Source of the DNA: a virus
Strand: one strand, 5' to 3'
IMG/VR virus record: IMGVR_UViG_3300009106_000024
Location: 1 to 27,311 of that record
Length of the DNA: 27,311 nucleotides
Shown here: positions 1 to 27,311 of the stretch, piece by piece
How positions within the stretch are numbered: position 1 is the first letter of the stretch
Layout of the letters: the number at the start of each line of letters is the position of its first letter
Notes under the pieces: generated by a model
Seen by the model: the letters and a program-made list of their open reading frames with translations, nothing else
What the model was told of the DNA's origin: nothing
The model's database searches: none
Translations under genes and position numbers: made by a program

Positions 1-626
1 CGAGTACCTTTTGCTCTATAGAGGTCCTTGATATTTTTTAGAATATTTCTTTGATCTACTCCTGCCGCCAAACTTCGAGGAATAGTTTTCATAAACGATT
101 CTTTGAATCGGTCAAAGAAAGTGTCTACCGTATCATCAACATCTGCATAAGACATTAGATTGGAAACATTCTCAACCGGATTGGCACGATACTTACTTAT
201 AGTTCCAGTAGCACCCGAAGTTGCACCAGTAATCTTTTCACCTATAAGAAAGGCGTTTTGTGTTGATATAAAAAGTCTACTGTTGGTATTGATATCTTCA
301 ACACGAACTGTTGCAGTAGCCTTAGAGCTCTCTCCAGTTATAGTTTCACCATTTTCAAATACAGATATGCCGGAGTCCTCAAGAACAAACTTATTATCTT
401 GTCGGCCGGTAGGACCTTGATCCTCGTTTTGTAACTGAATAAAGTTAACATCATCTTCCATCAAAAGTTGGTCAACAGCACCAATATTAGTTAGTGTAAG
501 TTCAGCACTTTCTAAAAACTCATAGTATTTTTCAAGAAAGGGAATAATGCCAGCGTTGTCTGCTCGGACAAACTCTGGAAACTGTTCTGCTATTCTTACA
601 GAAACTTTTTTATCTAATTTTTTCAT
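1..626 (-). CDS. Virion structural protein downstream of gp6 (gp7 position), N-terminal part
   Basis: This gene runs off the left edge, so only about the first 208 residues are visible. It starts at the ATG at 626-624, which shares one base with the TAA stop of gp6 (TAATG coupling). The N-terminus has the pattern FPEFVRADNAGIIPFLEKYY, of a kind I associate with large structural proteins of marine T4-like phages. Two copies of a GExITGxxSxA-like motif follow, around residues 93-100 and 129-137; this motif recurs in phage fibre and baseplate proteins. By position after gp25 and gp6 it could be the gp7-equivalent baseplate wedge protein, but sequence alone does not prove this. It is probably late-expressed with gp6. 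Confidence 0.65.
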   Translation of the reverse strand, partial: MKKLDKKVSVRIAEQFPEFVRADNAGIIPFLEKYYEFLESAELTLTNIGAVDQLLMEDDVNFIQLQNEDQGPTGRQDNKFVLEDSGISVFENGETITGESSKATATVRVEDINTNSRLFISTQNAFLIGEKITGATSGATGTISKYRANPVENVSNLMSYADVDDTVDTFFDRFKESFMKTIPRSLAAGVDQRNILKNIKDLYRAKGT

Positions 627-2473
627 TAGTAACTAGATGTTGTGGAATAATCTGTTCCAGCATTAGATGTTCCAGCCGCAATAGTATCTGCACTACCAGA
701 TACACTCATATTGGTAGTATCTATTTCAAACACTTGATTTCTTACAGGTACCAAATCGTTAGATGCCGGTTTCACTGTAAAAGTAATAGTTCCACTAGCA
801 TTAGAAACTGACGTTATGTTTATGGAGTTTATAATAATCTCTCCAGTAGAATAGTTGATAGTTCCTGCCTCGGGGTCTACTGTAGTTTTAGTCGAACCCG
901 TCAGATAATAAGTTTTCATATTACCAGCACCATCATCATCCAAATATAACGTGTTAGTATTTCCATCTATGATAAATCCTGTAGAGGATACTACAGGTGC
1001 CTGACCAGAAATATCTCCACCACTATGCTCAATAGCATTTGCAAAGTCTATAGTATATTTTGTTGCAGTGGCCAAGGTCGGTGTCAAATCAAAGGACGCT
1101 CGAATACTTGTTATGTTAGAAAGAATAGAAGTATCCACATCATCTATCTTTCTTGTGAATTGAGAGAACCGAAATATCTGTTCAAACTTTTCTAGATTAG
1201 TATCACTAAAATTCTCTATCATTGTAGTAATTTCAGTTTCAAGGTCTGAAACTGTTTTAGTGGTTGATGAATCATTAAACTTGAATGATACCGTAGGTAT
1301 AATTTTTATAGTAACAGGATCAATAAACTCTGGTGTGATACTTGCAACTGTGTAATCCTTCAAAGACTGTACCAAATCTGATTTTGTAGTTGTCGTTAGG
1401 TTGTATCCAGTCTTTGGACGAATACTCATATACACCTTACCATATACCGTAGGACTCGCATACTCCCCACCCCACACAGCAACCGATTCAATGTTTGGGT
1501 ATAACTGATGAAGTAGTGCTTTATAGTCAGCAGCAGTAACTGCTCTATTTTGTGTAGCATAACTAAAGGGCGCATTGTATTTTATAGAATCAATATTTTC
1601 AGCAATGGCTCCACCAGAAGCAGCTGTTTCTGTTGCAACCGTAATATCTGTACCCGTACCTATAGCACCTGACGATTGAAATACTGAAGCTCCGTTTGCA
1701 TCTGTTCCATTTGTTATCACATAAGATGCCTTGACAATATTACCGTCTGTCAATTTCTTACCAACAACACCATCACCAAAATATATCTCCCATTCACCAG
1801 CAGTAGTTTCTTGTGTGAAGAATGCTGCCGTTGTAGATTTTACATCAACAAGATTGTTTGCTTTGGTGTAGGTTGTCAGTGTAGAATCTGTGGCACTAGT
1901 CTGTACTTGAATCGTCAAGGTAGAAATGTCTACATTATCATTAGGAAGAATAAACTTCTCATCTGAGTCCGAAGCGTTATGAGTAAATTCTGTCGTAAGA
2001 TAAGTTCCTTCGTAAACAGGAATATTAGAAAAGAGATACACACCATCAGATGGTTGAATAGTTCTTGCAGTGATGTTTACAAACTGATAAGACTTTCCAC
2101 TAACATTGGTTGTAAACACATGACCGGCCGACATAGTGAGGGACCCACCAGTTGCATCATTGACTGTGACATTGATATATGCAACAGGAGCAGTTACGGA
2201 TACTGGTGTATACCCCAACGCCTTTGCATGAGATACTACAGAATTTCTTTTGACCGCAGTATCAAGGAACATTTCATTTGCAGCCATGTTGGCCATAAAG
2301 GCATTGTAGTGTGTATTATAAGCAAGAACGTCTAAAAGGATATTCAGACCCCCTCCTTCAAAATCATAGTCAGTAAATTCCGACTGACCCTTGAGATAAG
2401 TTTTGAGATTTGTTTTGATTGTATCAAAATCTAAATCTGTAACTTCTAGTTTACCAGCTGTGTTTAGTGCCAT
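626..2473 (-). CDS. 6: Baseplate wedge protein gp6
   Basis: A 615-residue protein of the T4 gp6 / phage Mu gp47 (baseplate J) family, which forms the ring joining the wedges of the baseplate. The N-terminal segment, with GGGLNILLDVLAYNTHYNAF at about residues 41-60 and then ANMAANEMFLDTAVKRNSV, is typical of gp6. A second family-like segment, NRAVTAADYKALLHQLYPNI, lies in the middle. It starts immediately after the gp25 stop, with AAGG about 9 bases upstream as ribosome site. Its stop overlaps the next start. The length is close to T4 gp6 (about 660 residues). Confidence 0.93.
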   Translation of the reverse strand: MALNTAGKLEVTDLDFDTIKTNLKTYLKGQSEFTDYDFEGGGLNILLDVLAYNTHYNAFMANMAANEMFLDTAVKRNSVVSHAKALGYTPVSVTAPVAYINVTVNDATGGSLTMSAGHVFTTNVSGKSYQFVNITARTIQPSDGVYLFSNIPVYEGTYLTTEFTHNASDSDEKFILPNDNVDISTLTIQVQTSATDSTLTTYTKANNLVDVKSTTAAFFTQETTAGEWEIYFGDGVVGKKLTDGNIVKASYVITNGTDANGASVFQSSGAIGTGTDITVATETAASGGAIAENIDSIKYNAPFSYATQNRAVTAADYKALLHQLYPNIESVAVWGGEYASPTVYGKVYMSIRPKTGYNLTTTTKSDLVQSLKDYTVASITPEFIDPVTIKIIPTVSFKFNDSSTTKTVSDLETEITTMIENFSDTNLEKFEQIFRFSQFTRKIDDVDTSILSNITSIRASFDLTPTLATATKYTIDFANAIEHSGGDISGQAPVVSSTGFIIDGNTNTLYLDDDGAGNMKTYYLTGSTKTTVDPEAGTINYSTGEIIINSINITSVSNASGTITFTVKPASNDLVPVRNQVFEIDTTNMSVSGSADTIAAGTSNAGTDYSTTSSY

Positions 2474-2935
2474 TTATCTTACCTTGTCTAAAAATACTTC
2501 AATGTCGTGTATCTCGTTGGGTACATTCGCCAATGAAAAACTTACAGTAATGCCTAACTTGTTTTGGTCTAACTCATTATATCCTCGACCATCATTCACC
2601 TTTACTTCTTCTAAAACAACTCTCGGTTCATAAATGGATATCACATCTTCTATTGCAGCCTGTAGTTCTACTTCCTTCAATGGAGTAAAGTTTTCAAATA
2701 GAGAACCATGAACCCCACCACCAATCTCTGGATGAAATGGTTTCTCTCCAGAATTGAGTAACACCAGATTTCGGACTGATCTTTTGACAGCCTGTATATC
2801 TGTAACCTTACTCACATCAGAGGATGTGGGATGCTTTGTAAAAAATAAGTTTAGGTCCTTATAGATGAAAGTACTTCTAGGACTCTCGTTTACTGCTTGG
2901 GCATCATCGTACCCTGTGTTATATGTAATAGGCAT
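2474..2935 (-). CDS. 25: Baseplate wedge protein gp25 (lysozyme-like fold)
   Basis: A 153-residue gp25-family protein, part of the sheath-initiating core of the baseplate. Family hallmarks are DLNLFF near residue 28, the DIQAVKRSVRNLVLLNSGEK segment, and GVHGSLFENFTP followed by an amphipathic helix and IYEPRV. No Shine-Dalgarno sequence precedes the ATG. Instead an exact TATAAATA late box lies at 2942-2949, leaving six bases to the start codon, so the predicted transcript begins one base before ATG. gp6 follows with no gap. Confidence 0.93.
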   Translation of the reverse strand: MPITYNTGYDDAQAVNESPRSTFIYKDLNLFFTKHPTSSDVSKVTDIQAVKRSVRNLVLLNSGEKPFHPEIGGGVHGSLFENFTPLKEVELQAAIEDVISIYEPRVVLEEVKVNDGRGYNELDQNKLGITVSFSLANVPNEIHDIEVFLDKVR

Positions 2936-2941
2936 ATTTAC

Positions 2942-2949
2942 TATTTATA
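2942..2949 (-). promoter_or_regulatory. T4-type late promoter box for gp25
   Basis: The minus strand reads TATAAATA, an exact match to the T4 late-promoter element recognised by the gp55 sigma factor. If it occupies -13 to -6 as in T4, transcription starts at 2936, one base before the gp25 ATG. Confidence 0.8.
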
Positions 2950-2956
2950 TCATTTA

Positions 2957-3541
2957 TTATTGGTTTCCACCACCACCCTCATCCGACCCACTGTCGTATG
3001 TAGTATCATCAACGTCTGTATTATTAGTATTACTATCTGCAGCGTTGTCTGTTGTAGTAGTACCTGTCGCAGCAGCAGCACTATCACTTTTCACTCCATG
3101 GAGACTACTACACCCATTGGGAATAGTCCAAGAACCAGCAGTACTATGAACAACTTTTACATTTGGACCATAGGCACACCCATTTTTAGAAAATCTAAAT
3201 GTTGCCCTGTTACCATTTGTCTGTCCTGAATAACTACCTTGCTCTCCATTCACTGTACAAGTTCCACCAATAACACCTATAAGAACAACCAACTTCTTAT
3301 TTTTCTCACTAATAGGTTTCCAACGTAAATTTCCACCTCCGCTTGCATGACCGCCCCCGCCACCCTTCTTCCTACCAGTTGTTTTCTTATGACTACCATC
3401 TGGTCTGTCAGGAAGAGTTACTCCCGCACTCTTATTCCAAGTACCATCAGTAAAGGCACCCAGACCAACATTATATTTGGCCGTTACACTTACCTCAGCT
3501 GAAGTGACTTTGACTGTAACTGTTGCTGAGATCAAAGACAT
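2957..3541 (-). CDS. Low-complexity protein between gp5 and gp25, probably tail-associated
   Basis: A 194-residue protein I do not recognise. The N-terminal third is beta-rich (alternating V/T/S). A Gly/Lys-rich linker with GGGGGHASGGG follows at about residues 60-70, then a middle domain with three Cys (near CTVNGEQ, NGCAYG and NGCSSL). The last 40 or so residues are an acidic Asn/Asp/Thr/Gly tail ending in GGGGNQ. The ATG overlaps the gp5 stop (TAATG), with a strong GAGGAGG ribosome site just upstream. Placement between gp5 and gp25 argues for a tail or spike-tip role. It lacks an obvious PAAR signature, so calling it a tip protein would be speculation. Confidence 0.75.
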   Translation of the reverse strand: MSLISATVTVKVTSAEVSVTAKYNVGLGAFTDGTWNKSAGVTLPDRPDGSHKKTTGRKKGGGGGHASGGGNLRWKPISEKNKKLVVLIGVIGGTCTVNGEQGSYSGQTNGNRATFRFSKNGCAYGPNVKVVHSTAGSWTIPNGCSSLHGVKSDSAAAATGTTTTDNAADSNTNNTDVDDTTYDSGSDEGGGGNQ

Positions 3542-6090
3542 TACTCTACCTCCTCGTTATGTAAATCTCTAATCTTTTCAGCATTCTTATTGAGGGCCAA
3601 ACCTGTTGATCCTGCAAAAGGATTCGTTTGTGGTTTACCCAAATCATCCATACCAACTGAGGGCCCGGTCATCTGCATCCAGTTTACATGAGTCGCATCA
3701 GAGAGTGCTCCCCAAGTACCTATATCGCCTTCGGCATTACTATAGGCTCCAGGTAGTGCGGCTGTCACAGAGTCTGCTGCTTTGAAAGCAAAGTTTACTC
3801 TGGCCTGTAATGTATTTCTAGACTTTGGTGAATCAGTTAGGTCTACAGTAGCCCCACCTTCATGTACGATAGCACCTCCAGGTAATTGTTGATTGCCGGC
3901 AAAGTCTGAACCAAATGCCATCCCTGCAAACGGATCACCGTGAGGTACTTTCAAAACTATTCTACCACCAGAAGCTCCTAATGCCTTTGACTCAAGATGT
4001 ATCAAACCACCAAAAGGTTCGTCTTGTCCACCCATACCATTATACCCAGTACCCACTTCTGTATCAGCAGCAAAACCATTGGCCAAGGCCTTGATCTGTG
4101 CACCATGAAGATTGATAGTATTTTCCAATGCCTCAATGTTTACATTATGTCCTCTGAGGTTCAAGTCTCCTTTGGCGTGTATGTCAATGTTGTGGTCAGA
4201 GACTAAACGAATATTCCATTTGGCTCCAACTGTCATTTGGTCATTCGCTCGTATCATCACTTCATCATCACCCGTCCAAAGTATCTTACCCTTTACATAA
4301 AGATAATCATCGTGAATGGTTAGATTGTGATTGTCTCCTACGACCTTTGTAGTTTTATTACCACTGTCATCAATCTCGTAATAGGTACCAGACCTATGTT
4401 CCTGATTGATTCTCTCTGCCCCAGGAGTATCATCATATTCCATGATGTGTCCTGACTCAGATTCATAAACATGGTTGTAAGGATATCGGGCGGCATTCGC
4501 TGAAGTAGGCTCACTCCAATAATGTGTCATTATTTCCGCAGTTCTCTCCCCACCACTAAAAGCATCTTTACCACCGTCAACAAACATACCATGACCTATG
4601 TTGATCCACTTCTCTCTTGTCTCTGCTCTCCGGGTTATACTCCAATGACCGTGAAGAAGAACAACACCCCCACCCTTATATTCGGAGAACTCGGGTGCAC
4701 CAAGTGGATAGTCCCAATCAGCAGTCGTGGCCATGGGATTAACTTTTACGTTAGCGGAATACGTTGTTAGATTTTTAGCACCCTTCTCTGTTCCCGGTCC
4801 AGAAATACAAGTACCATCGGCCGATCCTAAAACAATAGTAAATCCTGCCTTGGCTGTTCCAGAAACTTTGTTTGCCCGAAAACGTCTTCCATTTAGTTCT
4901 TGCATTCCCATCACACCAGAGATCATTATAACATCACCCGTTTCAAAAGGTTCAGTATGTCCTCCCTCTGTTGTAACTGTAATAGGAGCGGTATTTGTAA
5001 TATTGGTTATCTTCATACCACCCTTGGCCAGACGATTGATATCTTCTCTTGGAATAGCAACTCGTTCCGATCCCTTCACATCAGCGAACTTGCGTTGGCC
5101 TCCTATCTTACGACCAATAACTGCATCATCATATAACTTTTCTACTCTTTTATAAGTTGAAGGACCATAATGATCTTTGAGTTTATTTTTGGTAGTAAAA
5201 TATAAAGCCGGGTACGGTTGTCTATATTTTTTACTAACTTCTTTGAGGACAGGATAACTAATTTCGGCCCCATCAAAATAACCGGTACTAATAACATGAC
5301 CCAAGTTTATATTGGACATATTATCACTCTTACCAGTTTCAGTCCAGAACTTCTCTGCATCTTCAGGAGGACCTACCAGTCGTCTAGTAGTTCCATATGT
5401 TTCGTAAAGAACATCTGTATGGGTTAGGGTTGTAAAGTTTTTATCAACACCTTTAGGTAGAGCAAGAGCTTCATGTCTTGCTTTGGCATATGATGCGGCC
5501 GCCCCATAAAGTATCTCATCACCATACATCTTCATTCTATCAAAAGCACCATCACCCCAATTGGTATGTGTATCTACAAAATCTGCTTTGGGTGTAACAG
5601 TACCGGAACCTTGATATCTCCAAGAGTTTCTACCTGGGGGGGATGGAATTGTAGCCAACATGGATTCATCATTCAAATCAAAGAAACCATATTTACCATC
5701 CTTTCTAGCACTACCCCAACTACCTTTACCGCCACCACCACCTTTATGTTCTTCGCTTTCTCCTTGAGAAGGAAGAACATTTATACCAGGGAGAACACCT
5801 AGCACAAGCCATTCCTGTAGTAAGTCTGTATCACGACACATACAGATAACCCATACACCTTCTTCAATCCCTGGATGAGATTCACCAACACCCGAGTGGG
5901 TATGGCCTCCCACCGGGAGCATTACCTGGCTCCACGGCAAATCTTCTGTGGGAATTTTTTCAGTATCTTCTGTGTGAAACCCTAGTAATCGAACCCGAAC
6001 TCTACCTAACTTACTAGGGTCTTGACGAGATTCTACTACGCCCATTGCGAACGCAACTTTGTCTAAACCAAACCATCCTATATTATCCAT
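3541..6090 (-). CDS. 5: Baseplate central spike / hub protein gp5 (no lysozyme domain)
   Basis: An 849-residue spike protein. Residues about 8-105 match the gp5 OB-fold domain (VVESRQDPSKLGRVRVRLLG, then EEGVWVICMCRD and EWLVLGVLPG). A long middle part contains an insert near residues 370-430 with MISGVMGMQELNGRRF, resembling the small E1_FCCH-like domain of phage tail proteins. The C-terminal third resembles the VgrG/gp5 beta-helix (YESESGHIMEYDDTPGAERI, then HRSGTYYEIDDSGN). I see no T4-lysozyme domain, although T4 gp5 (575 residues) has one. No ribosome site precedes the ATG; an exact late box lies five bases upstream, so the mRNA may be leaderless. Confidence 0.9.
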   Translation of the reverse strand: MDNIGWFGLDKVAFAMGVVESRQDPSKLGRVRVRLLGFHTEDTEKIPTEDLPWSQVMLPVGGHTHSGVGESHPGIEEGVWVICMCRDTDLLQEWLVLGVLPGINVLPSQGESEEHKGGGGGKGSWGSARKDGKYGFFDLNDESMLATIPSPPGRNSWRYQGSGTVTPKADFVDTHTNWGDGAFDRMKMYGDEILYGAAASYAKARHEALALPKGVDKNFTTLTHTDVLYETYGTTRRLVGPPEDAEKFWTETGKSDNMSNINLGHVISTGYFDGAEISYPVLKEVSKKYRQPYPALYFTTKNKLKDHYGPSTYKRVEKLYDDAVIGRKIGGQRKFADVKGSERVAIPREDINRLAKGGMKITNITNTAPITVTTEGGHTEPFETGDVIMISGVMGMQELNGRRFRANKVSGTAKAGFTIVLGSADGTCISGPGTEKGAKNLTTYSANVKVNPMATTADWDYPLGAPEFSEYKGGGVVLLHGHWSITRRAETREKWINIGHGMFVDGGKDAFSGGERTAEIMTHYWSEPTSANAARYPYNHVYESESGHIMEYDDTPGAERINQEHRSGTYYEIDDSGNKTTKVVGDNHNLTIHDDYLYVKGKILWTGDDEVMIRANDQMTVGAKWNIRLVSDHNIDIHAKGDLNLRGHNVNIEALENTINLHGAQIKALANGFAADTEVGTGYNGMGGQDEPFGGLIHLESKALGASGGRIVLKVPHGDPFAGMAFGSDFAGNQQLPGGAIVHEGGATVDLTDSPKSRNTLQARVNFAFKAADSVTAALPGAYSNAEGDIGTWGALSDATHVNWMQMTGPSVGMDDLGKPQTNPFAGSTGLALNKNAEKIRDLHNEEVE

Positions 6091-6095
6091 TACAA

Positions 6096-6103
6096 TATTT
6101 ATA
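6096..6103 (-). promoter_or_regulatory. T4-type late promoter box for gp5
   Basis: The minus strand reads TATAAATA exactly. With T4 spacing the first transcribed base is 6090, the A of the gp5 start codon. It faces away from a weaker box for the plus-strand gene at 6126. Confidence 0.8.
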
Positions 6104-6111
6104 ATGAAAAT

Positions 6112-6119
6112 ACTAAATA
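6112..6119 (+). promoter_or_regulatory. Weak late-type box for the plus-strand gene at 6126
   Basis: The plus strand reads ACTAAATA, six of eight matches to TATAAATA, with six bases to the TTG start at 6126. The spacing matches the other late boxes in the window, which is the main reason to take it seriously. Confidence 0.4.
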
Positions 6120-6125
6120 TGAATA

Positions 6126-6350
6126 TTGAACGACCCTAACATAGAACTCCTATCAGAGTGTATTACTGATGCCCACAAACGTATAAAACTATACGAGATG
6201 TTACAGGGTGGACTATGGTATGCGATATTTCGTTCTAACTCCAATCAGGAAATTCTAAAAGAAAAAGAATTGATAGAGGAATTGGAGAGAATGAAATTAG
6301 ATGTTATAGAATGGGACCAGAAAGTCCGCAGACGCAGCAAGGCCCCCTAA
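6126..6350 (+). CDS. Small unknown protein, divergent from gp5
   Basis: A 74-residue, mostly helical and charged protein (LLSECITDAHKRIKLYEMLQ, then an EKELIEELERMKLDV helix and a basic RRRSK tail). No family recognised. An in-frame TGA lies six bases upstream, so the first usable start is TTG at 6126; the next in-frame ATG is near residue 24. There is no ribosome site, but a weak late box ends six bases before the TTG. The stop lies inside the 5' arm of a GC-rich hairpin and a bidirectional terminator follows at 6437. It is one of only three plus-strand genes here. Confidence 0.6.
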   Translation: MNDPNIELLSECITDAHKRIKLYEMLQGGLWYAIFRSNSNQEILKEKELIEELERMKLDVIEWDQKVRRRSKAP

Positions 6351-6376
6351 CCGTTTCATCCATCGGGAGAGGGGGC
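6342..6376 (+). other. GC-rich hairpin at the 3' end of the small plus-strand gene
   Basis: GCCCCCT (6342-6348) pairs perfectly with AGGGGGC (6370-6376). The loop contains a further CCG/CGG pairing. There is no T-run right after it, so it is not a classical terminator on its own. It overlaps the stop codon of the 6126 gene. Confidence 0.55.
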
Positions 6377-6392
6377 TCTTGATGACCTACTG

Positions 6393-6428
6393 ATTATGTA
6401 GTTGGCCCGAGGCTCATCATTACATAAT
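6393..6428. other. Two-tier hairpin in the gene-free stretch 6351-6576
   Basis: ATTATGTA (6393-6400) pairs with TACATAAT (6421-6428). The loop holds an inner GCC/GGC stem (6405-6407 with 6411-6413). No open reading frame is supported here. It sits between a GC-rich hairpin and a terminator, so the stretch may form a structured 3' end or a small RNA. Confidence 0.4.
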
Positions 6429-6436
6429 TCACTATG

Positions 6437-6460
6437 AAAAAGACCCCGATGGTCTTTTTT
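6437..6460. terminator. Bidirectional rho-independent terminator
   Basis: AAAAAGACC (6437-6445) and GGTCTTTTT (6451-6459) form a 9-bp stem with a five-base loop. The T-run serves plus-strand transcripts from 6126, and the complementary A-run gives a T-run for minus-strand transcripts from the 7998-6577 cluster. It lies between converging genes. Confidence 0.85.
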
Positions 6461-6519
6461 CGGTAGGATTTTTCTATCATGTATTGCCTACTATCATTCG
6501 TAGGACTTTTTCTCTATTA

Positions 6520-6549
6520 TTGCGATTCACACCGACTGACAGATCGCAA
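6520..6549. other. Hairpin downstream of the His-rich gene
   Basis: TTGCGAT (6520-6526) and ATCGCAA (6543-6549) give a perfect 7-bp stem with a 16-base loop. A second short stem, CCTAC/GTAGG, followed by a T-rich run lies near 6488-6515. These form the 3' flank of the minus-strand cluster ending at 6577. Confidence 0.4.
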
Positions 6550-6576
6550 GTCTGCCAGACAATCAATATCGTTTCA

Positions 6577-6999
6577 TTATCTATCTCCATGAAAGTGATG
6601 GTGGCCATCTGTATGATGGGTATGTGAGTAGTGCCCATGCCAATGTGGCTGATAACACCTCCAGTTGTGCTGATGAACAGTTCCTCGATGATCGTAATAC
6701 TGTGGAACATATGGACCAACGAACTGACCATTTACACATTTACTGTGAGGAAGTCTTGCACAGTTATAACCATAAATGTTACAACCATGAGACAAGTAAT
6801 ATTCTCCACAGTGTACAGGTGTGTGGCCATGGCCATGCCCGTGTCCATGCCCGTGTCCAGGCGGGGGGTAGTGACCATGTGGAACATCAAACAACCAATC
6901 CAAGGTGATACTCCAATGTACATCATCTGCATTGGTCGGCACACTCATGCCAAGGGTCAATGCTACTAAAGTAGCTCTCAAAAAATTATTCAATCTCAC
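6577..6999 (-). CDS. Exported His-rich protein, probable metal binder
   Basis: About 140 residues from a GTG start at 6999 (TTG at 6993 is an alternative). Both overlap the end of the upstream gene and place a signal peptide at the very N-terminus (FLRATLVALTLGMSVPTNA, then DDVH). The mature part is extremely rich in His: a run of six Gly-His pairs around residues 47-58, scattered HxH, HHH and HTHHTDGHHHFHG near the C-terminus, plus four Cys. This composition suggests binding of Zn, Ni or Cu outside the cytoplasm. No named family is recognised. It is the last gene of the 7998-6577 cluster and is followed by hairpins and a terminator. Confidence 0.7.
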   Translation of the reverse strand: MRLNNFLRATLVALTLGMSVPTNADDVHWSITLDWLFDVPHGHYPPPGHGHGHGHGHGHTPVHCGEYYLSHGCNIYGYNCARLPHSKCVNGQFVGPYVPQYYDHRGTVHQHNWRCYQPHWHGHYSHTHHTDGHHHFHGDR

Positions 7000-7276
7000 T
7001 TTTCTTCTTTCTCCAATCTGTCCATGCATCTCCATTATGTATTTCCCCAACAACAACATCTTCCTTCGGGACCCAAACTTCACAACGGAGTTCCAAATCT
7101 TTCACTTGATACTTTGTATCTTCTCGGTTTCTCGCTATGACCAGTCCACGTCTTGTAATACGTTTGTGGTCAACGACCGGTAAGTCTGCCAAAGAGTGCA
7201 GACCGCCAGGACGGTCATACTCATCAACAGGCCATTCGGCCTCATAATAACATCTGTAATGCGTTTCTTCACTCAT
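6986..7276 (-). CDS. Unknown 96-residue protein
   Basis: A 96-residue soluble protein with no family I recognise. It is rich in Asp, Glu, Arg and Trp, beta-prone in the middle (RGLVIARNREDTKYQVKDLE) and ends in a WTDWRKKKSEIE tail. The ATG at 7276 overlaps the end of the upstream HExxH gene by 8 bases and has GGAG about 8 bases upstream. Its 3' end overlaps the start of the His-rich gene, indicating a tightly packed operon. Confidence 0.75.
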   Translation of the reverse strand: MSEETHYRCYYEAEWPVDEYDRPGGLHSLADLPVVDHKRITRRGLVIARNREDTKYQVKDLELRCEVWVPKEDVVVGEIHNGDAWTDWRKKKSEIE

Positions 7277-7736
7277 AATATTGCTCCATATATGCTTTAT
7301 ACAACTTGCTCTCTAACCTATAAGCCTCTTTCTCCCATGGTGCATCATCGTATGTTATAGTATTTAGTTTGTATCGTTTGGTCTTCCATTGAGTCGTATT
7401 ATCGTCGTAGTCCCAAAGTTCTTTTCGTAAAAACTGTTTCAGATGTACAAACTCATGTGCCAACCAAGTCAGGATATTCTCACGATCATGTTCCATACCG
7501 GTGTCTAGGTCAATTTGAAATTCTCTTGGTTGAGTCAAACTCCCAGTTATAGAACAGAACCCATAGGCACCAGCCTTTTGTTTCATATCTTTGACCAGTT
7601 GAATATCTACAATGAGATTATCAGAGTTTACCATTCTATTGCCAAGCAAACAAAAGGCATAATAGTATGACGCATCTGTTAGGTCTCGCACAAGGTCCTT
7701 GTTATGACTTCGATAACCATCAATGTACAGATTCAT
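7269..7736 (-). CDS. HExxH protein, putative zinc metallopeptidase
   Basis: About 155 residues. The start chosen is the ATG at 7736, which has AAGGAGA 9 bases upstream; the longer frame to 7760 lacks such support. The motif LAHEFVHLKQF at about residues 96-106 is a gluzincin-type HExxH, and a downstream WEKEAYRLE could give the third Glu ligand. This arrangement resembles SprT-like and related small zinc proteins. The target is unknown. It overlaps its upstream neighbour by 17 bases. The HExxH helix and downstream ExxAxRxE are clear, but catalytic activity is inferred only. Confidence 0.7.
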   Translation of the reverse strand: MNLYIDGYRSHNKDLVRDLTDASYYYAFCLLGNRMVNSDNLIVDIQLVKDMKQKAGAYGFCSITGSLTQPREFQIDLDTGMEHDRENILTWLAHEFVHLKQFLRKELWDYDDNTTQWKTKRYKLNTITYDDAPWEKEAYRLESKLYKAYMEQYYE

Positions 7737-7998
7737 CTGGTTCAATCTCCTTGAACACAAAACGAATGACGTATTTGGTGTGTTCCGTTACCCATGGTTT
7801 ATCCTCACGGGCGAACCCACCGTGGTCTTGTATCCACTGTCGAGCATCTTCGATATCATCAAACTCAGCAAGGACAGTAAACTTGCGTTGTTTTACATTG
7901 TGCATGACTAAATTTTTGTCGGCACCAGTAAACCCAAGGTTCCTGTGATCGTAATCGCACACTTGAAACTTCTCAATCTGCGGCATAATAACTGACAT
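7720..7998 (-). CDS. Unknown 92-residue protein
   Basis: The start at 7998 is chosen because AGGAGA sits 7-8 bases upstream; a longer frame to 8034 would run into a terminator hairpin. The protein has mixed alpha/beta character with a central VLAEFDDIEDARQWIQDHGG segment, suggesting a small compact fold. I recognise no family. It is the first gene of the 7998-6577 cluster, just after the terminator that closes the cobS transcript. Confidence 0.75.
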   Translation of the reverse strand: MSVIMPQIEKFQVCDYDHRNLGFTGADKNLVMHNVKQRKFTVLAEFDDIEDARQWIQDHGGFAREDKPWVTEHTKYVIRFVFKEIEPDESVH

Positions 7999-8011
7999 AT
8001 TTTTCTCCTGT

Positions 8012-8035
8012 AAAAAGTTGGGAGTGCCCCTCAAC
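8012..8035 (-). terminator. Rho-independent terminator after the CobS-like gene
   Basis: On the minus strand an imperfect stem (GTTG...CAAC outer pairs, G/C-rich inner pairs; 8035-8017) is followed by TTTTT (8016-8012). A second G/C-rich hairpin lies immediately upstream toward the cobS stop. Confidence 0.65.
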
Positions 8036-8063
8036 CAGGGCGGGACACCCCCTGTTCACAATT

Positions 8064-9281
8064 TTAGTTGAACGAATAACCGTCATCATCGTCCTGTTCG
8101 TCGTCGTCATCAACATCATCAGCTTCATTCTGCTGGGACATAATGTCATCAACACTCACACCGGCATCAACCTTGGTGTACAGGTCAAGAAACGACTCCT
8201 TCGTTTCCGAATCGAAACGTGACACGCACATTTCAATGGCAGACATCTTGTTATCGAAAATGCCATAGGCACCTACGATGTGAACCAGACGGCGAGTGGA
8301 GATGATCTCATCAACGCCACCGTCCATGAACGTCTTGCGAATAACGTCTGCCCATTTGATAAGGTTATCGACAAAATCATCGTCGGCCTTATCAAGTTTC
8401 GCCAACTCATTGACGAGAATTTTCTTCTCAGTCTTGTTGGTCGGGTACGACTGCTCCAGGGTAATCGGGAACCGCTCGAGGAACGCCTCATTCAGTACGT
8501 TGGTACCGATGAACCGACCATCGTCAGAACCCTGGCCCTTGGTGTTGGCCGTAGCAATGACTGTGAAACCCGGTGTCGGGTGTACCCACTTGCCAATCTT
8601 CTTGATATAGATACTGGATCCCTCAAGGATAGGCTGTAAGCACATCACCTTGTTGGATGCCAAGTCGATTTCGTCAAGCAGAAGGACTGCACCACGTTTC
8701 ATCGCCATCACGACAGGACCATCGTGCCAGACAGTCTCACCATTCACCAGACGGAAGCCACCAATCAGGTCATCTTCATCCGTTTCGATAGTGATGTTGG
8801 TACGGACAAACTCACGTTTGAGTTTCGCACACACCTCTTTCACCATGAGGGTCTTACCGTTGCCGGACATCCCCGTGATAAAGATGGGGTAGAACATCTT
8901 GGACTTCACAACCGATTTCACAGTGTTGAAGTTTCCGAAAGACACATACCCGTCAAAGGTATCCGGGACATAAGAGTCCTGTTCCTCAAGAACCGAGATG
9001 GCCGTGGGTGCCATGGCAACAGCCGAGACACTTTCAGTCGCCTGTACCGGTGCCGGAGTCGGAGTAGTCGCACCACACTTGCCATCGACTGTCGGCAGGT
9101 AGTACTCACCACGAACGCCAGTCTTGAGTTTCTTGAGCCAAGACGGGACTCCGGCAAGACTCAATGATTCCTTGACGGCCATCGCTTCGGGCCGTGTGAT
9201 AGTCGTGCGGTTCTCGCCCAACATCTCACGTGCGGCATTCACAAAGTCCACCTTGCGGTCGTTCATATTGATAATTTTCAT
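8064..9281 (-). CDS. cobS: CobS-like AAA+ ATPase (MoxR type)
   Basis: A 405-residue AAA+ ATPase. Walker A GMSGNGKT is at about residues 137-144, Walker B VLLLDEID at 199-206, a sensor-1 segment VIATANT follows, and an arginine-finger-like LNEAFLERF comes after it. The C-terminus is a long Asp/Glu tail ending in YSFN. Marine T4-like phages often carry this gene, named for the cobaltochelatase ATPase. The CobT-like VWA gene directly upstream (27 bp away) supports a MoxR ATPase plus VWA adaptor pair, but cobalt insertion is only one possible role. AAGGAAA lies upstream of the ATG. The gene is visibly richer in G+C than the tail genes. Confidence 0.88.
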   Translation of the reverse strand: MKIINMNDRKVDFVNAAREMLGENRTTITRPEAMAVKESLSLAGVPSWLKKLKTGVRGEYYLPTVDGKCGATTPTPAPVQATESVSAVAMAPTAISVLEEQDSYVPDTFDGYVSFGNFNTVKSVVKSKMFYPIFITGMSGNGKTLMVKEVCAKLKREFVRTNITIETDEDDLIGGFRLVNGETVWHDGPVVMAMKRGAVLLLDEIDLASNKVMCLQPILEGSSIYIKKIGKWVHPTPGFTVIATANTKGQGSDDGRFIGTNVLNEAFLERFPITLEQSYPTNKTEKKILVNELAKLDKADDDFVDNLIKWADVIRKTFMDGGVDEIISTRRLVHIVGAYGIFDNKMSAIEMCVSRFDSETKESFLDLYTKVDAGVSVDDIMSQQNEADDVDDDDEQDDDDGYSFN

Positions 9282-9308
9282 ACTGTTTCCTTTTTCAGTT
9301 GTTTACGT

Positions 9309-11531
9309 TTAGACTATCAAGTCCATGATTCGGTTAGCAAGATAACGGTTGCCCGTTTTCTGCTTTTGATGTTTCATAAAGAGGGTCTTTAGTTTGCCCT
9401 TGGTGATATCTTCATCGACCTCACCCAGGCCACCCTCACTTGTTATGTTCTTCATTGTGGGAATGACATAATACTCATCATACCCAGCCGTTGTTACTGT
9501 TGCGAATCCCTCCTCGCGGATTTGTTTCCGGGCCTTCTTATGTTTCGCCGGATAAGAACTTCTCCAACCCAGGTACTTCTCAAGAATACTCCGACCAACA
9601 GTTTTACCCTGTACCAAAAAGATGCCGATATTGTTTATACCATAACGGTCCTTCATCAGTTTCAGAAGGAACTGCACTTGCAGTTCAGCCCAATGGCCAT
9701 AGTGTCGTACCATGTTCGCCTTCGCATAACTCGGGCTAGTAATGTTGTACTGCTTTCTGGTAATCGGATCCTGATAATAGATATCAGTTCGTCCCATTGT
9801 CAGATGCTCATACCCAAAACCACTATCGGTATACTCGTCAACTCGTTTTCTCCAGCAACTGTTCGCTTCGCCATCGGTCAATGTGATAAGGTTCACCTTG
9901 TCCAGTTTGTAATCTCGTTTGAACGCAGGCAATATCTCATTCATCACCATCAGGCCTTCGACCAACGGGGTTGAACCCAGATCAAACTTGCCCCATCCTG
10001 TACGATTGTAATAATCCTGGTTCGTGAATCCAAACTGATACAGATTATACAGCGATTCGTTTTGTTTCTGACCAGACTGTCGTGAGGACACAAGGTTCAG
10101 TAAACGAAAGCCTCTGGTATCGTCCATGGCGATATCGTGATGGTTCTGTTTCCACAGAATCGGATACTTTCTACGAATGTAATCCTCATGGGACTCATCA
10201 TCACGTTGCTCCACCTTCTCGTTATACCACTGATTGGTGAACGCATACACTTCAAACGGTATATTGACCTTTGAACAGAACCAAACAAGGTTCAGAACCT
10301 GTTTGATGGTGTCAAACATCTGACCGTGCATCGACCCACTCCAATCGAGGAGCATCAGCAGTCCATGGTTCTTGCCATCATGCACAATCGCACGTTTCAG
10401 AAACAGGTCATCGTTATACTTGTATGAGTGCAACGCATTCACATTCAGCACACCCGTCTTATTGATCGAGGTTCGCTTGTATTCCTCTGCAGCTTTCTTT
10501 CGTTCAAACTCCTTGACCATGTAATTCACGATCTTGATTGAGGCATTACGGTACGACTTGTAATCAGCACGCAACTCGGGTTCGAGCTTCGGCATAAACT
10601 GGCCATCGTATCGGTCCTTCTCATATTCTTCCATGTCGGCAATTTTTTCAGCACTGGCCTTGTACATTTGTTCAAGTTTGTCCGTCATGCCTTTACGAAC
10701 CACGTCATGGTTGATGATGAGAGTATTCAAATTCGGCTTCGGCAGATTGATATACATTCGATTGGCCGCATAGGCATCTCGCAGTTCTTCAATTCTGGCT
10801 TCATACTCGGCCTGGGTGTTGACTTCCTCGTCATCCACCTCGTGTTCTTCTTTGTCGAACCCTTCACCGGCAGATTCCAGATCGTCAGTCGGAACTTCGA
10901 TTTCCTCACCGTCGCCAATGTTATCATCAGACTCCTCAAAGCCCGGAAAGAATTCCTCAGGAAAGGCCTCTGGTTCGTCCTCTTCGGCATAGTGCTTCAT
11001 AATCTCTTTAGAAACACGAACCGCATCGTCAAAGGTTTCGCATTGTTCGACCAATCGAACCAGATACAGTTCGCTGTCAAAGAACGGAACACACAAAGAC
11101 GCACCGCCCTTAAAATGTATGTTCAAACGATCAAGGAGGTTCATCTCGTCCCAGCGTTTTCCCGAAGCCAACTCACCGAAGAAGCCTCTTTCAAAGAGTT
11201 CCCGATAGCCGGTCACGAAACAAGCACGCAGACCAGGATACTTTCGCTGAACTTTTCTTTCGATACGAGGATCTTCCACGATGTTCAGGACATTCTTCGA
11301 CACGCCTTCCTTGACAATGGCCTGTTCCCAGGCATTCTCGGGTGTATACAAAGAGTGACCGACCTCATGTCCGATCAACATATCAATCAAAGAAGATGAG
11401 ACATTCTTCCAAACCGGTAGAGTCAACACACGTTGCTTTACATCAAACGAAGCCGTCTTGGCATTCGGATCATGCTGAACAAAGATGTTCTCCTCGGCCA
11501 ACAGTTTGGCTAATTGATTTTTGGTTTTCAT
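9309..11531 (-). CDS. CobT-like protein: HExxH protease-like domain plus VWA domain
   Basis: About 740 residues from the ATG at 11531, chosen because GAGG lies about 12 bases upstream; the frame extends to 11564 without a ribosome site. An N-terminal LIGHEVGH (HExxH at 55-59), with NIVEDPRIE at about 83-91, looks like a zinc-metallopeptidase helix pair. A long Glu/Asp-rich linker (about 182-250) follows. The C-terminal VWA domain starts near residue 390 with the MIDAS motif DWSGSM (396-401). VWA proteins of this type work with MoxR/CobS ATPases, here the next gene. A chelatase or a protein-remodelling role are both possible. Confidence 0.85.
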   Translation of the reverse strand: MKTKNQLAKLLAEENIFVQHDPNAKTASFDVKQRVLTLPVWKNVSSSLIDMLIGHEVGHSLYTPENAWEQAIVKEGVSKNVLNIVEDPRIERKVQRKYPGLRACFVTGYRELFERGFFGELASGKRWDEMNLLDRLNIHFKGGASLCVPFFDSELYLVRLVEQCETFDDAVRVSKEIMKHYAEEDEPEAFPEEFFPGFEESDDNIGDGEEIEVPTDDLESAGEGFDKEEHEVDDEEVNTQAEYEARIEELRDAYAANRMYINLPKPNLNTLIINHDVVRKGMTDKLEQMYKASAEKIADMEEYEKDRYDGQFMPKLEPELRADYKSYRNASIKIVNYMVKEFERKKAAEEYKRTSINKTGVLNVNALHSYKYNDDLFLKRAIVHDGKNHGLLMLLDWSGSMHGQMFDTIKQVLNLVWFCSKVNIPFEVYAFTNQWYNEKVEQRDDESHEDYIRRKYPILWKQNHHDIAMDDTRGFRLLNLVSSRQSGQKQNESLYNLYQFGFTNQDYYNRTGWGKFDLGSTPLVEGLMVMNEILPAFKRDYKLDKVNLITLTDGEANSCWRKRVDEYTDSGFGYEHLTMGRTDIYYQDPITRKQYNITSPSYAKANMVRHYGHWAELQVQFLLKLMKDRYGINNIGIFLVQGKTVGRSILEKYLGWRSSYPAKHKKARKQIREEGFATVTTAGYDEYYVIPTMKNITSEGGLGEVDEDITKGKLKTLFMKHQKQKTGNRYLANRIMDLIV

Positions 11532-11547
11532 GTAAAAAATTTTCCTC

Positions 11548-11562
11548 GCGATTTTAAATCGC
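11548..11562 (-). promoter_or_regulatory. Palindrome abutting the ribosome site of the CobT-like gene
   Basis: A near-perfect palindrome (GCGAT/ATCGC arms, A/T centre) ends directly at the GAGG ribosome site (11547-11544) and is followed by a T-run before ATG. It could be an operator or an RNA hairpin limiting ribosome access. No promoter is obvious. Confidence 0.4.
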
Positions 11563-11618
11563 ATTTCGCTTTTGTGGTTGCGTTTTCGCTACTGTGGTAG
11601 TGTACGATAAGCATCCTC

Positions 11619-11867
11619 TTACACGTTTCGTTTCTCAGGAAGACCCCTATAGGCGTTCTCCATATACCAACGATTGACAGCAACGCCATCCACCATCTCT
11701 TTTATATTGAGAGGGGAATGCTCAGGGTCCATTCTAGAACCATACTCGTTTTTGAACTGCTGAATCGCAGCATAGTGTTGAGTAGCATCGACCCATGTCT
11801 GTCTCATGCTACCCGCAATGTTACGATAGATGATATGGTATCGCTTGTTAGTGGCTTTCAATTTCAT
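11619..11867 (-). CDS. Unknown 82-residue protein
   Basis: The start at 11867 (MKLKATN) is preceded by AAGGAG and overlaps the upstream stop as TAATG; a longer frame reaching 11897 is less likely. The protein is basic at the N-terminus (KATNKRYHIIYRN) with a helical middle and no recognisable domain or membrane segment. It lies 88 bp upstream of the CobT-like gene and is probably co-transcribed with the 84-residue gene before it. Confidence 0.7.
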   Translation of the reverse strand: MKLKATNKRYHIIYRNIAGSMRQTWVDATQHYAAIQQFKNEYGSRMDPEHSPLNIKEMVDGVAVNRWYMENAYRGLPEKRNV

Positions 11868-12121
11868 TATACGGCTCCTTGTAAAGCACGTGACCAAAAG
11901 GTCGTGTAAAAGTTATATTCGGAGATACCGAGGTCATCAAGTTCCTCAGGCATCATGTCAATCTCGTAAGCTTCGATACGATGATCGGCATGGAGTTCCT
12001 TTTGAAAATCCTCCATGCGTTGTTTGTGTGTGATGTCTAGCGAACTATTCATCAAACGAAAATACTGCTGACCTGTCTTGGTATCAACAAAGTCAACAGT
12101 ATAAAAAATCGGTTTCGGCAT
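11867..12121 (-). CDS. Unknown 84-residue protein
   Basis: An 84-residue soluble protein beginning MPKPIFYTVDFVDTKTGQQY, probably a small alpha/beta fold, with an acidic middle (DMMPEELDDLG). I recognise no family. AAGGA sits about 9 bases before the ATG. Its stop overlaps the next start. It lies 110 bp downstream of the 44-residue membrane-peptide gene and may share that gene's promoter at 12458-12486. Confidence 0.7.
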   Translation of the reverse strand: MPKPIFYTVDFVDTKTGQQYFRLMNSSLDITHKQRMEDFQKELHADHRIEAYEIDMMPEELDDLGISEYNFYTTFWSRALQGAV

Positions 12122-12231
12122 TCTATATATCCTTAGGGGCCTTTTGGTTTTCTTTCAATATCCTACCGAGAGGCCAGTTTATGGGAACCCACAAGCGGGG
12201 TGGTGGTTTTCAGACTGTGGTTAACCCGGTT

Positions 12232-12366
12232 CTACGGAAGGAGACTCAACAGGCCATCTACCAAGACGTTCTGCGGTCCCATATGTGAGGGCCAATTCAT
12301 GTCGGCCACTGCTATCAGGACTCCTACCATGGCCACAAAGGCAATCAAGGCAATTCGGTCACTCAT
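12232..12366 (-). CDS. 44-residue single-span membrane peptide
   Basis: The ATG at 12366 has an excellent ribosome site, AGAGGAT, with five bases of spacing. The peptide begins MSDRIALIAFVAMVGVLIAV, a clear hydrophobic segment at about residues 5-21, followed by a polar, Pro-containing tail ending LLSLLP. It is too short for a named family. A good sigma70-type promoter lies about 90 bases upstream, giving a leader of roughly 85 bases. The size and membrane span fit early phage peptides that alter the host envelope; that role is inference. Confidence 0.7.
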   Translation of the reverse strand: MSDRIALIAFVAMVGVLIAVADMNWPSHMGPQNVLVDGLLSLLP

Positions 12367-12457
12367 TTTGTATCCTCTTAGCGAGTCACGGCATTCAGTG
12401 GGAGGATCCCCTAGTCTACTAAAGACGCCAGTAGCCGCAACTCAAGTCAATACCATT

Positions 12458-12486
12458 ATTATGACAGGTCTGATAGTCTATGTCAA
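12458..12486 (-). promoter_or_regulatory. Sigma70-type promoter upstream of the 44-residue membrane peptide
   Basis: On the minus strand TTGACA (12486-12481), a 17-bp spacer and CATAAT (12463-12458) give an 11 of 12 match to the bacterial consensus. The CCCTTGATTTGTAAG repeat lies 13 bp upstream of the -35 box. Confidence 0.75.
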
Positions 12487-12636
12487 ACGTCCTTGTAACC
12501 CCTTGATTTGTAAGAGGATTTTCACTAGGATACTCTGATGGTTTGTCCCAATTTCTGTGCTGTAAGTGTTTGATTTGTATACGTTATTTGTTCTCCTGGT
12601 GCTGGGGCCCTTGAATGTACTACGATATTACCCATT

Positions 12637-12721
12637 GGACATTCAACCGGACATACAAAATGACTTTTCCCTTATATATCAATGATTTAGACTCGATTAA
12701 ACCGGACATTCAAACGGACAT
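12637..12721. repeat. Two composite GGACAT repeats
   Basis: GGACATTCAACCGGACAT (12637-12654) and GGACATTCAAACGGACAT (12704-12721) differ by one base and start 67 bp apart. Each contains two GGACAT units 12 bases apart, about one helical turn, as expected of a protein-binding site. The flanks differ, so this is not a simple recent duplication. Confidence 0.75.
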
Positions 12722-12793
12722 GAGGATATTCGATGGTCATACTAGCTAGTCTGACAGGAGGAGGGTTGTGAGTCTAGGGCCAATACTGAACCG

Positions 12794-12822
12794 TCCTCTT
12801 ATAATCCTCTTATAATCCTCTT
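12794..12822. repeat. 11-bp tandem repeat, 2.6 copies
   Basis: TCCTCTTATAA occurs twice in tandem (12794-12804, 12805-12815), followed by TCCTCTT (12816-12822). The period equals one helical turn, and the third copy runs into a TTGACA hexamer on the plus strand. Confidence 0.75.
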
Positions 12823-12849
12823 GACATCCGCCGACCTTCCTGCGATAAA
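12821..12849 (+). promoter_or_regulatory. Possible plus-strand sigma70-type promoter
   Basis: TTGACA (12821-12826), a 17-bp spacer and GATAAA (12844-12849; 4 of 6 matches). No plus-strand gene follows, so it would produce an RNA antisense to the distal early-operon genes. Low confidence. Confidence 0.3.
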
Positions 12850-12957
12850 GAAGGATACTTGATACGCATAGGTAGTACACATTACGTTATTTGCAAGCGT
12901 TTGTTTATTGTCTTACGATATGGATACGTTTACGCACTTATACAACAGTATAGCTTA

Positions 12958-13080
12958 CTAGGAGGACTTTCTTTTCTTTAGGAACTTCTTTTGTATCTCT
13001 TTCCATTTCTTTTGATCGCTTACGAATTCCTTGAACTTTTCTTCTTTCTTGTTTTCTTTAGTTTTTGTATTACTTTCCAT
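12958..13080 (-). CDS. Possible 40-residue Lys-rich peptide
   Basis: An open frame begins at the ATG at 13080, inside the end of the 13244-13020 gene in another frame, and runs to TAG at 12958. The product is very basic (KTKENKKEEKFKEFV, then KKFLKKRKSS) and would be helical. The ribosome site is poor and the overlap with the upstream gene is 61 bases. It could be a real distal gene of the operon or a chance frame in A-rich sequence. Confidence 0.3.
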   Translation of the reverse strand: MESNTKTKENKKEEKFKEFVSDQKKWKEIQKKFLKKRKSS

Positions 13081-13244
13081 TCTGGTGTCCATCCGAATTC
13101 CTTGTTTTCTTCTAGTCTATGATACTCGTATTCTGGATATGATAATATGCCCGTTCTACTATCGTGCCATCTTACTGTGATTGTTTTTCTTTTTCCTGTG
13201 GTAAGGTTTTCGAGTTCGATTTGATCGTTTTCTTTTAGGTTCAT
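13020..13244 (-). CDS. Unknown small basic protein with beta-barrel-like start
   Basis: A 74-residue protein. The first half, with DQIELENLTTGKRKTITVRW, reads like a small SH3/KOW-type beta domain. The C-terminus is Lys/Arg-rich (KLKKTRKKKSSRNS), which fits nucleic-acid binding, though this is inference. AGGA is found upstream of the ATG. It overlaps the upstream gene by 86 bases, an unusually long overlap; one of the two frames may be shorter than drawn. Confidence 0.55.
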   Translation of the reverse strand: MNLKENDQIELENLTTGKRKTITVRWHDSRTGILSYPEYEYHRLEENKEFGWTPEWKVIQKLKKTRKKKSSRNS

Positions 13245-13413
13245 TCTGGATTCCTAGGAATTGTTCTATAACGTCCTTGGATTTATTCGCCGAAACATCC
13301 TGTAATTTTTCTATTGTTTTTTGTTTGAGGCGGCGGGCGCTCGGTAGTCTTATCTCTATTTCATCTGAGATTTGTCGGGTGAATTTTATGAGTCTTTCTT
13401 TGAGGGGTACCAT
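13159..13413 (-). CDS. Unknown small basic protein
   Basis: An 84-residue protein whose helical N-terminus (LKERLIKFTRQISDEIEIRL) is followed by a strongly basic C-terminus (KRKRSNRTRKPYHRKKKNN), fitting nucleic-acid or ribosome binding. The ATG overlaps the end of the upstream gene by 28 bases and the ribosome site is weak. Codons look typical of the neighbours. No family recognised. Confidence 0.55.
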   Translation of the reverse strand: MVPLKERLIKFTRQISDEIEIRLPSARRLKQKTIEKLQDVSANKSKDVIEQFLGIQNEPKRKRSNRTRKPYHRKKKNNHSKMAR

Positions 13414-13685
13414 TTGTTTAGTTCTTCGTTGATTTGAATGAGCTCATCTTCTAGCCAGCCACCAGGAGAAGTGATATCTGCCAGTACTGACTTGGATTGG
13501 TATTCGTTTATATACTCTGAATGGGCGTCATTATGAATCTCTTTGGCGAGGTTTTCTTGCGTCCGTCTGTATTCTTCATTATTCAACCAATAGTCTTTTT
13601 CACTATAACCATGTGCGTTTACGTCATTCATAAACTCCTTTTGGCCTTCGATGAGTTTTCTTATCTTGTCTTGTTTAGTTGTCAT
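13386..13685 (-). CDS. Unknown 99-residue helical protein
   Basis: The start at 13685 (MTTKQDKIRK) overlaps the upstream stop as ATGA and has GGAG 10 bases upstream; the longer frame to 13748 is a read-back into the membrane-protein gene. It is mostly charged helix (KLIEGQKEFMNDVN, RRTQENLAKEIHND) with a Pro/Gly break at SPGGW and an acidic final helix. No recognised domain. It is translationally coupled to the two-span membrane protein before it. Confidence 0.7.
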   Translation of the reverse strand: MTTKQDKIRKLIEGQKEFMNDVNAHGYSEKDYWLNNEEYRRTQENLAKEIHNDAHSEYINEYQSKSVLADITSPGGWLEDELIQINEELNKWYPSKKDS

Positions 13686-13846
13686 CTCCAGGCCACTCCA
13701 AAAATCGCAAAGGGGATCGCCAAGGCCAGGAGGCCAAGTATAAAACATCCTACTATAGCCAATACATATTTGATTGACTTTATAGGGTGGCGTATGAAGT
13801 ATGCTAATATCAGTCCGACAATAAAAATGAATAGTATGATTTCCAC
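13682..13846 (-). CDS. 54-residue two-span membrane protein
   Basis: A GTG start at 13846 has AAAGG seven bases upstream. The protein begins MEIILFIFIVGLILAYFI, then a basic RHPIKSIK turn, then a second hydrophobic run to about residue 52 (VLAIVGCFILGLLALA), ending WR. The TGA overlaps the next ATG (ATGA). Two spans with a short charged hairpin resemble small holins or inhibitors in general build. Its place in the early-type operon argues against a lysis role and for envelope modification, but neither is shown. Confidence 0.7.
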   Translation of the reverse strand: MEIILFIFIVGLILAYFIRHPIKSIKYVLAIVGCFILGLLALAIPFAIFGVAWR

Positions 13847-13856
13847 TTGAAGGCCT

Positions 13857-13973
13857 TTATCCTAAAGTGATTAAGATATGGGGTGCAATCATTTCATACA
13901 TTCCCCATAACAGAAGTACCACAAACACAGTTTTGATAATACGCATACACCATTCGTAGCGTGAGGTGCGCAT
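13857..13973 (-). CDS. 38-residue single-span membrane peptide
   Basis: The peptide runs from the ATG at 13973 to TAA at 13857. A basic N-terminus (MRTSRYEWCMRIIK) precedes a hydrophobic stretch (TVFVVLLLWGMYEMIA) and a short tail. I see no clear ribosome site. A weak late-like box (ACTAAATA, 13989-13982) ends eight bases before the ATG, which would again give a nearly leaderless message. It precedes the two-span gene by 10 bases. Start uncertain (an internal ATG lies at codon 10). Confidence 0.5.
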   Translation of the reverse strand: MRTSRYEWCMRIIKTVFVVLLLWGMYEMIAPHILITLG

Positions 13974-13990
13974 GATATAACTATTTAGTG

Positions 13991-14167
13991 TTAATCCCAT
14001 CTTCCAGCCTCCATCAGACTGTCTTGTTCAATCATCCAGTCGCTATTGAGCGGGCGATGATACTTTCGTGAAGTATGATATCCCCCCTTTAGTCTATTGT
14101 TTTTCGCCACCAGATTACGTTGGCGTTTTGATCGGACTTGATCCTTTGTCTTATCTCTCGGTTTCAT
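13991..14167 (-). CDS. 58-residue very basic peptide
   Basis: The start at 14167 (MKPRDKTKDQ) is set by the ATGA overlap with the upstream micro-gene; the longer frame to 14197 is unlikely. The N-terminal 40 residues are crowded with Lys and Arg (RSKRQRNLVAKNNRLKGGYH, then RKYHRPLN), suggesting RNA, DNA or ribosome contact, while the C-terminus is acidic and ends in RWD. No family recognised. Confidence 0.65.
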   Translation of the reverse strand: MKPRDKTKDQVRSKRQRNLVAKNNRLKGGYHTSRKYHRPLNSDWMIEQDSLMEAGRWD

Positions 14168-14253
14168 TTTATCATCCAATATATAATGTGTAACCAACCA
14201 TATGTCGCTAGTGCGTATATGATAGTTTTGAATAGCCAGTCACTATATGTCAT
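14164..14253 (-). CDS. 29-residue membrane peptide, coupled at both ends
   Basis: The ATG at 14253 overlaps the stop of the upstream gene as ATGA, and its own TGA overlaps the next ATG as ATGA. AAGGA lies 10 bases upstream. The peptide (beginning MTYSDWLFKTIIYALATYGW, ending IIYWMIK) is a single aromatic-rich span. The double coupling is the strongest reason to accept so short a gene. Confidence 0.6.
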   Translation of the reverse strand: MTYSDWLFKTIIYALATYGWLHIIYWMIK

Positions 14254-14468
14254 CGGCCTATGTCCTTGATACACGATTTACTAATCACCTGATAGGGGCC
14301 TTTGTTATAGGCCGGTGCAATCGTATAATTACTACTATACGACTTGCGGGGCGGTGTGATTGCCCCGGTCAATCTGGTGTCCAGTGAAGGTATATCTCTC
14401 GTAGAGCATTGGGTTTCTTTACGTTTCAGTACGTCAATGCGCAAGGGATTCATGCTATATGATTCCAT
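14250..14468 (-). CDS. Unknown 72-residue protein
   Basis: A basic protein rich in Ser, Thr and Pro, with no recognised domain and probably little fixed structure (KRKETQCSTRDIPSLDTRLT, then PPRKSYSSNYTIAPAYNKG). The ATG overlaps the upstream stop as TAATG, with GAGG seven bases upstream. The stop overlaps the 29-residue gene. Part of the coupled small-gene chain. Confidence 0.65.
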   Translation of the reverse strand: MESYSMNPLRIDVLKRKETQCSTRDIPSLDTRLTGAITPPRKSYSSNYTIAPAYNKGPYQVISKSCIKDIGR

Positions 14469-14791
14469 TAGTAACCTCGAGCTGACGCAGTGTTTATCGC
14501 ATAGTGATAGTCTGATATCTGCTGAACATCATGCCCATACATGCGAAAGTCTATCGCAGCGGGACAACCCTGTAAGTGATATAGACAGTAATCAAGCACA
14601 GCCTCGTAACCCGTATAGGGATAGTTATCGCTATTACCCCAATGGGCACCACATTTAGATTCCTCTATCGCATCTTCATCAATAAACCTTTCCAATAGGC
14701 TCCATAGAAAGTAAACATTACCATCTGGACCATCAAGGTCGAGTATGTAGTTGGCACCACTGTCGCCGGGTCGTTTCTTGATTTCGTACAT
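14468..14791 (-). CDS. Unknown 107-residue protein
   Basis: A 107-residue globular-looking protein with an acidic N-terminal half (YILDLDGPDGNVYFLWSLLE, then DEDAIEES), three Cys and a Tyr-rich middle (DNYPYTGYEAVLDYCLYHLQ). No family recognised. It overlaps both neighbours by one base through TAATG junctions. Confidence 0.72.
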   Translation of the reverse strand: MYEIKKRPGDSGANYILDLDGPDGNVYFLWSLLERFIDEDAIEESKCGAHWGNSDNYPYTGYEAVLDYCLYHLQGCPAAIDFRMYGHDVQQISDYHYAINTASARGY

Positions 14792-14985
14792 TACTTATCT
14801 CCATAGTCAATAATTGAGCGTTCACCAACTTTGTGTACACCCTTTGGCCGTTTGGCCGGGATTGCAGTCGGTGTAATGTCAACAGTAGTCGTCAGTGCAC
14901 CCACTTGCGTGCATAATGTATCAACAACCTCTTCCAGATTTTCGATACGTTTTTCCAGTTCGTTTCGTTTAATGATTTCAGTCAT
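14791..14985 (-). CDS. Small coiled-coil protein
   Basis: About 64 residues from the ATG at 14985. The sequence has a GTG and three consecutive ATG codons (14994-14983), and AAAAGG at 14999-14994 favours one of the last two. Residues about 3-30 form a coiled coil (EIIKRNELEKRIENLEEVVD). The tail is Pro/Lys-rich (AIPAKRPKGVHKVGER). Oligomerisation is likely; function is unknown. Confidence 0.65.
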   Translation of the reverse strand: MTEIIKRNELEKRIENLEEVVDTLCTQVGALTTTVDITPTAIPAKRPKGVHKVGERSIIDYGDK

Positions 14986-15160
14986 CATCATCACCTTTTA
15001 TGTAGTTTGCTACATGCTTGTCTGCGTCACACAATGTCTTATAGAATGCGCCGCCGACTTCCTCGCCATCACGATACTCGCGTACCATGTAACGTCCCAT
15101 TGTTGGAGAGCCTAATACATGCTCACCCTTGTTCAATACTTCTATTGTCGCTTCTCTCAT
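14978..15160 (-). CDS. Unknown 60-residue protein with Asp-rich end
   Basis: A 60-residue protein starting MREATIEVLNKGEHVLG, with a beta-like middle (MGRYMVREYRDGEEVGGAFY), a short helix and a KGDDDD terminus. The ATG overlaps the upstream stop as ATGA. No family recognised. Confidence 0.65.
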   Translation of the reverse strand: MREATIEVLNKGEHVLGSPTMGRYMVREYRDGEEVGGAFYKTLCDADKHVANYIKGDDDD

Positions 15161-15426
15161 TTCGGTTTCCCAGGTTTAGTTACATCGCCGTGGGGATCTT
15201 TCCACCAATCAGCAAATGCATCGTATAAATTTTTGTACGCAGACTCCTTATCTAGTTGGAACTTGAGTACCCGTGATATCTCATCACGCTGTTGTCGACC
15301 TCTATCCCATTGTCTGTGATCGTCACTATACTGAAACGACCAATCATACTCATTGAGCATATGCCAGAAGTCTTGCAGGGTTATTTGACTCGCCATTTTC
15401 AGTTTGCGTGTCGGTATCTTGACCAT
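15157..15426 (-). CDS. Unknown 89-residue helical protein
   Basis: An 89-residue protein rich in Trp, Asp and Arg (LQDFWHMLNEYDWSFQYSDD, then RGRQQRDEISRVLKFQ), predicted mainly helical, with a Pro/Lys tail. The ATG at 15426 shares a base with the preceding TAA; GGAG lies 11 bases upstream. An internal ATG at codon 11 is an alternative. No known domain. Confidence 0.7.
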   Translation of the reverse strand: MVKIPTRKLKMASQITLQDFWHMLNEYDWSFQYSDDHRQWDRGRQQRDEISRVLKFQLDKESAYKNLYDAFADWWKDPHGDVTKPGKPK

Positions 15427-15671
15427 TAGTGTAATACTCCTACAGCCTTACAGGCCTGTTCTATATCGACCTGCGCTAGTCCCGCAATGGCACCATCAGT
15501 AAGGCCTCTACTGTACATTTCCATAAGCATATACGATAATGTCTCACCATCCAATACGCCCACTTTGATATCATTACCAAGCTCAAGGCACATATCTCGC
15601 ACCTCTTGAGCACGTTCTGCGTAAGGCGCTTCGTTTAGAAACTCCAGACCAGTCTTATAGTTCTCGGACAT
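15426..15671 (-). CDS. Unknown 81-residue acidic helical protein
   Basis: An acidic, helical protein (LEFLNEAPYAERAQEVRDMC, then GETLSYMLMEMYSRGLTDGA) ending in a small Cys-containing helix. The start overlaps the upstream gene by 17 bases, with GGGAG 10 bases upstream. No recognised family. Compact acidic early phage proteins can act as inhibitors or DNA mimics, but nothing specific shows that here. Confidence 0.7.
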   Translation of the reverse strand: MSENYKTGLEFLNEAPYAERAQEVRDMCLELGNDIKVGVLDGETLSYMLMEMYSRGLTDGAIAGLAQVDIEQACKAVGVLH

Positions 15672-15900
15672 CTTTTAGGTTCTCCCTATATTCTTTGAGT
15701 TCAATATCTTCCCGTTGAACCCATCGGGTGTGTTTGGTATCAATAACTGACTGTATCAGTATACCCTCTTGCCTATTGAAGCATATGGTATTCGGGTCTA
15801 TCTTGAGCACAGTCCAGTCGTGTTTGTTCTCTTGTTTTCTCAGTTGTCTATTACGCTGATTGGTAGGTAATAGTTCTACCATGTCTCCGATTTTTATCAT
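15655..15900 (-). CDS. Small SH3/KOW-like basic protein
   Basis: An 81-residue protein with the pattern MIKIGDMVELLP, then WTVLKI, then TRWVQREDIEL. This reads like a short beta-barrel (KOW/SH3-like) with an Arg/Lys/Gln-rich insert (NQRNRQLRKQENKHD). Nucleic-acid binding is plausible from shape and charge but unproven. It overlaps the nuclease gene by four bases (ATGA), so it may be co-expressed with it. Confidence 0.68.
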   Translation of the reverse strand: MIKIGDMVELLPTNQRNRQLRKQENKHDWTVLKIDPNTICFNRQEGILIQSVIDTKHTRWVQREDIELKEYRENLKDVREL

Positions 15901-16391
15901 TCAAATTCTATTGGGGTAGCCCCAAGAGCCTCCATAGTACCGTTGTAACAAAAAGTACCAGAGTCACCTTTCTTACCGCCATGCTGAGGTTTGAATACAC
16001 CCTCTTTGATTTTCTTTTTCACATCTGCCTTGGACATTTCATACAGGTGAATTTCGTGAAAGTAAATAGCAAGAAAGACAACAGTATCATATTCCTGTTT
16101 AGGACGAATCTGCAAGAAACTAAAGCAGTCATCACTACCCTTGGTAATCATACTACCCTTGATTTCGATCTTCTCACCATCAACAATACGATCATGGTCA
16201 GTATTCGTAGGAGATTCTACGATCATACCAGCATTGGTAAAAATACTTTCCACGATTTTCTCATATCGTGAACCAGCCTGTTTAGCCTTCATACATTTCA
16301 GTTTGAAAAAGGGACTATCTTCCCAACGAGGGTCCATAATGTCAGCTTCGACAAGGTCGTTATCTACTAAATTGGAATAATCTTTAATCAT
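15897..16391 (-). CDS. PD-(D/E)XK-type nuclease, possible restriction-like enzyme
   Basis: A 164-residue protein with a PD-(D/E)XK core: an N-terminal helix with a Glu (GSRYEKIVESIF, about 40-51), then DHDRIVDGEKIEIKGS (65-80) supplying Asp67, Glu76 and Lys78, and an FSFLQIRP beta strand after it. The arrangement resembles small type II restriction or phage nucleases. No ribosome site precedes the ATG. A TTGACA-N17-TACAAT promoter ends six bases before it, predicting a leaderless message. The methyltransferase at 20325 has the same layout, which hints at a split restriction-modification pair. Confidence 0.7.
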   Translation of the reverse strand: MIKDYSNLVDNDLVEADIMDPRWEDSPFFKLKCMKAKQAGSRYEKIVESIFTNAGMIVESPTNTDHDRIVDGEKIEIKGSMITKGSDDCFSFLQIRPKQEYDTVVFLAIYFHEIHLYEMSKADVKKKIKEGVFKPQHGGKKGDSGTFCYNGTMEALGATPIEFE

Positions 16392-16397
16392 AATATA

Positions 16398-16426
16398 ATT
16401 GTATCAGGTATCTTATTGGTTGTCAA
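16398..16426 (-). promoter_or_regulatory. Sigma70-type promoter, leaderless, for the nuclease
   Basis: On the minus strand TTGACA (16426-16421), a 17-bp spacer and TACAAT (16403-16398; 5 of 6). The next six bases (TATATT) lead directly into ATG at 16391, the expected start of transcription. The promoter sits at the end of the upstream gene. Confidence 0.75.
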
Positions 16427-16625
16427 GGTGTCTACAAGTACGCCGGTAAACAAATCCAGGGCAATTACAGTGCTTATTACCATTAGGATATTGTATGACC
16501 ATATACTTTATCTTGGGATTTGATTTTGATTGTGGCCGAGCAATCACGATAGGCTTGGCGGCCTTTTGTCTGGCCGCATCATATGCCTTTACACGGGCAT
16601 TGGCCCATTGTTGAAGTTCGGTCAC
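16413..16625 (-). CDS. SWIM-type zinc-finger protein
   Basis: About 70 residues from GTG at 16625, which overlaps the upstream TGA as GTGA; GGAGG is just upstream. An Ala/Arg-rich helix leads to a C-terminal KYMVIQYPNGNKHCNCPGF segment with the pattern CNCPGFVYRRTCRHL, a CxC...CxH SWIM zinc finger. SWIM domains bind nucleic acid or protein. The finger is nearly the whole folded part, so it may act as an adaptor or regulator. Confidence 0.7.
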   Translation of the reverse strand: MTELQQWANARVKAYDAARQKAAKPIVIARPQSKSNPKIKYMVIQYPNGNKHCNCPGFVYRRTCRHLDNQ

Positions 16626-16870
16626 TGCTCCTCCCACTGCATTCTGTTCATTTCTTCGGCCCAGTTCTCATATTCGTTCCGGGTGTTTTGGTCGACGATA
16701 CCACAAACATCGCAGGCCTCTAGAGGTGCCTCTTCCCACCGACCAGTGAAGTGTCGGGGGCGACCATTGTCTTCCGTATCTAACCAAGACTGGTCGAGAC
16801 AAGCATCACAATAAATGATGAGCGTCTTGTGTTTCCCGTCAAGGGAGGTTTTTCTGTAAATCGTTGGCAT
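16622..16870 (-). CDS. Small zinc-ribbon protein
   Basis: An 82-residue protein with two CxxC pairs, CDAC at about 21-24 and CDVC at about 53-56, separated by an acidic Trp/Arg-containing stretch. This is a zinc-ribbon layout. The C-terminus is an acidic helix (NEYENWAEEMNRMQWEEQ). The ATG overlaps the upstream stop (TAATG), with AGGAG upstream. It sits next to the SWIM gene. Target unknown. Confidence 0.72.
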   Translation of the reverse strand: MPTIYRKTSLDGKHKTLIIYCDACLDQSWLDTEDNGRPRHFTGRWEEAPLEACDVCGIVDQNTRNEYENWAEEMNRMQWEEQ

Positions 16871-17154
16871 TACTTATACTCCTGTTGTTGATTATCATCC
16901 TCTAATAGAGGAAAGTGTTTGGCCTCGTATGCCTCAATAAGTTCCATCAGATCCAGCAGTTCCTCAATCCTTTTTAGGGCAGCTCGGTATTCTGCATCAG
17001 TTTCAATTGGTTTGTTTATTGTCATATGTGTTCTGTCCTTCGTAAATTCTTGGCGCATCTTTTCAAAAGCTTCGACAACCTTTGGATCGTTCATAGCTTC
17101 GACAACCTTTGGATCTTTCATCCACTGCTTTTTAAGTTTGGTAATACTAGTCAT
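16870..17154 (-). CDS. HigA-antitoxin N-terminal-like protein with internal 9-residue repeat
   Basis: A 94-residue protein. The second half (NKPIETDAEYRAALKRIEEL, then ELIEAYEAKHFPL) resembles the N-terminal helical segment of HigA-family antitoxins, but no helix-turn-helix DNA-binding domain follows. The first half holds a 9-residue tandem repeat, MKDPKVVEA and MNDPKVVEA, encoded by a 27-bp duplication with one mismatch. No toxin gene is evident beside it. It may be a decoy or regulator of host toxin-antitoxin pairs; this is inference. A 10-codon frame with a good ribosome site overlaps its start as ATGA. Confidence 0.6.
   Translation of the reverse strand: MTSITKLKKQWMKDPKVVEAMNDPKVVEAFEKMRQEFTKDRTHMTINKPIETDAEYRAALKRIEELLDLMELIEAYEAKHFPLLEDDNQQQEYK
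17068..17121. repeat. 27-bp in-frame tandem duplication
   Basis: 17068-17094 and 17095-17121 are identical except for one base (G versus T near the end). It encodes the 9-residue repeat of the HigA-like protein, and the near-identity suggests a recent duplication. Confidence 0.9.
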
Positions 17155-17280
17155 GTTACAATGTTTACAGTTTTTATCTGCATCTCGTCCTTGGGCACTA
17201 CCCCTATACGCAACTTAATCGTGGCTAATAGTGCTTGCAATACGACAGACCGGGTAACTGAAAACCGGAAAATATATCTC

Positions 17281-17451
17281 TTACTCCTCTTCCCAATGGC
17301 GATAATAAAAATGTTCACCAAGGGCATCTATTTCCTGTTGAGGATAACCATTCTCAACAAGCCATTTTTTTACATCCTCTACACCTTCTGGAAGCGGTTT
17401 AGGGAATCCGTATCTCCAACCAGAAGGAGGATCAATCATTTTAATCGTCAC
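17281..17451 (-). CDS. Conserved-looking 56-residue protein (DPPSGWRYGFPKP)
   Basis: The start is GTG at 17451, with GGAG seven bases upstream; the internal ATG at codon 5 is an alternative. The protein begins MTIKMIDPPSGWRYGFPKPL, followed by VKKWLVENGYPQQEIDALGE and an HFYYRHWEEE end. The aromatic, Pro-rich start and helix followed by HFYYRHW look like a small conserved phage protein I have seen in marine T4-like phages, without known function. It follows the upstream gene by nine bases. A gap of 126 bases without a supported gene comes after it. Confidence 0.75.
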   Translation of the reverse strand: MTIKMIDPPSGWRYGFPKPLPEGVEDVKKWLVENGYPQQEIDALGEHFYYRHWEEE

Positions 17452-17460
17452 TTATACTCC

Positions 17461-17832
17461 TTATTTCAAGTAACTGGCGCCGTACTCATTTACCCTACTG
17501 GCACCAAAGTCATCTTCAAAAACATTACCCCGCACACCGTTAGGCTGTGGGGCTTTCCAACTACCAGACTTGAGAATGTCGCCATTTATCATATTGACAA
17601 ATGTATGGACAGACCGAGATGGTCCACTGTAGTCGGCATAAATCACACGGGCATATTTGTTCCCGTACTCTGCCGAAATAACAGGTGGCTGGTCATGGGT
17701 AAACTTTGAGCGTTCCCAGTAGTCATTCATTTTGCCCTGCACCATTTCGATATACCCATCAATGCGTTCCTGTACGTCAATCGGATTCATCGTCTGGTCG
17801 GTCCAGGGGGTTGTGTGTTTCTTTTTTGCCAT
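17461..17832 (-). CDS. Unknown 123-residue protein
   Basis: A 123-residue protein with a basic start (MAKKKHTTPWTDQTMNPIDV), a helix, then a beta-rich half (NKYARVIYADYSGPSRSVHT, then FVNMINGDILKSG and APQPNGVRG). No family recognised. The ATG overlaps the upstream TAA and has GGAG 8 bases upstream. Its globular size within the chain suggests a folded enzyme inhibitor or binding protein, but nothing specific shows this. Confidence 0.72.
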   Translation of the reverse strand: MAKKKHTTPWTDQTMNPIDVQERIDGYIEMVQGKMNDYWERSKFTHDQPPVISAEYGNKYARVIYADYSGPSRSVHTFVNMINGDILKSGSWKAPQPNGVRGNVFEDDFGASRVNEYGASYLK

Positions 17833-17996
17833 TATAGGTTCTCCATGATTTCGGCAATGTCAAAGGTCAGTACAGTGTCATCCGTGTCCTTTTCAAGGGC
17901 AGTCAGAATGTCCTCTTTTTCTTCATCGGTTACACCGTCAAGGATTTCCTTGATACTTTGTTTGACCTCGTTGTATAATGTTTCTGCTGGACTCAT
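17832..17996 (-). CDS. 54-residue acidic helical protein
   Basis: The start at 17996 (MSPAETLYNE) is set by the ATGA overlap and GAGGG eight bases upstream; the longer frame to 18023 is not needed. The protein is strongly acidic and helical (DGVTDEEKEDILTALEKDTD), ending in AEIMENL. No family recognised. Small acidic helical proteins in early phage operons can bind host enzymes, but this is inference. Confidence 0.68.
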   Translation of the reverse strand: MSPAETLYNEVKQSIKEILDGVTDEEKEDILTALEKDTDDTVLTFDIAEIMENL

Positions 17997-18208
17997 GTTA
18001 CATCCCTCTGCTTTTTCATCCAAGTGATGTAAGCATCAAAATCGTGAGAGGCACCAACTTTGCTGTCGTGTCTCAGAGTGTCAATCCACAGATTGTAATA
18101 ATAACTCACTGCGGTGTCATCCATTCGTGAGATGTCATTTTCTTCCAAAAGAATCGTGAAACCTGTACGGGTCATTCCGTCGCAGGGGTTTATTGTCAAT
18201 GTTGTCAT
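17993..18208 (-). CDS. Unknown 71-residue protein
   Basis: A 71-residue protein with a beta-like start (MTTLTINPCDGMTRTGFTIL) and a helical remainder (DDTAVSYYYNLWIDTLRHDS). ATGA overlaps link it to both neighbours, and AGGAG is upstream. No recognised domain. Confidence 0.7.
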   Translation of the reverse strand: MTTLTINPCDGMTRTGFTILLEENDISRMDDTAVSYYYNLWIDTLRHDSKVGASHDFDAYITWMKKQRDVT

Positions 18209-18543
18209 ACTAATAACTCCTGTAGCATGTTGAAAGGTTTGTAGGTACGGGGAAGAGGTTTCTTCGCCCGGCGAGTAGCCAACGCATGTTTGTTGGCCTC
18301 AAGCATTTTGTTGTGCGCACACTGCTTGTCCCACTCAATGGCGTCGATTACGTCTTGCTGCATACTGTCAGCAGACGCACGAAGGTACTCAATGGGATCA
18401 TCCATTGAATACCAACGAGCACGTACACCGTGAAGTGCTTTGTGGGTGTCGGAGAGGTAGATGAGAAGATCACGCTTCTCGTCCTCTTCGGCAGTGGTGT
18501 TGATTTCTTGAAACCAACCAGGTGCGAACATTAGTTGCGTCAT
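18205..18543 (-). CDS. Unknown 112-residue protein
   Basis: A 112-residue mainly helical protein, with TTAEEDEKRDLLIYLSDTHK and a long YLRASADSMQQDVIDAIEWD helix, then a basic segment (ATRRAKKPLPRTYKP). AAGGAAA precedes the ATG by a few bases. It starts nine bases after the previous gene. No family recognised. Confidence 0.72.
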   Translation of the reverse strand: MTQLMFAPGWFQEINTTAEEDEKRDLLIYLSDTHKALHGVRARWYSMDDPIEYLRASADSMQQDVIDAIEWDKQCAHNKMLEANKHALATRRAKKPLPRTYKPFNMLQELLV

Positions 18544-18552
18544 TTTGTTTCC

Positions 18553-18822
18553 TTAAATGTAAAAGGGTTGATCGTCTGGATAACCGATGGTATCGAATAC
18601 AATCTCACGAACCATGGTGTCGGTTGCCTCACCGTATTTTTTGTTCTTGGCCAAAGTAATAAGTCGGTCGAACACTAATGACCAAGAGTGGTTGTACTTT
18701 TTCGCTTCAAGCACGATACCCTCAACAAGGATATCACCACTTTCGCTGAACATACCATAACTGGTCGACATATATTCACCGGCCAATTCGCCGTCTTTTT
18801 CGATTTGTCCGTATTTTGACAT
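18553..18822 (-). CDS. Unknown 89-residue protein
   Basis: An 89-residue soluble protein (MSKYGQIEKDGELAGEYMST start, a beta-like GDILVEGIVLEAKKYN middle, and a helical LVFDRLITLAKNKKYGEAT end). AGGAAA lies upstream of the ATG. Second gene after the strong promoter at 19119. No family recognised. Confidence 0.72.
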   Translation of the reverse strand: MSKYGQIEKDGELAGEYMSTSYGMFSESGDILVEGIVLEAKKYNHSWSLVFDRLITLAKNKKYGEATDTMVREIVFDTIGYPDDQPFYI

Positions 18823-18845
18823 TTTAGTTTCCTGTAGTTGATTTT

Positions 18846-19070
18846 TCAGTAAAGACCGAGTTCCCCATTATAATAACGGGTAAAGTTGTCAAGGTCTGTC
18901 GGTGATTTGAATGTCAGGTCAAAAACGATGGCCCCGGTGTCAGTGGTATTAAAGTCTAACCAATCACTTGTAAAATTGAAGTGGTTGGCAAGATTTAATA
19001 AATCACTAACAAAGGTTTCGGTACAATGTATATTGTGAAACACAAAGGGGGTCGTATAAGTATCTGACAT
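18846..19070 (-). CDS. Unknown 74-residue protein, first gene of the early-type operon
   Basis: A 74-residue acidic protein with mixed structure (FHNIHCTETFVSDLLNLANH, then DTGAIVFDLTFKSPTDLDNF). It is the first gene after a perfect sigma70 promoter, about 42 bases downstream of the predicted transcription start, with a GAG-containing ribosome site. A promoter-proximal place implies strong early expression. No family recognised. Confidence 0.72.
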   Translation of the reverse strand: MSDTYTTPFVFHNIHCTETFVSDLLNLANHFNFTSDWLDFNTTDTGAIVFDLTFKSPTDLDNFTRYYNGELGLY

Positions 19071-19118
19071 AAGTAATCTCTAATATACTAATAGGGGTTA
19101 TTCCCAATTACAGTAGCT

Positions 19119-19147
19119 ATTATAGGTGGTCTGTACCCCTCTGTCAA
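19119..19147 (-). promoter_or_regulatory. Perfect-consensus sigma70 promoter for the small-gene operon
   Basis: On the minus strand TTGACA (19147-19142), exactly 17 bp, then TATAAT (19124-19119): 12 of 12 consensus bases. Transcription should start near 19112. A repeat array lies just upstream of the -35 box. Confidence 0.88.
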
Positions 19148-19155
19148 GGTCGTAA

Positions 19156-19249
19156 CCCATTGATTTTAAAGGGAAACGCAAAATAATTTTAAACCCTTGA
19201 TTTGTAAGGGTTTTTTATCGACTCTAACTCATTGATTTTAAAGGGAAAC
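19156..19249. repeat. Three-unit repeat array upstream of the strong promoter
   Basis: CATTGATTTTAAAGGGAAAC occurs identically at 19158-19177 and 19230-19249. A related unit, CCCTTGATTTGTAAGGG, lies between them at 19194-19210. The units are 37 and 35 bp apart. Exactly CCCTTGATTTGTAAG recurs at 12500-12514, next to the other sigma70 promoter. Confidence 0.8.
19191..19215. terminator. Probable bidirectional terminator after the methyltransferase
   Basis: AAACCCTT and AAGGGTTT form an 8-bp stem with a seven-base loop. A T-run follows on the plus strand and a T-rich TTTAAAATTATTTT run follows on the minus strand. It lies 52 bases or more downstream of the methyltransferase stop and also forms the middle unit of the repeat array. 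Confidence 0.6.
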
Positions 19250-19266
19250 CAAAAAAAGTTCTAATA

Positions 19267-20325
19267 TCAGTCAAAAAAGGGGGCCAGTCCCGTATTTAAG
19301 GGGATATTTAGTGTTTCTTTTATAACCCGACTCAGAAGGAGATTAGAATATCGCCTCGATTTGATCTTTTGAGTAGCCCCCATATAGTTGGCCAAGAATA
19401 GTGATTGATAGGCCATCAGATAATGTTGCAATCGTGTATTATACAATTCGACAATCTTATGCTGTTTCTCTTGGGATATCTCAATATCACATTGTATCTG
19501 GTATGTGGTAAACGTACTTGGTGAGGCGTATACAGTCTCCCCTGGATTGAAGTGTGCCCCTAAAGGCCACTTGCCATTAGTCAATAGACTGATAAGAATA
19601 TTAGTCCCCTCACCCTCTCGTAAAATACGCAAGTCTAAAGGATCTTGATCCTCGTAAATATGTTCAAAGAAACTATTACCTGGAATCCAGCCATACTCTT
19701 TTCGTAAGTCATAAGAGTTGGTATGCACCTCATCTGGATAATGAACTTCTATAGTCGTAAACATACTACTCTGCGGTATCCACCTTTTGAAATGAACAAC
19801 GCATATCGCTGTAGTTGCATCATCAAACACGGGATACCTATAGTATCGTACACTCCTCATTTCAAATCGTGAGAAGAATAAATCTCTTATCTTACTACTG
19901 GACTCTGATACAAAGTTGGCTGGCAGTATCAATAAACCTTCTTCTATATCAGACGCTACCAATGCCGCCATGTGACATTTATATAAATCGTTCTGTCCCC
20001 ATCTATCGTATGCTACCTTTACTTTATTCTTATTCTTAGCTAGATACGGTGGGTTGGTTACTATAAAATCACAGCCTTCAAACCAGGGATCCAATATACT
20101 ATCGTTCGGTATGACAGACATTCCTCTTGGCTCTATATCATATGCCTTTACACCCTGTGCACCATTCTTGTAGCACCATACAGTAAGATCGCCATCACCC
20201 GCAAAGGGTTCACAAACAATCTTATTACGGACTAGGTGTTCAAAACCAGACAGTATCTCATCAGCATTTGTGGTGAAATACTGTCCGGTATGCTGCTTAT
20301 GATTCTGTGCAGTATGACGTTTCAT
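19267..20325 (-). CDS. N6-adenine DNA methyltransferase
   Basis: A 352-residue methyltransferase. HTGQYFT at 12-18 is motif X-like, CEPFAGDGD at 38-46 is the S-adenosylmethionine motif I, AYDIEP (61-66) the acidic motif II, and TNPPY at 90-94 the catalytic NPPY motif. The C-terminal half should hold the target-recognition part. The order suits type II adenine methylases. It probably protects phage DNA or marks it. There is no ribosome site before the ATG; a TTGACT-N17-TACACT promoter ends seven bases before it. The nuclease at 16391 has the same layout. No adjacent restriction gene. Confidence 0.85.
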   Translation of the reverse strand: MKRHTAQNHKQHTGQYFTTNADEILSGFEHLVRNKIVCEPFAGDGDLTVWCYKNGAQGVKAYDIEPRGMSVIPNDSILDPWFEGCDFIVTNPPYLAKNKNKVKVAYDRWGQNDLYKCHMAALVASDIEEGLLILPANFVSESSSKIRDLFFSRFEMRSVRYYRYPVFDDATTAICVVHFKRWIPQSSMFTTIEVHYPDEVHTNSYDLRKEYGWIPGNSFFEHIYEDQDPLDLRILREGEGTNILISLLTNGKWPLGAHFNPGETVYASPSTFTTYQIQCDIEISQEKQHKIVELYNTRLQHYLMAYQSLFLANYMGATQKIKSRRYSNLLLSRVIKETLNIPLNTGLAPFFD

Positions 20326-20332
20326 AATATAA

Positions 20333-20361
20333 AGTGTACACTATTGTTGAACTAAAGTCAA
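20333..20361 (-). promoter_or_regulatory. Sigma70-type promoter, leaderless, for the methyltransferase
   Basis: On the minus strand TTGACT (20361-20356), 17 bp, and TACACT (20338-20333; 4 of 6). TTATATT then leads directly into ATG at 20325. The promoter lies in the end of the DUF465 gene. Confidence 0.6.
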
Positions 20362-20547
20362 TAGGTTTTGTTTGATCGTTTCAATTTCGTCTTTTAGGTG
20401 GAGTTTCTTTTTCTTGAGTACTGTTAGTTCTGCATCTGGCGTATAATACTGACAGTGCTCAATTTCATCATGTAGTTTTTTGTGTTTAGCGAGTAAGTGG
20501 TTATAATGATTTGCTACATCTTCAACGATTTGACTTGTTCTAGTCAT
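20341..20547 (-). CDS. DUF465/YdcH-like small coiled-coil protein
   Basis: A 68-residue protein of two helices with the family-like HNLLAKHKKLHDEI-type start (here YNHLLAKHKKLHDEIEH, about 15-31) and the LKKKKLHLKDEIETI motif at about 44-58, typical of DUF465. Function unknown; the family is small, soluble and helical. AAGGAGA gives a good ribosome site. It follows the IscA-like gene and precedes the methyltransferase, whose promoter lies in its 3' end. Confidence 0.78.
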   Translation of the reverse strand: MTRTSQIVEDVANHYNHLLAKHKKLHDEIEHCQYYTPDAELTVLKKKKLHLKDEIETIKQNLLTLVQQ

Positions 20548-20556
20548 CTTATCTCC

Positions 20557-20595
20557 TTATATTGCGGGGTAACTCCAGGGGTCAGTCCAGTTCAT
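20557..20595 (-). CDS. Possible 12-residue peptide between the IscA-like and DUF465 genes
   Basis: A 13-codon frame (MNWTDPWSYPAI) starts at the ATG overlapping the IscA-like stop (ATGA) and ends just before the DUF465 ribosome site. The Trp/Pro-rich content is not random-looking, but so short a frame may only carry ribosomes to the next gene. Confidence 0.25.
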   Translation of the reverse strand: MNWTDPWSYPAI

Positions 20596-20915
20596 GCTAC
20601 GAAACTCTCACCGCAACCGCATGATACTCTGTCTGGAATAGTTACTTTGAATTGTGGCATGAAGTCGCCCGTGTAGTCTATCGTGGCTCCGTCCATGTAT
20701 GACAATGTAAACTTATCTATCACAAAGAAACGATTATCACCGATAGACCAAGTGCCGTCACCTTCTTCTGAACTGTATTCTGAATCTACACCCCACTTGG
20801 CAATCAAACCAGAGCACCCGCCCCCTTGCAGTTCATAACGAACTACCGGCGTATTGTTCCTAGAACAGATTTCATCCATCTGCTCTAGGGCTCTGTCTGT
20901 CACGGTGATGTTCAC
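20592..20915 (-). CDS. IscA/HesB-type Fe-S carrier protein
   Basis: A 107-residue A-type carrier with the three conserved Cys: C34 in GGGCSG and C99 and C101 in SCGCGESF, matching the IscA/ErpA/SufA signature. Length is standard. Such proteins bind and deliver Fe-S clusters or iron. Start is GTG at 20915, directly after the TAG of the upstream 40-residue gene. It belongs to the operon that begins with gp48, gp53 and the hub, so it should be expressed late, at the time of virion assembly. Possible roles are maturation of a host or phage Fe-S enzyme, or metal loading of a virion protein. Confidence 0.88.
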   Translation of the reverse strand: MNITVTDRALEQMDEICSRNNTPVVRYELQGGGCSGLIAKWGVDSEYSSEEGDGTWSIGDNRFFVIDKFTLSYMDGATIDYTGDFMPQFKVTIPDRVSCGCGESFVA

Positions 20916-21038
20916 CTAATTAGAAACCACCAGACTGCTGTTCCGACCACTGCGAGGTCCAAACATATCGAATACAATAGATATGCCCGGACGACCCAGG
21001 GTCGTGCGTTCCGGAGGTACTTCATTTTGCTTTCTCAT
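20916..21038 (-). CDS. 40-residue micro-protein before the IscA-like gene
   Basis: The ATG at 21038 overlaps the upstream TAA (TAATG), has AGAAGGA seven or so bases upstream, and the TAG is followed at once by the IscA-like GTG. The peptide (MRKQNEVPPERTTLGRPGIS, then IVFDMFGPRSGRNS) is polar, with no span or Cys. Its one-to-one placement and good ribosome site make it likely real. Confidence 0.65.
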   Translation of the reverse strand: MRKQNEVPPERTTLGRPGISIVFDMFGPRSGRNSSLVVSN

Positions 21039-21340
21039 TATGTTCCTTCTGGTAATGTTGATTTCTTTTTCTTCCAACCAACATTCTCTGGTGCTTCATG
21101 TCCCAGTGCTGTATTACGTTCTATCCATTCTTCTTCGGTCATACATACTATATCTTCAATATTACCTAGGCCATAGGTATAAGACATCATCTGTTGAAAA
21201 ATCATTGGACCAAGTACTGGTATCATTTCCTCGCACTGTTCTTTGCTGTCAAACTCATTTACATCTTGCAACCATCCTAATGGCGGTACTACTCCCATTA
21301 GGGTAACATTAAGTAACACCGTAATAAAAAAGGTGTTCAT
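21038..21340 (-). CDS. Exported protein with two cysteines
   Basis: A 100-residue protein with an N-terminal hydrophobic signal (MNTFFITVLLNVTLMGVVPP). The rest is acidic and helical (FDSKEQCEEMIPVLGPMIFQ, then a VCMTEEEWIERN segment), with two Cys that may form a disulfide in the periplasm, and a Lys-rich tail (WKKKKS). AGGAG sits upstream of the ATG. A perfect sigma70 promoter overlaps this ribosome site. No family recognised. Confidence 0.75.
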   Translation of the reverse strand: MNTFFITVLLNVTLMGVVPPLGWLQDVNEFDSKEQCEEMIPVLGPMIFQQMMSYTYGLGNIEDIVCMTEEEWIERNTALGHEAPENVGWKKKKSTLPEGT

Positions 21341-21343
21341 TTA

Positions 21344-21372
21344 ATTATACTCCTGTTTTGTAACTTTGTCAA
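21344..21372 (-). promoter_or_regulatory. Perfect-consensus sigma70 promoter overlapping a ribosome site
   Basis: On the minus strand TTGACA (21372-21367), 17 bp, TATAAT (21349-21344). The spacer contains the AGGAG ribosome site, and the ATG at 21340 comes only three bases after the -10 box. Transcription would start inside the first codons, so this promoter would mainly serve genes further down. Confidence 0.6.
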
Positions 21373-21375
21373 CCC

Positions 21376-21699
21376 CTAGATGAGTCCTTTCCACTCGTTA
21401 GTCACTGGTCTGGTGTGTTGCCCTCTGATTTGATAACTGCCATCCAACCATGCTTGAAGATCATTATAACCTCCAATATGTACTTCATACTCTCCCCTTG
21501 CGGATTGATATAAACATACCTGGGGAACTTTACTAGCGTTGTTTGTTTTTTTCTTGAAGGCTTCCAGATATTCCTTCTTCTCCATTATATTCACAAACCG
21601 CCAATTCTTATTATAATGATCCAACAGTACTTTGGCTTTCTGGCAATACTCGCACTCCTCAGTACCGTAGACTGTATACAATTCACTTACCTCATACAT
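21376..21699 (-). CDS. Glutaredoxin
   Basis: About 107 residues from the ATG at 21699. The active site CEYC (16-19), the cis-Pro segment SKVPQV and the GGYNDL glutathione-site motif are all present, so this is a dithiol glutaredoxin of normal length. It reduces disulfides, for example in ribonucleotide reductase, or handles Fe-S clusters with IscA-type carriers. The start is uncertain: GGAGGAGG at 21721-21714 is far from 21699, a TTG at 21705 has better spacing, and an ATG at 21723 precedes it. It overlaps the end of the Cys-rich micro-gene. Confidence 0.88.
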   Translation of the reverse strand: MYEVSELYTVYGTEECEYCQKAKVLLDHYNKNWRFVNIMEKKEYLEAFKKKTNNASKVPQVCLYQSARGEYEVHIGGYNDLQAWLDGSYQIRGQHTRPVTNEWKGLI

Positions 21700-21848
21700 A
21701 CCCAATTCAATAACCTCCTCCATTTAGTCGGTTGTCTACCATCACACCCACAAGGATTCTTGGGAGTGCAGGTACACGGATCACAAGTACAATTCTCACA
21801 TGAACAATCAGGATTGTTACATACCATAGCTGTCATGTTATCTGTCAT
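21687..21848 (-). CDS. Cys-rich metallothionein-like micro-protein
   Basis: A 53-residue protein with ten Cys, at about positions 10, 15, 17, 20, 22, 25, 27, 33, 35 and 51. The core CNNPDCSCENCTCDPCTC repeats the CxC and CxxC spacing typical of metallothionein clusters, and PCGCDG follows. It likely binds Zn, Cd or Cu(I), or donates metal or sulfur ligands. The ATG overlaps the upstream stop as ATGA, with AGGG a few bases before it. It lies directly before glutaredoxin in the late baseplate operon. No close family recognised; metal binding is inferred from Cys spacing. Confidence 0.75.
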   Translation of the reverse strand: MTDNMTAMVCNNPDCSCENCTCDPCTCTPKNPCGCDGRQPTKWRRLLNWVCMR

Positions 21849-21985
21849 TTTCCCTGTCCTCTATATTTCTTCCAATCTCGTTTCTTATATTTATTCGTTG
21901 GACGACTCAACGGACTATTACCGATAGAGGTTCTTTTCTTTATTCTCATTCCCTGTACGGCAGGATTCTCTTTTGCTTTTCTCAT
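21845..21985 (-). CDS. 46-residue basic micro-protein
   Basis: The ATG at 21985 overlaps the nuclease stop (ATGA), and its TGA overlaps the next ATG (ATGA). The peptide is very basic (MRKAKENPAVQGMRIKKRTS, then NKYKKRDWKKYRGQGK) and would bind nucleic acid or a charged surface. Its ending resembles small basic proteins I associate with marine T4-like phages; I cannot name it. Tight double coupling supports it. Confidence 0.7.
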   Translation of the reverse strand: MRKAKENPAVQGMRIKKRTSIGNSPLSRPTNKYKKRDWKKYRGQGK

Positions 21986-22401
21986 AATGGACCTAACTTC
22001 TCTCTATTCTGTAAATGTTCCTCAGCGATCTCCTCTTTGGATCTCCCATGATAAGGAACTGCATGATGTTTTTCTATCATCATATCATTCAACATCCTCC
22101 AACCATCTGTCTCTGTATCATACACCTCAAAGAATCCCAGTATTCTGCCAAACTTACCTTTACCATCCTTTTGTGTAATCAATGTTTGTGTACTTCCCTT
22201 TGGCAGATGTGATTGTACATACGCCTTAGCGGCTTTACCATATTTCTTTTCTACCAAATCCCGTGTTCGACTCTCAGGTGTATCAATACCAGCAAAACGT
22301 ATACGTTGTTTTCTCAACCACACACCAAACCCTAAGTCTATATCAACGTCTGTTGTATCGCCATCAATAACTTTTATAATTTTGCATTTGTATTCGTACA
22401 T
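21982..22401 (-). CDS. Thermonuclease-family (SNase) nuclease
   Basis: A 139-residue staphylococcal-nuclease-like protein. VIDGDTTDVDIDLGFG at about 11-26, RFAGIDTPESR at about 35-45 with the catalytic Arg and Glu, and KFGRILG at about 84-90 with the second catalytic Arg are all intact. No signal peptide is evident. It degrades DNA or RNA and could recycle host DNA. Its place directly after the tail-hub gene, with a TAATG junction, in a late operon is unusual and might indicate a virion-linked function. Confidence 0.88.
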   Translation of the reverse strand: MYEYKCKIIKVIDGDTTDVDIDLGFGVWLRKQRIRFAGIDTPESRTRDLVEKKYGKAAKAYVQSHLPKGSTQTLITQKDGKGKFGRILGFFEVYDTETDGWRMLNDMMIEKHHAVPYHGRSKEEIAEEHLQNREKLGPL

Positions 22402-23954
22402 TATCTCTCCAGTTGTCCTTTAAAAGATTTCATTGCGCCTGTTCTACTATCCCCACCAGACAAGTTTCCGTTAGGTGGCAATGCTCCAACAGTATCCGGA
22501 CATATTACTAGGTCTTGATGATATTCTGCAACGTCTTTTCTTAAGTTTACTTTGTGCACCAACTTCGTTATATAATATGTATTCATATAAGCCCAACGTG
22601 CATCCTCTCTCCGTGTTTTATCTGCACCATAAGAAGGCAACTCTAACTGAATACCATCACCAACTTGCAGGCCAGACAGACCATATACCGTTATTCTCAT
22701 GGCCGTATATCTATCGTGATAATGTTGCATATTATCCAAGTTCTTTGTAAGCAACTCTGGATTACCTAATGAACCAGTTGTTGTAACACCATCAGCACCA
22801 GCTCTCTCCCACATATTTACACCACTAGTACTATTGTAAAATACTCTACCATCAGGAAACTCATCAAACGCCTTACTGTCATGGAACTCTGGAAAATTGT
22901 CCGGGCGTACTTGGGGTGGGAAAGAATCCCCTGTTGGAACATATGCTGTCCCTGGAGTTATATGCAAATGTGGTGGTTTGGTATACCCAGCCGTCAATGA
23001 TGGTAAATCGTGTGTATATCTAGCAGATCCATGATGAACTACCTTATGATAGGAGTCATGTTCTATCATCTTTGAAGCAAACATACCCCGGCGAATCTCT
23101 GAATAAGTATCTCCTATTCGTAACCATTGTGCGTCAATAGTATTAATCATCATTCTCAGGTAATTGCCTTCTACAGCACCACCTGGTATGGTATAATGCA
23201 TTTGTTTATCTGATGCGGGTTTTCTTCTACCAGTACCATCTTGTGCGTGTAGTGTTTTGAACCGATAACCCTTTGTCGTTTCGTAAAAGTTATATCCAGG
23301 GACACCATGTGTCTTATTACGAGCCTTATCAGCGATAGCCCGGATAGCATCAAAGGGGTGCATATTGGGAATAATGATCTTTATAATATCTTGTGTATCT
23401 TCAATCCACACATCCTTTTTAGTTTTTAGATGTGTTTTCATTATGTCTTTGACAATCTCTGAATAAGTATCCTCGTATGCCTGTGATACTCGTACACGTT
23501 CATTATTCATTAGTTCTGGAGCACAGAAGTGTATACGATACAGTTGACCAGCTGCAGACGATGCCCCACTACCAACATCATAAGGACGCAAGTTTTCTAT
23601 TTTATGAACGTGTAAGGGATGCTGTGTATGATCTACAGAAAACTCCGAACCAAACGTCTTGAATTTTAGTCTGAGAAGTTCCTGTCCAGTGATAGTGTGT
23701 AATCCAGATGGTGATGGTTCTTTCAAGAAAGCACTGACCAGATTGTCCAAATCCATCAGTTCACACCAACCTGTGATACCCGGCTTATCTATATCTTCAA
23801 AAATATATATTTCTTGAATGTATAAACTAATACCATGAGTCACTCCACCATAATCTAGTTCAGCCTCTTCTAAAAGATATCGACCAGGAGTGTTACCCTT
23901 CTCCGGACCGCAATTATCGTAAAGGTCATAAAAGACATTAAATGATATAGCCAT
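22401..23954 (-). CDS. Baseplate hub protein (gp27-like)
   Basis: A 517-residue structural protein. The middle section (YSEIVKDIMKTHLKTKKDVW, then NMHPFDAIRAIADKARN and YNFYETTKGYRFKTLHAQDG) is the hallmark of tail-hub proteins of the gp27/gp44 type, which form the platform holding the spike. A C-terminal SGLQVGDGIQLELPS segment is also hub-like. T4 gp27 is 391 residues, so this one is longer. It lies after gp53 and gp48 with a TAATG junction. The exact T4 equivalence is inferred from order and fold-level motifs. Confidence 0.75.
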   Translation of the reverse strand: MAISFNVFYDLYDNCGPEKGNTPGRYLLEEAELDYGGVTHGISLYIQEIYIFEDIDKPGITGWCELMDLDNLVSAFLKEPSPSGLHTITGQELLRLKFKTFGSEFSVDHTQHPLHVHKIENLRPYDVGSGASSAAGQLYRIHFCAPELMNNERVRVSQAYEDTYSEIVKDIMKTHLKTKKDVWIEDTQDIIKIIIPNMHPFDAIRAIADKARNKTHGVPGYNFYETTKGYRFKTLHAQDGTGRRKPASDKQMHYTIPGGAVEGNYLRMMINTIDAQWLRIGDTYSEIRRGMFASKMIEHDSYHKVVHHGSARYTHDLPSLTAGYTKPPHLHITPGTAYVPTGDSFPPQVRPDNFPEFHDSKAFDEFPDGRVFYNSTSGVNMWERAGADGVTTTGSLGNPELLTKNLDNMQHYHDRYTAMRITVYGLSGLQVGDGIQLELPSYGADKTRREDARWAYMNTYYITKLVHKVNLRKDVAEYHQDLVICPDTVGALPPNGNLSGGDSRTGAMKSFKGQLER

Positions 23955-24466
23955 TACGACACTACTTCACGGGCAAACTCCGATGCGACTTGACGGACAT
24001 ATTGTGGATCTAAAACTCGGATTTGTTTTTTATTGGCATTCAGATTTTCTTCGTATTCGTAATTTGTTATAGCCAATGCTCCAACATGATCGGAAGGAAC
24101 TGTAATCTTCTTATTAGTATCACCTGATGATTGTGCCGCCTCATAATGATGAACACCATTCACATTAGTATACTTTGCCTTTACAAATCGTTCCAAGTCT
24201 CGTAACCCCATTGGCCAATCGTAATAGGGGTCTACCACATCATTGGTCATAAGAATAATCCAATGTAGTTTAGCATCACCATACTGTTCATATGCTACAT
24301 CTTCTGGCCGTTGACCTTCCTTTACATCATACTTGGAGAATATGGAATTGTTATTCTGTACTGCCTTTTTTATTTTTACTCGTATCAGAAAGTCACGAAT
24401 ACTTTTAGTATTTTTGTTTCCAGTTACATCGTAATCTATCTTTGGAAATTTAGTAAAATAACTCAT
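23954..24466 (-). CDS. 53: Baseplate wedge protein gp53
   Basis: A 170-residue gp53-family wedge protein. The segment YDVKEGQRPEDVAYEQYGDA, then KLHWIILMTNDVVDPYYDWP, is the LysM-like core shared by gp53 homologues. The start overlaps the gp48 stop (ATGA), and the stop overlaps the hub start (TAATG). It joins the wedge to the hub in the assembled baseplate. Confidence 0.9.
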   Translation of the reverse strand: MSYFTKFPKIDYDVTGNKNTKSIRDFLIRVKIKKAVQNNNSIFSKYDVKEGQRPEDVAYEQYGDAKLHWIILMTNDVVDPYYDWPMGLRDLERFVKAKYTNVNGVHHYEAAQSSGDTNKKITVPSDHVGALAITNYEYEENLNANKKQIRVLDPQYVRQVASEFAREVVS

Positions 24467-25266
24467 AGGACTACATCACCTCCTGCACCCATACCAAAGT
24501 ACGGATCTCTAAAATCCTGTTGAGTAAGGATTTCCATTTCTTTGAAGGCCAATGATATGTCTACCTGTGTTGGTAAATCATTATCAGAAAACACATTGAA
24601 TTTGTCTCCACCATACTTGATACCCACACTAGTCAATACACTCATCTTGAAATGCATCTCTGCAATATTTCTAGGTTGAATGGTAATATCAAAAACATGA
24701 GGAACATTATATAAACGTAGTACATCACCGCCACCAGTCAGTAGTTCTGGAGATGAATAAAACTTAAAGAAATTACAAATAGTCAAAATAATTTGAGAGT
24801 CTGTCCTGTTTCTTGGTCGTAACGAGAAATTAAAAGAATGATCCCTATATCCAGGACCACTATACGATATATATGCCTGTTCAAGAGCTCGTGAAGATAC
24901 ACCACCAATCCCAAGCATACCTTCTGCCCGAGCCTTTACGATATCCATAGTACCAGATACACTCTCAACCTTTTCAACACCAGCATTACCCTTCTCAGAT
25001 TTTGGTTCTGCCTTCCCACCATCTTTACCCATAAACAAACCCAATATTTGAGATCCGGCGGCTTGCATTTCATTTGCTGTCGATTCATCCCAACCCTGTT
25101 GATAGGTAGTCTCTAGACCTTCTGGTGGTACTGGTAACCAGGCCCAATTACCAGTGGCCTGTGTTTTCACTTGACCAATAGCCGATTCTGATAATATTTT
25201 ACGAGCATGGAACCCTATCATGGGCATACCGTCCTCGTATTTAGATGGATAACTTGTTGATCCCAT
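24463..25266 (-). CDS. 48: Baseplate tail-tube cap protein gp48 (or gp54 type)
   Basis: A 267-residue gp48/gp54-type protein that caps the hub and starts the tail tube. The C-terminal half is characteristic (AYISYSGPGYRDHSFNFSLR, RPRNRTDSQIILTICNFFKF, then PTQVDISLAFKEMEILTQQD). T4 gp48 is 364 residues, so this version is shorter. A late box lies at 25292-25299, and GAGGG precedes the ATG, so unlike its late neighbours it has a normal leader of about 20 bases. It heads the operon reaching DUF465. Confidence 0.85.
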   Translation of the reverse strand: MGSTSYPSKYEDGMPMIGFHARKILSESAIGQVKTQATGNWAWLPVPPEGLETTYQQGWDESTANEMQAAGSQILGLFMGKDGGKAEPKSEKGNAGVEKVESVSGTMDIVKARAEGMLGIGGVSSRALEQAYISYSGPGYRDHSFNFSLRPRNRTDSQIILTICNFFKFYSSPELLTGGGDVLRLYNVPHVFDITIQPRNIAEMHFKMSVLTSVGIKYGGDKFNVFSDNDLPTQVDISLAFKEMEILTQQDFRDPYFGMGAGGDVVL

Positions 25267-25285
25267 ATCGGGCCCTCTATAAACT

Positions 25286-25293
25286 TATAAGTA
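25286..25293 (+). promoter_or_regulatory. Late-type promoter box for gp4
   Basis: The plus strand reads TATAAGTA, seven of eight matches, ending six bases before the gp4 ATG. It overlaps the minus-strand box of gp48 by two bases. Confidence 0.65.
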
Positions 25294-25299
25294 TTTATA
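25292..25299 (-). promoter_or_regulatory. T4-type late promoter box for gp48 operon
   Basis: The minus strand reads TATAAATA exactly. With T4 spacing transcription starts near 25286, leaving about 20 bases before the gp48 ATG with a GAGGG ribosome site. Confidence 0.8.
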
Positions 25300-25749
25300 A
25301 TGAAAAGACACAAAGCATACAAAGGTAAGTTCCACCCAGGCAACCCTAAAAAGTATAGAGGTAATGTGAGAAACATTATCTATAGGAGTATGTGGGAAAG
25401 GAAACTTATGGTACAACTAGACCGAAACGAAAAGGTTATTGAATGGGGTAGTGAAGAAATCATTATACCCTATAGGTCTCCTTTGGATGGGAAGGTGCAT
25501 CGTTACTTCCCAGACTTCTATGCTAAAGTGATCGCCTACGATGGCAGTATCAAAAAATTGATTATAGAGGTGAAACCTAAATCACAGACACGGCCGCCCA
25601 AGTCTAATCCAAAAAGAAAAACTAAAGCCTGGGCCTTTGCGGTAAAAGAGTATGCAAAGAATCAAGCGAAATGGGAATCAGCTGTTGCTTTTTGTGAAAA
25701 AAATGATATGGAGTTTAAGATTATGACCGAAGATACTTTGGGTTATTAA
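25300..25749 (+). CDS. 4: Head completion protein gp4
   Basis: A 149-residue gp4-family head-completion protein, whose fold is related to TnsA-type endonucleases. YRSMWERKLMVQLDRNEKVI at about 28-47, then EWGSEEIIIPYRSPLDGKVH, YFPDFYAKV and a KLIIEVKPKSQ strand, give the Glu...Asp...ExK layout typical of this group. It acts at the final step of head filling. There is no ribosome site; a late box ends six bases before ATG, predicting a transcript starting one base earlier. It is one of three plus-strand genes. Confidence 0.92.
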   Translation: MKRHKAYKGKFHPGNPKKYRGNVRNIIYRSMWERKLMVQLDRNEKVIEWGSEEIIIPYRSPLDGKVHRYFPDFYAKVIAYDGSIKKLIIEVKPKSQTRPPKSNPKRKTKAWAFAVKEYAKNQAKWESAVAFCEKNDMEFKIMTEDTLGY

Positions 25750-25755
25750 TAAATA
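25748..25755 (+). promoter_or_regulatory. Late-type promoter box for the HtrA-type protease
   Basis: The plus strand reads AATAAATA, seven of eight matches (the NATAAATA form reported for marine T4-like phages). It ends five bases before ATG at 25761, so transcription should begin at the A of the start codon. It overlaps the gp4 stop codon region. Confidence 0.7.
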
Positions 25756-25760
25756 ATGTA

Positions 25761-26786
25761 ATGAGAAAAATTTTACTTGCCTTTTTGTTTGTATTCAGTT
25801 GTTCTGCTGTAGCTCTAACTCCTGAAAATGTAAACAAAGCCCTGGATGCCACCGTAATGGTGACAGGGGAGGATAGTGGTTTTGGATCTGGTGTGGTTAT
25901 AAGTGAGGACGGCCTTATCGTCACTAACTATCATGTAATACATAGAATCGACCCTGTAATATATTTTTACAACCCTAAAGATTTGAATTACTATTCGGCA
26001 GATATTGTAGGTATTGATCCTGTTGCTGACTTGGCCCTATTGAAGGTCAATGTACCGGATGAGTATCTACCTCTAGTATATCTTGATATAGATACGGAAG
26101 TTGAGTTAGCAGAAGAAGTTATTGCTATTGGACATCCTATGGGACTACAGTGGTCAGTGACAAAAGGAATCATCAATCATCTAGAACGGCCTGGAAAGAT
26201 AACACCTTATGTCAATGTTATACAGCACTCCGCTATTATAAACAGAGGAAACTCTGGAGGGCCCCTGGTCAATACTGATGGCGATATCGTAGGTATCAAT
26301 ACTTACATTCTATCTCCTAAAGGACAGTGGACAGGAGTAGCCTATGCTGTTCGTAGTGATACAGTATCCGAATCTATAGAGCAAATGAAAAATACTGGTG
26401 AAGTAATATACTCCGCAACAAAGATGGCAATAAGAAGTCTAAATGAATGGTATCTTACTCAACTAATAGAGGAGTTTCCTGAGGAAAAGTTACCCACAAA
26501 TATATTTGGTCTAATAGTAACAGATGTGGAAGAAGATGATTATGCCTATGAACAAGGCATTAGAAACCTTGACGTTATTATTGCCGTGAATGGTGAACCA
26601 GTAAACTATCTAGACGAACTCAAACAAGTTATGAAAGGTCTATCTCCTGATGATATAGTAACACTTCTCATCATAAGAGATTCCCATATCCGAAGTATGC
26701 CTTATAAAATAGGCACACTAGACTTCGATACCTATATGGAATTCTATGATAGGGGTGAGGATTCTAATACGCGACAGCCACGTTAG
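25761..26786 (+). CDS. Exported HtrA/DegP-type serine protease
   Basis: A 341-residue S1C protease with an N-terminal signal (MRKILLAFLFVFSCSAVALT); C14 could make it a lipoprotein, but the -2 Phe is unusual. The catalytic triad is His58 in TNYHVIH, Asp90 in VADLALLKV and Ser165 in RGNSGGPLV. One C-terminal PDZ domain lies at about 240-330 (FGLIVTDVEEDDYAYEQGIR, then DVIIAVNGEPVNYLDEL). It likely works outside the cytoplasm. There is no ribosome site; a late box gives a leaderless message. Its 3' end overlaps the converging tape-measure gene by 23 bases. Confidence 0.9.
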   Translation: MRKILLAFLFVFSCSAVALTPENVNKALDATVMVTGEDSGFGSGVVISEDGLIVTNYHVIHRIDPVIYFYNPKDLNYYSADIVGIDPVADLALLKVNVPDEYLPLVYLDIDTEVELAEEVIAIGHPMGLQWSVTKGIINHLERPGKITPYVNVIQHSAIINRGNSGGPLVNTDGDIVGINTYILSPKGQWTGVAYAVRSDTVSESIEQMKNTGEVIYSATKMAIRSLNEWYLTQLIEEFPEEKLPTNIFGLIVTDVEEDDYAYEQGIRNLDVIIAVNGEPVNYLDELKQVMKGLSPDDIVTLLIIRDSHIRSMPYKIGTLDFDTYMEFYDRGEDSNTRQPR

Positions 26787-27311
26787 TAAATGGATCGTTC
26801 ACACCAACAGCAGCATTCACTCTAGTATTAGCAACATTGGTAGTAGTCATTGGAACGGAGTTCACAATGTTATTGACTACTCGACCAGCTGCACCAGCCA
26901 TGGGCCCTTTACCGGCTAAAGCAGACATTCTTGCAAAGTCCATACCAGCCTTCAGTTGATGCGATGCTATAACAGCAGAATTTCCACCGGACATCATTAA
27001 CTCTGGGCCCGACTCTCCTACTAGACTCACTGTACCTTTTGGTAGAAAACCACCCATACGATTTTGTTCTGAGTTCTGCAAGAAATCTAATATTGCTTGT
27101 GGCATTAGCTTTTGAGCCTGACGACCCAACCAAGTAGAACCTGTTATCCATGATTCGGGAATTATTTTCTTGAAAATATTTCCTAACAGTTTACTCAAAC
27201 TAGGCAACTGAAACTTATCCAAGATTGATTCGGTATCTGCTTTACTACCCAATCCCAATTTTGTCTTTAGCCATTCAAACGGAGCTGCGATAAAATCCAT
27301 CACGCCTTGGG
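26764..27311 (-). CDS. Tail tape-measure protein, C-terminal part
   Basis: The frame stays open to the right edge, so this is the end of a longer protein. It has LPKGTVSLVGESGPELMMSG, a signature of tape-measure C-termini, preceded by a helical FEWLKTKLGLGSKADTES segment and LPSLSKLLGNIFKKI, and a Val/Asn/Thr-rich end. By position near gp48 and gp53 it corresponds to T4 gp29. The visible GTG at 27303 is internal. It converges with the HtrA-type gene, overlapping by 23 bases. Confidence 0.78.
   Translation of the reverse strand, partial: QGVMDFIAAPFEWLKTKLGLGSKADTESILDKFQLPSLSKLLGNIFKKIIPESWITGSTWLGRQAQKLMPQAILDFLQNSEQNRMGGFLPKGTVSLVGESGPELMMSGGNSAVIASHQLKAGMDFARMSALAGKGPMAGAAGRVVNNIVNSVPMTTTNVANTRVNAAVGVNDPFTNVAVAY

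Follow-up and report, generated by a model that had tools for sequence, protein, structure and literature searches.

Late promoter boxes five to six bases before the start codon mark a probable set of leaderless late genes in a marine T4-like phage lineage

Among the late genes of one lineage of marine T4-like phages, a conserved subset is very probably leaderless, and others in this lineage have the same promoter box followed by a 15–45 nt leader with a Shine-Dalgarno (SD) site. The stretch of DNA analysed here (the window) is a virus fragment of 27,311 bases with T4-type structural genes, i.e. gp6, gp25, gp5, gp48, gp4 and an HtrA-like protease (Table 1). As part of the same highly probable reading, it is a piece of such a phage and its late genes are transcribed from TATAAATA promoters of the gp55 type. 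Judged by gp25 and gp6, its closest relatives in culture include the Pelagibacter phages HTVC008M and Mosig and the Methylophilales phage Melnitz, with about 41–50% protein identity. A search of bacterial genomes with gp6, made to find the host, gave no match.

Table 1. Late genes, promoter boxes and gaps of the window.
Feature	Position	Strand	Remarks
gp25, baseplate wedge subunit	2474..2935	-	PF04965 8e-11, phrog_261 5e-37
gp25 late promoter box TATAAATA	2942..2949	-	exact; 5–7 nt to ATG kept throughout the putative leaderless gp25 clade
GTAAAT, six-base box-to-ATG gap of gp25	2936..2941	-	predicted RNA +1 = 2936, ATG at +2 (T4 geometry, PMC1524935)
gp5-like baseplate hub / tail lysozyme	3541..6090	-	PF06714, phrog_430 1e-66
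gp5 late promoter box TATAAATA	6096..6103	-	exact; TTGTA (five bases) then ATG
Weak, doubtful box ACTAAATA	6112..6119	+	two mismatches; six bases to TTG; recurs in L004
ORF 6126, 74 aa, TTG start	6126..6350	+	96% identical protein in L004
gp48-like baseplate tail tube cap	24463..25266	-	phrog_230 3e-29
gp48 late promoter box TATAAATA	25292..25299	-	exact; 25-nt gap with GAGGG, leadered class
Weak box TATAAGTA of gp4	25286..25293	+	one mismatch; six bases to ATG; overlaps opposite-strand gp48 box
gp4, head completion / head closure	25300..25749	+	phrog_218 1e-57
HtrA box AATAAATA	25748..25755	+	ATGTA (five bases) then ATG; overlaps gp4 stop
HtrA-like serine protease with PDZ domain	25761..26786	+	PF13365 5e-28, PF13180 8e-10

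The T4 late box spans positions −13 to −6 from the RNA start (PMC1524935). Thus a gap of 5 nt between box and start codon puts the A of the ATG at +1, and a gap of 6 nt puts it at +2. Given the T4 rules, the geometric argument of the first-pass annotation is sound. An ATG at this distance would have the RNA begin at the A of the ATG or one base before it, which gives a leaderless mRNA, and the ribosome would bind the 5′-terminal AUG directly, without SD pairing. In gp25 and gp5 the 5–6 nt gaps place the start codon within about 2 nt of the RNA start predicted from T4 geometry, as is characteristic of leaderless genes. Most spacings in the window clade are 6 nt, for which T4 rules predict a leader of a single base instead of none at all. 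The boxes themselves are of the T4 late type: gp25, gp5 and gp48 have the exact sequence, boxes are enriched near gene starts in the lineage, and other bases are allowed at −13. The HTVC008M annotation includes a late sigma factor and a clamp. Among the 85 leadered boxes, 63 have an A as the sixth base after the box and none has a C, which agrees with a T4-like RNA start at those promoters.

The exact TATAAATA box is found three times only in the window, before gp25, gp5 and gp48. On the minus strand, positions 2949–2933 read TATAAATA (2949–2942), GTAAAT (2941–2936) and ATG (2935–2933). The first-pass annotation had described a late box close to the start of five genes, and the spacings it gave are numerically right (gp25 6, gp5 5, ORF 6126 6, gp4 6 and HtrA 5 nt), but only gp25 and gp5 have the exact box and the other three are inexact. 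Boxes with one mismatch are no more numerous in the window than in shuffled sequence and are rejected at face value; variants are trusted only if enriched near gene starts. The HtrA box AATAAATA is a supported variant because in related genomes NATAAATA boxes accumulate at a spacing of exactly 5 nt, and a leaderless HtrA mRNA is plausible; no HtrA homologue was found among the related loci. The gp4 box TATAAGTA is a weakly supported variant whose spacing is not conserved (7, 10 or none in pelagimyophages), and gp4 is perhaps leaderless. Both the gp4 and the ORF 6126 cases may be due to chance. ORF 6126, which recurs together with its box in L004, matches no known family among Pfam/PHROG-type profiles. 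Its start codon is TTG, a poor start for leaderless translation; gp25, gp5, gp4 and HtrA all start with AUG.

The absence of a ribosome site holds for all five genes, where the best anti-SD pairing lies between +0.9 and −2.2 kcal/mol (gp25 +0.6, gp5 +0.9, gp4 −1.0, HtrA −2.2). The good sites ascribed to neighbouring genes are present at the genes at 3541 (−13.1) and 24466 (−11.6), at gp48 (−6.3) and at gp6 (−3.9), but not at the gene at 626 (+1.0) or the 517-aa gene (−1.7). The annotation of gp48 as an exception, with a leader that carries GAGGG, is confirmed.

Two arrangements in the window involve divergent boxes. The sequence TATTTAGTA (6104–6120), a possible divergent CTAAATA late box, lies some 10 bp upstream of the box of gp5. 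It is also kept upstream of gp5 in contigs G001, G002 and G005, even where the gene found there is a same-strand tRNA gene and not a divergent one. The gp48 and gp4 genes are divergent late genes with overlapping boxes in a gap of 33 bp (25267–25299).

Spacings of late boxes were compared with random placement. Spacing was taken from the exact box to the first ATG after it, on our own open reading frame calls, which favours short gaps; the permuted controls, 55 other octamers of the same composition, share this bias. Six contigs of the window clade contain 33 exact boxes, with four at 5 nt, six at 6 nt and 17 at 15–35 nt, thus 10 of 33 are 5–6 nt from an ATG versus 0.24 expected from permuted boxes. 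A group of pelagimyophage type (HTVC008M, Mosig, Melnitz, G003 and G008) displays 10 exact boxes at 5 nt (0.40 expected) and 40 at 15–35 nt. T4 has none at 5–6 nt and 19 at 15–35 nt. When the count was widened to the NATAAATA motif, with G010 and cyanophages added, 38 boxes were found at 5–6 nt versus 0.54 expected in 12 marine genomes or contigs. Boxes of this motif at 5–8 nt were not found in T4, Syn9, S-PM2, phiM12 or LHE287, and there is one each in P-HM2 and P-SSM2.

The spacings form two separate classes. After removal of duplicates, the window lineage and the pelagimyophages have 42 boxes at 5–8 nt, 31 of them at exactly 5, and 85 boxes at 15–45 nt, with five at 9–14 and four at 0–2. 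The nearly empty 9–14 nt zone would make sense if neither mode of initiation could use a leader only a few bases long. SD-like sites (anti-SD pairing of −4 kcal/mol or better) accompany 5 of the 42 close boxes versus 76 of the 85 distant boxes (Fisher 4e-18); the close set spans at least 10 different gene families, and orthologues within these counts are not independent. The leadered class includes gp48 of the window and gp8-like and tail-fibre-like genes in G001 and G005. Because this class exists, the first-pass proposal of leaderless translation for promoter-proximal late genes fails as a general rule: many late promoters of the same lineage lead to 15–45 nt leaders with strong SD sites. 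That annotation had also held that long leaders at other late genes would make the close cases a coincidence. Such genes do exist, but coincidence does not follow since the close cases are conserved and form a separate peak.

Among IMG/VR relatives and reference phages, 32 gp25 rows (which include a few copies of one contig) have a box at 5–8 nt and 59 have one at 15–33 nt, with none between, and nearly all of the latter have an SD-like site. In a gp25 tree of 75 rows the close-spaced, putatively leaderless state fills one clade (20 rows, one of which ends before the box; support 98/99), together with the HTVC008M/G010 pair and Mosig. The starred branches of the tree force at least two changes of state; the alignment is short and the deep forks are weak. 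Eleven relatives retain the gp5 box with its 5–6 nt gap; three of these match the window exactly, and the arrangement is kept even beside unrelated upstream DNA, in some cases a tRNA-Asn gene. In the more distant G007, gp5 has a 22-nt leader with GAGG. The different spacings of gp25 and gp5 among relatives thus indicate that genes switch between two discrete states. Leaderless late mRNAs for gp25 and gp5 are well supported by the geometry, the lack of an SD site, and the conservation of box and spacing where the upstream DNA is otherwise unrelated.

In HTVC008M, 11 genes have GenBank starts exactly 5 nt after a box. Those with NATAAATA are a 2OG-Fe oxygenase, CsgF, a tape-measure-like gene, gp2, gp48, gp25, a baseplate gene, a regulator and a small open reading frame at 75559; gp4 (TCTAAATA) and gp3 (ACTAAATA) have related boxes. 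Terminator-like hairpins with T runs precede the boxes of the oxygenase and of the 75559 open reading frame. gp2 and gp4 diverge, with 26 bp between their ATGs (18917–18942) and two back-to-back boxes inside. Leadered boxes precede gp8, gp20, gp21 and a second baseplate gene; gp18, gp19 and gp23 lack a box within 50 nt and have SD sites. This genome alone suggests that the leaderless set would consist mostly of minor proteins (gp2, gp3, gp4, gp25, gp48). The mode of initiation may therefore set protein dose, leaderless for minor proteins and SD-led for gp18, gp19 and gp23. A spacing of 8 nt, seen at HTVC008M gp13 (59698–59714) and Mosig gp25 (89816), is the usual 5 nt with an additional codon (ATT or GTT) ahead of the ATG, which hints that the start is shifted or that a non-ATG codon serves as leaderless start.

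The promoters could be real and yet lie next to the ATG through compression of intergenic regions, the protein being made mainly from read-through mRNA of upstream genes. The genes are tightly packed, late operons are present in all these phages, and a same-strand gene is located just upstream of gp25, which could also be carried on read-through transcripts. However, compression predicts a spread of spacings and not a sharp peak at 5 nt beside a nearly empty 9–14 zone. It also fits poorly with the HTVC008M boxes directly after terminator-like hairpins and with the divergence of gp2 and gp4 from 26 bp, and a read-through mRNA of a close-box gene would likewise lack an SD site. This explanation is considered unlikely.

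Less likely still is an RNA start farther upstream than the T4 rules give, or another promoter, with the AT-rich box acting as an S1-type enhancer of ribosome binding in place of an SD site. Late-promoter RNA starts were mapped in T4, a different phage, and such hosts may often initiate without an SD site, since among genes over 120 aa in a 294-kb SAR11 contig (L415–L429) only 23% have an SD-like site (HTVC008M 56% and T4 67% under similar counts). Against this, the leadered class has its box 15–45 nt away together with an SD site, as a promoter would be, and the base at its predicted start is preferentially A and never C. The box sequence itself is required, as permuted octamers of the same composition give no peak. 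Chance in AT-rich DNA, which the frequency of one-mismatch boxes leaves as an account of gp4 and ORF 6126, is scarcely credible for the pattern as a whole in view of the 38 close boxes, their conservation in diverged relatives and their absence at 5–8 nt in T4, which is also AT-rich; for gp25 and gp5 it is rejected by the permuted boxes.

Leaderless starts may extend beyond the late genes, as close ATGs are also found after sigma-70-like sites. In the pelagimyophage group 11 of 70 such sites near gene starts have an ATG 5–8 nt after the −10 element, versus 0 of 860 control sites. The window itself has a case of this kind at 16426–16389 (minus strand), TTGACA-17-TACAAT-6-ATG, at the start of a 164-aa gene, so that an early gene may be leaderless too. 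The SAR11 contig has seven sigma-70-like sites near starts, a small number, with none at 5–8 nt.

A possible link is to bS21, a protein that contacts the SD/anti-SD helix and whose phage-encoded form has been linked to late translation (PMC9723584). S21 is core to pelagimyophages, which differ in this from cyanomyophages (PMC7029224). It is encoded in HTVC008M at 91228 (L201:11228–11431), G010 (64037), Mosig (9983), Melnitz (35461) and the 64-kb fragment G003 (63133). The closest bacterial matches of the HTVC008M protein include Pelagibacteraceae (57%) and Albidovulum (54%). A search did not find bS21 in T4, Syn9, P-HM2, P-SSM2, S-PM2, KVP40, phiM12 or LHE287, and the scan for boxes, which covered all of these except KVP40, gave at most one per genome at 5–8 nt. 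Nor was it seen in the other fragments of 20–74 kb, including the window. We hypothesize, as a speculation with a rather low probability, that in pelagimyophages and related phages one late promoter serves two translation programmes, leaderless for minor and SD-led for bulk virion proteins, with the balance tuned by the phage's own bS21. The association with leaderless genes is a lead that is confounded by ancestry.

If the leaderless reading is correct, promoter and gene start form one element in abundant ocean phages, the mode of initiation may govern the dose of minor and bulk virion proteins, and promoters and gene starts in these phages should be annotated anew. A study of pelagimyophages failed to find late promoters with cyanophage methods (PMC7029224), and the leaderless arrangement may be part of the reason. 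Searches of open-access literature, which covers few of the subscription papers, found no description of leaderless late genes from T4-type (T4/gp55) phages; this does not prove novelty.

Late transcription in T4 (gp55/gp33/gp45) is a textbook system with SD-led mRNAs. The window lineage resembles it in the eight-base box, in the preference for T or another base at −13 and in the structural genes downstream. Unlike the window lineage, T4 has no box 5–8 nt from an ATG, and its own boxes lead to gaps of 13–45 nt with SD sites. The 32 exact boxes counted in T4 equal the published number of perfect late sites (PMC2988020). Late promoters of T4-like cyanophages, NATAAATA, belong to the same box family (PMC2984593), but four cyanophage genomes have 86 boxes at 15–45 nt and two at 5–8 nt, both before small open reading frames. 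Many leaderless non-early (middle/late) mRNAs are found in the lytic Thermus phage phiYS40, where shifted levels of IF2 and IF3 are thought to help (PMC3594737), and hosts of the Thermus phylum make wide use of leaderless genes (PMC3160421). phiYS40 however belongs to another phage family, with a different host and promoters that are neither T4-type nor gp55-dependent. In Deinococcus-Thermus and other bacteria, a −10 region adjoining an open reading frame gives rise to leaderless mRNA (PMC12340547, PMC3160421). The late boxes described here are similar in that a promoter element lies a few bases before the start codon, but those of bacterial genomes are promoters of host sigma factors and not a phage late promoter.

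Follow-up and report, generated by a model that had tools for sequence, protein, structure and literature searches.

Comparative sequence analysis predicts a leaderless gp5 mRNA from a T4-type late promoter in a marine T4-like phage

The stretch of DNA analysed (the window) comprises 27,311 nucleotides of the viral record IMGVR_UViG_3300009106_000024. On its minus strand, gp5 was identified by matches to PHROG 430 'baseplate hub subunit and tail lysozyme' (1e-66) and Pfam Gp5_OB (2e-10). The following features lie at this gene and 5′ of its start:

3541-6090, minus strand: gp5, baseplate hub gene, 849 aa (phrog_430, Gp5_OB)
6088-6090, minus strand: gp5 start codon ATG; transcription is predicted to begin at its A (6090)
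6096-6103, minus strand: T4-type late promoter box of gp5, TATAAATA, predicted to occupy -13 to -6 and conserved in the clade
6111-6119, minus strand: conserved upstream element TATTTAGTA, 7 nt before the gp5 box
6126-6350, plus strand: ORF of 74 codons beginning with TTG; its reading as a leaderless late gene is not supported

Read on the minus strand, the sequence 5′ of gp5 is TATTTAGTATTTTCAT-TATAAATA-TTGTA-ATG. The exact box five bases before the ATG, on which the initial annotation had built its proposal, was thus seen at 6096-6103 with the spacer TTGTA. No SD-like sequence was found by a loose text match before either the gp5 ATG or the TTG at 6126, which bears out the earlier remark that both genes are devoid of a ribosome site. 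In T4, the late box is located about one helical turn 5′ of the start, with its first base at -13 and the box at -13 to -6 (PMC2988020); for a box 5 nt from the ATG, this rule predicts +1 on the A of the ATG. No gp55 gene was detected within the window, and the choice of start site is therefore assumed from T4.

Three exact copies of TATAAATA are present in the 27,311 bases (2942-2949, 6096-6103 and 25292-25299), each on the minus strand and just 5′ of a virion gene (gp25, gp5 and a gp48-like gene, respectively, as assigned by PHROGs and Pfam). An in-frame ATG follows at 4-7 nt for two of the three, as compared with 0.15 expected from permuted octamers. Boxes with one mismatch were at chance level (47 found versus 43.8 expected), so a weak box alone, such as that on the plus strand at 6112-6119, carries little weight. 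The other promoter-related features of the window are:

2474-2935, minus strand: gp25 baseplate wedge gene, predicted to be leaderless or to have a 1-nt leader
2942-2949, minus strand: TATAAATA as late box for gp25; 6 nt separate it from the ATG at 2935
3548-3555, minus strand: ribosome site GAGGAGGT of the operon-internal gene 2957-3541, in contrast to gp5 and gp25
24463-25266, minus strand: gp48-like baseplate tail tube cap gene (phrog_230), leadered
25292-25299, minus strand: TATAAATA as late box for the gp48-like tube cap gene; 25 nt separate it from the ATG at 25266
25748-25755, plus strand: AATAAATA, a variant of the late box, with 5 nt between it and the ATG at 25761
25761-26786, plus strand: trypsin-PDZ protease gene (Trypsin_2, 5e-28; PDZ_2), predicted leaderless

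The gp48-like gene exemplifies a leadered configuration within the same window as the leaderless-type gp5 and gp25, and the SDs at operon-internal genes, for example GAGGAGGT before 3541, indicate that the phage does use SDs. The protease, which is DegP/HtrA-like and has its own box 5 nt from the ATG, is positioned directly 3′ of gp4, where relatives have gp2. The promoter regions of gp4 and the gp48-like gene overlap face-to-face (25286-25299), each box lying near the start of the other gene, an arrangement also found in relatives. For gp4 in the window, where TATAAGTA precedes the ATG at 25300 by 6 nt, a leaderless state was considered and is not claimed; the distance in the gp4 genes of relatives is mostly 20-40 nt.

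The initial annotation had suggested searching homologous phages for a conserved box-to-ATG spacing. Relatives of gp5 were found in 13 IMG/VR contigs, 11 of which include the gene start; in all 11, a gap of 5 or 6 nt separates TATAAATA from the ATG, while the spacers in the clade vary (TTGTA, GTCAT, TTGTAT, TTAGC and TATAA). For gp25, relatives of the window's clade have TATAAATA followed by 6 nt throughout. At the level of sequence, the box-to-ATG distance is conserved in the clade and the spacer is not. Homologues with a ribosome site, named in the initial annotation as evidence against its reading, are absent from the gp5 clade and appear solely among more distant gp5 and gp25 genes, which retain the box but insert an SD leader, representing a clade-level switch.

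The layout was then surveyed in 1,497,027 bases of related marine loci, where each box was paired with the first ATG that begins an ORF of 60 codons or more (ORFs called mechanically) and the distance between the two was measured. The 302 distinct TATAAATA sites, which are phylogenetically related rather than independent and come from loci fetched through gp25, gp4 and gp5 (and are thus biased towards these neighbourhoods), showed a bimodal distribution: 85 sites at 4-6 nt (4 nt, 4; 5 nt, 58; 6 nt, 23), none at 7-15 nt, and then a broad group at 16-40 nt, the majority of which have an SD. With permuted octamers, the yield was 1.0 site for spacings of 5-6 nt and 3.5 for those of 9-13 nt. When counted by protein family, the 5-nt site occurs in 26 families, versus zero to three families at each distance from 9 to 13 nt. 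By loose text match, an SD-like motif is present in 58 of the 61 sites at 14-24 nt. Within T4 itself, none of the 32 exact boxes lies less than 13 nt from an ATG, and most are accompanied by an SD.

Some bacteria use A/U-rich, non-SD initiation. The ATG-proximal box might accordingly be no promoter at all and instead be an A/U-rich translation enhancer in a polycistronic RNA whose transcription begins upstream, and several leaderless-type genes do sit inside gene clusters (for example, gp2 just 3′ of gp4). However, the motif is identical to the late box at leadered genes of the same phages, the distances cluster tightly at 5-6 nt and then resume only at 16 nt, a pattern that a general A/U enhancer would not require, and the spacer sequence is variable. 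We regard an enhancer as very improbable.

The starts themselves carry a further signature. Among those 5-6 nt from exact boxes, 88 are ATG and none is GTG or TTG, as expected since leaderless translation depends on AUG. At leadered sites the predicted +1, which is the sixth base past the box, is a purine in 246 of 309 (80%) as compared with 45% at the fifth base (77 versus 54% when weighted by family); the bases after the sixth are also purine-rich, and the start-site signal is therefore moderate. In genes with 5-nt spacing, the A of the ATG occupies this sixth position and is preceded by T or C in 85 of 93. The spacing and purine data bear on whether transcription instead starts 1-3 nt off the A, which would produce very short leaders of 1-3 nt rather than truly leaderless RNA. 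Under the strict T4 rule the 6-nt spacing of gp25 does give a 1-nt leader, and a few sites in phages HTVC008M and Mosig are at 8 nt; against this, sites at 5 nt far outnumber those at any other distance, and the preferred purine of leadered genes falls exactly at the sixth base. We consider such short leaders unlikely.

Taken with the distances, a start on the A of the gp5 ATG is the reading we prefer: the gp5 box is likely set so that the late mRNA begins on this A, giving a leaderless mRNA whose 5′-terminal AUG is bound by the ribosome without an SD. Both the transcription start and the leaderless translation are inferred from the position of the box. The leaderless gp5 mRNA predicted in the initial annotation is strongly supported by this comparison, as the spacing is kept where the spacer is not and the layout recurs elsewhere.

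That recurrence is uneven among genes. The proteins downstream of the boxes were clustered, and leaderless-type and leadered sites were counted for each cluster. For gp2 (DNA end protector), all 57 of 57 sites are at 4-6 nt, and this gene accounts for about half of the 5-nt sites. Mixed states were found for gp25 (20 leaderless-type versus 43 leadered) and gp5 (24 versus 18), while the leadered state prevails in gp48-like genes (1 versus 66), gp4 (1 versus 48) and the baseplate wedge family phrog_438 (0 versus 29). Low protein copy number was considered as a criterion for leaderless genes and fits gp2, gp5, gp25, gp48 and the tape measure, but is not claimed. In quick trees, in which some long branches are uncertain, three changes between the leaderless and leadered states suffice for gp25, and four were counted for gp5. 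Both genes are leaderless-type in the window's clade; gp25 is leaderless-type and gp5 leadered in L078, L081, L083 and L086, and the reverse is found in L088, L093, L094, L120 and others. As judged from these sequences, gp5 and gp25 switch state independently, and the state follows clades with few switches per gene.

On the opposite strand, the weaker box described in the initial annotation as ending six bases before a TTG was located as ACTAAATA at 6112-6119, followed by TGAATA and the TTG at 6126-6128 (a gap of 6 nt). It had been taken as the second of two back-to-back late promoters, each producing a leaderless mRNA, for gp5 and for the 6126 gene, respectively. Besides this spacing, the proposal can draw on the fact that ACTAAATA acts as a late box at the gp25 or gp5 genes of some relatives. 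Yet ACTAAATA falls within TACTAAATA, which reads as TATTTAGTA on the opposite strand, and TATTTAGTA lies exactly 7 nt 5′ of the gp5 box across the window's clade. It is kept where no divergent gene exists: three relatives (L007, L008 and L012) carry a tRNA-Asn gene in the same orientation immediately upstream, and another (L009) has a terminator-like hairpin there. In the two most distant members (L071 and L073), it is retained in part. Since the element persists also where the neighbour is a tRNA gene or a terminator, the plus-strand box is more readily interpreted as belonging to the promoter region of gp5. The gp25 boxes share no upstream element of this kind, and a conserved -35 element is absent from T4 late promoters (PMC2988020).

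The 6126 ORF itself argues in the same direction. Its TTG departs from the starts at 5-6 nt from exact boxes, which are ATG only; it has no family match in PHROGs or Pfam, and it was found solely in near-identical contigs from the same or a very near phage. Between the window and relative L004 the ORF differs by four substitutions, two silent and two not, a count that we hold against divergent promoters. Divergent late promoters are thus improbable, and the plus-strand ACTAAATA most likely belongs to the region of the gp5 promoter. The earlier interpretation therefore stands for gp5, through the spacing in relatives, and is not supported for the divergent half, in which a conserved element without a divergent gene, a TTG start and a narrow, family-less ORF were encountered. 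Over 6126-6350, the DNA of L004 and the window is 98% identical, whereas the adjoining gp5 proteins are 75% identical; this contrast suggests a recent exchange at the gp5 promoter. Right after the stop of the ORF, a GC-rich inverted repeat (GGCCCCCT ... AGAGGGGGCTC; window 6340-6400) resembles a terminator.

Cultured phages allow the layout to be compared with published annotation. HTVC008M, a cultured SAR11 phage, has 12 ATG starts at exactly 5 nt when variant boxes are included, and all 11 of these that were checked are annotated starts. They are listed here by position:

6280
7562 (CsgF)
16007 (tape measure)
18916 (gp2)
18943 (gp4)
19456 (gp48)
31132 (gp25)
49760
75559
75830
142360

The pattern ATAAATA-5-ATG was counted nine times in HTVC008M, eight in Mosig, four in Melnitz, two in T4 and zero to three times in six cyanophages, where backward-pattern controls also gave zero to three; with 10 nt in place of 5 nt, every genome gave zero to three. 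Melnitz combines both states, having gp2 at 5 nt and a gp25 with an SD leader of 16 nt. Widespread use by cyanophages was not seen in Syn9, P-SSM2, ACG-2014i, S-BM3, DSL-LC03 or Bellamy, all at background level, and Syn9 has no exact box with an ATG at 5-6 nt. In ACG-2014i and DSL-LC03, gp2 abuts gp4. The layout apparently occurs mostly in non-cyanobacterial marine T4-like phages, a distribution resting on three cultured phages versus six cyanophages.

The following sequence of events would account for these features. A late RNA polymerase recognizing a gp55-type promoter would start on the first base (A) of the gp5 ATG, and the ribosome would engage the 5′-terminal AUG of the resulting leaderless mRNA instead of an SD. 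Genes gp25 and 25761 would follow the same layout, from which the operon-internal and gp48-like genes differ, and gp5 would be one of a class of leaderless late genes maintained by selection on the box-to-AUG distance. Read-through RNA, in which the AUG is internal and has no SD, would be poorly translated or silent; such gating would confine synthesis of the protein to the time after the onset of late transcription, which we infer to be likely. More broadly, we see an about even chance that in this marine T4-like lineage the late box serves as a joint start of transcription and translation at gp2, gp5 and gp25 (in HTVC008M also gp48 and the tape measure), with translation solely from RNA of the gene's own late promoter and several switches between leaderless and SD-leadered states.

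Late genes of T4-kind phages are usually described with SD leaders. Like those of T4, which are recognized by the gp55 sigma with gp33 and the gp45 clamp, the promoters described here have a TATAAATA box 5′ of virion genes; unlike in T4, where exact boxes are at least 13 nt from the ATG and mostly accompanied by an SD, many here are at 5-6 nt and SD-less. Lambda cI is a leaderless mRNA that shares the 5′-terminal AUG, the absence of an SD and the requirement for AUG, but what is predicted here is a whole class of phage late genes, conserved and defined by where the promoter lies. Brock 2008, as cited in PMC5312081, deals with leaderless mRNAs. Late promoters of the cyanomyoviruses S-PM2 and Syn9 have the motif NATAAATA (PMC2984593); phage family and motif are the same as here, and the difference lies in the ATG at 5-6 nt, which is absent in Syn9 and at background in the other five cyanophages. 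In T4, gene e and I-TevI are translated only late, via an RNA hairpin over the SD (PMC3014915): there too a late promoter lies immediately 5′ of the start region and only the late RNA is well translated, whereas here neither SD nor leader is predicted. T4 gene 25 has a split ribosome site with RNA structure between SD and AUG (PMC3014915); the same gene, gp25, thus shows unusual initiation in both, with a structured SD-to-AUG region in T4 and a predicted leader-free start in the window's clade.

Leaderless mRNAs and T4-type late promoters are each already known; no description of a leaderless T4-type late RNA, or of a conserved class of such genes in T4-like phages, was found in the literature searched, whose coverage excludes most subscription journals. 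Orthologous genes that have the same promoter and occur in both states in related phages, including a cultured SAR11 phage (HTVC008M), offer a natural experiment for the study of leaderless translation. There are consequences for the calling of genes and the annotation of promoters as well, as boxes close to an ATG can be dropped or the start shifted.

Scans of the window gave no Rfam match and no tRNA. The ORF at 6577-7083 (minus strand), which has no Pfam or PHROG match, is His-rich, with a signal-like N terminus and the runs GHGHGHGHGH and HHTDGHHHFHGDR; its product is possibly a secreted metal-binding protein. A CobS-like AAA ATPase gene and an adjoining PHROG 459 'peptidase' gene occupy 8064-11564 (minus strand), and over 80 bases the DNA of the CobS-like gene matches cyanophage Bellamy at 85% identity.

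Follow-up and report, generated by a model that had tools for sequence, protein, structure and literature searches.

We have identified, in a 27,311-nucleotide stretch of viral DNA (IMG/VR record IMGVR_UViG_3300009106_000024; here called the window), a small cysteine-rich gene belonging to a phage family that has had no name. We read its product as a metallothionein-like (MT-like) protein that serves late in infection as a metal buffer, keeping Fe-S scaffolds usable, and we put the probability of this reading at roughly 60%. It rests on the conservation of the gene, on the operon in which it lies and on its linkage to Fe-S assembly genes, all of which are observed directly.

The MT-like gene and its operon

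The MT-like gene (MTDNMTAMVCNNPDCSCENCTCDPCTCTPKNPCGCDGRQPTKWRRLLNWVCMR) occupies positions 21687 to 21848 on the minus strand, with its ATG at 21848 and its stop codon ending at 21687. The initial annotation had described ten Cys in CxC and CxxC spacing in a 53-residue protein, and translation bears out the count. The tenth, C51, cannot be included among the conserved residues, however; it lies in the tail of the protein, where the gene overlaps the glutaredoxin frame, and outside the family core, and the conserved number is therefore nine. The proposed ATGA coupling to the upstream gene, with a ribosome site, is also seen: a stop-start overlap at 21845 to 21848 joins the gene to a 46-aa ORF (21985 to 21845), and the RBS region (gaggacagggaaa, 21849 to 21862, minus strand) places gaggacaggg directly before the ATG. 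Cys makes up only 0.74% of the residues encoded by the other genes of the window, giving P ~7e-12 for at least 10 Cys in 53 residues, and simulated windows (n = 300) yielded 0.01 comparable Cys-rich micro-ORFs and no copies of the nine-Cys spacing. Such an ORF is thus not a product of chance, and we consider it confirmed as real. An AlphaFold model of the protein was uninformative (pLDDT 57), and PADLOC found no defence match for it.

The gene sits in a contiguous T4-type baseplate operon, in which the minus-strand order is tail-tube cap, gp53-type wedge, tail protein, SNase, 46-aa peptide, MT-like protein and glutaredoxin, with overlaps. The three late genes at its head (22401 to 25266; phrog_230, phrog_232 and phrog_350) begin with that of the tail-tube cap (25266 to 24463). 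They are followed by the SNase-like nuclease gene (21982 to 22401, minus strand; phrog_452, E = 9.5e-34), a recurrent neighbor of MT-like genes in several gene orders, and by the gene for the 46-aa basic micro-peptide (21845 to 21985, minus strand), which has 75 to 80% identity over 30 to 32 aa to sequences in L001 and L051 to L054. A basic micro-peptide of this kind, KKRTSIGxSxxxRPxNKxKRxxxKKYRGQGK, adjoins MT-like genes in differently arranged phages (L001, 4023 to 4157; L052, 6136 to 6225). The glutaredoxin gene (21376 to 21723, minus strand; CEYC dithiol motif; PF00462, E = 2e-10) overlaps the 3′ end of the MT-like gene and likely starts at the ATG after ggaggagg inside it. About 770 nt downstream of the MT-like gene lies an IscA/HesB-like A-type Fe-S carrier gene (20592 to 20915, minus strand; phrog_17776, E = 3e-14; PF01521, 24.3 bits against a cut-off of 26.3), whose translation contains GGGCSG and SCGCG and so has the three cluster-ligand Cys, one central and two in a CxC near the C terminus, that define such a carrier. 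The gene had been placed directly before glutaredoxin and near an IscA-like protein, which is what we see, and the Fe-S link proved wider than had been described, IscU being the commonest neighbor elsewhere.

The operon's first gene is preceded, at a distance of 26 nt, by a T4-type late-promoter-like site, TATAAATA (25292 to 25299, minus strand), and the same motif also stands before the gp25-type and gp5-type baseplate genes. Since the window contains three copies and two are expected by chance, only the placement is suggestive. In Pelagibacter and Methylophilales phages the baseplate genes follow this same order and other small genes occupy the place of the MT-like gene; the MT-like protein is absent from the isolates HTVC008M, Mosig, Melnitz, Sf-FR1 and C48C1. 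The claim of a late operon therefore stands, late timing itself being inferred, and the MT-like gene is best described as occupying a variable cargo segment.

Three other genes of the window were noted in passing. The product of the ORF at 6577 to 7083 (minus strand) opens like a signal peptide and continues into a His-rich region (GHGHGHGHGH, HGHYSHTHHTDGHHHFHGD); it may be a second metal-binding protein. At 25761 to 26786 (plus strand) is an HtrA/DegP-like gene (trypsin-like plus PDZ), a relative of which closely precedes SNase-MT in L002, and 8064 to 11564 (minus strand) encodes a MoxR-type AAA ATPase (AAA_5, E = 2e-20) and then a CobT-like/peptidase protein (phrog_459, phrog_5298).

A family of relatives in viral contigs

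Proteins of this kind had been thought rare in phages. Among marine viral contigs this family is in fact common: we collected at least ~125 distinct relatives, mostly of 20 to 54 aa and nearly all from viral contigs. Cys accounts for roughly 17 to 45% of their residues. They share a fixed core of nine Cys, C-x4-C-x-C-x2-C-x-C-x2-C-x-C-x5-C-x-C. Our first pattern search of viral contigs returned 58 loci with anchors that included CENCTCDP, and the conservation of that stretch is consequently in part an effect of ascertainment. We therefore repeated the search with patterns fixing only half of CENCTCDP and re-checked the stretch at IscU-anchored loci. The collection as a whole holds at least 130 distinct short proteins, a few of which are spurious low-complexity frames. 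A lack of conserved Cys spacing in relatives would have refuted the initial annotation; the spacing is kept, the seven-Cys core being present in 114 and the full nine-Cys spacing in 82 of 129 family ORFs among the matches listed. Of 74 aligned members, 73 keep an Asn at the second position after the first Cys; the median dN/dS over 210 pairs was 0.17, which indicates purifying selection, and a Shine-Dalgarno-like site lies upstream of 108 of 130 family ORFs (again among the matches listed).

The family is not represented by any model in Pfam, PHROG or NCBIfam, and 17 members gave no match at E ≤ 1 to the curated Pfam and NCBIfam metallothionein models. Neither the window protein nor a consensus had a relative among 50,697 phage records searched with tblastn, a result to which the low-complexity filter may contribute. 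Annotation libraries miss MT-like genes because the genes are so short. Text searches of the literature, which did not extend to subscription literature or preprints, found no report of a phage metallothionein.

Searching viral contigs with a Cys-only pattern returned mostly antisense repeat noise, and this approach was rejected. Further phage ORFs that are short and rich in Cys, with the residues differently spaced (for example, MADEDKKNCNCENCDCENCTCSEENPCACMTDKQGED and MIEYKCENCDCENCDCENCNCENCDCK), were encountered at L287, L354, L365, L307, L340 and other loci and probably represent more families of the same kind. A similar CxC module, CECENCECDPCEC or CKCENCGCEDCEC, also occurs inside large phage proteins of ~520 to 710 aa at L301 (4455 to 6578, minus strand), L311, L352 and L361, the last of which also carries an Fe-S gene.

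The similarity of these modules, together with an operon shared with the tail-tube cap and gp53, raises the idea that the MT-like protein is a virion or assembly component, such as a metal-binding tail part. We give this idea very little credence, as other lineages place the gene beside Hsp20 and DNA polymerase, or beside IscA and IscU, rather than tail genes, and isolates with the same baseplate order do without the protein.

Fe-S assembly genes and the proposed role

Across 113 deduplicated family loci, the commonest neighbor was IscU (39 loci; identified as NifU_N, E = 4e-54), followed by SNase (27), Hsp20 (21) and IscA (18). IscU or IscA was present at 42 of 102 family loci but at only 2 of 119 loci that an unrelated pattern scan had supplied as controls, an enrichment of ~40-fold (odds ratio); one of the two positive controls was itself a family locus. 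The control loci were not matched for habitat, host and habitat are uncontrolled, loci from the same lineage cannot be counted as independent, and most contigs are fragments. Approaching the linkage from the other side, we found a family member within 2.5 kb and on the same strand at 32 of 80 IscU loci that had been recovered without use of any MT-like sequence, and all of the same-strand Cys-rich micro-ORFs at IscU-anchored loci were family members. Because the IscU used as query was itself taken from a family locus, this rate holds for close relatives of the query. Two Acinetobacter phage IscU matches were discarded as apparent bacterial chromosome with a full isc operon. Of 94 distinct IscU loci, 35 have the MT-like gene on the upstream side of IscU and 14 have it on the downstream side, and the tree requires several changes; proximity kept in different gene orders argues for a functional tie. 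Within the lineage of the window, the order is SNase-MT-Grx-IscA in the window and L002 and SNase-MT-IscA in L001; IscU is absent from these three fragments. Many members, such as those of phages with the order Hsp20-MT-M15 peptidase-DNA polymerase, have neither IscU nor IscA on the fragment, and the Fe-S link is thus not universal.

Taken as a whole, the MT-like interpretation is supported, both by the Cys spacing of relatives and by a recovery from IscU loci that was blind to MT sequence, with metal binding inferred. A three-metal thiolate cluster, as in metallothionein beta domains, needs nine Cys in CxC spacing and no His. The nine conserved Cys of the MT-like protein would probably enclose a small metal-thiolate cluster, for which three divalent ions (Zn or Cd) are the simplest content and several Cu(I) the alternative, stoichiometry and metal identity alike being inferred. 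Made late from the baseplate operon, the protein may limit free Zn(II) and Cu(I) during the dismantling of the cell and, in many phages, keep Zn and Cu off the Cys of phage-encoded IscU and IscA, with glutaredoxin keeping the thiols reduced. When E. coli is overloaded with Zn, Zn binds IscU and IscA via their conserved Cys and Fe-S assembly is blocked, and Cu binds E. coli IscA (PMC6495748). A late metal buffer beside IscU, IscA and glutaredoxin fits the protection of an Fe-S assembly line, although the guarding role is inferred. The more general proposal, to which we would give somewhat less than even odds, is that a minimal nine-Cys peptide (down to seven Cys and 20 aa) forms a phage accessory module guarding IscU and IscA from mismetallation by Zn or Cu and that this module has been dispersed among many lineages of marine phages with its gene order reshuffled.

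The same linkage could mean that the micro-protein is an Fe-S biogenesis factor delivering iron, sulfide or a nascent cluster to IscU and IscA or collecting it from them, and the nearby glutaredoxin would suit that role. We think this improbable: many members have no isc neighbors, nor do the ArsR-linked relatives described below, and nine Cys in 27 residues at CxC is a pattern of d10-metal thiolates. CxC-spaced Cys of this type are unlike ferredoxin or scaffold motifs.

To look for cellular relatives, we scanned 84,980 species and found 13 loci, of which two (L373 and L382) are probably phage contigs in bins. In three gut bacterial metagenome-assembled genomes (L377 to L379), an ArsR/SmtB-type gene (PF01022, E = 6e-12) lies directly upstream, ending ~50 nt before the MT-like gene, and an inverted repeat precedes the latter. 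This placement counts toward our main reading as well. A divergent HxlR-type gene is present in L372 (by Pfam) and in L380 (by sequence reading only), and L372 also has an ArsC-like phosphatase gene. Among sampled relatives of two of these genomes, the gene was found in 1 of 150 and 1 of 141, and is therefore rare and patchy in cells. None of the chromosomal relatives is tied to isc genes, and several phage lineages have no Fe-S genes nearby, as would be expected of a general metallothionein that serves the infected cell as a whole by detoxifying or storing Zn, Cu or Cd or by scavenging oxidants, its Fe-S neighbors belonging merely to a shared cargo island. The enrichment of Fe-S assembly genes over controls, in several gene orders, counts against this explanation, which we regard as unlikely while taking it more seriously than the biogenesis factor.

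Marine viruses have already been reported to carry Fe-S assembly genes, for a reason that is unclear. A metal-thiolate peptide that travels with these genes would point to metal competition as the problem that phage Fe-S genes solve, and suggests that these phages bring their own metal buffer, protecting Fe-S chemistry in the infected cell. It would also add to abundant viruses an MT-like family, possibly with some of the smallest natural members.

Comparison with known systems

The main text of a marine-virus survey gives 6 IscU and 14 A-type (ATC) carriers among 1,352 genomes (PMC5332604). These are viruses of the same kind with Fe-S assembly genes, and glutaredoxin is named there as an associate; unlike the loci described here, they come with no cysteine-rich micro-protein as far as that main text goes, from which the word "cysteine" is absent.

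The MT-like protein has two of the features of metallothioneins as a broad class, namely, very small size with high Cys content and a conserved CxC/CxxC array; the third, binding of d10 metal ions in thiolate clusters, is inferred. A link to a metal-sensor gene, a supporting rather than strictly defining feature, is found only in the chromosomal relatives and not in phages. Like BmtA/SmtA of cyanobacteria and pseudomonads, the MT-like protein appears to be a small bacterial-type metal-thiolate protein. SmtA is under the control of an ArsR/SmtB-family repressor, and the arrangement in L377 to L379 appears alike. The Cys spacing of SmtA differs from that of the phage core, however, and the MT-like protein, with neither His ligands nor a zinc-finger segment, matches no curated model; membership of the BmtA/SmtA group, which calls for a match to a curated Pfam or NCBIfam metallothionein model, is thus not met. 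Membership of the vertebrate family, which calls for significant similarity as well as Cys order, is not met either: there was no Pfam metallothionein match, and the sole PDB sequence match, 1m0j, was not significant (E = 0.34). The vertebrate beta domain (1M0J, MT_nc) nevertheless has, likewise, nine Cys in CxC/CxxC spacing and no His, and its two halves, DPCECSKSGTCNC and SCTCTNCSCKSC, look like those of the phage core in swapped order. Judged from sequence, homology to known metallothioneins is not shown and the resemblance is one of design, for which convergence with the vertebrate proteins is the simplest reading.
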